From Burkholderiales bacterium (GTDB lineage: Bacteria; Pseudomonadota; Gammaproteobacteria; Burkholderiales; Burkholderiaceae), in NCBI GenBank assembly GCA_947371645.1, contig CANBQJ010000005.1, forward strand, positions 1-45,521: a DNA stretch of 45,521 nt, given 5' to 3'. The translations under genes and the position numbers were made by a program. This document shows positions 1 through 45,521 of the stretch, one piece after another. The number at the start of each line of letters is the position of its first letter. Position 1 is the first letter of the stretch. The notes beneath the pieces are model-generated. The model was not told where the DNA came from. It ran no database searches and saw only the letters and a program-made list of their open reading frames with translations.

Positions 1-749
1 TCCGACAGGGCCTGGGGCACATCGCCACTGGCCTGCGTGGGCGGCTCGGGCGCGCGCAGCAGGTGGTCGTGGATCATCTCCAGCAGGTCGTCGGTCTCAA
101 AGGGCTTGCGGCCCACCACCATCTCGTAGAGCGTGACGCCCAGGGCGTAGAGGTCGGAGCGCGGGTCCACCGCGCGGCCGGTGCGGCCCGTCTGCTCGGG
201 CGACATGTAGGCCAACGTGCCGGCGATGTCGCTTTGGTGGACAAAGCCCGGGCGCTCTTCGGCAAAGCAGGTGGCGATGTTGAAGTCGATCAACAGGGGC
301 TTGCGCTCGGGGCCCACCAGCAGCACGTTGCTGGGGTTGATGTCCTTGTGGATGACGCCCAGGCGGTGCACCGCCGACAGGGTGTGCGACAGCTCGATGG
401 CGATGGCCAGCACCTGCTGGATGGCCAGTCGCCCTTCCAGCAGCACATGGGCCAGGGACACGCTGGCGAGGTCTTGAAAGGCCAGCCCTTCGGGGGGCTG
501 TTGGGGGTGCAGCTTGATGACACCGTCCACGCCCTGCAGGCGCCGCAGGACCAGGCCCTCGTGTCGCAAGCGCGCCTGCGTTTCCGCGCCAAAGGCTTGC
601 TTGAGCACCGCCGTGTCGCCACCCGCCAGGTGACGTCGGGTGATCAGCGTGCGTTCATTGCGGTAGATCACCTCGTCTTTGCTGCCGGGCGCGGACAGCA
701 GGACGCCATCGGTGCGGTCGCCGACCAGAGCGCTGGGTGAATGGGACAT
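1..749 (-). CDS. Serine/threonine protein kinase, N-terminal part (runs off the left edge)
   Basis: Partial gene; 249 residues are visible and the C-terminal side lies outside the window. An Hanks-type kinase domain is readable: candidate ATP-binding Lys50 (AVLKQA), catalytic loop HKDINPSN at 134-141 (HRD replaced by HKD), metal-binding DFN at 155-157 instead of DFG, then GTLAYMSPEQTGR at 178-189 and the DLYALGVTLYEM helix near 199-210. The HKDINPSN plus SPEQTGR combination is characteristic of very large hybrid proteins in which the kinase is followed by an AAA/ATPase region, GAF and a sensor histidine kinase; that C-terminal architecture is inferred, not seen. The ATG at 749 is preceded by AAGG about 9 bases upstream. 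It diverges from the SDR gene at 968. Confidence 0.85.
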   Translation of the reverse strand, partial: MSHSPSALVGDRTDGVLLSAPGSKDEVIYRNERTLITRRHLAGGDTAVLKQAFGAETQARLRHEGLVLRRLQGVDGVIKLHPQQPPEGLAFQDLASVSLAHVLLEGRLAIQQVLAIAIELSHTLSAVHRLGVIHKDINPSNVLLVGPERKPLLIDFNIATCFAEERPGFVHQSDIAGTLAYMSPEQTGRTGRAVDPRSDLYALGVTLYEMVVGRKPFETDDLLEMIHDHLLRAPEPPTQASGDVPQALS

Positions 750-931
750 TGTTGATTGCCTTGTGTTTTCCGCAGATGTGGGCGCCCGCGGTGCGCATCA
801 GGGGAAATACTCTCCAGCAGGCGGCTGCACCACACAGATGAAGGCCCGCACCCTGGGGGGAATTTCGACCGGTGGCCCCGGACCTGTAGCCCCGGGGGCG
901 CGGAGTGTGAAAAACTGCACAAGTCAGCAAA

Positions 932-945
932 GGCGCATGTGCGCC
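932..945. promoter_or_regulatory. Small dyad in the kinase/SDR divergent intergenic region
   Basis: GGCGCA and TGCGCC form a perfect 6-bp inverted repeat with a 2-bp centre, 22 bp before the SDR start codon, within the 218-bp gap between two divergent genes. It may be an operator for one of them, but a short GC-rich dyad can arise by chance. I see no convincing -35/-10 pair in this gap. Confidence 0.25.
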
Positions 946-967
946 CCTGATCTTCATCAAGCCCGCC

Positions 968-1873
968 ATGCCCGTACCCGATCTGACCGACAAGTGGGTG
1001 CTCGTCACCGGTGCCGCGTCCGGCATTGGGTTTGAGACCGCACTGGCCTTTGCCCGCGAGCACGCCCACATCGTGGCGGTGGACCTCAACGTCGAGGGCC
1101 TGGACGCCGTGGCGCAGGATGTCCAGCGCCTGGGCGTGCGCTGCCTCACGCGCTGCCTGGATGTCTCTGATGTGCAGGCCGTCGAAGCCCTGGCCGACGA
1201 GCTGCACACCACCCTGGGCAGCCCCATCGACGTGCTCGTCAACAACGCCGGCATCGGCTACCTGGGGCCCTTCCTGCACAGCCCGCTGTCCTCGTGGCGC
1301 CGGCTCATCGACGTCAACCTCATGGGCACGGTGCACCTGTGCCACGCCTTCCTGCCCGCGATGGTGGAAGCCGGCGGCCCGCGCCAGCTGGTCAACGTGG
1401 CTTCCGCCGCGGGGCTCACACCCAGCCCCAACCTGAGCGCCTATTCCGCCACCAAGCACGCGGTGATGGGTTTGAGCGACGCGCTGAGCATGGAGCTCGA
1501 AGGCACCGGCGTGGGCGTGACGGTGGTCTGCCCCGGCATCATCAACACGCCCATCGTGCGCAACCGCCAGGCGGTGTCGCCGGTGGTGCCCAGCGCCCAG
1601 CTCGACAAGCTGGAGCGGCACTACCGCCTGCGCGGCGCCCACCCGTCTCTGGTGGGCCTGCGCATCGTGGAGGCGGTGCAGGACGGCGAAGACCTGGTGC
1701 TGGCCGGCCCCACCGCGCACATCATGTTCCTGCTCAAGCGCCTGTCGCGCCGGCTCATGCGCCGCCTCACCCTCATGGGTTCGCGCCAAAACGGCTTCTG
1801 GGCCGACTACCCGGCGGTGGCACGCCGCGTGGGGGGCCGGCGGCCGCGGGTGGCGGGCGAGTCCGTGATCTGA
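968..1873 (+). CDS. SDR family NAD(P)-dependent oxidoreductase
   Basis: Classical short-chain dehydrogenase/reductase of 301 residues. The Rossmann cofactor motif TGAASGIG is at 14-21, NNAG at 92-95, and the catalytic Tyr159-x3-Lys163 (YSATK) follows a serine in NVASAAG near 146. After the usual 250-residue core there is a basic tail with many arginines (LLKRLSRRLMRRL), as in SDRs that associate with membranes and act on hydrophobic substrates. The substrate cannot be told from sequence. The start is the ATG at 968; no strong ribosome binding site precedes it. It is a single gene, divergent from the kinase. Confidence 0.92.
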   Translation: MPVPDLTDKWVLVTGAASGIGFETALAFAREHAHIVAVDLNVEGLDAVAQDVQRLGVRCLTRCLDVSDVQAVEALADELHTTLGSPIDVLVNNAGIGYLGPFLHSPLSSWRRLIDVNLMGTVHLCHAFLPAMVEAGGPRQLVNVASAAGLTPSPNLSAYSATKHAVMGLSDALSMELEGTGVGVTVVCPGIINTPIVRNRQAVSPVVPSAQLDKLERHYRLRGAHPSLVGLRIVEAVQDGEDLVLAGPTAHIMFLLKRLSRRLMRRLTLMGSRQNGFWADYPAVARRVGGRRPRVAGESVI

Positions 1874-1958
1874 ACGCGGTGCAGGCAGGCAGGATGGGCT
1901 GGGCGTGGAGAGGATCTGCTAACGTGGCCGCCATCCAGATTCACCCGAGACCTTCCCC

Positions 1959-2669
1959 ATGCAACGCCGAGACTTCCACCGTCAGGCCGGCCTGACTTTC
2001 GCCGCCCTCATCACCGCCACCGCCTGGCAACGCGCCTGGGCACTGTCCTTGGCTGACCTGAGCCAGCAGGAGCTGGGCAAGGCCTTGTCGGCCACCCTGT
2101 CCAAGGGCGCCACATCGGCGGTGAGCCTGCTGGGCCAGCCCGGCGGCTTCCTGGACAACCCCAAGGTGCGCATCCCCCTGCCCGGGCAGCTGGAAAAGGC
2201 CGCCAAGTGGCTGACCATGGCCGGCAAGGGCAAGCAGGTCGACGAGGTGGTGACCACCATGAACCGCGCGGCAGAGGCCGCCGTGCCGCTGGGCCAGAAG
2301 GCCCTGGTGGACGCGGTCAAGGGCATGTCGGTCAGCGACGCGCGCGCCATCATCGGCGGCGGCGACAACGCCGTCACCCAGTTCTTCAGCGACAAGACCC
2401 GCGCACCGCTGACCGACGCCTTCCTGCCGGTGGTGACGCAAACCACCGAAAAGGTGGGCGCGGTGAAGGCCTACAACAAGGTGGCGGGCAAGGCCGCGCA
2501 GCTGGGACTGGTCACCAGCGAGCAGGCCAGCGTGCAGCAGTACGTCACCGGCAAGACCCTGGACGGCTTGTTTGCCATGATCGGCGAAGAAGAACGCAAG
2601 ATCCGGCAGGACCCGGTCAAGGCGGGCAGCGAGCTGCTCAAGAAGGTCTACGGCGCCGTCAAAGGTTGA
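1959..2669 (+). CDS. DUF4197 domain-containing exported protein
   Basis: 236 residues. The N-terminus (MQRRDFHRQAGLTFAALITA) has an RRDF twin-arginine-like motif, a hydrophobic stretch and an AWA cleavage-like site, so export by Tat is plausible. The mature part matches the DUF4197 family as I know it: a helical protein with LSQQELGKALSATLSKGA near the start, a PLPGQLEKAA segment, and MSVSDARAIIGGGDNAVTQFF in the middle. No function is established for the family. It is convergent with the MFS gene, with only 32 bp between the stop codons and no clear terminator. Confidence 0.85.
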   Translation: MQRRDFHRQAGLTFAALITATAWQRAWALSLADLSQQELGKALSATLSKGATSAVSLLGQPGGFLDNPKVRIPLPGQLEKAAKWLTMAGKGKQVDEVVTTMNRAAEAAVPLGQKALVDAVKGMSVSDARAIIGGGDNAVTQFFSDKTRAPLTDAFLPVVTQTTEKVGAVKAYNKVAGKAAQLGLVTSEQASVQQYVTGKTLDGLFAMIGEEERKIRQDPVKAGSELLKKVYGAVKG

Positions 2670-2701
2670 GGACCAAGGGCTGAGCGTGAAGGGATGAAGG
2701 C

Positions 2702-3991
2702 TCAGGCCACGCGCCAGGCCCGTGCCACGCGCTCGTGCGTGGGGTGGCGGTCCAGCCAGCCCACCAGCACCAGGCAGCCCAGGGCGCCCAGCACCGCGCC
2801 CGTCACGAAGGTGGTGCCCAGGCCGAAGTGGTCGCCCATCCAGCCACCCAGCAGGTGGCCCAGGCTGCCCACCACCACCACGACGCTGGCCAGCAGGGTG
2901 TAGTCGGTGCCGGCGTGTTCGGGGTCGGAGGCGTCCATCATCAGCGTGAACAGGGCCACGGTGGCCAGCGTGCCCACCACGCCTTCCAGCACGGTGGCGC
3001 CCCACAGCAAGGGCATGCCACCCTGGCCTGTGGCGGCCAGCGCATACAGGCCCATGCAGGCCGACTGGCCCAGGCCGCCCAGCAGCATGGCCGTGCGCCG
3101 GCCCACCCGCCAGCACAGCCAGCCGCCCAGGGCCGCGCCGCCCAAGCTGCTGGCCGAGCCCACCGTGCCCTTCATCAGTGCGATGGTGGCCTTGTCCAGG
3201 TGCAGGTCGATCAGCATGGGCGTGATGAGGGACGTGGCCAGCTGCTCGCCCAGGCGGCAGCACAGGATGAGCACCGCGAAGGTCAGCAGCCCGGGTGTGA
3301 GCGCACGGTGCCACCAGCCCAGGGCCAGGGCGGGGATGGCATGGCCCTGCCCGTCGTGTGCGGTGGTGTGGGGCACCGGCCCCTGGCCGTGCGCCGGGGC
3401 GGGCCTGGCCACATCGCCGCGCACCCAGGCCCACACCGGCCACAGCGTCAGGGCCAGCAGCGCGGCCATGCAGCTGAACATCGCGCCCCAGCCGAAGCGC
3501 GCAAACACCCACAAGAGCAGGCCGCCGCCCAGCACCATCCCCAAGCGGTAGGCGCCCACCTGCAGGCCATTGGCCAGGCCGCGATGGCGCCCGTCCAGCA
3601 GGCGCACGGCCAGGCCATCGGTGATGACGTCTTGCGAGGCCGCCACCAGGTTGAAGCAAAACACCCCGGCAAACAGCACCACGCTGGCGGCATGCAGGTT
3701 CAGCATGGCCAGGCCCAGCGCCAGCACCACGGCGGCGCCCTGAAAGCCCAGCAGCCAGCTGCGCCGCGAGCCCACGTGGTCCAGCCACGACGACCACAGG
3801 AACTTCAGCCCCCAGGGCAGGGCCAGGTACTGCAGCAGGCTGATGGCCGTGAGCGACCAGCCCGCTTCGCGCAACAGCACGGGCAGGGCCAGGGTGAAGA
3901 AGCCGAAGGGCAGGCCTTGAGCGGCGTACAGGGCCCCCAGCAGCACCAGGGTGCGGCGCGGGGTGCCTGGGGTGGCGTCAACAAGGCTCAT
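2702..3991 (-). CDS. MFS transporter, AmpG-like
   Basis: 429 residues with about 12 hydrophobic segments. The N-terminus (LGALYAAQGLPFGFF) and the segment AASQDVITDGLAVRLL correspond to the AmpG/acetyl-CoA-transporter-like branch of the major facilitator superfamily, in which the QD-x-x-TD motif is a hallmark. AmpG imports anhydromuropeptides in cell-wall recycling; whether this member does so is unknown, since the branch also holds other solute carriers. The start at 3991 gives MSLVDATPG. It sits alone; the terminator at 4019-4049 separates it from the upstream secreted-protein gene, so it probably has its own promoter. Confidence 0.82.
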   Translation of the reverse strand: MSLVDATPGTPRRTLVLLGALYAAQGLPFGFFTLALPVLLREAGWSLTAISLLQYLALPWGLKFLWSSWLDHVGSRRSWLLGFQGAAVVLALGLAMLNLHAASVVLFAGVFCFNLVAASQDVITDGLAVRLLDGRHRGLANGLQVGAYRLGMVLGGGLLLWVFARFGWGAMFSCMAALLALTLWPVWAWVRGDVARPAPAHGQGPVPHTTAHDGQGHAIPALALGWWHRALTPGLLTFAVLILCCRLGEQLATSLITPMLIDLHLDKATIALMKGTVGSASSLGGAALGGWLCWRVGRRTAMLLGGLGQSACMGLYALAATGQGGMPLLWGATVLEGVVGTLATVALFTLMMDASDPEHAGTDYTLLASVVVVVGSLGHLLGGWMGDHFGLGTTFVTGAVLGALGCLVLVGWLDRHPTHERVARAWRVA

Positions 3992-4018
3992 GCGGCAAGT
4001 TCTGGCAAGGCAGAAGGC

Positions 4019-4049
4019 AAAAGGGGCCGCGCCATTGTGGCGCAGCCCC
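4019..4049 (-). terminator. Rho-independent terminator of the secreted-protein gene at 4073-5332
   Basis: Read on the minus strand, GGGGCTGCGCC (4049-4039), loop ACAAT, then GGCGCGGCCCC (4033-4023) form an 11-bp stem with one G:U wobble, followed directly by TTTT (4022-4019). It lies 24 bp downstream of the stop codon at 4073 and before the next minus-strand gene starts at 3991. It is the only textbook intrinsic terminator I found in the window. Confidence 0.82.
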
Positions 4050-4072
4050 CCTGCAGACCTGTCGCTTCAGCT

Positions 4073-5332
4073 TCAGGGCTTGGCGGTGAGGCGCACGTAG
4101 CTCAGCGTGCCGTTGCTGGCGCGCTGGATGGCCAGGATGCTGCCCGCATCGTTGATGTCATAGGCATCGGCCAGCACGGCGCCCGTGGGCAGCTTCACGC
4201 CCTTGCTGGTCGCCCAGGTGGTGAGGTCGGTGGTGACGCCATTGCGCCAGATGAAGGCGCGCGAGTTGGTGCTGGCGGTGCCCGTGCAGTTCTGCGGCGA
4301 CAGCGACTGGTACGACGGCACGCTGAGCGGGCCGCTGCGCCCCACCACCGTGCCGCTGGCGTTCAGGGCCCAGGCCGTGGCCACCTGCCCGGCCGCCAGC
4401 GGCGCGATGGCCTGCTCGACGCCATTGGTCATGAGCACGTGCACGGGCTGGCTGTAGCCGACTTGAAAGTAGGGCCCATTGGCACCATTGACCAGCGTGC
4501 TGACGCCCGCCAGGGTGCACACCAGGGCCTGGCCGGTGGCGTTGACGCGCATCACGCTGCTGCCCCGATTGGGCTTGCTGTCCAGCGCCGACAGCTGCTC
4601 GTTGGTCCACACCGCGGCGCGGTCAAAGCCGGTCGAAGGCTCCACCACGGAGCCGCCCACGATGGCCCCTGAAGGCGAGACGGTGCCCGCCGTGCTGGAC
4701 GCATAGGCCCCCAGTGGCAAGAGGAAGCCGGCCTGGAGGGTCCCTCGGGTCACCCCCGCGCGGCGCACGGCCGCCACGCCCGGCGCGTTGCTGTAGACGT
4801 CAAAGGTGAGCGCCAGGCTGCCGTCATTGGCCACCATGCGGGGCGACTTGAAGGACGTGACCTGCTGTTGCGTGCCCACGTTCAGGTCGGAGGTGTAGTA
4901 GTACAGCTTGGCCGTGGCCATCTCGTACAGCGCAGAAAACGTGGCCAGCTTGCTGCCATCGACGCTGGCCGCCATCAGGGCCTGGTGGATGCCGGTGTTG
5001 AGCAAGCGTGTGGGCGACACCGAGGTGCTGGTGCCGGCCGCCCATTTGCTGGCGTCGTTCACGTAGATGTAGCCAAAGCCGGCAAAGACCGGGATGCCCA
5101 CGGCGCCATTGAGCAAGGAGCCAAACGAGTCGTAGTAGTACGCCGTGCCCAGCACGTTGTTCTGGCTGTCCAGGGCCAAGGGCGTCACCGCAAAACTGTT
5201 GGACGACTTCAGTGTGGCCAGGGTGTAGCTGGACTGGGCCAGGGCGCTGCCCAGTGTGAGCAAGGTGCTGCAGGCCATGGCCAAAGCGGCCACGGCCACC
5301 TGGGCACGCGGGTGCCGGGCGGTGTGAAACAT
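4073..5332 (-). CDS. Secreted protein with HAF-like repeats, function unknown
   Basis: 419 residues. The start at 5332 is chosen because AGGAG lies 6-7 bases upstream and it gives a clean Sec signal peptide (hydrophobic segment VAVAALAMACSTLLTLGSA, cleavage near ALAQ). A longer in-frame start upstream would spoil the signal. The mature part has repeated motifs such as AVWTNEQLSAL, WALNASGTVVGRSG, AFIWRNGVTTDLTTW and AYDINDAGSILA. These resemble the HAF / DUF3466-type repeats of extracellular proteins. Two cysteines (PQNCTG and ALVCTL) may form a disulphide. No enzyme motif is visible. It is monocistronic, with a strong terminator just after the stop. Confidence 0.75.
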   Translation of the reverse strand: MFHTARHPRAQVAVAALAMACSTLLTLGSALAQSSYTLATLKSSNSFAVTPLALDSQNNVLGTAYYYDSFGSLLNGAVGIPVFAGFGYIYVNDASKWAAGTSTSVSPTRLLNTGIHQALMAASVDGSKLATFSALYEMATAKLYYYTSDLNVGTQQQVTSFKSPRMVANDGSLALTFDVYSNAPGVAAVRRAGVTRGTLQAGFLLPLGAYASSTAGTVSPSGAIVGGSVVEPSTGFDRAAVWTNEQLSALDSKPNRGSSVMRVNATGQALVCTLAGVSTLVNGANGPYFQVGYSQPVHVLMTNGVEQAIAPLAAGQVATAWALNASGTVVGRSGPLSVPSYQSLSPQNCTGTASTNSRAFIWRNGVTTDLTTWATSKGVKLPTGAVLADAYDINDAGSILAIQRASNGTLSYVRLTAKP

Positions 5333-5408
5333 GGGGACTCCTGATTTGATGGGGATGTGAGGCCCCAGTCTAATGAGGCACGTTGCATGCCCACAGGGGG
5401 TTTTCCGC

Positions 5409-5744
5409 CTACGCGTCGGAACTTGACCCTGTGCCAGACGCCGGGTATTTGATGGCGTTGAGGCGCATCTTGTCCCAGGCCACGGGCATGAGGTCGATGC
5501 CCAGCTGGGTGGCCAGCTGCACCAGGTAGAGCAGCACGTCGGCCATCTCATGGGCCACGGCCTGCTTCTGTTCGAGCGACAGCTCGCGGCTTTGTTGTTC
5601 GGTGAGCCACTGGAAATGCTCCAGCAGCTCGGCGGCCTCCACGCTCAGGGCGCAGGCCAGGTTCTTGGGGGCATGGAAGGGCCCCCACTGTCGCTCGTCG
5701 GCAAAGCGCTGGAGGGCCTGGGCCAGGAGGGCAAGTTCGCTCAT
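5409..5744 (-). CDS. MazG-like nucleotide pyrophosphohydrolase (dCTPase/RS21-C6 type)
   Basis: 111 residues. All-alpha NTP pyrophosphatase fold with the metal-binding acidic motifs VEAAELLEHFQW in the first half and HEMADVLLYLVQLA in the second (EAAELLE and E-x-x-D). It is the short single-domain type that hydrolyses non-canonical or surplus dNTPs (for example dCTP, 5-methyl-dCTP) to the monophosphate, acting in nucleotide-pool sanitation in the cytoplasm. It starts with MSELALLAQALQRFADERQW. Just upstream on the same strand is the DUF1145-like gene. Confidence 0.88.
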   Translation of the reverse strand: MSELALLAQALQRFADERQWGPFHAPKNLACALSVEAAELLEHFQWLTEQQSRELSLEQKQAVAHEMADVLLYLVQLATQLGIDLMPVAWDKMRLNAIKYPASGTGSSSDA

Positions 5745-5868
5745 GACCGCATGATGCCCCAGGCCCGGTTCATTGGCATCAGCCCCGCGCGGCGCGGTCG
5801 GCCAGCGGCTTCCAGTGCAGGAAGCCGAACAGCAGGGTCAGCGCGGCGCTCACGGCAAACGAGCCCTG

Positions 5869-6048
5869 TTAGAGGGCGATCTGCTTGCGAAACGCCAGCA
5901 CTTCCAGCGCATGGGCGCCCAGCAGCACCAGCACGCCCACGCGCGCCCAGTGCAGCACCTCGGGGGCCACTGGCAGGGCCACCAGGAAGCTGGCGGCCAC
6001 CAAGGCGTAGAAGGCCACGGCCACGGCCTTGCTCAATGTGAGGATCAT
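5869..6048 (-). CDS. DUF1145-like small membrane protein, apparently truncated by an in-frame TAA
   Basis: The open frame gives 59 residues from the ATG at 6048, which has GGAGA 6 bases upstream; an in-frame ATG at 6075 lacks such a site. There are two hydrophobic helices (AVAVAFYALVAASFLVALPV and VGVLVLLGAHALEVLAF). The frame stops at TAA (5871-5869), but the same frame continues for 29 sensible codons (QGSFAVSAALTLLFGFLHW then KPLADRAARG) to a TGA at 5779. DUF1145 proteins such as E. coli YhhL are about 90 residues and end in a third segment of the LLFGxxxW type, so the intact gene was probably 5779-6048. This could be a nonsense mutation, a sequencing error, or a genuinely short protein. 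Confidence 0.6.
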   Translation of the reverse strand: MILTLSKAVAVAFYALVAASFLVALPVAPEVLHWARVGVLVLLGAHALEVLAFRKQIAL

Positions 6049-6057
6049 CGTTGTCTC

Positions 6058-6077
6058 CGTTGTTGATGTTGACAACG
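6058..6077. promoter_or_regulatory. Inverted repeat in front of the DUF1145-like gene
   Basis: CGTTGT (6058-6063) and ACAACG (6072-6077) are perfect 6-bp arms with an 8-bp spacer, 10 bp upstream of the start codon at 6048 and in an AT-richer patch than its surroundings. Position and symmetry suit a repressor operator; no regulator is identified. Confidence 0.3.
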
Positions 6078-6125
6078 TATCATGTCACATTTTGCAGGGA
6101 TGGCCAGCGTTCAATGCATGGCGGC

Positions 6126-7136
6126 TCAAAACAGCTGCAAGCTCAGCCAGTACGCCACAGCGGCCACGAAGGCGGCGGCCGGGATGGTGAGAACCCAGGC
6201 CCACACGATGTTGCCCGCCAGGCCCCAGCGCACGGCCGACGCCCGCTGCACGGAGCCCACGCCGACGATGGCGCCGGTGATGGTGTGCGTGGTGGACACG
6301 GGCACGCCCATGGCCGTGGCGATGAACAAGGTCAGCGCGCCGCCGGTCTCGGCACAGAAGCCGCCCACCGGTTTGAGCTTGGTGATCTTCTGGCCCATGG
6401 TCTTGACGATGCGCCAGCCGCCGAACATGGTGCCCGCACCGATGGCCGTGTAGCAGGCCACGATGACCCAGGCGGGCGGTGCCTTGTCCGCGGCCGAGGC
6501 ATAGCCCGTGGAAATCAGCAGCATCCAGATGATGCCGATCGTCTTTTGCGCATCGTTGCCGCCGTGGCCCAGGCTGTACGCCCCGGCGCTGACCAGCTGC
6601 AGGCGGCGGAACCAGCGGTCCACCTTGGACGGGGGCGTGCGGCGGCAGACCCAGGCCACCAGCACCATCATCAGCGAACCCAGGGTGTAGCCCAGCAAGG
6701 GCGACACGAAGATGAAGGTGACGGTGCGCGTGATGCCCGAGCCAATGAGCGCGCTGGCACCTGCCTTGGCGATGACCGCGCCCACGATGCCACCGATCAG
6801 GGCGTGCGAGCTGCTGCTGGGGATGCCGTACAACCAGGTGATGACGTTCCAGGTGAGGGCGCCCACCAGCGCCCCGAAGACCACGTGCACATCGATCACA
6901 CCGGGCTGCGCGATGCCCTTGCCCACGGTGGCCGCCACGCTGAGGTGGAAGATGAAGATGGCCACGACGTTGAAAAAGGCGGCGAACAGCACGGCCTGGC
7001 TGGGCCGCAGCACGCCGGTGGACACCACCGTGGCGATCGAGTTGGCCGCGTCGTGAAAACCGTTCATGAAGTCGAACAGCAGCGCCAGGATCACCAGCGC
7101 GGCGATGGCCCAGATGGCCACCTGCATGGTCTGCAT
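6126..7136 (-). CDS. Low-affinity inorganic phosphate transporter, PiT family (short form)
   Basis: 336 residues, about 10 hydrophobic segments, inner membrane. Both PiT signatures are intact: NGFHDAANSIATVVSTG in the N-terminal half and GHGGNDAQKTIGIIWM in the C-terminal half, the two inverted repeats that carry phosphate with a cation. The length is that of the short bacterial PiT subgroup that lies behind a DUF47 gene, rather than the roughly 500-residue PitA. It begins 13 bp after the DUF47 stop codon on the same strand, so the two are almost certainly cotranscribed. Confidence 0.93.
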   Translation of the reverse strand: MQTMQVAIWAIAALVILALLFDFMNGFHDAANSIATVVSTGVLRPSQAVLFAAFFNVVAIFIFHLSVAATVGKGIAQPGVIDVHVVFGALVGALTWNVITWLYGIPSSSSHALIGGIVGAVIAKAGASALIGSGITRTVTFIFVSPLLGYTLGSLMMVLVAWVCRRTPPSKVDRWFRRLQLVSAGAYSLGHGGNDAQKTIGIIWMLLISTGYASAADKAPPAWVIVACYTAIGAGTMFGGWRIVKTMGQKITKLKPVGGFCAETGGALTLFIATAMGVPVSTTHTITGAIVGVGSVQRASAVRWGLAGNIVWAWVLTIPAAAFVAAVAYWLSLQLF

Positions 7137-7149
7137 GCTGGGGCTCCGA

Positions 7150-7797
7150 TCAGGAGTTCTCGAGGATCACGCCCTCGATGAGCTTGGCCACGTCTTCGCA
7201 CTTGTCGGTGACGGTTTCCAGCAGCTCGTAGATCGCCTTGAGCTTGATGACCTCGCGCACATCGGGCTCTTCGCGGAAGAGCTTGCTCATGGCGGCGCGC
7301 ATCACGCGGTCGGCATCGGACTCCAGCTGGTCGATTTCTTCGCAGGTCTTGAGCGCGGCGGCGGCCGTGGTGGCATCGCCGATGTCGTGCAGCAGGGCCA
7401 CGGCGTCTTTGAGGCGCTCGGCGCATTTCACGCACAGCTCGGTCAGGCGCTCGATCTCGGGCGTCATGCGGCGCACGTCATACAGTGCCATGGTCTCGGC
7501 GGCGTCCTGCATCAGGTCGGCCACGTCGTCCATCGTGTTGATCAGCGAGAAGATCTGCTCGCGGTCCAGCGGCGTGATGAAGGTGGTGTGCAGCAGGCGG
7601 TTGACTTCGCGCGTGACGGTGTCGGCGGCGCTCTCAGCCGCGTCCACGTCCTGGTTGTACTTTTCGCGCAGGATGGGGTCGTTGTAGTTGCTGACCAGGT
7701 CACGGAAGGCATGGGCCGCCGTGACGATGTGCACCGCATGCTGGTTGAACAGCTCAAAAAAATTGCCCTCGCGGGGCAGCAGCTTGCCGAAGATCAT
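7150..7797 (-). CDS. DUF47 family PhoU-like protein, Pit accessory
   Basis: 215 residues, all-helical, PhoU-like. The start at 7797 (MIFGKLLPREGNFFELFNQH) matches the usual N-terminus of the family, so an upstream in-frame alternative is rejected even though the Shine-Dalgarno sequence here is weak. Conserved DREQIFSLINTMDDVADLM and ETVTDKCEDVAKLIEGVILE carry the acidic metal-binding positions. Members adjacent to PiT permeases are thought to control the transporter (Pit accessory protein). It forms a two-gene operon with the permease at 6126-7136. Confidence 0.92.
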   Translation of the reverse strand: MIFGKLLPREGNFFELFNQHAVHIVTAAHAFRDLVSNYNDPILREKYNQDVDAAESAADTVTREVNRLLHTTFITPLDREQIFSLINTMDDVADLMQDAAETMALYDVRRMTPEIERLTELCVKCAERLKDAVALLHDIGDATTAAAALKTCEEIDQLESDADRVMRAAMSKLFREEPDVREVIKLKAIYELLETVTDKCEDVAKLIEGVILENS

Positions 7798-7847
7798 GGG
7801 TGGGCTTTCGGACGACCGGGGCGGTGCAGGGGGCAGCACATCGCAAG

Positions 7848-7867
7848 CATGATCTGTTCAGACCATG
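7848..7867. promoter_or_regulatory. Near-perfect 20-bp dyad upstream of the DUF47-pit operon
   Basis: CATGATCTG and CAGACCATG form 9-bp arms (8 of 9 paired) around a TT centre, 51 bp upstream of the DUF47 start codon. It does not resemble a CTGTCAT-type Pho box. A candidate operator for an unidentified regulator of phosphate uptake. Confidence 0.4.
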
Positions 7868-7899
7868 CATTGTCACGCCGGCGTCATGGACGGTTGGTA

Positions 7900-7930
7900 G
7901 GCGGGCGCGATTCTAGCCGCGCGCCCCGCC
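7900..7930. repeat. GC-rich imperfect hairpin between the GG-leader peptide gene and the DUF47 promoter
   Basis: GGCGGGCGCG on the left pairs with CGCGCCCCGCC on the right, with one bulged base and a roughly 10-base loop, in the 197-bp gap downstream of a minus-strand gene (stop at 7995). It could terminate the long minus-strand cluster ending at 7995, but no T-tract follows on either strand. Confidence 0.35.
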
Positions 7931-7994
7931 CAAGCCAATGCCTGCACGCCCGGACAGGGGCATGCCAGGCCGCCTCACCGCCTTGTGTGGCCGC

Positions 7995-8168
7995 TCAGCC
8001 GCCCAGGCCGGCGCGGATGTAGGCCGCTGCCAGGTAGGCAAAAGGGTAGAACAGCACCAGGGCCACCTGCTGGATCAGCGGGCGGTTCTTGAAGCCCACG
8101 GCCAGGCCATCGGTGATGGCGTCGCCACCGGAAACCGTTTGGATCTCGTGCGAAGTCAGGGTGCGCAT
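7995..8168 (-). CDS. 57-residue peptide with double-glycine leader (bacteriocin-like)
   Basis: Begins MRTLTSHEIQTVSGG, a good match to the double-glycine leader of class II bacteriocins and microcins (charged start, L/T-x-x-E-I-x-x-V-S-G-G), cut by C39-peptidase ABC exporters. Cleavage after Gly15 would release a 42-residue core starting DAITDGLAVGFKN, with the hydrophobic stretch QQVALVLFYPFAYLAAAYI and ending AGLGG. The start at 8168 is favoured because the leader fits and GAGAAGG lies about 6-8 bases upstream; longer in-frame starts are not plausible. It is the last gene of the minus-strand cluster, 59 bp after the STY0301 gene. No C39 exporter or obvious immunity gene for it is in the window. 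Secretion and activity are inferences. Confidence 0.65.
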   Translation of the reverse strand: MRTLTSHEIQTVSGGDAITDGLAVGFKNRPLIQQVALVLFYPFAYLAAAYIRAGLGG

Positions 8169-8227
8169 CGGAAAGCCTTCTCTGATTGAATGATGGGCTG
8201 CCATTGCATGCGCAGGGCCATCAGCTG

Positions 8228-8746
8228 TCAATGCGGGGTGTTGCCAGGGGGGGCGCTGGGCGCCGCTTCGCAGCGCCAGCTGACCTGCCAGGCCTTGGGG
8301 CGGCCCACACCGGAGGCCAGCACCCGCTGGGCCGCCGTGCAGCCGCGCAGGGGCTGCTGCACCGGCCACGCCACGTGGATCAGGCCCCCCGCGTAATCAC
8401 AGGACAGCCAGACGGTGCGCAGCGGCGCATCGTCCCAGGTCCAGCGCACGCGCTGGCCGCCATCCAGCGTGCTGGCGGGGCGCAGGGCCGCGCCTTCCTG
8501 GGGCGGGCCGTCGAAGGCGCTGAAGCCGCTCAGGCTCACCGGCCCATCGGCCAGGCTGGCCTGGGCACCGGGCGGCAGGCCGTCGACGCTCAAGGGCAGG
8601 CTGCGCACGGGCAGGCGGGCCGGGCAGCTCCAGCTCAGCGGTGAGGCGGCAGGCGCCTCGGCGTGGGCTGCGGGCACCGCGCCGCCAAACGTGACGGTGG
8701 CCAGCAGGGCCGACCACGCCCATGGGGTCCGCAGGGGGGGCGTCAT
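8228..8746 (-). CDS. STY0301 family periplasmic protein
   Basis: 172 residues from the ATG at 8746 (GAAAGG 8 bases upstream); a GTG at 8761 overlapping the previous stop is the alternative. Signal peptide WSALLATVTFGGAVPAAHA. The mature part has the STY0301-type pattern as I know it: an N-terminal CPARLP, the segment SGFSAFDGPPQEGAALRPAS, WTWDDAPLRTVWLSCDY, and the paired cysteine in PLRGCTAAQRV. Function is unknown. The gene follows the BPSL0067-family amidase-like gene with almost no spacing, so an inhibitor or partner role is reasonable but unproven. Confidence 0.7.
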   Translation of the reverse strand: MTPPLRTPWAWSALLATVTFGGAVPAAHAEAPAASPLSWSCPARLPVRSLPLSVDGLPPGAQASLADGPVSLSGFSAFDGPPQEGAALRPASTLDGGQRVRWTWDDAPLRTVWLSCDYAGGLIHVAWPVQQPLRGCTAAQRVLASGVGRPKAWQVSWRCEAAPSAPPGNTPH

Positions 8747-8757
8747 GGCGGGGCCTT

Positions 8758-9147
8758 TCACTCGATCACCGCGTAGGCGTCGGCGTTGTTGGACGGGTCC
8801 ACGAAGGCGCCCGACTGGGTCTTGCCCTTGCGCCGCAAGAAGCGTTTGGACACCTTGGGTTTGGTCTGGTCATTGGCCCATTGGTCCATCACCCAGATGC
8901 CGCCGGTGGCGTGCGAGACGAAGAAGGCCGCGTGGTTGCCACTGGGCAGGCTGCCGTAGCGGCCGTCCACGAAGGTGGCGATCGCGGTGCCTTTGGCCAG
9001 GTTGGGCGACTCGCTCACCGAAGCGCCTTCGCGCCAGAAAGAGGTGGGCGGCAACTGGGCGTAGCGCTGCACCAGGGCCACGCACTGGTGCGAGCCCACC
9101 TTGTCGGTGTTGTCCAGGTGATCGACTTCAGCGTAGACGTGGGGCAT
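8758..9147 (-). CDS. BPSL0067 family protein (putative NlpC/P60-like amidase)
   Basis: 129 residues, no signal peptide. Matches the BPSL0067 family pattern: VGSHQCVALVQRYAQ with Cys22, GTAIATFVDGRYGSLPSGNHAAFF with His72, and GIWVMDQWAND with Asp88, followed by RFLRRKG and a C-terminal NADAYAVIE. Cys-His-Asp in this order fits a papain/NlpC-P60-like peptidoglycan amidase; several BPSL0067 proteins lie near type VI secretion or Rhs genes. No type VI structural gene is in the window, and lack of a signal peptide means export would need a dedicated route. It lies 31 bp behind the second YfaP gene, and its stop codon abuts the STY0301 gene. Confidence 0.78.
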   Translation of the reverse strand: MPHVYAEVDHLDNTDKVGSHQCVALVQRYAQLPPTSFWREGASVSESPNLAKGTAIATFVDGRYGSLPSGNHAAFFVSHATGGIWVMDQWANDQTKPKVSKRFLRRKGKTQSGAFVDPSNNADAYAVIE

Positions 9148-9178
9148 GGCGGCATTGTGGCTCAGTGCCCGGGCGCGT

Positions 9179-10045
9179 TCAGTGCCAGTTCACCGCGTGC
9201 ACCCAGATCAGGTCGCCGATCTTGCGCAGCGGCACGACGAAGGTCTCGCGTTTCTCGCGCGGGGTGTTCTCGTGGCTGACCAGGGTCATGCGCACGGTGA
9301 TCACCGGCTTGATGCGCGTGCGCTCGTCGAAGTGGTAGCCGCTGGCGCCAAAGTTGCCCCAGTAGTTGACGTAGAAGTGGTACGCCCCCGGGCGTGGTGC
9401 CGTGATGGAAAACATCTCCGGCCCGGCCCCGTCGACGCTGTCCACGTCCAGGCCGCCGCCACCTTGCAGCACGGGGTTCGCCCAGAAGGCGTGCTGGCCG
9501 TCGGGCGTCACCACGTGCAGGTCGACCTCGGCCTGTGGGTCGTCCCAGCTGAGGATGGCGCGCATGGCCGCCGTGGGCTGGTTGGCTCGCAGGTGGAACT
9601 GCACCCGCTTGCCCGCCGAGCCGGGCGGGCCCTTGATCTCGATGCTGTTGGAGCCCGGCCCGAAGGCATAGGGCCGCACGAAACGGCCGTCTTCACCGGT
9701 GTACAGCGGCATGGGGTTGCCGTTGACGATGAGCTTGTAGGGCACGCGTCGCGGCTGGCCTTGGCCGTCCGGGGTCGTTGGCGTGTTCTGGAGGCCTTGA
9801 AGCTGCCCTTTGATGAGGGTGCGGTGCTTCTGCGTGCCCCGGTCGATGAGGTTGTAGGGGTAGGTCTGGGCGCCCTGCTCGTCTTCCTGGTCGGCCAGCG
9901 GCCCTGCCCGCCAGCCACCGCGCGGGCCGTGCAGTTCGGGCCGCACCTCGGCGGACGCGGGCGATGCGTTCAGGCAGGCCGCCGCCATCGCCAGGCTGAG
10001 CGCCTGGCCCAAGGGGAGCTTGCGCAAGATGCGGGCGGGCCTCAC
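9179..10045 (-). CDS. YfaP-like DUF2135 protein, second paralogue
   Basis: 288 residues from a GTG at 10045; no ATG gives a full signal peptide, and GAGG lies 8 bases upstream. Signal peptide LGQALSLAMAAACLNASPASA. The C-terminal half is a DUF2135 domain: AILSWDDPQAEVDLHVVTPDG, then GGGGLDVDSVDGAGPEMFSI and YHFYVNYWGNFG, a beta-rich fold in which the DLDLH-like acidic motif may bind Ca2+. It is clearly paralogous to the gene just upstream (10056-10934), which it follows after 10 bp, so this is a tandem duplication. The central region differs, with an inserted TYPYNLIDRGTQKHRT stretch. Periplasmic; role in the macroglobulin complex inferred from context only. Confidence 0.85.
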   Translation of the reverse strand: MRPARILRKLPLGQALSLAMAAACLNASPASAEVRPELHGPRGGWRAGPLADQEDEQGAQTYPYNLIDRGTQKHRTLIKGQLQGLQNTPTTPDGQGQPRRVPYKLIVNGNPMPLYTGEDGRFVRPYAFGPGSNSIEIKGPPGSAGKRVQFHLRANQPTAAMRAILSWDDPQAEVDLHVVTPDGQHAFWANPVLQGGGGLDVDSVDGAGPEMFSITAPRPGAYHFYVNYWGNFGASGYHFDERTRIKPVITVRMTLVSHENTPREKRETFVVPLRKIGDLIWVHAVNWH

Positions 10046-10055
10046 TGCACGGGCC

Positions 10056-10934
10056 TCATCGCACGGTGAAGCTCAGCACGTGCTGCAGGTCGCCCCGGGC
10101 CCGCAGGGGCACGCGCTGCATGCGGCGGGTCTCGTTGGGCGTGCCCTCGTCGGTGATGATCGTGAGCTGCGCCACGGTGAGGTCCACCGGGCGCGCGTTG
10201 TCGCCACCACCGCCCCAGCCGCCAAAGTAGTTGACGTAGACCTGCCAGGTGCCGCGGCGAGGTTGCGGGGTGGCGAAGATCTCGGGGCCATAGCCGGTGG
10301 TCACGTCCACGTCCAGGGCCCCGCCGCCTTCGATGACGCGGTGGGCGTAGAAGCAGTGCTCGCCCTGCGGGTCGATGACGTGCAGGTCCAGGTCGGTGCC
10401 GGGGGTGTCCCAGTTGAGCACCACGCGCAGGCGGGCGCGCTGGGCCGCACCCAGGTCCAGGAACTGGACGCTGCGGCTGGCCTGGCCATCGGCGCTGCGC
10501 ACCTGCACGCTGTTGCTGCCCGCCGCAAAGGCGTAAGGCCGGGCGAAGCTGCCGTCTTCGGCCGTTTCCAGGGGCATGGGCACGCCGTTGACCACCAGCT
10601 GTGCGGGGCCGCGTGGCCCGTCCTTGGGCGCGGCCTTGATCTGGCCCCGGATCTGCGAGGCGGTGGACTGGGCATCGCGCACGGCCACGCGGGAGGCCGG
10701 GTAGTGCACCTCTTGCACGAAGCCGGTGTCGCGGTCTGTGGCGCGCCAGCCACCCTTGGGCTGGTCGAGGCGGATGGGGCTGGCGCTGGCCGTGCCGCCT
10801 TGTTGGGCCCAGGCCGCGGTGCCGCAGGGGATCAGGCACAGGGTCAAGCGCATGGCCAGGCACATGGCCAGGCTGGTGGCCTTGATCGGCAGGGGCCGGC
10901 GTGGCTGGGGGGCGGGGGTGGGCAAGGTCATCAT
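10056..10934 (-). CDS. yfaP: YfaP family DUF2135 periplasmic protein
   Basis: 292 residues. The start at 10934 (ATGATG) overlaps the upstream yfaQ stop by 4 bp (ATGA) and has GGAGG 4-5 bases before it, so it is translationally coupled. A hydrophobic export segment ends near AAWAQQ. The DUF2135 domain is in the second half: VVLNWDTPGTDLDLHVIDPQG, GGGALDVDVTTGYGPEIF, WQVYVNYFGGWGGGG, and a final LRARGDLQHVLSFTVR strand. In E. coli, YfaP is the last product of the yfaATSQP locus; its exact function is unknown. The upstream part contains the repeat-like PAQLVVNGVPMPLETAEDG, shared with the downstream paralogue. Confidence 0.88.
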   Translation of the reverse strand: MMTLPTPAPQPRRPLPIKATSLAMCLAMRLTLCLIPCGTAAWAQQGGTASASPIRLDQPKGGWRATDRDTGFVQEVHYPASRVAVRDAQSTASQIRGQIKAAPKDGPRGPAQLVVNGVPMPLETAEDGSFARPYAFAAGSNSVQVRSADGQASRSVQFLDLGAAQRARLRVVLNWDTPGTDLDLHVIDPQGEHCFYAHRVIEGGGALDVDVTTGYGPEIFATPQPRRGTWQVYVNYFGGWGGGGDNARPVDLTVAQLTIITDEGTPNETRRMQRVPLRARGDLQHVLSFTVR

Positions 10935-12793
10935 GGTCCTCCGAGCAGGGCGCGGGCCTGCTGCTCGATGAAAGCTTCCTGGGTGGCGCGGGGGTGGCCG
11001 GCAAAGGCCAGGTGCAGGTATTCGTGGGCCAGGGTGAGGCGGTCGTCCAGGGACTGGAAACCGCGCACGAACAGGCGCTGCCCGCTTTGCCGGGCATGGG
11101 GCAAGCCCGAGGCGAGGCGGCAGACCTGCGCCTGCGAGACCGGCGTGAAGCCGGCCTGGCCCTGCAGGCTTTGGCGCCATCGGGGCAGCTGCTGTTGCAG
11201 CCACTGTTGGGCCAGGGGCAAGGCGTCGCACTGGGCGCCGGCCTGGCCATAGGCGGGGGCCAGGCTGTCGGGCCCATAGGCGGTGCGCAGGAGGGTGGCA
11301 AAGCCCAGGCCTGCTTCGGCGGCGGCCACGGCATCGGCCCAGGCCAGCACGCCTGCGCGCGCACGGCTGCTGTGGTACTGGCCGATGTGGCCGCGCAGCA
11401 CCAGGCCGGCGGTGTGGGCTGCGGCAGCACGGGCCGCCAGCGTGGGCGGGCGCGGCGCCACGCGCTGGGCCTGGCTGCTGTCGGCGATGCGCAAGCAACC
11501 GCCTTCGGACTGCCCGGTCTGCAGGACGTAGCTGCGCGCGGCCACGGCCAGGGCTTGCGCGGCGGCGGCGGGTTCGGCATGGCCTTCGCGGTCGATCACG
11601 CGGGCCACGTAGGCGTCCAGGTTGAAGCGGCCCGACAGCCTGGGCGACACCCGCTGCCCCGCTGGCCCTGCTGCGGCCTGCCACCAGAGGTCGCGCTGGC
11701 TGTGCAGGGCCAGGCTGTGGCCGGCGGCGAATTCGGCGCGGTAGTCGCCTTCGGGCAGCGGTGCGTCGGTGGGCCCGACCTCTTGCCCGCGGGCGTCCCG
11801 CAGGTGAACGATGGGGTAGCGCTGCAGGAAGTCCACGCGCACGCAGGGGGCCTGCGCATGGGGCGGCGGCATCAGCAGGCCGTCGACCTGGTCGATGTGG
11901 TGCAAGGCCAGGGGCGCCCAGTGGGGCAGCATGGTCTTGCTGCTGCCGCGCGCCGCCATCCACAGGGGGCGCCCATCGTGCAACCAGCCCGACGCACCTG
12001 CCCAGCGCGCTTCGCCCTGGGGTGTGGGGCGGCCATGGTCGTCGCTCAGGCGCGCCAAGGTGAAGGTCTTGAGGCGCAGGCGGCTGCCCACGGCCGACAG
12101 GGCATCGGCCCCTGGGCCTTGCAGCCAGTAAGGCAGCAGGTCATCCTGTGCGGCGGCCCGGGTGGCCGGGGCCCAGGCAGCCAGCCAGTGCAGCCAGTCG
12201 GCCAGGGGCACGGTGCTGCGGGGTTGGAGTTGGGCGGCCTGTTGCAGCGGCGCCAGGGACGGTGGCATGGCCGCCAGGGTGTCGCCCAGGGGGCGTTGCG
12301 CCCAGGCCAGCCGCGCGGGCTCGAAGTACAGGCCGCAGGAGCGCCACAGCGCCGTGGCCCGGTCGATGTGCTGGCCGCTGGTGCAGCAATAGACCTCTTC
12401 TGGGTGGTGGCCTGTGCACGTGTAGTCGCTCTCGCGGGGCGTGGCCGGTGTGGGCCCGGCGGTGGCTTCGGTCAGGCGGGCGTAAGCCACCAGCTTCCAC
12501 AGGCTGCCCAGGGGCATCAGGGCCATGGCCTGCAAGGGTGCATGGGGGTGCGCGACAGGCTGGCCGCGTCCGTCGAGCACATCCAGGTGCAGCTGGCCCT
12601 GGGCGTCCAGCCAGGCGAGTTGCAGCTCACCGGCGGCGGGCTCCGGCTGATGGGGCTGGAGCTTGGCCGTGGGGGCGTCGGCCCGGGCCATGCCAGCGCT
12701 CAGGTACATCGCCATGCAGGCCAGCACCAGTCCCAGGCGCGCGCGCACCCAGGCACCAGGCCAGGTGGGTGGGCGCGTCGGGTGGCGGCTCAT
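10931..12793 (-). CDS. yfaQ: YfaQ family DUF2300 protein with PBP-like, SpoIID-like and HExxH segments
   Basis: 620 residues; ATG at 12793 with signal-like GLVLACMAMYLSAGMARA. Three segments stand out. At 92-160, MPLGSLWKLV has Ser97-x-x-Lys100 and is followed by Cys-rich ESDYTCTGHHPEEVYCC and RATALWRSCGLYFEPA, a layout like a penicillin-binding transpeptidase (SxxK, then SxN, here Ser152-Cys-Gly). Around 400-450, DAYVARVIDREGHAEPAAAAQ with AVAARSYVL resembles the SpoIID/LytB peptidoglycan domain. Near the C-terminus, LAHEYLHLAFAGHP gives HExxH at 590-594, a zinc metallopeptidase signature. The family is DUF2300, with no proven activity. It lies 23 bp after yfaS and overlaps yfaP by 4 bp. The three-part reading is my inference from motifs. 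Confidence 0.85.
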   Translation of the reverse strand: MSRHPTRPPTWPGAWVRARLGLVLACMAMYLSAGMARADAPTAKLQPHQPEPAAGELQLAWLDAQGQLHLDVLDGRGQPVAHPHAPLQAMALMPLGSLWKLVAYARLTEATAGPTPATPRESDYTCTGHHPEEVYCCTSGQHIDRATALWRSCGLYFEPARLAWAQRPLGDTLAAMPPSLAPLQQAAQLQPRSTVPLADWLHWLAAWAPATRAAAQDDLLPYWLQGPGADALSAVGSRLRLKTFTLARLSDDHGRPTPQGEARWAGASGWLHDGRPLWMAARGSSKTMLPHWAPLALHHIDQVDGLLMPPPHAQAPCVRVDFLQRYPIVHLRDARGQEVGPTDAPLPEGDYRAEFAAGHSLALHSQRDLWWQAAAGPAGQRVSPRLSGRFNLDAYVARVIDREGHAEPAAAAQALAVAARSYVLQTGQSEGGCLRIADSSQAQRVAPRPPTLAARAAAAHTAGLVLRGHIGQYHSSRARAGVLAWADAVAAAEAGLGFATLLRTAYGPDSLAPAYGQAGAQCDALPLAQQWLQQQLPRWRQSLQGQAGFTPVSQAQVCRLASGLPHARQSGQRLFVRGFQSLDDRLTLAHEYLHLAFAGHPRATQEAFIEQQARALLGGP

Positions 12794-12816
12794 GGCGAAG
12801 CTGGGCGGGCAGGCTT

Positions 12817-15800
12817 TCAGCGCACCGTCCACGTCTGGCTGACGGGGCCGGCTTCGCTGGTCTGGGACTCGGGCTGGTACATGCGCCACATGCGCGCGGC
12901 GGGCAGGTGGTGGCTGCCCTTCTGACCCAGGCGGACGAGGTGGCGGATGGTTTGCGGCTTGCCGGGCTCCAGCAGCTCCACGGGCACGACGTAGCCCGTC
13001 GGGCGGGCCTCACCGGTGGCGGCCGGCATGGCGCTGCCGTCCTTGCCTTCGTCCAGGGTGACGCCCCAGGTGCTGGGCTCCAGCATGCCGCCCGGCGGCA
13101 AGGCCAGCTCCACCAGGGCGTGGCGCACGGTCTGGCTGGCTTGCAGCTGCAACTCGTCGACGTAGAGCGCGTCAGTACGCAGGGGCTCGCCAGGGGCGAC
13201 CAGGGTGGCGTGGTAACGGCCGTCCTTGGCTTCGAGCAGGTAGAGCTTGCGCTGCACGCTGGCGGGCAGCTTGACGGCATCACCCTTGGCCGACTGGTAG
13301 CGCACCAGCAGCTGGGCGTTGGCCGGTGCCGGGCTGCGCCAGTCCACAGCCATGTCGGATGCGGCATCGGCCTGGCTGCGCCATTCCGGCTGGCCCGAGG
13401 GGCTGAGCGTGCGTTGCCAGGGGCCCGTGGCCTCCATGGCCAGCGCCGCGGCCGAGGCCTTGGGCGAGAGCTGGCGTGCCAGCAGCGACAGGGCCAGGGC
13501 GCGGTCCATGGTGGGCTCGGCTTCCGTGGCCTGTCGCAAAGCCAGGGTCATGGCTTCGCCTTGCGCCGGGCGGCGGCCTGTCCAGACCAGCAGGGCCTGG
13601 GCCAGCACGCCGGGCTCGGCCTCCAGGCGTGCATAGGCCACATCCAGCGGGGCGTTGAGCGCCACTGGCCAGGGTTTGGTGTCGTGGCGGGCCAGTTCGC
13701 GGGCCAGCACCAGGGTCAGGGCCTGCTGGCCGGCGCCACCGCCGAATGGCCCGGGGCTCACGCCGCGCAGCAGGGTGCGAGGCGCCTGGGCCGTGGTGGA
13801 CGCGTTCGATGCGTTGCCCGCTGGCGCGCTTGCAGCCTTGGGCGCGGCCAGCACCTGCTCTTGCGCCAGGGTATCGACCAGGCCGTCCACCATGGTGCCG
13901 GTGGGCAGGCCCAGGCCCTGCATGAACCACAGTGTCCAGGCGCGCTGGGGCAGGCTGTCTTGGGCAAAGTGCTTGCTGTAGATGTCCAGCAGGCGCTCCC
14001 AGTGTTCGGCCGGCAGCGCGATGCCCAGCGTCTGCGTGGCCAGGCGGTCGGCGTGGAAGGCGTAGGCGCTCAGGAAGGCGTTGTCTGCGGTGCCCCGGCC
14101 CCACCAGCCGAAGACGGCGTCGGGCCCGGACATGGCCGCCAGGCGCAGCCGCGCGGCGTACAGGCGCTGGCGCAGTGGGTGCTCCGGCGCCTCGGCCCCG
14201 GGCAGGCTCTGGATGGCCAGGGCCAGCGGGATCATGCGCGACGCGGTTTGCTCGACGCAGCCGTAGGGGTAGTCGATGAGGCCGTCGGCCACCTGCGACC
14301 ACGCGGCCGCGCCGTCACCCACCACGCGCAGGCGCACGTTGCGGGCATCGGCCGGCAGGCTGAAGGCGCTGCGCGTGCTGCCCGCGGCCAGGGGCAGGCT
14401 GAGCACGCGCTCGCTGGCCCAGGCCAGGGGTTCGAGCTGGATGCGGGTGAGCAGCTGGTCCACCACCTTGCCTTGCTGGCGCACCAGCACGGTCACGTCC
14501 TGCGTGCGGGTGGCGGCCGGCAAGGCCAGGGCGACCTGGCTGGCGCCCGTGCCGGCCTTGAGCTTTTGCGTGAGCACCGTCTGGCCGGCCACCTGGGCCA
14601 GCAGTTCCAGGTCAGCGTCCTGCCCGGTCTGGTTGAACACGGTGACGGTGGCCTCGGTCTGGTCGCCTTCGCGCAGCCAGGTGGCCGCCGTCCAGCGGGC
14701 AAAGAAGGGCTTGTCGGACTGCACGTAGGCGCGGCGCTCGCCCACCAGGCCGTCGGCCGCGCCCTGGCCATAGGCCTTGGCGGTCAGGCGCCAGCGCGTG
14801 AGCGCATCGGGCATGGTGAAGCTGATGCGGGCGTGGCCCTGGGCGTCGGTGCGCACGGCGGGGTCGAAGAAGGCGGTGTCGCGCTCATCGCGGCGGGGGC
14901 GCTCCAGCACCTTGACGGCGCGCTCCTGCTGGCCACGGGCGATGGACTCTGCCATGCGCGGGTCCACGGCCTCGTCGTAGGAGATGAAGGACAGGCTGCT
15001 GTGCGTGCGCACGTTGTTGCGCCGCAGGTGGTAGAAGAACTCGGTCACGCTGGGCGCCAGCTCGGGTTGCAGGGCGTAGACCATGTCGTCGACCACGCCC
15101 AGGCTGAGCACGGCGGCCACGCCCTGGCCTGCAGGGTTGCGGGTGTCGATGTCCACCGTGACGGTGTCGCCCGGCAGGTAGCTGCTGCGGTCGGGCTTGA
15201 GCTGCACCTGCAACTCGGGCTGCAGCACCACGATGCCGGCGTTTTGGAAGCCGAACTCGTGGCCCTGCACATAGGCCACCGACAAGGTGATGTTGGGCGC
15301 GTGCTCGGCCACCACGCTGATGCGGGCTTCCCACTGGCGGTCGCTGAGGCGGGTGAGTTTGGCCAGGGCACCCGGGGCACCCAGGCGACCGTGCTGCTCG
15401 ACCTGGTCGCGCTCCAGCGTGAGCAGCGCGTCCTGCACGGCCACGGGGAAGGTGATGAGGGCACGGGCGGTGTCGCCAGCGCGGTAGCGGGGCTGGTCGA
15501 AGACGATGTCGATGGCGCCTTGCGGGGGCTTCAATTCGCCGCCCGAGACCCAGAAGGGCGCGGCGCCCAGCAGGTGGTCGTCGGCGTCGTAGAGCTCGAC
15601 GGTGTAGGAGCCTGAGCGCGCCAGGCTGAGCTCCAGGCTGCCGCCTTCGGGCTGGCCTGCGCTCTGGCCACCGGGCGCCTTGCCTGCGCTGGCCGGCAGC
15701 TCACCGCGCACGCGGGTCTGGCTTTCCTGGTGCAGGGCCGCCCATTTGACGGGGCGCTGGGCGGCGGGCTTGCTCGGGTCGGCCAGGGTGTAGCGCCAGC

Positions 15801-17541
15801 TCACGGTCTCCTTGGGCGCGGCGAACTGGCGTTCAGCTTGCAGGCGCCAGGCGGTGGCGGCGCGCTCGATCAGCAGGTCCTTGGTGCTGCGCACGCGCTG
15901 GGCGGCACCGTCAGACGCCAGCACGGTCAGGATGAGCTTGCTCGGGTCCTTGACGGCGGGCAGCTTGAAGCGCGCCTCGCCGCTGCGGTCGGTGCTCAGC
16001 GTCTGGTTGTTGTCGATCTGCACGGGGAAGGCGCCGCCATAGGCCAGGTCGCCATCGACCATGGTCAGCAGCTGGGCGCGGGCGCTCAGCGTGAGCTCGG
16101 CGTTGCGCACCGGCGCGCCGTCGGGGTAGCGCAGGCGGATGCGGCCGCTCAGGGCCTCGCCGGTCTTGAAGGTGCTGCGCTCGGGCTCGATGAGCACCTC
16201 GAAGTGCGGCTTCACATAGGGGGCGACGCGGAAGCTGGCGGTGTACTCGTCGTCGCCGCGCTTCATGAGGATGTCGTAGCCGCCCACAGGCGCGTTGGGC
16301 GGCAGGGTGAAGCGGGTGTGGGCGCCCACGTCGCTCTGGTAGTTCAGCGTGGCCTGGTGCACCGGCGTGCCGGTGGCGTCCATCACGGTGAGGCTGACGG
16401 GGCCGGGCGTCATGGCCGTGGAGCGCGTGGCCGACTGGAACTCGCGGCCATACAGGCGGATGTTGACCTCGTCGCCGGGGCGGTAGAGCGGCCGGTCCGT
16501 GTAGCCGTAGAGCTTGGTGTTGTAGATCTCGCTGTCGTAGTAGAAGTTCTCGGTGATGAAGACGCCGCCTTCGCGGTCCTGCCCGAAGACGTAGCTGGTC
16601 TCGGGCACGCTGCGCTCGGCGGTGAACACGCCGTCGCGGTCGGTCTGGCCGCTGCCCAGCACGCCATTGAGGTCGGACCAGACCAGGTCGGCACCGGCAG
16701 AAGGCAGTCCGCCCGCGCGTTGGGCCGTCCACACGAAGAGCTGGCGCGACGCCGTCTTGGTCACGGCCAGGGTGTCGGTGACGAAGAGCAGGGTGACGGC
16801 GCGGTGGCGGCCCACCGCCGCCTCGACCACGTAGAGGCCGGGCTTTTGTTTGCCCAGGGGGATGTAGACGTTGCCTTCGCGGGGCGCAGTGAACTCGCTG
16901 GACGAGCCTTCGAGCTTGAGGTCTTTGGGCGGGGCGATGGGCCGGGCGTCGGCCACGGGGTAGCGCATGCGGCTGACCTCGGTGAGGCCGGGCATGGCCT
17001 GGTAGGCACCCCGGTAGACGTAGCTGGGGCCCTGGCCCAGGGTGGCGGGCGTCTTGAGCTGGGGGTTGGCTTCGGTGACGGCCTTGCGCAGCTTGCCATC
17101 GAAGATGCCTTGCCAGACCTCGCGGGCGCGGCGCCACCAGTGGTCCCACAGGTAGCTCAGGGTGTTGGCCAGGCCTTCGGGGCGGGCGGCGGCCTTGAGG
17201 TCGATGCGGTGCAGGTTGCGCTGCTTCTTGAGGAAGTCCAGCGGGCGGTCGACGCGGTAGAGCGCGATCTCGGCACCATCGGCATCGCGCAAGGCGTAAA
17301 GGTCTTCGCCCTTGGCCTCGAAGCGCACGCGGGCCTCTTCGTTGCTGCTGTAGCTGGTGTCGGTCAGCAGGAAGAAGGGGGCGCCGGCGGGCGGGCGGAA
17401 CTCGGGGTCGTCGTCGGCGTGTGCGCTGGCGTGCAGCAACACCAGGGCGCAGAAGGCGAGCAGGCCGATGAGGGCGCGCCACCAGGCGTGGCGCGGCAGG
17501 GTCGTCGTGGTGGCGAGGGGCATGGGGGCGTGGGCGTGCAT
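12817..17541 (-). CDS. yfaS: Bacterial alpha-2-macroglobulin, YfaS/MagD type, thioester present
   Basis: 1574 residues. Start at 17541, 5 bp after the yfaT stop; signal peptide LIGLLAFCALVLLHASAHA without a lipobox, so probably periplasmic. Macroglobulin domains include the MG2 motif RPLYRPGDEVNIRLYGREFQ near 347-365. A bait-region module around 785-850 has SYLPGDTVTVDIDTRNPAGQ and LSLGVVDDMVYAL, and the A2M domain signature MPDALTRWRLTAKAYGQG is near 910-925. The thioester motif DYPYGCVEQTASRM carries Cys1095 and Gln1098 in the canonical GCxEQ, followed by an alpha-toroid and receptor-like C-terminus. Such proteins trap proteases by a conformational change after bait cleavage and are thought to protect the cell envelope. 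The neighbours are those of the E. coli yfa and P. aeruginosa mag operons. Confidence 0.95.
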   Translation of the reverse strand: MHAHAPMPLATTTTLPRHAWWRALIGLLAFCALVLLHASAHADDDPEFRPPAGAPFFLLTDTSYSSNEEARVRFEAKGEDLYALRDADGAEIALYRVDRPLDFLKKQRNLHRIDLKAAARPEGLANTLSYLWDHWWRRAREVWQGIFDGKLRKAVTEANPQLKTPATLGQGPSYVYRGAYQAMPGLTEVSRMRYPVADARPIAPPKDLKLEGSSSEFTAPREGNVYIPLGKQKPGLYVVEAAVGRHRAVTLLFVTDTLAVTKTASRQLFVWTAQRAGGLPSAGADLVWSDLNGVLGSGQTDRDGVFTAERSVPETSYVFGQDREGGVFITENFYYDSEIYNTKLYGYTDRPLYRPGDEVNIRLYGREFQSATRSTAMTPGPVSLTVMDATGTPVHQATLNYQSDVGAHTRFTLPPNAPVGGYDILMKRGDDEYTASFRVAPYVKPHFEVLIEPERSTFKTGEALSGRIRLRYPDGAPVRNAELTLSARAQLLTMVDGDLAYGGAFPVQIDNNQTLSTDRSGEARFKLPAVKDPSKLILTVLASDGAAQRVRSTKDLLIERAATAWRLQAERQFAAPKETVSWRYTLADPSKPAAQRPVKWAALHQESQTRVRGELPASAGKAPGGQSAGQPEGGSLELSLARSGSYTVELYDADDHLLGAAPFWVSGGELKPPQGAIDIVFDQPRYRAGDTARALITFPVAVQDALLTLERDQVEQHGRLGAPGALAKLTRLSDRQWEARISVVAEHAPNITLSVAYVQGHEFGFQNAGIVVLQPELQVQLKPDRSSYLPGDTVTVDIDTRNPAGQGVAAVLSLGVVDDMVYALQPELAPSVTEFFYHLRRNNVRTHSSLSFISYDEAVDPRMAESIARGQQERAVKVLERPRRDERDTAFFDPAVRTDAQGHARISFTMPDALTRWRLTAKAYGQGAADGLVGERRAYVQSDKPFFARWTAATWLREGDQTEATVTVFNQTGQDADLELLAQVAGQTVLTQKLKAGTGASQVALALPAATRTQDVTVLVRQQGKVVDQLLTRIQLEPLAWASERVLSLPLAAGSTRSAFSLPADARNVRLRVVGDGAAAWSQVADGLIDYPYGCVEQTASRMIPLALAIQSLPGAEAPEHPLRQRLYAARLRLAAMSGPDAVFGWWGRGTADNAFLSAYAFHADRLATQTLGIALPAEHWERLLDIYSKHFAQDSLPQRAWTLWFMQGLGLPTGTMVDGLVDTLAQEQVLAAPKAASAPAGNASNASTTAQAPRTLLRGVSPGPFGGGAGQQALTLVLARELARHDTKPWPVALNAPLDVAYARLEAEPGVLAQALLVWTGRRPAQGEAMTLALRQATEAEPTMDRALALSLLARQLSPKASAAALAMEATGPWQRTLSPSGQPEWRSQADAASDMAVDWRSPAPANAQLLVRYQSAKGDAVKLPASVQRKLYLLEAKDGRYHATLVAPGEPLRTDALYVDELQLQASQTVRHALVELALPPGGMLEPSTWGVTLDEGKDGSAMPAATGEARPTGYVVPVELLEPGKPQTIRHLVRLGQKGSHHLPAARMWRMYQPESQTSEAGPVSQTWTVR

Positions 17542-17546
17542 GGTCT

Positions 17547-18347
17547 TCAGGCCGCGTCGGCGAGGAATGCCAGGCGGTAGAGGCCGGCGAAATTGGGGTT
17601 GTGCGCACTGGGGCGCCAGCGGGTGTCCGGCCAGGTCATGAGCCGTTCCCAGCGTTGCCAGCGCAGGCCGTTGTCCGGCGCCGGGTCATGGGGATCTGGG
17701 TGGGGGCGGGGCGCAGCCCCGGTGTGGTAGGCCACGGCGCGGCCCGTCCACACCATGAGGTGCTGGTCATCGCCCTGGTCAAAAAAGAGCAGGTCGCCAG
17801 GCAGGGCCTGGGTGCGGTCCTTGCCCACGGGGCGGGTGTTGAGCTGCACCATGGCCAGGGCCGAGGCGAAGGCGCTGCGCTGGCCATCGGGCGTGGCCCA
17901 GCCGCGGGCCAGGTCAGCCTGGTCGGCGCGCAGGGCGACATCGGGCGGGGGCAGGCGGTCGGCCGGCCAGCCCATGGCGCGCTGCCAGCGGGCGTCGTGC
18001 GGGCGCAGGGCCTCGGCCACGGCAAAGCGCACCAGGCCGGCGCAGTCGCGGTGCACCCAGCGCGGGCTGGGGCGCATGACCTGGTCGCCGACGATGGCGA
18101 CGAACCAAGCGCGGAAGGCCGCGGTCTGGTCGCGGCTGAGGCGGGGCGGCGGCGGTTGGGAGGCCCCGGCCGCGGGGGCAGCCCCGCCTGCCCCGGTGCT
18201 CATGCCGGCGCTCAGTGCGGCATTTTTGGTGGCGTGGCTGGCCAGGGGCCACATTCCCAGGGCCGCGCCCCAGGCGCCCAGGCCCAGGCCGCAGGCCTGC
18301 CGCCGGCTCAGGTCCAGCCGCCTTGACGTGGTGAAGCCCATGCGCAT
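17547..18347 (-). CDS. yfaT: YfaT family DUF1175 protein, NlpC/P60-like
   Basis: 266 residues; start at 18347 (GAAGG 8-9 bases upstream; a second ATG two codons on is possible). The N-terminus SRRQACGLGLGAWGAALGM has twin arginines and a hydrophobic segment, so Tat export is likely, with cleavage near SHA. The DUF1175 core shows WVHRDCAGLVRFAVAEAL with Cys102 and LPGDLLFFDQGDDQHLMVW with His196. This order and spacing resembles NlpC/P60 cysteine peptidases. After the signal there is a Pro/Ala/Gly-rich linker (about 45-70). It is 11 bp behind yfaA and 5 bp before yfaS. P. aeruginosa Mag partners form an inner-membrane/periplasm complex, which suggests the same here. Confidence 0.9.
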   Translation of the reverse strand: MRMGFTTSRRLDLSRRQACGLGLGAWGAALGMWPLASHATKNAALSAGMSTGAGGAAPAAGASQPPPPRLSRDQTAAFRAWFVAIVGDQVMRPSPRWVHRDCAGLVRFAVAEALRPHDARWQRAMGWPADRLPPPDVALRADQADLARGWATPDGQRSAFASALAMVQLNTRPVGKDRTQALPGDLLFFDQGDDQHLMVWTGRAVAYHTGAAPRPHPDPHDPAPDNGLRWQRWERLMTWPDTRWRPSAHNPNFAGLYRLAFLADAA

Positions 18348-18358
18348 CGGCCGTGCCT

Positions 18359-20035
18359 TCAGCGGGCCGTGCGCACGTTCAGGTCCACCCAGCCGGCCTT
18401 GGCACCGGGGCCTTCACCGCCGGCGGGTGTGACGCGGGCAGTGGCCGGCAGCACCACCTGCCAGCGGCCCTGCTCGCGCAAGGCTTTCAGGCGGGCGGGC
18501 AGCAGCTGGCGGGCCACGCGGTGGAAGGTGGGGGTGGCGCTGGGGTTCAGGACCTGCCAGGTCTCGATCTCCAGCAGCTGGGCCAGCAGGGCGCTGTCGA
18601 CGGCCAGCACGGGCACGTCTGCATCCTTGAACTGGTCGGCCATGGCAGGGTAGCTGCGGCGGGCCACGGCCAGCGCCTGGCCCAGGCTGTCTTCGTCCAC
18701 CGCGGCCATGAGGGTCTGGCCCAGGCGCACGGCGCTGACGCGGTGGATGCTGGCCTGACCGTCCTGCACATTGCCATTGGCGTGCGGCACCTTGCGCAAC
18801 CAGGTGCGGCCGTCGGCGCCAGCGGGCAAGGCCCTGGTGCTGACGGCGGCCACGGGCGTGCCTGCGGGCACCCCGGCATTGGCGCCGGCCTTCTTGCGCG
18901 TGACGTCGGCCAGCAGGGTGGCCACGGTGCGGTCGTCGGCTGCTGTGGCGGCGTGGCGCAGGCGGGCGGCCAGCATGGGCGCGTCCAGGCCACCTCCCTT
19001 GTTCCAGCACAGGCCGGCGACCGGGTCCAGCTGAGTGAGCCATTGCTGGGTCTCTTTCTTCGAGACCGACTTCAGCACCTGGCTGCCCGTGGCCCAGTTC
19101 ATGGGCAAGGCCACGCACAGCGCATGCCCGGCAGGCACGGCCTGCCACAGGCGGCGGCTGCCTTCTTGCCACGCGCTCAGCGCCTCGGGGGTGAGGCGGG
19201 CGCTGAGCTGCCAGTCGCCGCCCTGGCGCAGCACCACGCGGGCCGCGTCCAGGCCCGGGAAGAAGGTCTGGTAGCCAAAGGAGAGGTAGTCGGCGCGCGC
19301 GCTGATGTCCTGCTTGAGCCCTTGAAGTGGCCCCAGGCCCAGCGCTTGCGCCTGCGCCGAGAGGCCTTGCGCTGGCGCATGCAGGGCCGCGCTCACCGCC
19401 TGGCGGGCGTCGCGGGCCAGGCTGCCGCCGTCTTCCAGCAGCATGCCCGGTTCGGACAGCACCACCAGGCGTTCACCGGCCCCCACGATCAGCCAGGCGT
19501 GATCGTGGTTGAACCGCAGGACGTACACGACGGCAGCGCCTCCCGGGGCGTCCACCTCGCCGGCCACCGTGAGCTGGCTGTCGGGCAGGGCCACCTTGGC
19601 CAGGTTTTGCAGCAGCTGGGTGGCCAGGTTTTGCTGCAGCACCAGCATGAAGTGATCGGGGCGGCCTTTGTCATCACGCCAGAGTGACAGTTCGGCCGGG
19701 GCGTCCATCAGCGTGGACACCAGGCGGTCGGACCAGCTCAGCTGGTGGTCGTAGGCCAGGCGCTTGAGCGTGCCCACCAGAGACAGGCGGGTGGGGTGGC
19801 TCTCGTAGTAGTGCACCACGTCGTCGGTCAGGATGCCCTTGAGCATGGGCGCGTTGACCAGGTCCTTGGGCAGGTCCGAGAGCCGCGCCGAGCGCACCAG
19901 CACATCGGGTTGCCGCAGGTTGAGGTGCAAGGCGTTGACCGAGGCCGTGAACTGCGCCCGTGTGAGCACGGCAAAGCCCAGGGCACCCACCGCGAGCGTG
20001 GTGGCGAGGAGGATGGATTTCCAGCGTGGCGTCAT
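18359..20035 (-). CDS. yfaA: YfaA family DUF2138 protein
   Basis: 558 residues from ATG 20035 (AGGTG about 5 bases upstream; an upstream in-frame start lacks support). One N-terminal transmembrane anchor (SILLATTLAVGALGFAVLT), then a large periplasmic region. Family-typical pieces are LHLNLRQPDVLVRSARLSDLP, SHPTRLSLVGTLKRLAYDH and FNHDHAWLIVGAGERLVVLS, with an insertion-like low-complexity AATAADDR stretch further on. This is the first gene of the yfaATSQP order. In the Pseudomonas mag system the equivalent protein binds the macroglobulin. No catalytic motif is seen. A structured leader (20054-20141) precedes it. Confidence 0.88.
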   Translation of the reverse strand: MTPRWKSILLATTLAVGALGFAVLTRAQFTASVNALHLNLRQPDVLVRSARLSDLPKDLVNAPMLKGILTDDVVHYYESHPTRLSLVGTLKRLAYDHQLSWSDRLVSTLMDAPAELSLWRDDKGRPDHFMLVLQQNLATQLLQNLAKVALPDSQLTVAGEVDAPGGAAVVYVLRFNHDHAWLIVGAGERLVVLSEPGMLLEDGGSLARDARQAVSAALHAPAQGLSAQAQALGLGPLQGLKQDISARADYLSFGYQTFFPGLDAARVVLRQGGDWQLSARLTPEALSAWQEGSRRLWQAVPAGHALCVALPMNWATGSQVLKSVSKKETQQWLTQLDPVAGLCWNKGGGLDAPMLAARLRHAATAADDRTVATLLADVTRKKAGANAGVPAGTPVAAVSTRALPAGADGRTWLRKVPHANGNVQDGQASIHRVSAVRLGQTLMAAVDEDSLGQALAVARRSYPAMADQFKDADVPVLAVDSALLAQLLEIETWQVLNPSATPTFHRVARQLLPARLKALREQGRWQVVLPATARVTPAGGEGPGAKAGWVDLNVRTAR

Positions 20036-20053
20036 GTCTGCACCTGTTGAGCG

Positions 20054-20141
20054 GCCCCGGCAGGGGCGCACGCATCAGGAGCAGGCAAGCGGCCGCCAGG
20101 CTGCGTGAAGGCGGCCTGGCGATGGGTGTCCCTGATGCGTG
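20054..20141 (-). promoter_or_regulatory. Structured leader of the macroglobulin operon (nested inverted repeats)
   Basis: An 11-bp perfect inverted repeat, CACGCATCAGG (20069-20079) and CCTGATGCGTG (20131-20141), encloses two alternative 7-bp stems: GGCCGCC/GGCGGCC (20091-20097 with 20110-20116) and CGCCAGG/CCTGGCG (20094-20100 with 20115-20121). A further GCCCC/GGGGC hairpin (20054-20067) lies 19 bp from the yfaA start codon. Together they fill most of the 187-bp gap between the GlcG gene and yfaA. There is no T-tract, so it is more likely a leader structure, operator or attenuator than a simple terminator. Confidence 0.5.
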
Positions 20142-20222
20142 GCGTTGTGGCGCCATTGTCAGGTCAATTCGCCAGGCGACTTCACCCCCGCTTGGGTGAG
20201 CCGATGGGTGCTTGGGCGGCGT

Positions 20223-20633
20223 TCAGCCGGCTTGCCAGCCCGCGACCCCGGCCGCCGCCACCTGCGCGTCTTCCGGGGCCTTCACGCCGCTCACGCCGAC
20301 CGCCCCGATGCACTGGCCGTCCACCACGATGGCCACGCCACCTTCCAGCTGGCCTTCGATGCCCGGCGCCGACAGGAAGGCCACGCGGCCGCCGTTGACC
20401 ATGTCTTCCACCAACTTGGTGTCGCGTTTCATCATCACGGCGGTGTGGGCCTTGGCCGGTGCAATTTTGGCCGACGCCAGGTTGGCGCCCTTGAGCCGCA
20501 CGAAGGCCAGCAGGTGGCCGCCGGCGTCGCACACCGCGATCGACACGGGCCACTGCTGCTGCAGGGCGTGGGCCTGGGCTGCGCGCACGATGGCGAGCGC
20601 GTCGTCGTGGTCGAGGGCGGACTGGGTGTACAT
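20223..20633 (-). CDS. GlcG/HbpS family heme-binding-like protein
   Basis: 136 residues from ATG 20633, which has GGAGG 4-5 bases upstream. Single GlcG/HbpS (DUF336) domain: ALAIVRAAQAHALQQQWPVS, IAVCDAGGHLLAFVRLKGA, SAKIAPAKAHTAVMMKRDT, and the conserved end GVAIVVDGQCIGAVGVSGVK. Members bind heme or cofactors, or accompany glycolate and other oxidation operons; no partner gene here fixes the role. No signal peptide, so cytoplasmic. It is divergent from the TlpA-like gene and upstream of the macroglobulin operon on the same strand, possibly reading into it. Confidence 0.88.
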   Translation of the reverse strand: MYTQSALDHDDALAIVRAAQAHALQQQWPVSIAVCDAGGHLLAFVRLKGANLASAKIAPAKAHTAVMMKRDTKLVEDMVNGGRVAFLSAPGIEGQLEGGVAIVVDGQCIGAVGVSGVKAPEDAQVAAAGVAGWQAG

Positions 20634-20789
20634 GGTGCCTCCGTGCGGGCCCCTCGGGATGGGAGGCCCCGTGCCGGTGCACACGCAAAGTTCAGGCCCG
20701 TTGCAGCCGGCGCCACAACTGCGGCACCCGTCACGCTTGCACCCGCCTGACAACGATCTTTACGCCTGCACTACAAATATGGGACATTT

Positions 20790-20806
20790 GCACATTTAAG
20801 ATGTGC
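20790..20806. promoter_or_regulatory. Dyad in the promoter region of the TlpA-ApbE cluster
   Basis: GCACAT (20790-20795) and ATGTGC (20801-20806) are perfect arms around TTAAG, in the only AT-rich stretch of the 225-bp divergent gap (about 20755-20806). A weak plus-strand promoter could be CTGACA (20747-20752) with TACAAA (20772-20777), spacing 19, which would put the dyad at the transcription start. Candidate operator. Confidence 0.35.
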
Positions 20807-20858
20807 CGCATGCGGTGACCATCACCACACGTGCAGAACCTGGAAGAGGTGGCCCCTG

Positions 20859-21386
20859 ATGAAGAGCGGATTGCCGGCCCGAAACCTGGCCTGGAAAAGC
20901 GTGGTGGGTGGGGCGCTGTTGAGCGTGACCGCCCTGGCCAACGCCATCGCCGTGGGTGAGCCCGCCCCGGACTTTCAACTGCCATCGCTGGTCGACGCGC
21001 CATCGGGCAACGTGCTCAAGCTGCGCGACCTGCGCGGCCATGTCGTCTACCTGGACTTCTGGGCCTCCTGGTGCGGGCCCTGCAAGCAGTCCTTTCCCTG
21101 GATGAACAGCCTGCAGCAGCGCTACGGCGCCAAGGGCCTGCAGGTGGTGGCCATCAATTTGGATGAACAGGCCGACGAGGCCCGCCGCTTCCTCTCCAAG
21201 GTGCAGGCGCAGTTCCGTGTGGCCTTCGACCGCGCCAGCGACACCCCGAAGCGCTACGCCATCGTGGGCATGCCGACTTCGGTGCTGATCGGGGCCGATG
21301 GCCAGGTGCTGATGGTGCACACCGGCTTTCGGGCCGACGACGCCAGCAGCCTGGAAAGCGCCATCCAGCAAGCCCTGGCGCACTGA
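20859..21386 (+). CDS. TlpA-like periplasmic thioredoxin
   Basis: 175 residues. Signal peptide WKSVVGGALLSVTALANAIA, then the AhpC/TSA-thioredoxin core typical of TlpA/ResA: GEPAPDFQLPSLVDA, VVYLDFWASWCGPCKQSFP with Cys72-Gly-Pro-Cys75, and the cis-proline in YAIVGMPTSVLIGADG near 142. Such proteins act as thiol-disulphide reductases in the periplasm. It is the first gene of a four-gene plus-strand cluster with DUF4266, DUF3570 and ApbE, all tightly spaced, which recurs in Proteobacteria. A likely partner is the DUF4266 lipoprotein next door, whose C-terminus carries cysteines. Confidence 0.92.
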   Translation: MKSGLPARNLAWKSVVGGALLSVTALANAIAVGEPAPDFQLPSLVDAPSGNVLKLRDLRGHVVYLDFWASWCGPCKQSFPWMNSLQQRYGAKGLQVVAINLDEQADEARRFLSKVQAQFRVAFDRASDTPKRYAIVGMPTSVLIGADGQVLMVHTGFRADDASSLESAIQQALAH

Positions 21387-21392
21387 ACCGAA

Positions 21393-21695
21393 ATGGCGCA
21401 AGCGATGCAAGCCAGCACACCCCACATGACACCCTTCCTGCCTTGTTCTCCCGCCTCTGGCCGCCAGCGTGCCCGCGTCTGGGGCCGCTGTGGCCTGATC
21501 GCCCTGTTGACCTCGCTGGCCGGTTGCGCCGGCCTGCCCGGCCCCCAGCCCTGGGAGAAGGGCAACCTGGCCCGGCCCGAGATGAAGATGGACAAGGACG
21601 GTCTGGAAGCCCGCTTCATGTCCCACGTGTACTTCAGCAAAGAAGCCGCTGCCGGTGGCGATGGCGTGGGCGGAGGTGGCTGTGGCTGCAACTGA
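21393..21695 (+). CDS. DUF4266 small lipoprotein
   Basis: 100 residues from the ATG at 21393, 6 bp after the tlpA-like stop; internal ATGs at 21408 or 21426 are possible. Lipobox in LLTSLAGCAGL, so lipidated after cleavage. The mature part is short and very conserved in style: LPGPQPWEKGNLARPEM, then EARFMSHVYFSKEAAAGG, ending in a glycine-rich GGGGCGCN. The terminal Cys-Gly-Cys is the notable feature and, beside a thioredoxin, suggests a redox or metal site. No function is assigned to the family. The 3' end overlaps the DUF3570 gene by 14 bp. Confidence 0.85.
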   Translation: MAQAMQASTPHMTPFLPCSPASGRQRARVWGRCGLIALLTSLAGCAGLPGPQPWEKGNLARPEMKMDKDGLEARFMSHVYFSKEAAAGGDGVGGGGCGCN

Positions 21696-22956
21696 TCACC
21701 AGACCGGCGCGCGCACGCGCGCCCTGGGTCGCATCGTGCTGGCTGCTTGCGCCCTGCCCGGCGTGCTGGCCACCGGCGCAGCCCTGGCCGAAGAGGCACC
21801 CGAAAAGGCCACGCTGGAGTTCAAACTCTCGGGCTATTCGGACTGGCAAGCGGGAGGCGGCACCAGTGCCAGCACCAGCGCTGCGGGCTCGACCCTGGCC
21901 AGGGCCGCGTCGGCATCGGTGTCTGCGGCCAGCGGTGGCTCCAATGGTGGCACCAGCTCGACGTCCAGCGCGTCGAAGAAGCTGGACCGGGTCCGGGTGA
22001 TCACGCCATCGGTCTCTGCCATGGTGCCCCTGGGGCGCGACTGGTCCATCGAAGGCTCGGGCACCATCGACCACGTCTCCGGTGCCTCGCCCACTTACTA
22101 CGCTGACGCCAACAGCTTTGTCCATTTCAAGGACACCCGCTACGCCGAAGACGGCAAGCTCACGCGCTACTTCAGGCGCCAGGCCTGGGCGCTGGGGCTG
22201 TCCACGTCCAAGGAATCGGACTACCTGTCCAGGGCCTTGTCCATCGAAGGCCGCATCGCCAGCGAAGACCAGAACACCACCGTCAACTTCGGGCTGGGCG
22301 CCACGCGCGACACGGTCAACCCGTCCACGCACATCGTCACGGACGCCCGCAAACGCAGCAACGAGTTCCAGGTCGGCCTGACGCAGGCCATGACCCGCTA
22401 CGACCTGGTGCAACTGGGCTACACCCGCAGCCTGCAAAGCGGCTACCTCAACGACCCGTACAAGAGCTGGGACAAGCGCCCCGACACCCGCGACGCCAAC
22501 GTGCTGCAGCTGCGCTGGAACCACTGGCTGGGCGGCAACGTGCTCAAGACGGGCTACCGCTGGTATGGCGACACCTTCGGCATCCGCGCGCACACGCTGG
22601 ACCTGGCCCTGGTCATGCCCTTTGGCGACGATGGCGAGGCCAGCTTCACGCCAGAGCTGCGCTGGTACACGCAAAGCGCGGCCAATTTCTATGTGCCGGT
22701 GAACACGGCCAGCGCCAGCTACCCCACGCCGGCTGACACCACTGGTTACACCACGCTGGACCAGCGCCTGTCGGCCTTTGGCGCCGTCACGGTGGGGGGC
22801 AAGCTGGCCTGGCCCATGAGCCGGGACTGGTCGATGAACGTCAAGCTGGACTACTACCAGCAGTCATCCGGCATGCGCTTGCTGGACAAGGGCTCCAGTG
22901 GCATCGACAAGTTGTCTGCGGTGATCTGGCAGCTTGGTGCCAAATACACCTTCTGA
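21682..22956 (+). CDS. DUF3570 outer-membrane beta-barrel protein
   Basis: 424 residues from a GTG at 21682, chosen because GGAGG (21672-21676) sits 5 bases before it; ATG 21661 or GTG 21655 are longer alternatives. Signal peptide IVLAACALPGVLATGAALA. The mature protein starts ATLEFKLSGYSDW, has a low-complexity Ser/Ala/Gly insertion (about 45-95), then alternating amphipathic strands (VNFGLGATRDTVNPSTHIVT, YDLVQLGYTRSLQSGYLND, LKTGYRWYGDTFGIRAHTLD). It ends on an aromatic barrel terminus (WQLGAKYTF). DUF3570 is a predicted porin-like family with no known cargo. Translationally coupled to DUF4266; the cluster suggests an envelope redox or metal-related role. Confidence 0.87.
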   Translation: MAATDHQTGARTRALGRIVLAACALPGVLATGAALAEEAPEKATLEFKLSGYSDWQAGGGTSASTSAAGSTLARAASASVSAASGGSNGGTSSTSSASKKLDRVRVITPSVSAMVPLGRDWSIEGSGTIDHVSGASPTYYADANSFVHFKDTRYAEDGKLTRYFRRQAWALGLSTSKESDYLSRALSIEGRIASEDQNTTVNFGLGATRDTVNPSTHIVTDARKRSNEFQVGLTQAMTRYDLVQLGYTRSLQSGYLNDPYKSWDKRPDTRDANVLQLRWNHWLGGNVLKTGYRWYGDTFGIRAHTLDLALVMPFGDDGEASFTPELRWYTQSAANFYVPVNTASASYPTPADTTGYTTLDQRLSAFGAVTVGGKLAWPMSRDWSMNVKLDYYQQSSGMRLLDKGSSGIDKLSAVIWQLGAKYTF

Positions 22957-22990
22957 TCACCGCGTCTGACGGCAGCATCGCAAGCAAACC

Positions 22991-23911
22991 ATGGCCCTTG
23001 CCACCGACCCCCGCCGCTGCCTGTTCCAGGCCATGGCCAGTCCGTGCGAGATCCGCCTGGACCAGCCCCAGGCCCGGGCCCAGGTCGACACGTCGCGCGA
23101 GCAGGCCTTTGCGCAGGCCGTGGCCGAGGTGCGCCGCATCGAGGCCCGCTATTCGCGCTACCGCGAAGACAGCGTGATCTCGCGCATCAACGCGTGTGCA
23201 GGCACGGGCGAAGCCATCGAAGTGGACGATGAAACCGCGGGCCTGCTGAACTTTGCCGCAGCGCTGCACGAAGACAGCGAGGGCCGCTTTGACGTGACCT
23301 CGGGCGTGCTGCGCCGCGCCTGGGACTTCAGCGCGGGCACACCACCGCAGCCCGATCACCTGGCCAGCCTGATGACCCTGGTGGGCTGGCGGCACGTGCA
23401 GTGGGACGGCCGGCACATCGGCCTGAGCCAGGCCGGCATGCAGCTGGACTTCGGGGGCATCGGCAAGGAGTACGCCGCCGACCGCGCCGCCAGCTTGCTG
23501 CAGGGCCTGGGCTTTGGCCAGGGCTTCGTGAACCTGGGCGGAGACATCCGCGTGGTGGGCCCCCGGCCCGATGGCCAGCCCTGGCGCTTCGGCATCCAGC
23601 ACCCGCGCCAGCCGCAGTCGCTGATCGCGCACATCGAGGTGGGCCAGGGCGCCCTGACCACCAGCGGCGACTACGAGCGCTTCCTCGTCCATGACGGCCG
23701 GCGTTACGGCCACATCCTGGACGCACGCACAGGCTGGCCGGTGCAGCACTGGCAGTCGGTCAGCGTGGTGGCGCCGGCCTGTGTGGCCGCGGGGGCTTTG
23801 AGCACCGTGGCCATGCTGCATGAGGCCGATGGGCTGGACTTCCTGCGTGAACAAGGCGTGGCCTTCATGGCCGTGGACGCCAGCGGCGTGGTCCACAGCC
23901 AGGCGCGCTGA
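22991..23911 (+). CDS. apbE: FAD:protein FMN transferase (ApbE)
   Basis: 306 residues. ApbE fold with the usual motifs: FQAMASPCEIRL at the N-terminus, RRIEARYSRYREDSVISRIN, FDVTSGVLRRAWDF, LDFGGIGKEYAADRA, GFVNLGGDIRVVG, GALTTSGDYERF and GHILDARTGWPV. It transfers FMN from FAD to a threonine or serine of target proteins, using Mg2+. Most ApbE proteins are periplasmic lipoproteins, but here the frame is closed just upstream (TGA at 22967) and no signal peptide is present, so it looks cytoplasmic or exported in an unusual way. It is the fourth gene of the TlpA-DUF4266-DUF3570 cluster. The target protein is not evident in this window. Confidence 0.93.
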   Translation: MALATDPRRCLFQAMASPCEIRLDQPQARAQVDTSREQAFAQAVAEVRRIEARYSRYREDSVISRINACAGTGEAIEVDDETAGLLNFAAALHEDSEGRFDVTSGVLRRAWDFSAGTPPQPDHLASLMTLVGWRHVQWDGRHIGLSQAGMQLDFGGIGKEYAADRAASLLQGLGFGQGFVNLGGDIRVVGPRPDGQPWRFGIQHPRQPQSLIAHIEVGQGALTTSGDYERFLVHDGRRYGHILDARTGWPVQHWQSVSVVAPACVAAGALSTVAMLHEADGLDFLREQGVAFMAVDASGVVHSQAR

Positions 23912-23920
23912 GCGGCAGGC

Positions 23921-24751
23921 TCAGGCAGGTGGCCCGCTTGGTGAGCGCAAGGCCCGGGCGATGGCGTGGGCGCGGGCGTCCGTCAGGGCGTCGTCTTCCA
24001 GCTTTTCGCCGTCTGGCCCTTCTTCGCCCACGCTCAGGTAGGCGGCCAGGGCGCGGCGCAGGCGCGGGGCCTTGGGGTACTCGGCGGCCCAGTGGCCTGG
24101 GTAGACCGCGAAGTCACAGGTGCACACGGCCAGCAGCTGCTCGAAGCGGGCCGGCTGCGATTCGGCCTGCAGGCGCGCCAGCATGGCGGCCAGTGCACCG
24201 GCGCGCATGTCGCTGGCCCGGTGCACGCGGTCGCATTCGTTGATCACCAGCGTGGCGAGGTCCAGGGCCTGCGGGGGCACGGCCATGCGTTCGCTCAGGG
24301 CCTGCAGCAGGTCCATGGCGCGCATCTCGTGCTTGTAGTGGCTGGGCCAGATCTCGCGCAAGGTGCCGCCCTTGCCGACCTTGTGCATCAGCGCAGCAAA
24401 GCGCACGGCCACGGGCTCTGCGGCGCGCGCGGTCTCGTCGATCAGGCGCATCTGGTGCAGGCCCACGTCCACCGGCTCGGCAGCGTCGCTCAACTGCGGC
24501 ACGCCAAAGAGCGCGTCCACTTCGGGCAGCCACTGCTTGAGCAACTTGCACTCGCGCAAAGCCATGAAGAACTGCGATGGGTAAGGCGCCATCAGGCCTT
24601 CGGCCATGCAGGTCCACTGGTCGGCAGGGGCCAGGCGGTCCAGCGCCAGGGTCTGCGCGGCCATCAGCAAGGCGGCAGCTTCGTCGGGCTGAAGGGGAGG
24701 GTCAGCGCGCTGGGCACAAGCCAATGCCGGGCGCATCCATGAGGTGGTCAT
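23921..24751 (-). CDS. Orphan HD-domain protein related to the C-terminal half of CCA tRNA nucleotidyltransferase
   Basis: 276 residues. The sequence follows the HD half of the bacterial multifunctional Cca enzyme: FFMALRECKLLKQWLPEVDA, LFGVPQ, VDVGLHQMRLIDETA, FAALMHKVGKGGTLREIWP, SHYKHEMRAMDLLQAL, LATLVINECDRVHRASDMRA and a C-terminal FEQLLAVCTCDF. The N-terminal nucleotidyltransferase (GxGS/DxD) is entirely missing. The HD signature reads His123-Lys124 instead of His-Asp, while His99, His138 and His141-Glu142 remain. The Cca HD domain has 2',3'-cyclic phosphodiesterase and phosphatase activity, so loss of the Asp suggests reduced or altered catalysis. Convergent with apbE, 9 bp apart. Confidence 0.7.
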   Translation of the reverse strand: MTTSWMRPALACAQRADPPLQPDEAAALLMAAQTLALDRLAPADQWTCMAEGLMAPYPSQFFMALRECKLLKQWLPEVDALFGVPQLSDAAEPVDVGLHQMRLIDETARAAEPVAVRFAALMHKVGKGGTLREIWPSHYKHEMRAMDLLQALSERMAVPPQALDLATLVINECDRVHRASDMRAGALAAMLARLQAESQPARFEQLLAVCTCDFAVYPGHWAAEYPKAPRLRRALAAYLSVGEEGPDGEKLEDDALTDARAHAIARALRSPSGPPA

Positions 24752-24802
24752 GGCGGCATGCTGCGCGTGCGGCGGGTGGCACGCAAGACTGCCTCAGTGC
24801 CG

Positions 24803-24824
24803 CGCTGGGTCATGCAGCCCAGCG
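24803..24824. repeat. Perfect 7-bp hairpin between the HD-like gene and the next plus-strand gene
   Basis: CGCTGGG and CCCAGCG with an 8-base loop (TCATGCAG) lie in the 173-bp divergent gap. No T-tract. It could be a regulatory hairpin or operator; a -10-like TATAGT (24882-24887) for the plus-strand gene lies downstream, but without a well-placed -35. Confidence 0.3.
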
Positions 24825-24924
24825 GACCGGTTCACGCCCCCCGCAGATTGGTTGACCACTGCACTTTGTTTGACGCAGATCTATAGTCGTTTGCATGTCC
24901 TCTGCTATTGATCTGGAGTTCGCC

Positions 24925-25173
24925 ATGAACCTCGACGCTTTCCCCGACATCCGCAGCAAAGTGGAAGCCGTGCTCAAGCAACACACCGCCGACCTGGACC
25001 CGCAAACCGTGCACGCGATGGTGAAGTCCGGCATCGATGCCGAACTGGAAGCCCGTCGTCAGGCGCTGGGCGGCGGCTCGACGCTGACGCTGAACGCCTT
25101 GCTCGACCTGGAAATGCAATTGCGCACCAAGGTCTTCGGCCTCAAGCGAGAGACCATCAAGCCAGGGTTCTGA
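24925..25173 (+). CDS. Small protein of unknown function
   Basis: 82 residues from ATG 24925, chosen because GGAG lies 7 bases upstream; an upstream ATG at 24895 has no ribosome binding site. Mostly helical by eye: IRSKVEAVLKQHTADLD, PQTVHAMVKSGIDAELEARR, then LTLNALLDLEMQLRTKVFGLK. No signal peptide, no cysteine, no known motif. The high GC3 and good Shine-Dalgarno sequence support a real gene. It is 33 bp upstream of another small unknown gene (25207-25575) and likely cotranscribed with it. Confidence 0.62.
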   Translation: MNLDAFPDIRSKVEAVLKQHTADLDPQTVHAMVKSGIDAELEARRQALGGGSTLTLNALLDLEMQLRTKVFGLKRETIKPGF

Positions 25174-25206
25174 CCCCCCACCGGGCACCTGGAGGGCCCG
25201 CCGCCA

Positions 25207-25575
25207 ATGGCATCGCACGACCTGTATGTGGCCTCCCTTCTGGCCGGCTTTTTCGAGGCGGGCTGGTCCATCCAGGTGCTGGTGGGGGATGCGGACCGAC
25301 CGCAGTACGAAGGCTCGCGGCTGGCGCGACCGCAGGTGGAAAAACACCTGCGCACCATGGTGAACGTGGCGGGCGCCCTGCCCCAGGACGTCCGCGACCT
25401 GATGCCCAAGGTGGACTGGGACAGCTGGGTCGAGCTGGGCCAGCACCTGCCCCCCCAAAGCGAACACGACCGCGCGCTGCTGTGGACGGCCATCGACGCC
25501 TGGTTGCCGCCTGCGGGCGCGGCCTTGCGGCGCTACCGCTTGCAGATGCCGCAGCTGTGGCGGTTCAACCTGTGA
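25207..25575 (+). CDS. Protein of unknown function, 122 residues
   Basis: Begins MASHDLYVASLLAGFFEAGW, with GGAGGG about 10 bases upstream. Helical, no signal peptide. The C-terminal half (LMPKVDWDSWVELGQHLPPQ, then ALLWTAIDAWLPPAGAALRRY) has a loose likeness to HepT/DUF86-type helical proteins, which also carry a IDW-x-x-x segment followed by a W-x-A-x-x-x-LPP helix. The likeness is too weak for assignment, and the RxxxHxY nuclease motif is absent. Forms a two-gene unit with the 82-residue gene upstream. Convergent with the methyltransferase gene, 18 bp between stops. Confidence 0.58.
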   Translation: MASHDLYVASLLAGFFEAGWSIQVLVGDADRPQYEGSRLARPQVEKHLRTMVNVAGALPQDVRDLMPKVDWDSWVELGQHLPPQSEHDRALLWTAIDAWLPPAGAALRRYRLQMPQLWRFNL

Positions 25576-25593
25576 AGCTGGCCGGCGATGTGA

Positions 25594-26769
25594 TCAGGCC
25601 GCGCCCAGCCGCCACAGCGAGGTGCGCTCGCGGCTGCGGGCCTGGTGCAGCGGGTCGCTGGCGTCCTGCGCCTTGGGGTGGCGTGGGCGCACGTCGTGGC
25701 GGCCCAGCACCGTCAGGTCGGCTGCCGCGATCCAGTCCTGCAGCTGCGTGGGCGCACGCAGGCCCAGGTGTTCGGCCAGGTCCGACATGATCAACCAGCC
25801 CTCGCCACCTGGGCTGAGGTGGGCGCGCAGGCCTTGCAGGAAGCCGCGCAGCATGGCGCTGTCCGGGTCGTACACCGCGCGTTCGATGGGCGAGCTCGGC
25901 GTGGCCGGCAGCCAGGGCGGGTTGCAGACGATGAGCGGCGCCTGGCCTTGCGGAAACAGGTCGCGCTGCTGCAGCAACACCTGCGGCGTCAGGCCCAGCC
26001 GCGCCAGGTTGTCTTGCGCACAGGCCAGCGCGCGCGGGTCCATGTCGGTGGCCACCACCTGCGCCACGCCGCGTGAGGCCAGCACGGCGGCCAGCACGCC
26101 AGAGCCGGTGCCGACGTCAAAGGCCAGCGTGGTGCCCGCGGGCAGGGGTGTGCGCGCCACCAGGTCGACGTACTCGCCACGCACGGGGGAGAACACGCCG
26201 TAGTGGGCGTGGATGCGGCCCTGCAGCGCCGGGATGTCCACACCCTTCTTGCGCCACTCATAGGCACCGATCAGGCCCAGCAGCTCGCGCAGCGACGCCA
26301 CATAGGGCGCGTCGGCGGGGCCATAGGCGTCCTCGCAGGCCTGGCGCACATCGGGTGCGCGGCGCAGCAGGATGGCGTGGCCCGCTTCGAAGGGGATGAG
26401 CACCTTGCCCAGCACGGCCGCGCGCTGCGCCTGCTGCTGGCGGTGGCGGTGAAAGTGCAGCCGGGCGTCGACCTGCTCGCCCGGGGCGGGCTGGCCTTTT
26501 TGCTCTTGGTGCCCCTTGGGATCACGCGGCGACTTCTGGCGGTCCAGCCGCCGCACCAGGGCCTGCAGCAGGTGCCGCGCGTTCTGGAAGTCGCCCTGCC
26601 ACAGCAAGGCCGTGCCTTCGCAGGCCAGCTTGTAGGCGCGGTCGGCAGCCAGGGTGTCGTCGGCCAGCTGCACGCGTGCCGGCACCGGCACGCCGGCCTC
26701 GGATCGCCACAGGGCGCTGGCGGGCCGGCCGTCTGCCGTGGTCCAGTGGATGATTGACCCTGCGCTCAT
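25594..26769 (-). CDS. Class I SAM-dependent methyltransferase, PrmC/HemK-like
   Basis: 391 residues from ATG 26769 (MSAGSIIHW); ATG 26805 is an alternative, neither with a good Shine-Dalgarno. An N-terminal region of about 210 residues contains WQGDFQNARHLLQALVRR and a charged, Gln-rich linker. The catalytic domain follows: LAFDVGTGSGVLAAVLASRG (SAM-binding motif I), VVATDMDPRALACAQDNLARL (motif II) and PLIVCNPPWLPATP, the NPPW form of the N-methyltransferase motif IV that binds the amide or amine acceptor. This combination is seen in enzymes that methylate glutamine in proteins or exocyclic amines in RNA; the substrate is unknown. Divergent from the lipoprotein gene at 26874. Confidence 0.85.
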   Translation of the reverse strand: MSAGSIIHWTTADGRPASALWRSEAGVPVPARVQLADDTLAADRAYKLACEGTALLWQGDFQNARHLLQALVRRLDRQKSPRDPKGHQEQKGQPAPGEQVDARLHFHRHRQQQAQRAAVLGKVLIPFEAGHAILLRRAPDVRQACEDAYGPADAPYVASLRELLGLIGAYEWRKKGVDIPALQGRIHAHYGVFSPVRGEYVDLVARTPLPAGTTLAFDVGTGSGVLAAVLASRGVAQVVATDMDPRALACAQDNLARLGLTPQVLLQQRDLFPQGQAPLIVCNPPWLPATPSSPIERAVYDPDSAMLRGFLQGLRAHLSPGGEGWLIMSDLAEHLGLRAPTQLQDWIAAADLTVLGRHDVRPRHPKAQDASDPLHQARSRERTSLWRLGAA

Positions 26770-26873
26770 CGGGGCGATTGCATTGAAAGTGGCTGGAGCG
26801 CGCATTGTGGGCCCTGCACCGCGTTCAGCCTGGGTCAAGGCCGGGCCCATGCGCATCTGCGAAGATGAAGCAC

Positions 26874-27290
26874 ATGAATCTCTTCCTCACCCCCACCCTT
26901 GCCCGCCGCTGCCGCACCCGCGTCACTGGCCGGGCGTCCCTTGTTCTGAAGCTGCTCATGGGTGTGGCCTTCGGTGTGGCGCTCAGCGCCTGTGACCGTG
27001 CGCCGCCCCACCCGGTGGCCCACGCCATGCTGCACATCGCCGCCGACGGCAGCATGGAGCTGGACCAGAGCCCCGTCAGCCTGGTCGACCTGGGCGCCGC
27101 CATCCAGCGCCGCAAGGTCACCGCGCCGGACCTGTTGATCGAGATCCACGCCTCGCCGCAAGCGGCCATTGCCGTGGTGGAAGCGGCCCTGCACACGGTG
27201 GTGACGGCGCACGCGCGGCTGTCTTACGGCGAAGAGCACCCGGCCCAGCCCGACCTCAAAGCGAAACTGGCGGCACCTGGGGGATTGTGA
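26874..27290 (+). CDS. Lipoprotein with ExbD/TolR-like periplasmic domain
   Basis: 138 residues from ATG 26874 (ATG 26865 three codons upstream is possible). A basic N-terminus, then a hydrophobic segment ending in a lipobox (GVAFGVALSACDRAPP). The mature part reads like the periplasmic domain of ExbD/TolR: LHIAADGSMELDQSPVSLVD, LGAAIQRRKVTAPDLLIEIH and AVVEAALHTVVTAHARLSYG. Normal ExbD/TolR proteins have a transmembrane helix with a proton-relay Asp; here a lipid anchor replaces it and no ExbB/TolQ partner is nearby. It would therefore not be a canonical motor subunit. Followed after 83 bp by yidB on the same strand. Confidence 0.65.
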   Translation: MNLFLTPTLARRCRTRVTGRASLVLKLLMGVAFGVALSACDRAPPHPVAHAMLHIAADGSMELDQSPVSLVDLGAAIQRRKVTAPDLLIEIHASPQAAIAVVEAALHTVVTAHARLSYGEEHPAQPDLKAKLAAPGGL

Positions 27291-27373
27291 ATTGCGGCCA
27301 TTGCCGTGAAGATGGGCGGACCGTTTTCACCACCGCAACCATCACCGCAACCACAGCCACAAAGGGGCCGACC

Positions 27374-27808
27374 ATGGGATTGTTCGATCAGATTGCAGGA
27401 CAAGTGCTGAGCAGCCTGAGTGGCCAGGCGCCAGCGGGCGCGGAGGGTGCCGTGCACCCTGGCCTGCTGGAGGCCGTGACCGGCCTGCTGGGCAACGCCC
27501 AGACAGGTGGTTTGCAGGGGCTGATTGCCGCCTTCCAGCAGCAAGGCCTGGGCGACGTCGTTGCCTCCTGGGTGGGCACGGGGCACAACTTGCCCATCAG
27601 CGCCGAGCAGATCCACAGCGTGTTGGGCAACGAGCAGGTGCAGGCCATCGCCCAGCAGATCGGGCTGCCCACGCAGCAGATCACGCAGATGCTGTCGCAG
27701 CTGCTGCCGCACGCTGTCGATCAAGCCACGCCCGGTGGCGTTGTGCCCAGTGGCGACGGCCTCAGTCAGGCGATCGGGGCCCTGGGGGGGCTGTTCGGCA
27801 AGGCTTGA
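27374..27808 (+). CDS. YidB/DUF937 family protein
   Basis: 144 residues, ATG 27374 with AGGGG upstream. YidB-type sequence: MGLFDQIAGQVLSSLSGQ, HPGLLEAVTGLLGNAQTGGL, GLIAAFQQQGLGDVVASWVG, then LPISAEQIHSVLGNEQVQAI and a glycine-rich end. A small helical cytoplasmic protein without an established biochemical function. Its 3' end overlaps the convergent ferredoxin gene by 47 bp. Between it and the upstream lipoprotein gene lies a short stretch with repeated CACCGCAACC units. Confidence 0.85.
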   Translation: MGLFDQIAGQVLSSLSGQAPAGAEGAVHPGLLEAVTGLLGNAQTGGLQGLIAAFQQQGLGDVVASWVGTGHNLPISAEQIHSVLGNEQVQAIAQQIGLPTQQITQMLSQLLPHAVDQATPGGVVPSGDGLSQAIGALGGLFGKA

Positions 27809-28016
27809 CCATCGCGATGGCGTCAAACGGGCAGACCACGGCGCATTGGGCGCAGCCGGTGCAGCCCGTTTCGTCGTGCAACACCGCGCGCTTGCGGCCA
27901 AAGCCCTGCGGGCCTTCGGCCTCCAGCCACAGCACGTGGGGCGGGCAGGCGGCCACGCAGCGGCCACAACCGGTGCAGCGGTCCGGGTGAACCTCGGGCA
28001 GCGCTTTGGGGGGCAT
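27762..28016 (-). CDS. 2[4Fe-4S] ferredoxin
   Basis: 84 residues. Two classical clusters of cysteines, CTGCGRCVAACP and CTGCAQCAVVCP, each CxxCxxCxxxCP, bind two [4Fe-4S] clusters. The spacing between them is longer than in clostridial ferredoxins because of the insert HVLWLEAEGPQGFGRKRAVL. The tail after the second cluster (MVKPCRTAPPGPRSPD) overlaps the 3' end of yidB on the other strand. Cytoplasmic electron carrier; the partner is unknown. The next gene upstream on the same strand is yjdM, 28 bp away. Confidence 0.88.
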   Translation of the reverse strand: MPPKALPEVHPDRCTGCGRCVAACPPHVLWLEAEGPQGFGRKRAVLHDETGCTGCAQCAVVCPFDAIAMVKPCRTAPPGPRSPD

Positions 28017-28044
28017 GGGCGCTCCTGTGCTGCATCCAGGCCGC

Positions 28045-28386
28045 TCAGGCCTTCTTGACGAACTCCGTCTTCAGCTGCATCGGGCCAATGCCCTCGATCT
28101 TGCAGTCGATGTCGTGGTCACCATCGATCAGGCGGATGTTCTTCACCTTCGTGCCCACCTTCACCACGGCCGACGAGCCCTTGATCTTCAGGTCCTTGAT
28201 CAGGGTGACGGTGTCGCCGTCTTGCAGCACGTTGCCATGGGCGTCCTTCCAGACGCGGGCCTCGGCCGTGGCCTCTTGGGAGGCCACGGCGCTCCACTCG
28301 TGGCCGCACTCGGGGCAGATGAGCTGGCTGCCGTCCTCATAGGTGAAGACAGACTGGCATTTCGGGCAGGGGGGCAGTGTGCTCAT
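28045..28386 (-). CDS. yjdM: Zinc-ribbon protein YjdM (PhnA-like)
   Basis: 113 residues. N-terminal zinc ribbon [13 protein letters not shown] then [10 protein letters not shown] (two CxxC knuckles), followed by the PhnA domain [40 protein letters not shown] and [20 protein letters not shown]. The family was once called alkylphosphonate utilisation protein PhnA but is not a phosphonate enzyme of the C-P lyase pathway; its role is not clear. It is the full usual length. Confidence 0.93.
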
Positions 28387-28434
28387 GGCGTGTGGCAAAG
28401 GCGATCTCGAAACGCCGATGGTAAGGCGAGTGAG

Positions 28435-28450
28435 GTGCCGCGCGCGGCAC
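28435..28450. repeat. Perfect 16-bp GC palindrome between lysR and yjdM
   Basis: GTGCCGCGCGCGGCAC is its own reverse complement. It lies 13 bp downstream of the LysR stop codon (minus strand) and 48 bp upstream of the yjdM start. It may fold into a stable hairpin acting as a terminator without a T-tract, or be a protein-binding site. Confidence 0.4.
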
Positions 28451-28463
28451 ACCTGCGCACCCC

Positions 28464-29366
28464 TCAGCGTGGCCGCTCCTTCAGCGACTCCAGGGCCTTC
28501 AAGGCCAGCTGCACGCGGCTGGGCATCAGGCGGGCCGAGGGCACGACGGCGCTGATGTCCATGGGCGGTGGGCGAAAGGCTTTCATCAGCTCGACCAGCA
28601 GGCCTTGGCGCAAGGCTTCCTTGGCCATGTAGTCGGGCACCTGGCCAATGCCCAGGCCTGCCACCACGCCGGACACCAGGCCCTCGCCGTCGTTGACCTG
28701 CGCCTGTGACCGCGCCTGGATGTCCACCGTCCGGCGGCCCACGCGCACCTGCCAGGGCCGGATGCGCCCCGAACTGGGCTGTCGGAACACCACGCCCAGG
28801 TGCGTGGCCAGCTGCTCGGGTGTGTTTGGCGTGCCGTGCTGCTTCAGGTAGGCCGGGCTGGCCACGAAGATCAGCTGTTGCGAGTCGATGCGGCGGGCCA
28901 CCAGGGTCGAGTCTTTCAGCTTGCCCACGCGCACGGCCATGTCCAGCCCTTCGCGCACGATGTCGCTGAAGCTGTCCTGCATGCGGATGTCCAGCTGCAG
29001 CCCCGGGTTGGCCAAGGCCAGCCGGGCCAGCAGGGGCATCACGAACTGGCGGCCATACATGAGCGGGATGTCGATGCGCAAGGTGCCCGTGGCACCGGCC
29101 CGCACGCCGGCCGCATCGGCCTCCAGGTCCTCGACCTCGGCCAGCACGCGTTCGCAGCGCTGAAAGAGCCGCTCGCCATCGGGGGTCAGGCTCACCTTGC
29201 GCGTGGTGCGGTGAAACAGCTTCACGCCCAGGCGTTCCTCCAGACGGGCCACGGCCTTGGCCACGGTGGACGGCGAGCTGCCCAGGTCGCGGGCCGCCGC
29301 CGCAAAGCTCTGCCGCCTGGCCGTCTGCGCAAAGGCCATGAACTGCTGCAAACCGCTGCCCACCAT
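28464..29366 (-). CDS. LysR family transcriptional regulator
   Basis: 300 residues from ATG 29366 ([20 protein letters not shown]); an upstream in-frame start at 29408 would overlap the operator and is rejected. The N-terminal winged helix-turn-helix reads [32 protein letters not shown], split here as [19 protein letters not shown] and [19 protein letters not shown], then [13 protein letters not shown]. The remainder is the effector-binding domain ([20 protein letters not shown]). It diverges from the cupin-cytochrome c pair, the usual arrangement in which a LysR protein controls both sides through the dyad at 29401-29426. The effector is unknown. Confidence 0.93.
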
Positions 29367-29400
29367 GTCGGCCCCTGTCCAAAGTGATTGCCGAAGAAAT

Positions 29401-29426
29401 GTCTGCAATGTTACGGCGTTGCAGAC
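29401..29426. promoter_or_regulatory. LysR-type operator, 8-bp perfect dyad
   Basis: GTCTGCAA (29401-29408) and TTGCAGAC (29419-29426) are perfect inverted arms with a 10-bp spacer, in the 123-bp gap between the divergent lysR and cupin genes. The T-N11-A-like layout and location fit the recognition-binding site of the adjacent LysR regulator. Confidence 0.72.
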
Positions 29427-29489
29427 GATTCTCTTTCAACGGTGGTTTGAACACACTGAAGGCCTTCCATCACCTTCAACGGAGTCCCC

Positions 29490-29867
29490 ATGAAAGTCCT
29501 CGCCCCCGCACGGCCTCAAGCCAGCCCCATTCCCGGCATTGCCCACGTCACCCGCGCCAGCCACGGCGACGGCCTGTCATCGCTGTCGGTCTGGCACCAG
29601 ACCTTGCAAGCCGGTGCCGGCACCCCCGTGCACCGGCACGATTGCGACGAGGTCGTGATGTGCACCGCCGGTTGGGGCGAGGTGCGCAGCGATGGCCAGG
29701 TGCAGCGCTTCACCGCAGACTGCACCGTGGTGCTGCCCGCCCACCGCGAGCACCAGATCGTCAACGCCGGGCCGGGCCCGCTGGAGATCGTGGGCGTGTT
29801 CTCGGCTTCACCTGTGGTGACCCGCGACCCCGAAGGCAAGGCCCTGGCCCTGCCCTGGCAGAGCTGA
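29490..29867 (+). CDS. Cupin domain protein
   Basis: 125 residues, ATG 29490 with GGAG 6 bases upstream. Single small cupin barrel: GAGTPVHRHDCDEVVMCTAG has the His-x-His-x3-Glu-like metal-binding first motif (HRHDCDEV), and VVLPAHREHQIVNAG the second, with the His ligand. The metal and substrate are unknown; small cupins of this type can be dioxygenases, isomerases or sensors. Directly followed, 16 bp on, by a c-type cytochrome gene, and divergent from a LysR gene that probably regulates it. Confidence 0.88.
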   Translation: MKVLAPARPQASPIPGIAHVTRASHGDGLSSLSVWHQTLQAGAGTPVHRHDCDEVVMCTAGWGEVRSDGQVQRFTADCTVVLPAHREHQIVNAGPGPLEIVGVFSASPVVTRDPEGKALALPWQS

Positions 29868-29883
29868 ACCTCAGGAGCCCACC

Positions 29884-30438
29884 ATGAGACACCCATTGAC
29901 ACTGCCGACCCCCTGGCTGCGCGCGGTGGCCCAAGGCTTGTTGCTGAGCCTGGCCAGCGCCCCACACGCCCATGCCGACGACACCGAACTGGCCCGCGGC
30001 GCCTACCTGGTCAAAGCCTTTGGCTGTGCCGACTGCCATGCCCCGATGAAGATGGGCCCGCAAGGCCCGCAGACCGACCTGAGCCGAGGCCTGTCTGGCC
30101 ACCCCGAAGGCATGCACCTGGGCAAGCCGCCCAAGGGTCAGGGCCCCTGGATGTGGGGCGGTGCGGCCACCAACACGGCCTTCTGGGGCCCCTGGGGCAT
30201 CAGCTACGCCGCCAACCTGACGCCTGACGACGAGACCGGCCTGGGCGCCTGGAGGGCCGAGCAGTTCATCGCCACCATGCGCACCGGCAAGCACCTGGGC
30301 GTCGGCCGCCCCGTGCTGCCGCCCATGCCCTGGCCTGCGCTGGGCACCCTCAACGACGTCGACCTGCGGGCGATGTTCACCTACCTGCGCAGCCAGCCGG
30401 CGGTGCGCAACCGGGTGCCGGAGGTCCGTGCTCCCTGA
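29884..30438 (+). CDS. Periplasmic monoheme c-type cytochrome
   Basis: 184 residues. Signal peptide (VAQGLLLSLASAPHAHA). Heme attachment motif CADCH (Cys48, Cys51, His52) in RGAYLVKAFGCADCHAP; a distal Met is likely the one in LPPMPWPALGTL. The central loop is rich in Gly, Trp and Pro (GPWMWGGAATNTAFWGPWG) and includes ISYAANLTPDDETGLGAW, a segment known from cytochromes of membrane dehydrogenase complexes (the cytochrome c subunits of alcohol/aldehyde-type oxidases). It is cotranscribed with the cupin. The electron donor is not identified here. Confidence 0.88.
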   Translation: MRHPLTLPTPWLRAVAQGLLLSLASAPHAHADDTELARGAYLVKAFGCADCHAPMKMGPQGPQTDLSRGLSGHPEGMHLGKPPKGQGPWMWGGAATNTAFWGPWGISYAANLTPDDETGLGAWRAEQFIATMRTGKHLGVGRPVLPPMPWPALGTLNDVDLRAMFTYLRSQPAVRNRVPEVRAP

Positions 30439-30545
30439 CTTCAAACCAGGGGTGCGCAAGGCTGGCACGCATGTCCACAATCACAGGTATGCCGCGCATG
30501 GGCCCCGGGGCACGCGTGGCCTACCCACACCAACGAAGGCAGGAC

Positions 30546-31274
30546 ATGACACCCATTCGACTCCCGCTGGTGCTGCTGGCCCTGGCCGCGCCCATGCTGG
30601 CCTCTGCGGCCGGCCTCACCCTCACCGGCACCGTGCGTGATTTCCTCGCGGACGGTCAGAACTTTGAAGGGGCCGTTGTGTCTGGCCCTGGCTATGTGGC
30701 CGACACGCTGACGGGCCCCTCGCCCACCCTCACGTCCACAGGAGCCAGCGTCATCGAGGCTGGCAACTTTGCCCAGTGGTTCACCAAATCCACCGACACC
30801 ACCTCGTACAGCATCAGCCTCACGGAGACCTCACCCGGCTCAGGCACCTACCAGTACAGCAGCGACAGCTTCTTCCCCATCGACAACCAGTTGCTGGGCA
30901 ACCAGGGCAATGGCCACAACTACCACTTCACCTACGCCTTGGCAGCCACCTTTGGCTACCTGCCAGGCGCAGGCCAGGTCTTCACCTTCGAAGGCGACGA
31001 TGACGTCTGGGTGTTCTTTGACAAGAAGCTGGGCATCGACCTGGGCGGCGTGCACGCCAAGCAGGGCGCGACCGTCTTGCTGGACACCTTGCTGGCCGGT
31101 CACGGTGCCGGCAACTACGCGCTGGATTTCTACTTTGCCGAACGCCACACGTCGGCGTCCAACCTGACCATCACCACCTCGTTGCAGTTGCAAAGCGTGC
31201 CCGAGCCCGAGGCCTTGGTGATGACGTCGGTTGGTTTGCTGGCCCTGGCCCTGGCGCGGCGGCGCGCACGCTGA
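30546..31274 (+). CDS. Secreted fibro-slime domain protein with PEP-type C-terminal sorting signal
   Basis: 242 residues from ATG 30546. Signal peptide PLVLLALAAPMLASAAG. The fibro-slime / PA14-like beta-domain is at about 140-225: FTFEGDDDVWVFFDKKLGID, LGGVHAKQGATVLLD, YALDFYFAERHTSASNLTI. The C-terminus SVPEPEALVMTSVGLLALAL followed by ARRRAR is a PEP-CTERM-like tripartite signal (VPEP, hydrophobic helix, basic tail), processed by an exosortase in EPS-producing bacteria. A surface-matrix protein is the natural guess. No exosortase is in the window. Convergent with kefC. Confidence 0.85.
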   Translation: MTPIRLPLVLLALAAPMLASAAGLTLTGTVRDFLADGQNFEGAVVSGPGYVADTLTGPSPTLTSTGASVIEAGNFAQWFTKSTDTTSYSISLTETSPGSGTYQYSSDSFFPIDNQLLGNQGNGHNYHFTYALAATFGYLPGAGQVFTFEGDDDVWVFFDKKLGIDLGGVHAKQGATVLLDTLLAGHGAGNYALDFYFAERHTSASNLTITTSLQLQSVPEPEALVMTSVGLLALALARRRAR

Positions 31275-31303
31275 CCTTGCTCAGGTGAAGCCGGGTGCCG
31301 CCC

Positions 31304-33121
31304 TCAATGCGGATCCGGCCCCCAGCCCTGCGGCCTGCGTTGCGCCAGCGCCGCCCGCTCTTGCGCGAACAGCTCTTCCAGCTGCTGGCGGCCCTGCTTG
31401 GCCATGGACACCAGGGCCTGCTCGTCCCGGTGGTGCGGGTAGGTCTGCTCGATCTGCCGCACCGAATGCTGCCTGAACCGCTGTGCCAGCTGGCGCGCGT
31501 GGTGCGGGTGCCAGCCCAGGCGCTCCAGCACGCTGCGCCCGCTCATCAGCGCCGCGTCCAGCGTCTCGCGCTCGATCAACTCAATGCCCCGGTCGCGCAA
31601 GGCATAGAAGTGCTGCACATTGCGCGCCCGCGCCACCACCGTCAGCTGCGGGAAGTGTTCACGCACCACATCGGCCAGCTTGAGGCTTTGCTCGACGTCG
31701 TCGATGGCCAGCACCAGCACGCGGGCCTGCGCGGCACCCGCCAGGCGCAGCAGGTCCAGGCGCGTGGCGTCGCCGTAGTGCACCCGAAAGCCGAACTTGC
31801 GCAGCAGGTCGATCTGCTCGGCGTCGTGGTCCAGCACCGTGGCCTTCAGGCCATTGGCATACAGCAAGCGCCCGATCACCTGCCCGTAGCGCCCGAAGCC
31901 CGCGATGATGACCGGCGCCTCTTGCGGCTCCGCCAGCGCATGCGGTGACCCGGCCAGCCGCTTGGCAAAACGCGGCAGCAAGAGCTTGTCGATCAGCACC
32001 AGCAGCAGCGGCGTCACCAGCATGGACAGGGCCACCGTGCCCACCAGCACCGCGCTGTGACGCGGCGACAGGATCTGCGCGGCTTCGGCCTGCTGGAAGA
32101 CGACGAAGGCGAACTCGCCGCCTTGCGCCAGCAGCAGCGCCAGCACGGGCCGCTCGGCCAGCGGCACCTTGACGGCCGTGGCCAGGGCCCACAGCACCAC
32201 GCCCTTGACCACCAGGAAGCCGGCCAGCACGCCCAGCACCAGGGCCCAGTCGGCCAGCAGGGCCTGGAAATCCATGGACATGCCCACGGCCATGAAGAAC
32301 AGGCCCAGCAGCAGGCCCTTGAAGGGCTCGACGTCGGTCTCCAGCTCGCGCTTGTATTCGCTCTCGGCCAGCAGCACGCCACCCAGGAAGGCACCGAGTG
32401 CCATCGACAGGCCCACGGCCTGCATCAGGCTGGCGATGCCCACCACCAGCGCCAGCGAGGCGGCGGTGAAGATCTCGGTGGAGCGGCTGCGTGCGATCCA
32501 GCGCAAGGCGTGGCGCAGCAGCAGGCGGCCCACCACGATGATGGCCACGATCACGCCCACCGCCTTGGCCGCTTCCAGCCACGGGTTGCCGGTGGCCTGC
32601 GCGCGCACGCCCAGCAGCGGGATGATGGCCAGGATGGGGATGGCGGCCACATCCTGGAACAGCAAGATGGCGAAGCCCGCCTGACCGCCCTGGGTGGGCA
32701 GCAGGTGGCGTTCCTGCAAGACCTGCAGGGCCACGGCGGTGGACGACAAGGCCAGGCCCAGCCCGGCGATCAGGGCCATGGGCCCGGGTGCGCCCAGGCC
32801 CCAGCCCAAGAGGGCCATCGCCCCTGCGCAGCCCAGCAGTTGTGCGGAGCCCCAGCCAAAGATGGGCCGGCGCAGGGCCCACAGGCGCGCGGGTTCCAGC
32901 TCCAGGCCAATGAGGAAGAGCATCAGCACCACGCCGAACTCGGCGATGTGCAGGATGGATTCGGTGTCCTTCACCAGGCCCAGTCCAAAGGGCCCGATGG
33001 CGATGCCGGCGGCCAGGTAGCCGATGATGGAGCCCAGCCCGAAGCGCTTGGCCAGCGGCACGGCCACGATGGCTGCGCACAGGTAGACGAGGGTGGCCTG
33101 CAGCCAGTGGCTCGATCCCAT
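31304..33121 (-). CDS. kefC: Glutathione-regulated-type K+/H+ antiporter, KefB/KefC (CPA2)
   Basis: 605 residues; ATG 33121 with AAAGGA 5 bases upstream. An N-terminal antiporter domain of about 12 helices (residues 1-380) has LGSIIGYLAAGIAIGPFGLG, IAEFGVVLMLFLIGLELEPA, GLGLALSSTAVALQVLQER and ILLFQDVAAIPILAIIPLLG. Then an RCK/TrkA-N domain: PVIIAGFGRYGQVIGRLLYA and ATVLDHDAEQIDLLRKFG, with the KefC-typical ALMSGRSVLERLGW and a helical tail. It exports K+ in exchange for protons to protect against electrophiles. It begins 9 bp after the kefF stop, the usual kefFC pairing. Confidence 0.93.
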   Translation of the reverse strand: MGSSHWLQATLVYLCAAIVAVPLAKRFGLGSIIGYLAAGIAIGPFGLGLVKDTESILHIAEFGVVLMLFLIGLELEPARLWALRRPIFGWGSAQLLGCAGAMALLGWGLGAPGPMALIAGLGLALSSTAVALQVLQERHLLPTQGGQAGFAILLFQDVAAIPILAIIPLLGVRAQATGNPWLEAAKAVGVIVAIIVVGRLLLRHALRWIARSRSTEIFTAASLALVVGIASLMQAVGLSMALGAFLGGVLLAESEYKRELETDVEPFKGLLLGLFFMAVGMSMDFQALLADWALVLGVLAGFLVVKGVVLWALATAVKVPLAERPVLALLLAQGGEFAFVVFQQAEAAQILSPRHSAVLVGTVALSMLVTPLLLVLIDKLLLPRFAKRLAGSPHALAEPQEAPVIIAGFGRYGQVIGRLLYANGLKATVLDHDAEQIDLLRKFGFRVHYGDATRLDLLRLAGAAQARVLVLAIDDVEQSLKLADVVREHFPQLTVVARARNVQHFYALRDRGIELIERETLDAALMSGRSVLERLGWHPHHARQLAQRFRQHSVRQIEQTYPHHRDEQALVSMAKQGRQQLEELFAQERAALAQRRPQGWGPDPH

Positions 33122-33130
33122 GGTGTCCTT

Positions 33131-33811
33131 TCAGGCGGTGGTGTCGTTGGCGGCCGGCCGGTCGTGCGGGGGCACGGTGCAGCTGGGGCAGTCGGCCAGC
33201 TCGCCGATCTCGGGCCAGTGTGGGTAGTGGCTCAAGCGCTGCACATACGTCTGCGCATGGGCGGCCTGTTCCAACGGGCTCAGCTGGTGCGCGCCATGCA
33301 GCACCAGTGGCGGCAGGAAGCGCATGCCGCACAGGGCGGCCGTCTGCTCGTAGGGCGGCAGGAAGGCGTCGAAGAAATAGCGGTTGTAGCCCTGTGGGTG
33401 GTAGGCGGCTTCGGTGCCGCCGGTGGACACCACCAGCCAGAGGTCCTTGCCGCGCAGGCGCTGGGTGCCGGGCGCACCGTCCCCGCCAGCGCCACCCCCG
33501 TAGGCCCAGCCAAAGGCCAGCACCTCGTCCAGCCACAGCTTCATCAGCGGCGGCATGCCATACCAGTGCAGCGGGTGCTGCCACACGATCAGGTCGGCCG
33601 CTTCGGCCGCGGCCTGTTCGGTGGCGACGTCGATGGCGTAGTCGGGGTAGAGGGCGTAGAGGTCGCGCACCTGCACGTGGGGCAGGGCACGGGCCGCCTG
33701 CATGAGCGGCCTGTTGATGCGCGACAGGTGCAGGCTGGGGTGGGCGGCCAGCACCAGGATCCGGGGTGGCGTCGATGGGGGCGGTGTCGTCGGTGGCATT
33801 GGGACAGGCAT
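33131..33811 (-). CDS. kefF: KefF-like NAD(P)H oxidoreductase, antiporter accessory
   Basis: 226 residues from ATG 33811; ATG 33799 is an alternative. Flavodoxin-like quinone reductase fold: RILVLAAHPSLHLSRINRPL (FMN phosphate loop), DLIVWQHPLHWYGMPPLMKL (family signature), WLDEVLAFGWAYG and STGGTEAAYHPQGYNRY, with GMRFLPPLVLHGA. In E. coli KefF both reduces quinones and activates KefC allosterically. The C-terminal 25 residues (CPSCTVPPHDRPAANDT) are unusual and contain CPSC. Immediately upstream of kefC. Confidence 0.9.
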   Translation of the reverse strand: MPVPMPPTTPPPSTPPRILVLAAHPSLHLSRINRPLMQAARALPHVQVRDLYALYPDYAIDVATEQAAAEAADLIVWQHPLHWYGMPPLMKLWLDEVLAFGWAYGGGAGGDGAPGTQRLRGKDLWLVVSTGGTEAAYHPQGYNRYFFDAFLPPYEQTAALCGMRFLPPLVLHGAHQLSPLEQAAHAQTYVQRLSHYPHWPEIGELADCPSCTVPPHDRPAANDTTA

Positions 33812-33824
33812 GCCCCATTGTCAC

Positions 33825-33858
33825 GTGGGCGGGGCCATGGCGTCATGTCCCCACCCGC
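33825..33858. repeat. Long imperfect hairpin between the DUF2235 gene and kefF
   Basis: Two 15-base arms (33825-33839 and 33844-33858) pair with three mismatches or wobbles around a GCGT loop, in the 60-bp gap that follows the DUF2235 stop. It could end the DUF2235 transcript, but no T-tract follows on the minus strand. Confidence 0.4.
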
Positions 33859-33871
33859 GCTGTGCCCAGGC

Positions 33872-35062
33872 CTAGCGCTGAGGCCCTGGCGGTTTGATGT
33901 TGCCTGGCGCGTAGACGCCACGTTCGCCTTCGTCGGGGTCGGTGACGACCTGCTGGCCCCAACGCAGCGCCACCGATGGGTGCTGTGGCAAGTCCTGCAG
34001 GCCGTTGCGCCGGTCGGGCTTGCGCAGCAGCTTCCAGGGCACCTTGCTCCAGGGCGCATGTTGAGGCGCCAGGGGCTGGGGTTGTGGCACCAGCGCCAAG
34101 GGGTCCTGAAAGCGCACGCCCACTTCGCGCAGCTGCTGGATCATCCAGTCCAGCGCGCCGTCCGACAGGCCGCTTTCATCGTTGCGCGTCGGGTAGCCGC
34201 CACCCACGTCCGAATGGGCGCCGGGGAAGAGCACCTGGGTGACCCGAGGGTCTGTTTCCCACAAGGTGGGCGTGAAGTCCACCCGCTGCTCGTCGATGGC
34301 CACGGCATGGAAGGCCCGCTTCACGCCCGAACCCAGCACGTTGTCGGCGAACTTGAACTCGTCGAGCTGAGCCGCCTGGGCGTTGTACTCGGGGATGCCC
34401 AATGCACCCACCGTGTCCCACACGCCGACCGACGCCACGGCCACGGGCGCCACCATCGCGATGTCGTCGGCGCTGCGTGAGAAAAAGCCCGGCAGGTCGT
34501 CCAGCAGGCGCTCCAGCTTCATGATGCGCGTGGGTGCCGCCGTGCCCTTGCTGATGACCTCGCGCCGGTAGTCGGCCCACACCGAGGCGCTGAGCCGGTA
34601 GGCCAGGTCCTTGTCCTGCAGGTCGTTGCGGCTGGCGTCCAGCAGGCCGCGTGCGTTGATGAGGCCGACGAGGGCGCGTGCCGTGTACGCACCACGGCTG
34701 AAGCCCACCACGTGGATCTGGTCGCCAGGCGTGTAGTTGCGCGAGATGAAGGTGTAGCCGCGCAGGATGCGCGTGATCAGCCCGGCACCCGTCGTGCCAC
34801 CGATGAGCCGCACCAGCTTGTTGTCGGAGTCGCCCACGCCATGCAGGTACTTGGCGATCTGGGTGACCTGGCCTTCGGCGCCCACGGCCTTGCGCTCTTG
34901 CTCGTTGGCGGCACGGAAGACCACCGAATCCACCACGTCCTGGCCGGCCAGGTTCAGGTAGAACTTGAACACGTTCGACGAGGGGTCACCCTTGTCGGCA
35001 GGGCCTTCCTGGCCAGGGCCATTCCAGGTGCCATCGGCACAGAAAACGATGTTCTTGCTCAC
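33872..35062 (-). CDS. DUF2235 alpha/beta hydrolase (Tle1-like phospholipase family)
   Basis: 396 residues. Starts with GTG at 35062, supported by AAGGAG 7 bases upstream. The DUF2235 domain begins KNIVFCADGTWNGPGQEG and carries the nucleophile elbow IHVVGFSRGAYTARALVG (GFSRG, Ser in GxSxG). Asp and His candidates are in SVGVWDTVGALGIPEYN and FPGAHSDVGGGYP. In several Proteobacteria DUF2235 proteins are type VI effectors (Tle1 phospholipases), but many are housekeeping or of unknown use. No VgrG, Hcp or immunity gene adjoins this one, so a secreted role is not supported. Confidence 0.88.
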   Translation of the reverse strand: MSKNIVFCADGTWNGPGQEGPADKGDPSSNVFKFYLNLAGQDVVDSVVFRAANEQERKAVGAEGQVTQIAKYLHGVGDSDNKLVRLIGGTTGAGLITRILRGYTFISRNYTPGDQIHVVGFSRGAYTARALVGLINARGLLDASRNDLQDKDLAYRLSASVWADYRREVISKGTAAPTRIMKLERLLDDLPGFFSRSADDIAMVAPVAVASVGVWDTVGALGIPEYNAQAAQLDEFKFADNVLGSGVKRAFHAVAIDEQRVDFTPTLWETDPRVTQVLFPGAHSDVGGGYPTRNDESGLSDGALDWMIQQLREVGVRFQDPLALVPQPQPLAPQHAPWSKVPWKLLRKPDRRNGLQDLPQHPSVALRWGQQVVTDPDEGERGVYAPGNIKPPGPQR

Positions 35063-35120
35063 GCGGGCTCCTTCTGGTGATGAAGGACCGTTTGTAATCG
35101 CCCTGCGCGCCGCGCGCCAA

Positions 35121-35134
35121 CCCTAGATTTAGGG
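35121..35134. repeat. Small dyad in the 35063-35335 gap
   Basis: CCCTA and TAGGG form 5-bp arms around GATT, near the start side of the minus-strand DUF2235 gene (59 bp upstream of its GTG). It may be an operator or part of the DUF2235 promoter, or chance. Confidence 0.25.
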
Positions 35135-35197
35135 ACAGAAGGCGGCCTTGTGCCCTGGGCACCACGCTTGGCCCAGGTGGGCAGCCCTTCAGAATAT

Positions 35198-35211
35198 AGG
35201 CAAATTTGCCT
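35198..35211. promoter_or_regulatory. Perfect 14-bp AT-centred palindrome
   Basis: AGGCAAATTTGCCT is its own reverse complement. It lies in the 273-bp divergent gap between DUF2235 and the unknown gene at 35336, in an AT-rich patch preceded by a TATAGG-like hexamer (35195-35200) that it overlaps. Symmetry, length and AT-rich centre are those of a dimeric repressor's operator. Confidence 0.55.
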
Positions 35212-35335
35212 CATTCAAGGCACCGTTGCATCAAAGCCCCTAAGCCGGGGCTTCATGCCAATTTGGTCCACCACAAGTGGCCGGCTTTCTGCATGATGGG
35301 TACCAGTGTCCTGTGCTGTTACGAAGGATGGCGAC

Positions 35336-35842
35336 ATGAATTGGTTCGATAACGTCTCGTCTGACTGCGATCAACCCATCGCAGCCGCCTGCCTGATGGC
35401 CGGCCACTGGCGACACCAGCTGCATCCCCATGCAGACCCGGTGTTGTGCCGCGTGGTCGTCGACGTGGCCCAGCCCCGGGTGGTGGCCGCCCAGGTGATG
35501 GCCTATGGCACCGCCCTGGACCTCGACAGCAGCGAGCTGGAAGACCTCAACCAGGCCCTCCTGGCCAAAGAAGTCTTCGAGCGACCTTCGGCCTGGGGCT
35601 TCCACGGCTGTGCCATGCTGCCCAGCTGGGCCCGCCCCAGCTTCACCGAAAGCCAGATTGAAGAGCTGGAGCGCATCGAGGGCTACCTCATCGAAGCCAC
35701 CGATGACACCATCGAGTCGGTGCTGCAGCTGCGCGAAGAGTTCTTGCGCGGCACCGGCCTGAGCGACCAGGCCATGGCCCGGGCCGTGCGGCAGCCCGAG
35801 CACGGTGTGGTGGGGCGCAAGTCGGGGCGGCGGCTGAACTGA
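35336..35842 (+). CDS. Hypothetical protein, 168 residues
   Basis: ATG 35336, chosen for AAGGA 8 bases upstream over an in-frame start at 35306. No signal peptide, no transmembrane segment. The N-terminal part (SDCDQPIAAACLMAGHWRHQ, VLCRVVVDVAQPRVVAAQVM) contains three cysteines. The middle has LDLDSSELEDLNQALLAKEV and a Trp-rich RPSAWGFHGCAMLPSWARPS, and the C-terminus is helical and acidic (ESQIEELERIEGYLIEATDD, SVLQLREEFLRGTGLS) with a basic tail. I do not recognise the family. It is preceded by a perfect palindrome, followed by the aminotransferase 61 bp on. Confidence 0.72.
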   Translation: MNWFDNVSSDCDQPIAAACLMAGHWRHQLHPHADPVLCRVVVDVAQPRVVAAQVMAYGTALDLDSSELEDLNQALLAKEVFERPSAWGFHGCAMLPSWARPSFTESQIEELERIEGYLIEATDDTIESVLQLREEFLRGTGLSDQAMARAVRQPEHGVVGRKSGRRLN

Positions 35843-35903
35843 GCCGCCACTTGGCGAGGGGCTAGAGTGGGGGCTTCCTGAAGGTCCTCCCTTGACCCTT
35901 GCC

Positions 35904-37124
35904 ATGCAGATTTCTCGACGCGCCCAAGCCATCCGCCCTTTCCTGGCCATGGAGTTCGGCAAGCGTGCCGCCGCACTCGAAGCCGCCGGGCACCGCGTGA
36001 TCCGCCTCAATTTGGGCGAGCCCGACTTTGGCGCGCCCCCGGCCGTGCGCGCCGAACTGCAGCGCATCGCCCCTCACACGGCCCTGCCCTACACCGGTGC
36101 GCTGGGCCTGCCCGCCTTGCGCGAGGCCATTGCCGGTTTCTACCAAACGGCCCATGGCGTGGTGGTGTCGCCCGAGCGCGTCGTGGTCACCGCAGGCGCG
36201 TCTGCGGCGCTGCTGCTGCTCACCGCCGCGCTGGTGGACCCGGGCGACGAGGTGTTGGTGGGCGACCCGTCCTACCCTTGCAACCGGCAGTTCCTGAGTG
36301 GCTTTGGCGCCGACGTGCGCCTGGTGCCCACCGACGCGGCATCGCGCTTCCAGCTGGACCTGGGCGCCGTGCAGCGTCACTGGTCCGTGCGCACGCGGGG
36401 GCTGATGATCGCCACCCCGTCCAACCCCACGGGCACCTCGGTGCCGGCGCCTGAGCTGGCCGCCATCTGCCAATGGGCGCAGGCACACGGTGCCTGGCGC
36501 ATCGTCGACGAGATCTACCTGAACCTCAGCGACACGGGCATCGCCGACACCACCCAGGCCGCCGGAGGGCCCGCACAGGCCGCACAGACCGTGCTGGCGA
36601 TCGACCCCGGCGCCTGCGTCATCAACAGCTTCTCCAAGTATTTCGGGATGACCGGCTGGCGCCTGGGCTGGGCCGTGGTGCCTGAGGCATTGGTGCCCGC
36701 CCTGGAGCGGCTGGCGCAGAACTACTTCATCTGCGCGTCCACCCCCGCGCAGATCGCGGCCCTGGCCTGCTTCACGCCTGAATCCATCGCGGTGTGCGAG
36801 GCGCGGCGGCAGGAGTTTGCGCAACGCCGAGCGCTGGTGCTGCAAGGGCTGGACGACATCGGGCTGCGGGTGCCGGTGAAGCCCGACGGGGCTTTCTATG
36901 TCTACATCGACGTGAGCGCCACCGGGCTGGACGCGATGACCTTTTGCGAACGTGCCTTGCAGGAGGCGCATGTTGCACTGACACCGGGGGATGACTTTGG
37001 CGTGTGCAGCGGCCGCACCCACGTGAGGTTGTCGCATGCGGCGTCGCAGGACGACCTGCGGGAAGGGCTGGCGAGGCTGAAGGGCTTTGTGAGCTTGCTG
37101 GCGAGCCGGCCCGCAGGCCGCTAG
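35904..37124 (+). CDS. PLP-dependent class I/II aminotransferase
   Basis: 406 residues from ATG 35904; a TTG at 35892 is possible. Fold type I aminotransferase: VIRLNLGEPDFGAPPAVRAE, PYTGALGLPALREAIAGFY, VVVTAGASAALLLLTAAL, ATPSNPTGTSVPAPELAAI, WRIVDEIYLNLSD (Asp binding the pyridine nitrogen) and the PLP lysine in CVINSFSKYFGMTGWRLGW. The C-terminal Arg binding the substrate carboxylate is in TPGDDFGVCSGRTHVRLSH. The SKYFGMTGWRLGW form is typical of the aspartate/alanine aminotransferase-like group (AlaA/AspC/PatA-like); the amino acid pair cannot be told apart here. Confidence 0.92.
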   Translation: MQISRRAQAIRPFLAMEFGKRAAALEAAGHRVIRLNLGEPDFGAPPAVRAELQRIAPHTALPYTGALGLPALREAIAGFYQTAHGVVVSPERVVVTAGASAALLLLTAALVDPGDEVLVGDPSYPCNRQFLSGFGADVRLVPTDAASRFQLDLGAVQRHWSVRTRGLMIATPSNPTGTSVPAPELAAICQWAQAHGAWRIVDEIYLNLSDTGIADTTQAAGGPAQAAQTVLAIDPGACVINSFSKYFGMTGWRLGWAVVPEALVPALERLAQNYFICASTPAQIAALACFTPESIAVCEARRQEFAQRRALVLQGLDDIGLRVPVKPDGAFYVYIDVSATGLDAMTFCERALQEAHVALTPGDDFGVCSGRTHVRLSHAASQDDLREGLARLKGFVSLLASRPAGR

Positions 37125-37129
37125 ACAAG

Positions 37130-37145
37130 CCCCTGGACACAGGGG
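37130..37145. terminator. Hairpin downstream of the aminotransferase gene
   Basis: CCCCTG, loop GACA, CAGGGG: a perfect 6-bp GC stem starting 6 bp after the aminotransferase stop. No T-tract follows (ACCGCAAAGG), so it may be a weak or Rho-assisted terminator. Confidence 0.4.
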
Positions 37146-37273
37146 ACCGCAAAGGCAAGCCAGGGGTGACCAAAGCAGGCGCATCCCCATAGATTGGCGG
37201 GGCGCCTACTTGCCGAGCAGCCACGCCACGTGGTGCCTGCCCGGAAGGCCGTCACCCCATTCGGGAGCGCGCC

Positions 37274-37681
37274 ATGCCTTGGTCACCAGTCACCTCATCC
37301 GGCGATGTCGTCGACAACAACGCCGCCATGCCCGGCCTCAGCGCAGAGTTGGTGGAAACGAGGTACGAGTCGCCCGCTGCGGGGCCGCATGTGACCCAGC
37401 GGATCACCCTGGGCTTTCGGCTCAAGTTCGCCAGCAGCAACGCCTTCAACGGCATCGCCGCCGGCGCGCAGCGGGACCTCCGCACCTTGCCCAGTGACGA
37501 GTTCCACCCCCTGGCACAGATCAGCGTCGACCCGCAGACCCGCGCTCCCGGCGCCCCGCATGGGTCAGTGGGTGTAGGCGCTGAAGCTCAAGCCCATGCG
37601 AACCCAGGTCCGGCGTTCGTCGTATTCCAGCAGGCCATCGCCATGGCCATTGAAAGCCGTGAGGGACAGCCGCACCTGTGA
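37274..37681 (+). CDS. Possible small gene overlapping the 3' end of pldA on the other strand
   Basis: 135 residues. Evidence for a real gene: GGGAG lies 6 bases before ATG 37274, and codons up to about 37560 have very high GC3 with A/T at second positions, as in real genes here. The peptide includes LSAELVETRYESPAAGPHVT and QRITLGFRLKFASSNAFNGI, which does not match a family I know. The last 117 bp are antisense to the end of pldA, so this part of the frame may be open only by chance. It might be a degraded gene tail or a genuine short orphan. No signal peptide. Confidence 0.42.
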   Translation: MPWSPVTSSGDVVDNNAAMPGLSAELVETRYESPAAGPHVTQRITLGFRLKFASSNAFNGIAAGAQRDLRTLPSDEFHPLAQISVDPQTRAPGAPHGSVGVGAEAQAHANPGPAFVVFQQAIAMAIESREGQPHL

Positions 37682-38512
37682 GCGACCATGGCCCAGCCAC
37701 TCGTCTGGATCCAGATAGAGCTTGACAGCGGCCTGGCCCTTGTTGAAAGGGTTGCCCTTGGTGCTGAGCTCGGCCAGGTCACCCCAACTCAGCGTGTTCC
37801 ACAGCAGGCCCCATTCGCTGCGGATGCCCGGGTTTTCGTTGGTGCCCGCCGGGATCCACAGCCGCGGCTGGTATCGCCAGGTGCCCCCCGGCCATGCCCA
37901 CTGGAACTTGGGCTCGACAAACACGGCGTAGTCAATCGACCTTGAGCGCATGTTGCCCGTGCCATTCGGGCCGGTGGACGTGTTGTCCTGGCCATTGCTG
38001 ATGTGCTCCACACCGGCTTCGAAGCCGCGCCAAAGGGGCAGCGCGTCGGGTGGGCCCTGAACCTGATGCAGCCAGACCAGGGCGGGGTTGTGGTTGATGT
38101 CCCTGAACGGTGCGGAATCCGCGTGGATGTCCCAGAACCCGGTCATGCGGTAAGTGAAATACAGGCCGTTGCCGGACCCGGGCGCCACCCAGAGGGGCGA
38201 CTTCACACCCATGCGGAACACCCAATCTGCCGGGCGTTGTGCGCCCCAGCTCTTCAGCCCGAGGTCAATGAAGTTGTCTTTGTAGGCACTGATGGGCGGT
38301 GTGGGCGTCATGGGGCTCACCCCAGGCGGCGCCTGCTCCCCTGGCGCTGGGGTGAGCTCGGGCGAAGTGGCCGACGTTGGGGCGCACCTGGCAAAAACGC
38401 ATTTCTGTTCTGCCGTGGCCTCAACAGGCTGTGCACACAGCACGGCCATCTTGAACGGCAGCAGCGCCAGTGCCATCGCGCGCAGCGCGTGTCCTTTCCG
38501 CATGCTCAACAT
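37565..38512 (-). CDS. pldA: Outer-membrane phospholipase A (OMPLA)
   Basis: 315 residues from ATG 38512 (AGGA 5-6 bases upstream; ATG 38503 also possible). A signal-like start, then a Pro/Thr-rich linker (about 45-75). The phospholipase A barrel follows: YKDNFIDLGLKSWGAQ, SPLWVAPGSGNGLYFTYRMT, GFEAGVEHISNGQDNTS with the catalytic His170 and Ser172, and a barrel terminus VRMGLSFSAYTH. The third triad residue of E. coli OMPLA is Asn in SRSWN; the aligned segment here is SRSID with Asp194. The enzyme hydrolyses phospholipids that reach the outer leaflet and needs Ca2+ and dimerisation. Divergent from a J-domain gene. Confidence 0.88.
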   Translation of the reverse strand: MLSMRKGHALRAMALALLPFKMAVLCAQPVEATAEQKCVFARCAPTSATSPELTPAPGEQAPPGVSPMTPTPPISAYKDNFIDLGLKSWGAQRPADWVFRMGVKSPLWVAPGSGNGLYFTYRMTGFWDIHADSAPFRDINHNPALVWLHQVQGPPDALPLWRGFEAGVEHISNGQDNTSTGPNGTGNMRSRSIDYAVFVEPKFQWAWPGGTWRYQPRLWIPAGTNENPGIRSEWGLLWNTLSWGDLAELSTKGNPFNKGQAAVKLYLDPDEWLGHGRSQVRLSLTAFNGHGDGLLEYDERRTWVRMGLSFSAYTH

Positions 38513-38702
38513 GGTCGTCCTGACGTGATGGGGGATTCAATGCGACAAGAGGCAAGTGGGATACTGCGGCCATTGCGGCGGTGGCGCATCACCACAACTG
38601 CGGACAGTGCCTGCACCAGGTCCGCGCTGGGGTCGCCCTTTTCAGGGCAGCTGCCGCCATGCGCCCGACACCACGCGACACGACGCAGGACCTTCTCCGG
38701 CC

Positions 38703-39728
38703 ATGAGCCCACGCCCTTCCACCTTGCGCCCGCACACCGGCTTGCCGGCCACGGCCCGCAGCCCCGAGCAGGCCCGCTTCGACAAGCTGACGCAACAAAT
38801 CGAGCAGGCGCGCGCCAGGCTCGCCGCCTGGCAGGAGCAGCTGCCCGTGTTCATGGGCACGCACCGTGCGCAGCTGCTGGCCACGTCAAAAGAGGTGCAG
38901 GCCATCCACGTGAACTGGTTGCACGAGCTGGACCGCCTGCTGGGCGAAAAGGGCTGGACCCAGCGCGAACGCGATTGCCTGGAAGACCTGCTCTGTGAAA
39001 CCGCATGGCACATCCTGGAAAGCCAGCGCGAGCCCGACCCCACGGTGCAGGCCCTGTACGACCGGCATGCCGCCCGACCCTATGCCCATGTGCAGGCGAG
39101 CGATCAAGAGGGCCTGGCCGGGATGATGCGCGACCTGGCAGACATGGACCCGGACCTCGGTCTGGGCCCCTTCGAAGACGCCTTCACCGACGCGCAAGCC
39201 TCCCCGAACCCTGGCAAGCCCAGCAAGGCCCAGGCTCGCCAGCAGGCCGAAGCCGAGCTGACGGCCCAGTCCTTGCGCGACATCTACCGCAAGCTGGCCA
39301 GCGCGCTGCACCCGGACCGCGAGCCCGACCCCGTCAAGCGCGATGCCCGCACGGCCTTGATGCAGCGGGTGAACCAGGCGCACGACCAGAAGGACCTCCT
39401 GGCCCTGTTGACGCTGCAGATCGAGACCGCACAGATCTGCCCCAGCGACATCGCCCAGACGGCGCCGGAGCGGCTCAAGCGCTACAACAAGGCCCTGTCG
39501 GATCAGCTCGCGCAGGTGCAGGCAGAGGTCAAGGAGATCGAGTTTGGCTTTCGCATGGACTTCATGGTGCCGCCGGCCGTGAACCTGCACCCCCACCAGC
39601 TCATCAAGGTGCTGGACCTGCACCTCGCCCAGATGCACCACACGCGGCTGGCCCTGGAGCGCGACCTGGCCACCTTCACGGACCGGGCCGCCACCAAGCG
39701 CTGGATCAAGCGGGAGTTGGGCGCTTAG
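38703..39728 (+). CDS. J-domain (DnaJ-like) protein
   Basis: 341 residues, no signal peptide. Long helical N-terminal part with a coiled-coil-like segment (FDKLTQQIEQARARLAAWQE) and acidic ESQREPDPTVQAL. The J domain sits in the middle at about 180-230: QSLRDIYRKLASALHPDREP has the HPD motif between helices II and III, followed by RDARTALMQRVNQAHDQKDL. The C-terminal third is helical again (KALSDQLAQVQAEVKEIEFG). A J domain in the middle, without Gly/Phe or zinc-finger regions, indicates a class C co-chaperone that recruits DnaK to a specific client. The client is unknown. Confidence 0.8.
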   Translation: MSPRPSTLRPHTGLPATARSPEQARFDKLTQQIEQARARLAAWQEQLPVFMGTHRAQLLATSKEVQAIHVNWLHELDRLLGEKGWTQRERDCLEDLLCETAWHILESQREPDPTVQALYDRHAARPYAHVQASDQEGLAGMMRDLADMDPDLGLGPFEDAFTDAQASPNPGKPSKAQARQQAEAELTAQSLRDIYRKLASALHPDREPDPVKRDARTALMQRVNQAHDQKDLLALLTLQIETAQICPSDIAQTAPERLKRYNKALSDQLAQVQAEVKEIEFGFRMDFMVPPAVNLHPHQLIKVLDLHLAQMHHTRLALERDLATFTDRAATKRWIKRELGA

Positions 39729-39834
39729 GCCTGCGCCAGCTTCGGCGATTCAAGTCCGCGCTCCGGCTTGTCGATATCGCTTCAGCCGCCGCAGTTTTCG
39801 CCGTGCGGTGTCTTGTCATTGCGGTGGGGCCACC

Positions 39835-40305
39835 ATGTCACAGCTGATCCACCTGATCTACGCCAGTGCGGCAAGCAGGCACCTGGACACGCCAGCGCTG
39901 GCCCGGTTGTTGGCCGGTGCACGCGGCAACAACGACCGCCTGGGCCTGACGGGCATGCTGCTGCATGCCGACGGCAGCTTCTTCCAGGTGCTGGAAGGCC
40001 CGGCCAGCGTCGTTCTGGCCTTGTACCAGCAGATCGAGTGCGACCCGCGCCACAACCAGGTCACCCGCATCATCAGCGAGCCCATCCCGCGGCGCTGCTT
40101 CAGCACCTGGAGCATGGGCTTCTCGGACCTGTCGCAAGCCGGATTGCAAGCACGGGTACCTGGCGTCAATGATTTCTTTGGCAAGGCCCAGTCCTTCAAC
40201 GACGTGAACCATGGCCGTGCCAAAAAGCTGCTGGCCGCCTTTGCGGGAGGGCGCTGGCGAAGCGATGGCCATGAAGCCGCGCCAGCGCAGGAAGCCGGCA
40301 CATGA
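39835..40305 (+). CDS. BLUF domain blue-light photoreceptor
   Basis: 156 residues from ATG 39835. The BLUF core shows all key residues: Tyr9 in LIHLIYASAA, Asn32/Asn33 in RGNNDRLGLTGML, Gln51 in GSFFQVLEGPASVV, and the Trp/Met pair (Trp92, Met94) in FSTWSMGFSDLS. FAD bound here shifts on blue light by rearranging the Tyr-Gln hydrogen bonds. A short C-terminal helix region follows instead of an output domain. The stop codon overlaps the start of the EAL gene by 4 bp (ATGA), so light sensing is probably passed to the EAL protein. Confidence 0.93.
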   Translation: MSQLIHLIYASAASRHLDTPALARLLAGARGNNDRLGLTGMLLHADGSFFQVLEGPASVVLALYQQIECDPRHNQVTRIISEPIPRRCFSTWSMGFSDLSQAGLQARVPGVNDFFGKAQSFNDVNHGRAKKLLAAFAGGRWRSDGHEAAPAQEAGT

Positions 40306-41021
40306 GCGCCACAGCCTTTCCACGTTTCACCTACGCTTACCAGCCCATCGTGGACGTGCTGACGCGCGAGGTCTTTTCTTGCGAAGCGCTCATCCGCGGC
40401 CCGGGCAATGAGTCCGCCTACAGCGTGTTGAGCGCCATCCCCGAAGAGGCCAGGTACCGCTTCGACCAGGTGAGCCGCATCGCGGCCATCGAGCTGGCGC
40501 AATCGCTGGGTTTGCGCACGCACCTCAACGTCAATGTGCTGCCGGGTTGCCTGTTCTCGTCCGATGTGTCCATCGACGCCACCCTGGACGCCGCCCGACG
40601 CTGCGGCCTGCCTCTGGACCGCCTCATCCTGGAAGTGACCGAAGGCGAAGCCATCACAGACCACGCCAGGTTTGCAGGGCTGCTCAACGCCTACCGGGGC
40701 CAGGGCCTGAAGGTGGCCATCGACGATTTCGGGGCGGGCGTCTCCGGCTTGAACCTGCTGGCCGACTTTCAGCCTGATCAGATCAAGATCGACATGGCCC
40801 TGGTGCGGGGCATCGAGCGCAACGGGCCCAGGCAGGCCATCGTGCGCGCCATCGTGCAGGTCTGCGTGGACCTCGGCATCGACGTCATCGCCGAAGGCGT
40901 TGAAACGCAGTCCGAATGCGACTGGTTTGCCAGGCAGGGCGTGCGCCTGTTCCAGGGCTATCTGTTCGCCAAGCCGGGCTTTCAGACCTTGCCCCAGGTG
41001 GACTTTCCCGAGGTGTGGTGA
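40302..41021 (+). CDS. Stand-alone EAL domain c-di-GMP phosphodiesterase
   Basis: 239 residues. A complete EAL domain with catalytic residues intact: YAYQPIVDVLTREVFSCEAL followed by IRGPG (EAL motif as CEALIRG), LNVNVLPG, LDRLILEVTEGEAI, GLKVAIDDFGAGVSGLNLL (DDFGAG), PDQIKIDMALVRGI, DVIAEGVETQSE and LFQGYLFAKPGF. It should cleave c-di-GMP to pGpG and lower biofilm signals. No GGDEF, no sensor domain in the same chain. Together with the coupled BLUF gene this is a split version of BlrP1/YcgF-type BLUF-EAL proteins; functional pairing is inferred from the overlap. Confidence 0.94.
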   Translation: MSATAFPRFTYAYQPIVDVLTREVFSCEALIRGPGNESAYSVLSAIPEEARYRFDQVSRIAAIELAQSLGLRTHLNVNVLPGCLFSSDVSIDATLDAARRCGLPLDRLILEVTEGEAITDHARFAGLLNAYRGQGLKVAIDDFGAGVSGLNLLADFQPDQIKIDMALVRGIERNGPRQAIVRAIVQVCVDLGIDVIAEGVETQSECDWFARQGVRLFQGYLFAKPGFQTLPQVDFPEVW

Positions 41022-41110
41022 GGGCGTTCTGGCACACTGCTGGACATTCAAATCAATCAGGGAAACAGCGACACCTGGCCCGCATCAGCTTGCCAGGCGT
41101 CGTGCATGCC

Positions 41111-41617
41111 ATGGTCAAAGCCATTCTTTTGCTCATTTTCTTTGGCATCGCGGGCTGGTGGTTCGCCATCGGTGGGCGGCAACTCAACGAGGCCCAGGTC
41201 CGCGAGTTCTACCGCACGCAAGAAGCCGCCACCTTGTCCCGCCAGCCCGACGCCTTGTGCGACCTGCTGGACGACCGCTTCCAGACGGCCGGCCGCACCG
41301 TGATGGCCGGCGAGGGCAGCAGTTCGGTCATGGACAAGCGGCAGTCCTGCGACGGCCTGCGTGAACTGTTCGCCAGCTGGGAAGCCCTGGGCGAGAAGAT
41401 GGGCGGCATGCTGCAGCTGGATTCGCACTACACCGTGCACCGCATCACCATCGCCCCGGATGGCCACAGCGCCACGGTGGACGTGAGCACCCAGCTGGAC
41501 GTGGGCGGCAGCATCATGAGCCTGCGCAGTCACACGACCGACACGCTGGTGCGGCGCAACGGGCGGGTGAGCTTGTTGCGCAGCGATGGGGAAGGCGCGG
41601 TGGGGGTGGGGGGCTGA
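41111..41617 (+). CDS. Hypothetical single-pass membrane or secreted protein, possibly NTF2-like
   Basis: 168 residues from ATG 41111. N-terminal hydrophobic segment AILLLIFFGIAGWWFAIGG (anchor or uncleaved signal), then a mixed alpha/beta domain: EAQVREFYRTQEAATLSRQP, LCDLLDDRFQTAGRTVM, LDSHYTVHRITIAPDGHSAT and IMSLRSHTTDTLVRRNGRVS. The helix-helix-strand order with paired cysteines (Cys in ALCDLL and KRQSCDGL) recalls SnoaL/DUF4440-type folds, but I cannot assign it. The tail is glycine/valine-rich. A 9-bp inverted repeat spans the stop codon. Confidence 0.62.
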   Translation: MVKAILLLIFFGIAGWWFAIGGRQLNEAQVREFYRTQEAATLSRQPDALCDLLDDRFQTAGRTVMAGEGSSSVMDKRQSCDGLRELFASWEALGEKMGGMLQLDSHYTVHRITIAPDGHSATVDVSTQLDVGGSIMSLRSHTTDTLVRRNGRVSLLRSDGEGAVGVGG

Positions 41618-41627
41618 GCCCACCGCG
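41596..41627. terminator. Stem-loop spanning the stop codon of the gene at 41111-41617
   Basis: CGCGGTGGG (41596-41604) and CCCACCGCG (41619-41627) form a perfect 9-bp GC stem with a 14-base loop that contains the TGA stop. It may separate this gene from the riboswitch-controlled operon behind it. It has no T-tract. Confidence 0.4.
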
Positions 41628-41699
41628 GCGCCTGCAACCCCGTTGCACCAGCTTGAAGCACGGGCCTCAGGCACAGTCTTTGCGTCAAATCAAACCGAC

Positions 41700-41761
41700 G
41701 GAGTAGAAGCGTTCAGTCTGGTGCATGCGGCCCTCGCATGGCACCAACAGGAAATTGCTCC
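41700..41761 (+). promoter_or_regulatory. NMT1-motif (xanthine-I) riboswitch
   Basis: The conserved halves GGAGTAGAAGCGTTCAG (41700-41716) and AGGAAATTGCTCC (41749-41761) match the core I remember for the NMT1 motif: a short P1 (GGAG with CTCC), the GTAGAAGCGTTCAG internal loop, and GGAAATTGC on the other side. Between them is a stem TGGTGCATGCG / CGCATGGCACCA with one bulged base and loop GCCCT. The class binds xanthine and uric acid and controls purine oxidation and transport genes, mainly in Betaproteobacteria. It is 114 bp upstream of an NMT1-type binding-protein gene, the namesake context. Confidence 0.87.
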
Positions 41762-41878
41762 CGACGCCGGCTGCCACGCGCAGGCCGTTTGTCGGGACGC
41801 ACGGGCAGACGCCCGGTGAACGACAGACCTTGCCCCAGCAGCCGATCGACCGGACCCTTTCGGCATGAGGCTCGCATG
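41733..41878 (+). repeat. 8-bp direct repeat linking the riboswitch stem and the start codon
   Basis: CTCGCATG occurs in the 3' arm side of the riboswitch stem (41733-41740) and again over the start codon of the binding-protein gene (41871-41878). The 5' arm CATGCG (41724-41729) can therefore pair with either. A nested stem, GTTTGTCG with CGACAGAC, lies between them. Possible expression platform; speculative. Confidence 0.35.
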
Positions 41879-42871
41879 TTCTCTACGCTTCGCTCACGAC
41901 TCACCCTCCGCACCGGCCTGACCCTGGCCACGCTGCTCACCGCCGCGCTGCCCAGCGCCCACGCGCAAGACAAGCTCACCTTCCTCACCAGCTGGTACGC
42001 CCAGGCCGAACACGGCGGCTTCTACCAGGCGCTGGCCACCGGCTTGTACAAGCAAGCCGGGCTGGACGTCACCATCAAGATGGGCGGGCCGCAGGTCAAC
42101 GGCATGCAGCTGCTCACCGCTGGCCAGGCCGACTTCATCATCGGCTACGACTTCCAGGTGCTCAGCGGCGTAGAGCGCGGTCTGCCCGTGGTCACCGTGG
42201 CGGCCAGCTTCCAGAAAGACCTCCAAGGCATGCTCACGCATGGCGACCTCCAGTCCCTGGCCGACGTGAAGACCAAGACCATCCTGGTGGCGGGCAACAA
42301 CCGCACCAGCTGGTGGCCCTGGCTCAAGTCCAAGTACGACCTGAAGGAGGAGCAAAGCCGCCCCTACACCTTCAACCTGCAGCCCTTCTTTGCCGATGCC
42401 AACGTGGTGCAGCAGGCCTACCCGTCCTCGGAGCCCTTCCAGGCCATGAAGAAGGGCATCCCCTGCAAGTTTTTCTTGTTCGCCGACGAAGGCTACCCGC
42501 CCTATGGCACCAGCGTGGTCACCACGCAGGCGCTGCTCAAGGGCAGGCCCGATGTGGTCAAGCGCTTCGTGGAGGCCTCGATGAAAGGCTGGGTCAGTTA
42601 CCTCAAAGACCCGGCGGCAGGCAACGCGCTCATCAAGAAGGACAACCCCGCGATGACGGACGAGCAAATCGCCTTTGGTGTGGCGCAGATGAAGGCCCTG
42701 AAGGTGCTGGATGGCGGTGACGCGGCCACGCAAGGCGTGGGCACCATGAGCGACGCGCGCTGGAAGGCCACGCGCGACTACATGGTCAAGGAAGCGCTGC
42801 TCAAGGCCGACACACCCTGGCAGAAGGCCTACGCGCTGGACGTGGTCAGGCAGCTCAAGGTCATGCCTTGA
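41876..42871 (+). CDS. ABC transporter substrate-binding protein, NMT1/THI5-like (purine or related)
   Basis: 331 residues from ATG 41876, with GAGG 5 bases upstream. Signal peptide LTLATLLTAALPSAHA. Periplasmic-binding fold of the NMT1/THI5 type: LTFLTSWYAQAEHGGFYQAL, GLYKQAGLDVTIKMGGPQVN, ADFIIGYDFQVLSG, LQSLADVKTKTILVAG and YPSSEPFQAMKKGIP, ending in the helix KAYALDVVRQLKVM. Family members bind pyrimidine precursors, thiamine precursors or other small heterocycles. The riboswitch just upstream and the deaminase downstream point to xanthine, urate or another oxopurine as the ligand. First gene of a four-gene operon. Confidence 0.92.
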   Translation: MFSTLRSRLTLRTGLTLATLLTAALPSAHAQDKLTFLTSWYAQAEHGGFYQALATGLYKQAGLDVTIKMGGPQVNGMQLLTAGQADFIIGYDFQVLSGVERGLPVVTVAASFQKDLQGMLTHGDLQSLADVKTKTILVAGNNRTSWWPWLKSKYDLKEEQSRPYTFNLQPFFADANVVQQAYPSSEPFQAMKKGIPCKFFLFADEGYPPYGTSVVTTQALLKGRPDVVKRFVEASMKGWVSYLKDPAAGNALIKKDNPAMTDEQIAFGVAQMKALKVLDGGDAATQGVGTMSDARWKATRDYMVKEALLKADTPWQKAYALDVVRQLKVMP

Positions 42872-42916
42872 GCAGACGCTGAGCACCGCACCCGCAGCCC
42901 CAAAAAGGAGCGCCCC

Positions 42917-43794
<878 letters not shown>

Positions 43795-43798
<4 letters not shown>

Positions 43799-44640
43799 GC
43801 GTCGCCCTGCCCAACGCCGGTGCCCCGCGCACCACAGGCACCTTGCCCTGGGTGCAGTCCGAGCGCTTCCTGCGCGTGGCCGTGCCCGCACTCGTGGGCC
43901 TGATGCTGCTGTTGCTGTGGGAAGGCTGCGTGCGCGGCTTCCATGTGCCCGAGTACCTGGTGCCCGGCCCTTGGCGCGTGGCCCAGGCCCTGCATGAAGA
44001 CTTCGGGCTCTTGATGGGTTCGCTGTGGGTCACGCTGAGCATCACCGCGGGCGCCTTCGCGGTGGCCGCGCTGGTGGGCACCCTGATCGCCGTGGCCTTC
44101 GTGCAAAGCCGCTGGGTGGAGCTCAGCCTCTTCCCCTATGCGGTGCTGCTGCAGGTCACGCCCATTGCGGCCATCGCCCCCCTCATCATCATCTGGGTGA
44201 AGGCGCCCACGGCGGCGCTCATCGTGTGCGCCACGCTCATTGCGCTGTTTCCCATCATCGCCAACACCACCATGGGGCTGCGCAGCGTGTCGCCGGGGCT
44301 GGCGGCGTTCTTTCGCATGCAGGGCGGCTCGCGCTGGCAAACGCTGTGGCGGCTGCAGGTGCCCAGCGCCTTGCCCTACTGGTTTGCGGGCCTGCGCATC
44401 TCCAGCGGCCTGTCCCTGGTGGGCGCCGTGGTGGCCGAGTTCGTGGCCGGCACGGGTGGGCAGGGCGCCGGGCTGGCCTACCAGATCCTGCAGTCGGGCT
44501 ACCAGCTCAACATCCCGCGCCTGTTTGCGGCCTTGACGCTGATCAGCGTGACCGGTGTGCTGCTGTTCTGGGGCATGCTGGGCTTGAGCCAGAGGGCCTT
44601 GGGCAGCTGGCACGACAGCGCCCAGCGCGCTGAACAGTGA
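43795..44640 (+). CDS. ABC transporter permease (TauC/SsuC type)
   Basis: 281 residues; ATG 43795 overlaps the ATPase stop (ATGA) and is preceded by GAGG. Around six transmembrane helices: AVPALVGLMLLLLWEGCV, LWVTLSITAGAFAVAALVGT, YAVLLQVTPIAAIAPLIIIW, LIVCATLIALFPIIANTTMG and others. The EAA-loop coupling segment is in LQVPSALPYWFAGLRISSGL. Forms the channel of the importer with the ATPase and the binding protein. N-terminal extension of about 25 residues before the first helix, otherwise normal length. Confidence 0.93.
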
Positions 44641-44694
44641 CGCTGGCAGACGACCCGCTCGGCACCCCCACCAGTTCCCCACCGAGGACGCACC

Positions 44695-45521
44695 ATGACC
44701 GCCGCTGACCGCAGTTTCCTCATCGCCGGTGCCGCGGGCATGCTCACCGGTGCCGCCGGCGACGCCGCCTGGACCGACGCCACCGACGTGCGCGTGGTGG
44801 ACGGCGTGATCGCCGCCATTGGCCACCTGCAGCCCCTGCCCGGCGAGCCCGTGGTGAACGCGCAAGACGCCGTGCTCTACCCCGGCTGGGTCAACACCCA
44901 CCACCACCTCTTCCAGACCGTGCTCAAGAACGTGAGCGCGGGCCAGGGCGTGCCCCTGGTGCCCTGGCTGGAGGCCGTGCCCTATGCCTACGGCCCCTTC
45001 ATCGACCGTGAGGCGCTCACCGTGGCGGCCACCTTGGGGCTGGTCGAGCTGCTGCTCAGCGGCTGCACCACCGTGGCCGACCACCACTACCTCTTCGGCC
45101 CCGGGCAAGACCATGACCCGGCCCAGGTGATCTTCGATGCGGCCGGCCAACTCGGCCTGCGCTGTGTGCTGCTGCGCGGCGGCGCCACCCAGGCCCGCGC
45201 CTTCACCGGCGGCCCCCAGCCCATGCCCAGCGAGACCCTGGAGGGCATGTTGGCCAGCGTGCAAGCCGCCGCCACCCGCTACCACCAGCCGGGTGGCGAC
45301 GCCCTCCGCAAGGTGGTGATGGCGCCCACCACCCCGTTTTACTCCACGACTCCCCAAGAGCTGCGCGAGATCGCCCGCGCGGCCCGCGCCATGGGCATCG
45401 GCCTGCACTCGCACTTGTCCGAGACCGCCGACTACGTGCACTTCGCCGCCCGGCAATGGGGCATGCGCCCCGTGCACTGGTGCGCCGAACAGGAGTGGAT
45501 CGGCCCCGACGTGTCCTACGC
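44695..45521 (+). CDS. Amidohydrolase, 8-oxoguanine / guanine deaminase-like (cut by the right edge)
   Basis: 275 residues visible; the C-terminal third is outside the window. ATG 44695 with GAGGA 6-7 bases upstream. ATZ/TRZ-type amidohydrolase: VRVVDGVIAAIGHLQPLP, the metal-binding YPGWVNTHHHLFQTVLKNVS (HxH), LLSGCTTVADHHYLF, and the third His in GIGLHSHLSETADYV. The HTHHHLFQ and ADHHYLF forms are those of 8-oxoguanine deaminases; related enzymes deaminate guanine or s-triazines. Being fourth in an operon under a xanthine riboswitch with a purine-type importer, it probably turns imported or damaged guanine-like bases into xanthine or urate. Confidence 0.88.
   Translation, partial: MTAADRSFLIAGAAGMLTGAAGDAAWTDATDVRVVDGVIAAIGHLQPLPGEPVVNAQDAVLYPGWVNTHHHLFQTVLKNVSAGQGVPLVPWLEAVPYAYGPFIDREALTVAATLGLVELLLSGCTTVADHHYLFGPGQDHDPAQVIFDAAGQLGLRCVLLRGGATQARAFTGGPQPMPSETLEGMLASVQAAATRYHQPGGDALRKVVMAPTTPFYSTTPQELREIARAARAMGIGLHSHLSETADYVHFAARQWGMRPVHWCAEQEWIGPDVSY

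Follow-up and report, generated by a model that had tools for sequence, protein, structure and literature searches.

A xanthine-class (NMT1) riboswitch ahead of an NMT1/THI5-type transporter and a PRK12393-type amidohydrolase in a Burkholderiales bacterium, with a possible connection to pterin deamination

The window, i.e., the whole analysed stretch of 45,521 nucleotides from a Burkholderiales bacterium, carries towards its end a riboswitch aptamer of the Rfam family RF03054 (NMT1), which is followed by a leader and by genes for a periplasmic binding protein, an ATPase, a permease and an amidohydrolase (Table 1). The four genes are separated by gaps of 45, -4 and 54 bases, and the riboswitch probably shares one transcript with all of them. 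Just upstream on the same strand lies a gene for a BLUF blue-light sensor (39808-40305), overlapping by 4 bases an EAL-domain gene (40302-41021), and these two could possibly constitute a split light-sensor/effector pair, the effector being of the c-di-GMP phosphodiesterase type. Further out, a phospholipase A1 family gene (PF02253) occupies 37565-38512 on the reverse strand.

Table 1. Features of the riboswitch operon in the window, and second riboswitches at related loci (prefix L)
Feature	Location	Strand	Evidence and remarks
Xanthine (NMT1) riboswitch aptamer, RF03054	41696..41765	+	46.5 bits, full-length match
Leader, 110 bases, SD-like GAGG at 41867-41870	41766..41875	+	gap and SD read from sequence
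NMT1/THI5-type periplasmic binding protein, 331 aa	41876..42871	+	PF09084 107.1 bits; nearest solved 4nmy, 3ix1
ABC transporter ATPase, 293 aa	42917..43798	+	PF00005 116.7 bits
ABC transporter permease, 281 aa	43795..44640	+	PF00528 83.6 bits; 4-base overlap with ATPase gene
PRK12393-type amidohydrolase, putative isoxanthopterin-deaminase branch, cut by window end	44695..45521	+	PRK12393 354.5 bits
Second riboswitch	L001:12117-12186		44.3 bits
Second riboswitch	L002:12129-12198		37.6 bits
Second riboswitch	L003:12264-12333		32.6 bits
Second riboswitch	L004:12234-12303		34.5 bits
Second riboswitch	L009:5339-5391		46.0 bits

A cmscan search of the whole window returns RF03054 as the sole RNA family at gathering score, with 46.5 bits (gathering score, 36), an E-value of 2.7e-7 and a match extending over model positions 1-56 of 56, which bears out the first-pass annotation in its reading of both halves of the NMT1 motif and in the covariance-model check that it had proposed. 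A permissive scan of 41500-45521 (E up to 1) recovers no further RNA family. The first conserved half, GTAGAAGCG, begins at 41703 and the second, GGAAATTGCTCC, spans 41750-41761, and GGAG at 41700-41703 is able to pair with CTCC at 41758-41761 as a candidate P1. The junction and pocket bases of the class are present as GTAGAAGCG and GGAAATTGC, and the window motifs carry the crystal contacts G10, U40, A6, A9, C11, G35, A39 and U41 reported in PMC8266621 (numbering matched here). Further, the pattern GTA[GT]AAGC plus GGNNATTGC is intact in the window and kept in all 82 valid riboswitch matches from 70 related loci. Ligand-altering pocket variants are absent from these 82, save for G or T at one position, in a collection gathered with the RF03054 model itself, which strong variants would escape. 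The class was described by Yu and Breaker 2020 (PMC7373994) and its structure by Xu et al. 2021 (PMC8266621). On its score and motifs the element is a genuine, ordinary xanthine-class riboswitch, and it would be expected to bind xanthine and urate by virtue of class membership.

The downstream transporter is of the type originally proposed, the binding protein exceeding the PF09084 gathering score of 20.5 and its partners matching PF00005 and PF00528. The suspicion that the usual label of this transporter family fits poorly is likewise upheld: a sulfonate-type assignment of the binding protein is rejected at 21.6 bits against the cut-off of 163.5 for the SsuA model TIGR01728, and the nearest folds are those of thiamin- and pyrimidine-binding proteins. 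The ATPase falls below the cut-off in all 25 NCBIfam families listed, out of 184 matched.

The amidohydrolase is visible for 275 residues before the window end, and this incomplete protein scores 354.5 bits with PRK12393 (cut-off 543) and 183 bits with PRK08203 (cut-off 532). Its full-length ortholog at the related locus L002 (L002:10688-12109), of 473 residues, reaches 631 bits with PRK12393, over the cut-off, and 390 bits with PRK08203, the 8-oxoguanine deaminase family, whose cut-off it misses; membership of the latter family is rejected on this basis. The same split is seen in the solved structures: 2PAJ, the closest solved relative by sequence (269 bits, as compared with 119 for 3HPA), scores 750 bits with PRK12393 and 379 with PRK08203, and 3HPA scores 396 and 770, respectively. 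At the positions of 2PAJ Q81, Y139, T172 and T220-T221 the window protein has Q, Y, T and T-T. Gln, Tyr and two Thr are presumably the residue types of the isoxanthopterin-deaminase substrate site, which Hall 2010 is said to have set out, and the 2PAJ positions were assigned to them here; 2PAJ itself we take to be the isoxanthopterin deaminase assayed in Hall 2010. Thr occurs at the T172 position in 67/67 deaminases and at T220/T221 in 65 of the 67, and 3HPA and 7WW2 have Ser, Cys and Ser at these places. According to its PDB title, 2PAJ is an amidohydrolase originating from a Sargasso Sea sample, and a review credits amidohydrolases from the Sargasso Sea with the deamination of isoxanthopterin and pterin-6-carboxylate (PMC5270733). 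A pterin deaminase of Variovorax sp. F1 has been described as an Arad3529 ortholog in PMC9513972, in the available text of which a mention of isoxanthopterin was not found. Judged by its sequence, the deaminase sides with PRK12393 and 2PAJ against the 8-oxoguanine deaminases, and pterin activity is predicted for the window enzyme. Of the original call at this gene, the presence of a deaminase-like enzyme stands, with the addition that the gene continues beyond the window, which the first-pass annotation did not mention; the 8-oxoguanine/guanine substrate is not supported.

The recurrence of this arrangement was surveyed in relatives sampled by similarity of the binding protein, a non-random set comprising the best 80 loci of at least 571 relatives. 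Of these 80 loci, 68 have a riboswitch ahead of the binding-protein gene, in the same orientation and no more than 1.6 kb away (above the RF03054 cut-off in 64); 66 have a PRK12393-like gene no more than 7 kb downstream, and 61 have both. The figure of 68 leaves out L035 and L041, whose riboswitch places are on other contigs, and may be low in that part of the genome scan was run with filters strict enough to miss weak matches. At the genome level, RF03054 is matched in 30 of 30 and in 44 of 50 genomes of the related loci (above the cut-off in 27 and 40), and in none of 14 control genomes. In a sample of 150 genomes spanning the order to which genome G002 belongs, an RF03054 match is present in seven (five above the cut-off), PRK12393 exceeds its cut-off in seven, and both occur in four, a co-occurrence with a hypergeometric p of 5.8e-5, or 7.1e-4 upon removal of the centre genome, which is known to have both (kinship uncorrected in either value). 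Only in G002 and G199 of these four are the two on one contig, so the RF03054 class serves other operons too. The transporter and deaminase can remain linked without the riboswitch, as seen at L088:4916-6301 and L086:5288-6700, where a PRK12393 deaminase lies near transporter genes of the same type and no RF03054 match is found. A cluster of creatininase-family hydrolases is seen near the binding-protein/oxygenase set at L032, L040, L055, L059 and L079, and might contribute a later step of the pathway.

One related locus, L029 from Paraburkholderia fungorum LMG 16225, connects this operon type directly to a solved structure. Its riboswitch (7607-7673, 46.0 bits) is followed by genes for the binding protein, a Rieske protein, the ATPase, the permease and a deaminase that is 99.4% identical to 2PAJ. 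If 2PAJ was indeed assayed as an isoxanthopterin deaminase, pterin activity would already have been shown for an enzyme of a xanthine-riboswitch operon. This would join two literatures, as the structure standing for PRK12393 is nearly identical to a gene product of such an operon; the text covered of PMC7373994 was not found to state the link. The authors of that study purchased isoxanthopterin, and beyond this purchase no statement joining the RF03054 riboswitch with pterins or lumazines was found in the text covered, which includes that of PMC7373994, PMC8266621, PMC11121863 and PMC12747935.

The reading that we favour, and to which we give roughly an even chance, is that an oxidised pterin is imported and deaminated, with feedback coming from xanthine itself or from a pteridinedione resembling it. 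The substrate of the transporter would be a bicyclic heterocycle, one ring of which is a 2-amino-4-oxo pyrimidine; an oxidised pterin, for instance isoxanthopterin or pterin-6-carboxylate, is the likeliest candidate, and the deaminase would swap its 2-amino group for oxygen. The product, 7-oxylumazine (isoxantholumazine, violapterin) or lumazine-6-carboxylate, would present the N3H-C2=O-N1H edge as in xanthine. As xanthine, urate or the deaminated product builds up, the RNA would fold around its ligand and translation of the operon would decrease. The first-pass annotation had the deaminase product as the riboswitch ligand, an idea that is supported in so far as converting a 2-amino to a 2-oxo ring would yield a ligand of the type bound by the riboswitch. 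Since 2-amino rings such as guanine and isoxanthopterin lack the edge and deamination creates it, this would hold for imidazole and pyrazine second rings alike.

In the crystal structure of the class (PMC8266621), the 2-oxo pyrimidine portion of the ligand is held by G10 and U40; the RNA recognises xanthine through its O6 and its N3H-C2=O-N1H edge, and C8 alone faces the solvent. Class RNA binds xanthine with a Kd of about 3.7 uM and urate with one of about 25 uM, and binding is lost upon methylation at N7 or N9 (PMC7373994), so the larger pteridine ring may not fit. Lumazine has been called the pteridine counterpart of xanthine, and xanthine oxidase converts it to violapterin (PMC9966888). 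A pteridinedione might be accommodated by the RNA as well, and the candidate ligands, 7-oxylumazine, lumazine and lumazine-6-carboxylate, go unmentioned in the text covered. The discoverers left the natural ligand of the class open, and the gene contexts that they published are without genes for oxidised-purine degradation (PMC7373994). Sensing of a pteridinedione, if true, would help to explain that absence. A stronger proposal, which we advance as speculative and on balance doubtful, is that a part of the RF03054 class naturally senses pteridinediones: where a PRK12393 deaminase belongs to the operon in Burkholderiales, the RNA would have 7-oxylumazine or lumazine-6-carboxylate, the deaminated pterin, as its physiological ligand, and the transporter would import pterins. 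To our knowledge, no earlier riboswitch for pterin breakdown products has been described. The favoured reading would also provide a substrate prediction, that of an oxidised pterin, for a transporter family that bears misleading labels.

The published purine reading, under which a guanine-type compound or 8-oxopurine is imported and deaminated to xanthine or urate, both of which turn the operon off, makes guanine or 8-oxoguanine a serious rival substrate and is a real, if lesser, possibility. It has to contend with the grouping of the deaminase with 2PAJ where the family divides, and with its Thr-Thr where 3HPA has Cys-Ser. A third explanation is that the transporter imports xanthine or urate directly, the riboswitch providing end-product control of uptake with the deaminase as an accessory. 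This accords with xanthine and urate being the ligands of the riboswitch (PMC7373994) and with 7 of the 68 riboswitch loci, among the best 80 of at least 571 relatives, being without a downstream deaminase; however, in two of these seven, L008 and L010, the sequence after the binding-protein match is just 1978 and 406 bases long, 66 of the 80 loci have the deaminase downstream, and a ready-made oxopurine requires no deaminase. We consider this explanation improbable, and hence do not prefer the xanthine or urate importer of the original annotation: given the link between transporter and deaminase, import of an amino precursor is more likely. Finally, a chance resemblance to the motif in the place of a functional riboswitch is ruled out for practical purposes by the covariance-model score, the control genomes and the recurring place and conserved motifs in relatives.

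As regards the control of expression, the class acts as an OFF switch, in which terminators are rare and sequestration of the ribosome-binding site is common (PMC7373994). A consensus scan of 41560-42000 detects neither intrinsic-terminator-like nor sigma-70-like sites, with other promoter types being possible. Single-sequence folds of five leaders are mutually discordant, and a consensus fold of six leaders places a weak helix over the SD, with a covariation term of merely -0.16 kcal/mol. By analogy with the class, the 110-base leader may exert its control on translation.

In L001-L004, the four closest relatives of the window (among the best 80 of at least 571), and in L009, a second riboswitch lies downstream of the deaminase (Table 1), with a flavodoxin-type gene intervening in L009; three of the five are above the cut-off. 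The next gene begins 22-34 bases past the second riboswitch in all five loci, and its product is, L002 apart, 70-96% identical to the Rieske oxygenase of L002. By comparison with these relatives, the window probably likewise has a second riboswitch and a Rieske gene past 45521. The nearest solved proteins to the Rieske oxygenase of L021 are SxtDIOX and the methylxanthine demethylases NdmA/NdmB. At L032 and L069 a later riboswitch match (28.8 and 33.1 bits) sits just past the binding-protein gene and not past the deaminase. Divergent pairs of xanthine riboswitches are seen, once L041 is left out, at L026, L031, L033, L043, L046, L048 and L077, with a gene of a 2OG-Fe(II) dioxygenase cluster on the other side.

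Set against the RF03054 class as published (PMC7373994; structure in PMC8266621), the window aptamer is the same in model score, conserved motifs and gene position, and its motifs are without visible difference. NMT1/THI5 genes and PRK12393 amidohydrolases were already listed as gene contexts of the class in 2020 (PMC7373994), with which the window genes agree; the switch adds one member to the published class in a published kind of gene context, and the novelty implied by the first-pass annotation is lower, as Yu and Breaker list such gene types. The leader differs, running 110 bases to the start codon as compared with a published reporter picked for its short distance to the ribosome-binding site (PMC7373994). 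The binding protein is 21 and 19% identical to the thiamin- and formylaminopyrimidine-binding proteins 4nmy and 3ix1. The incomplete amidohydrolase shares 47.6% identity with 2PAJ over 273 aligned residues and 29.7% with 3HPA (PRK08203); with the latter it has in common the superfamily, the NTHHH metal motif, the Gln and the Tyr, and it differs in having Thr-Thr and Thr where 3HPA has Cys-Ser and Ser. For the proposed sensing of a pteridinedione, xanthine oxidase offers the precedent of a xanthine pocket that accepts pteridines, that pocket being of protein and the one of the riboswitch of RNA.
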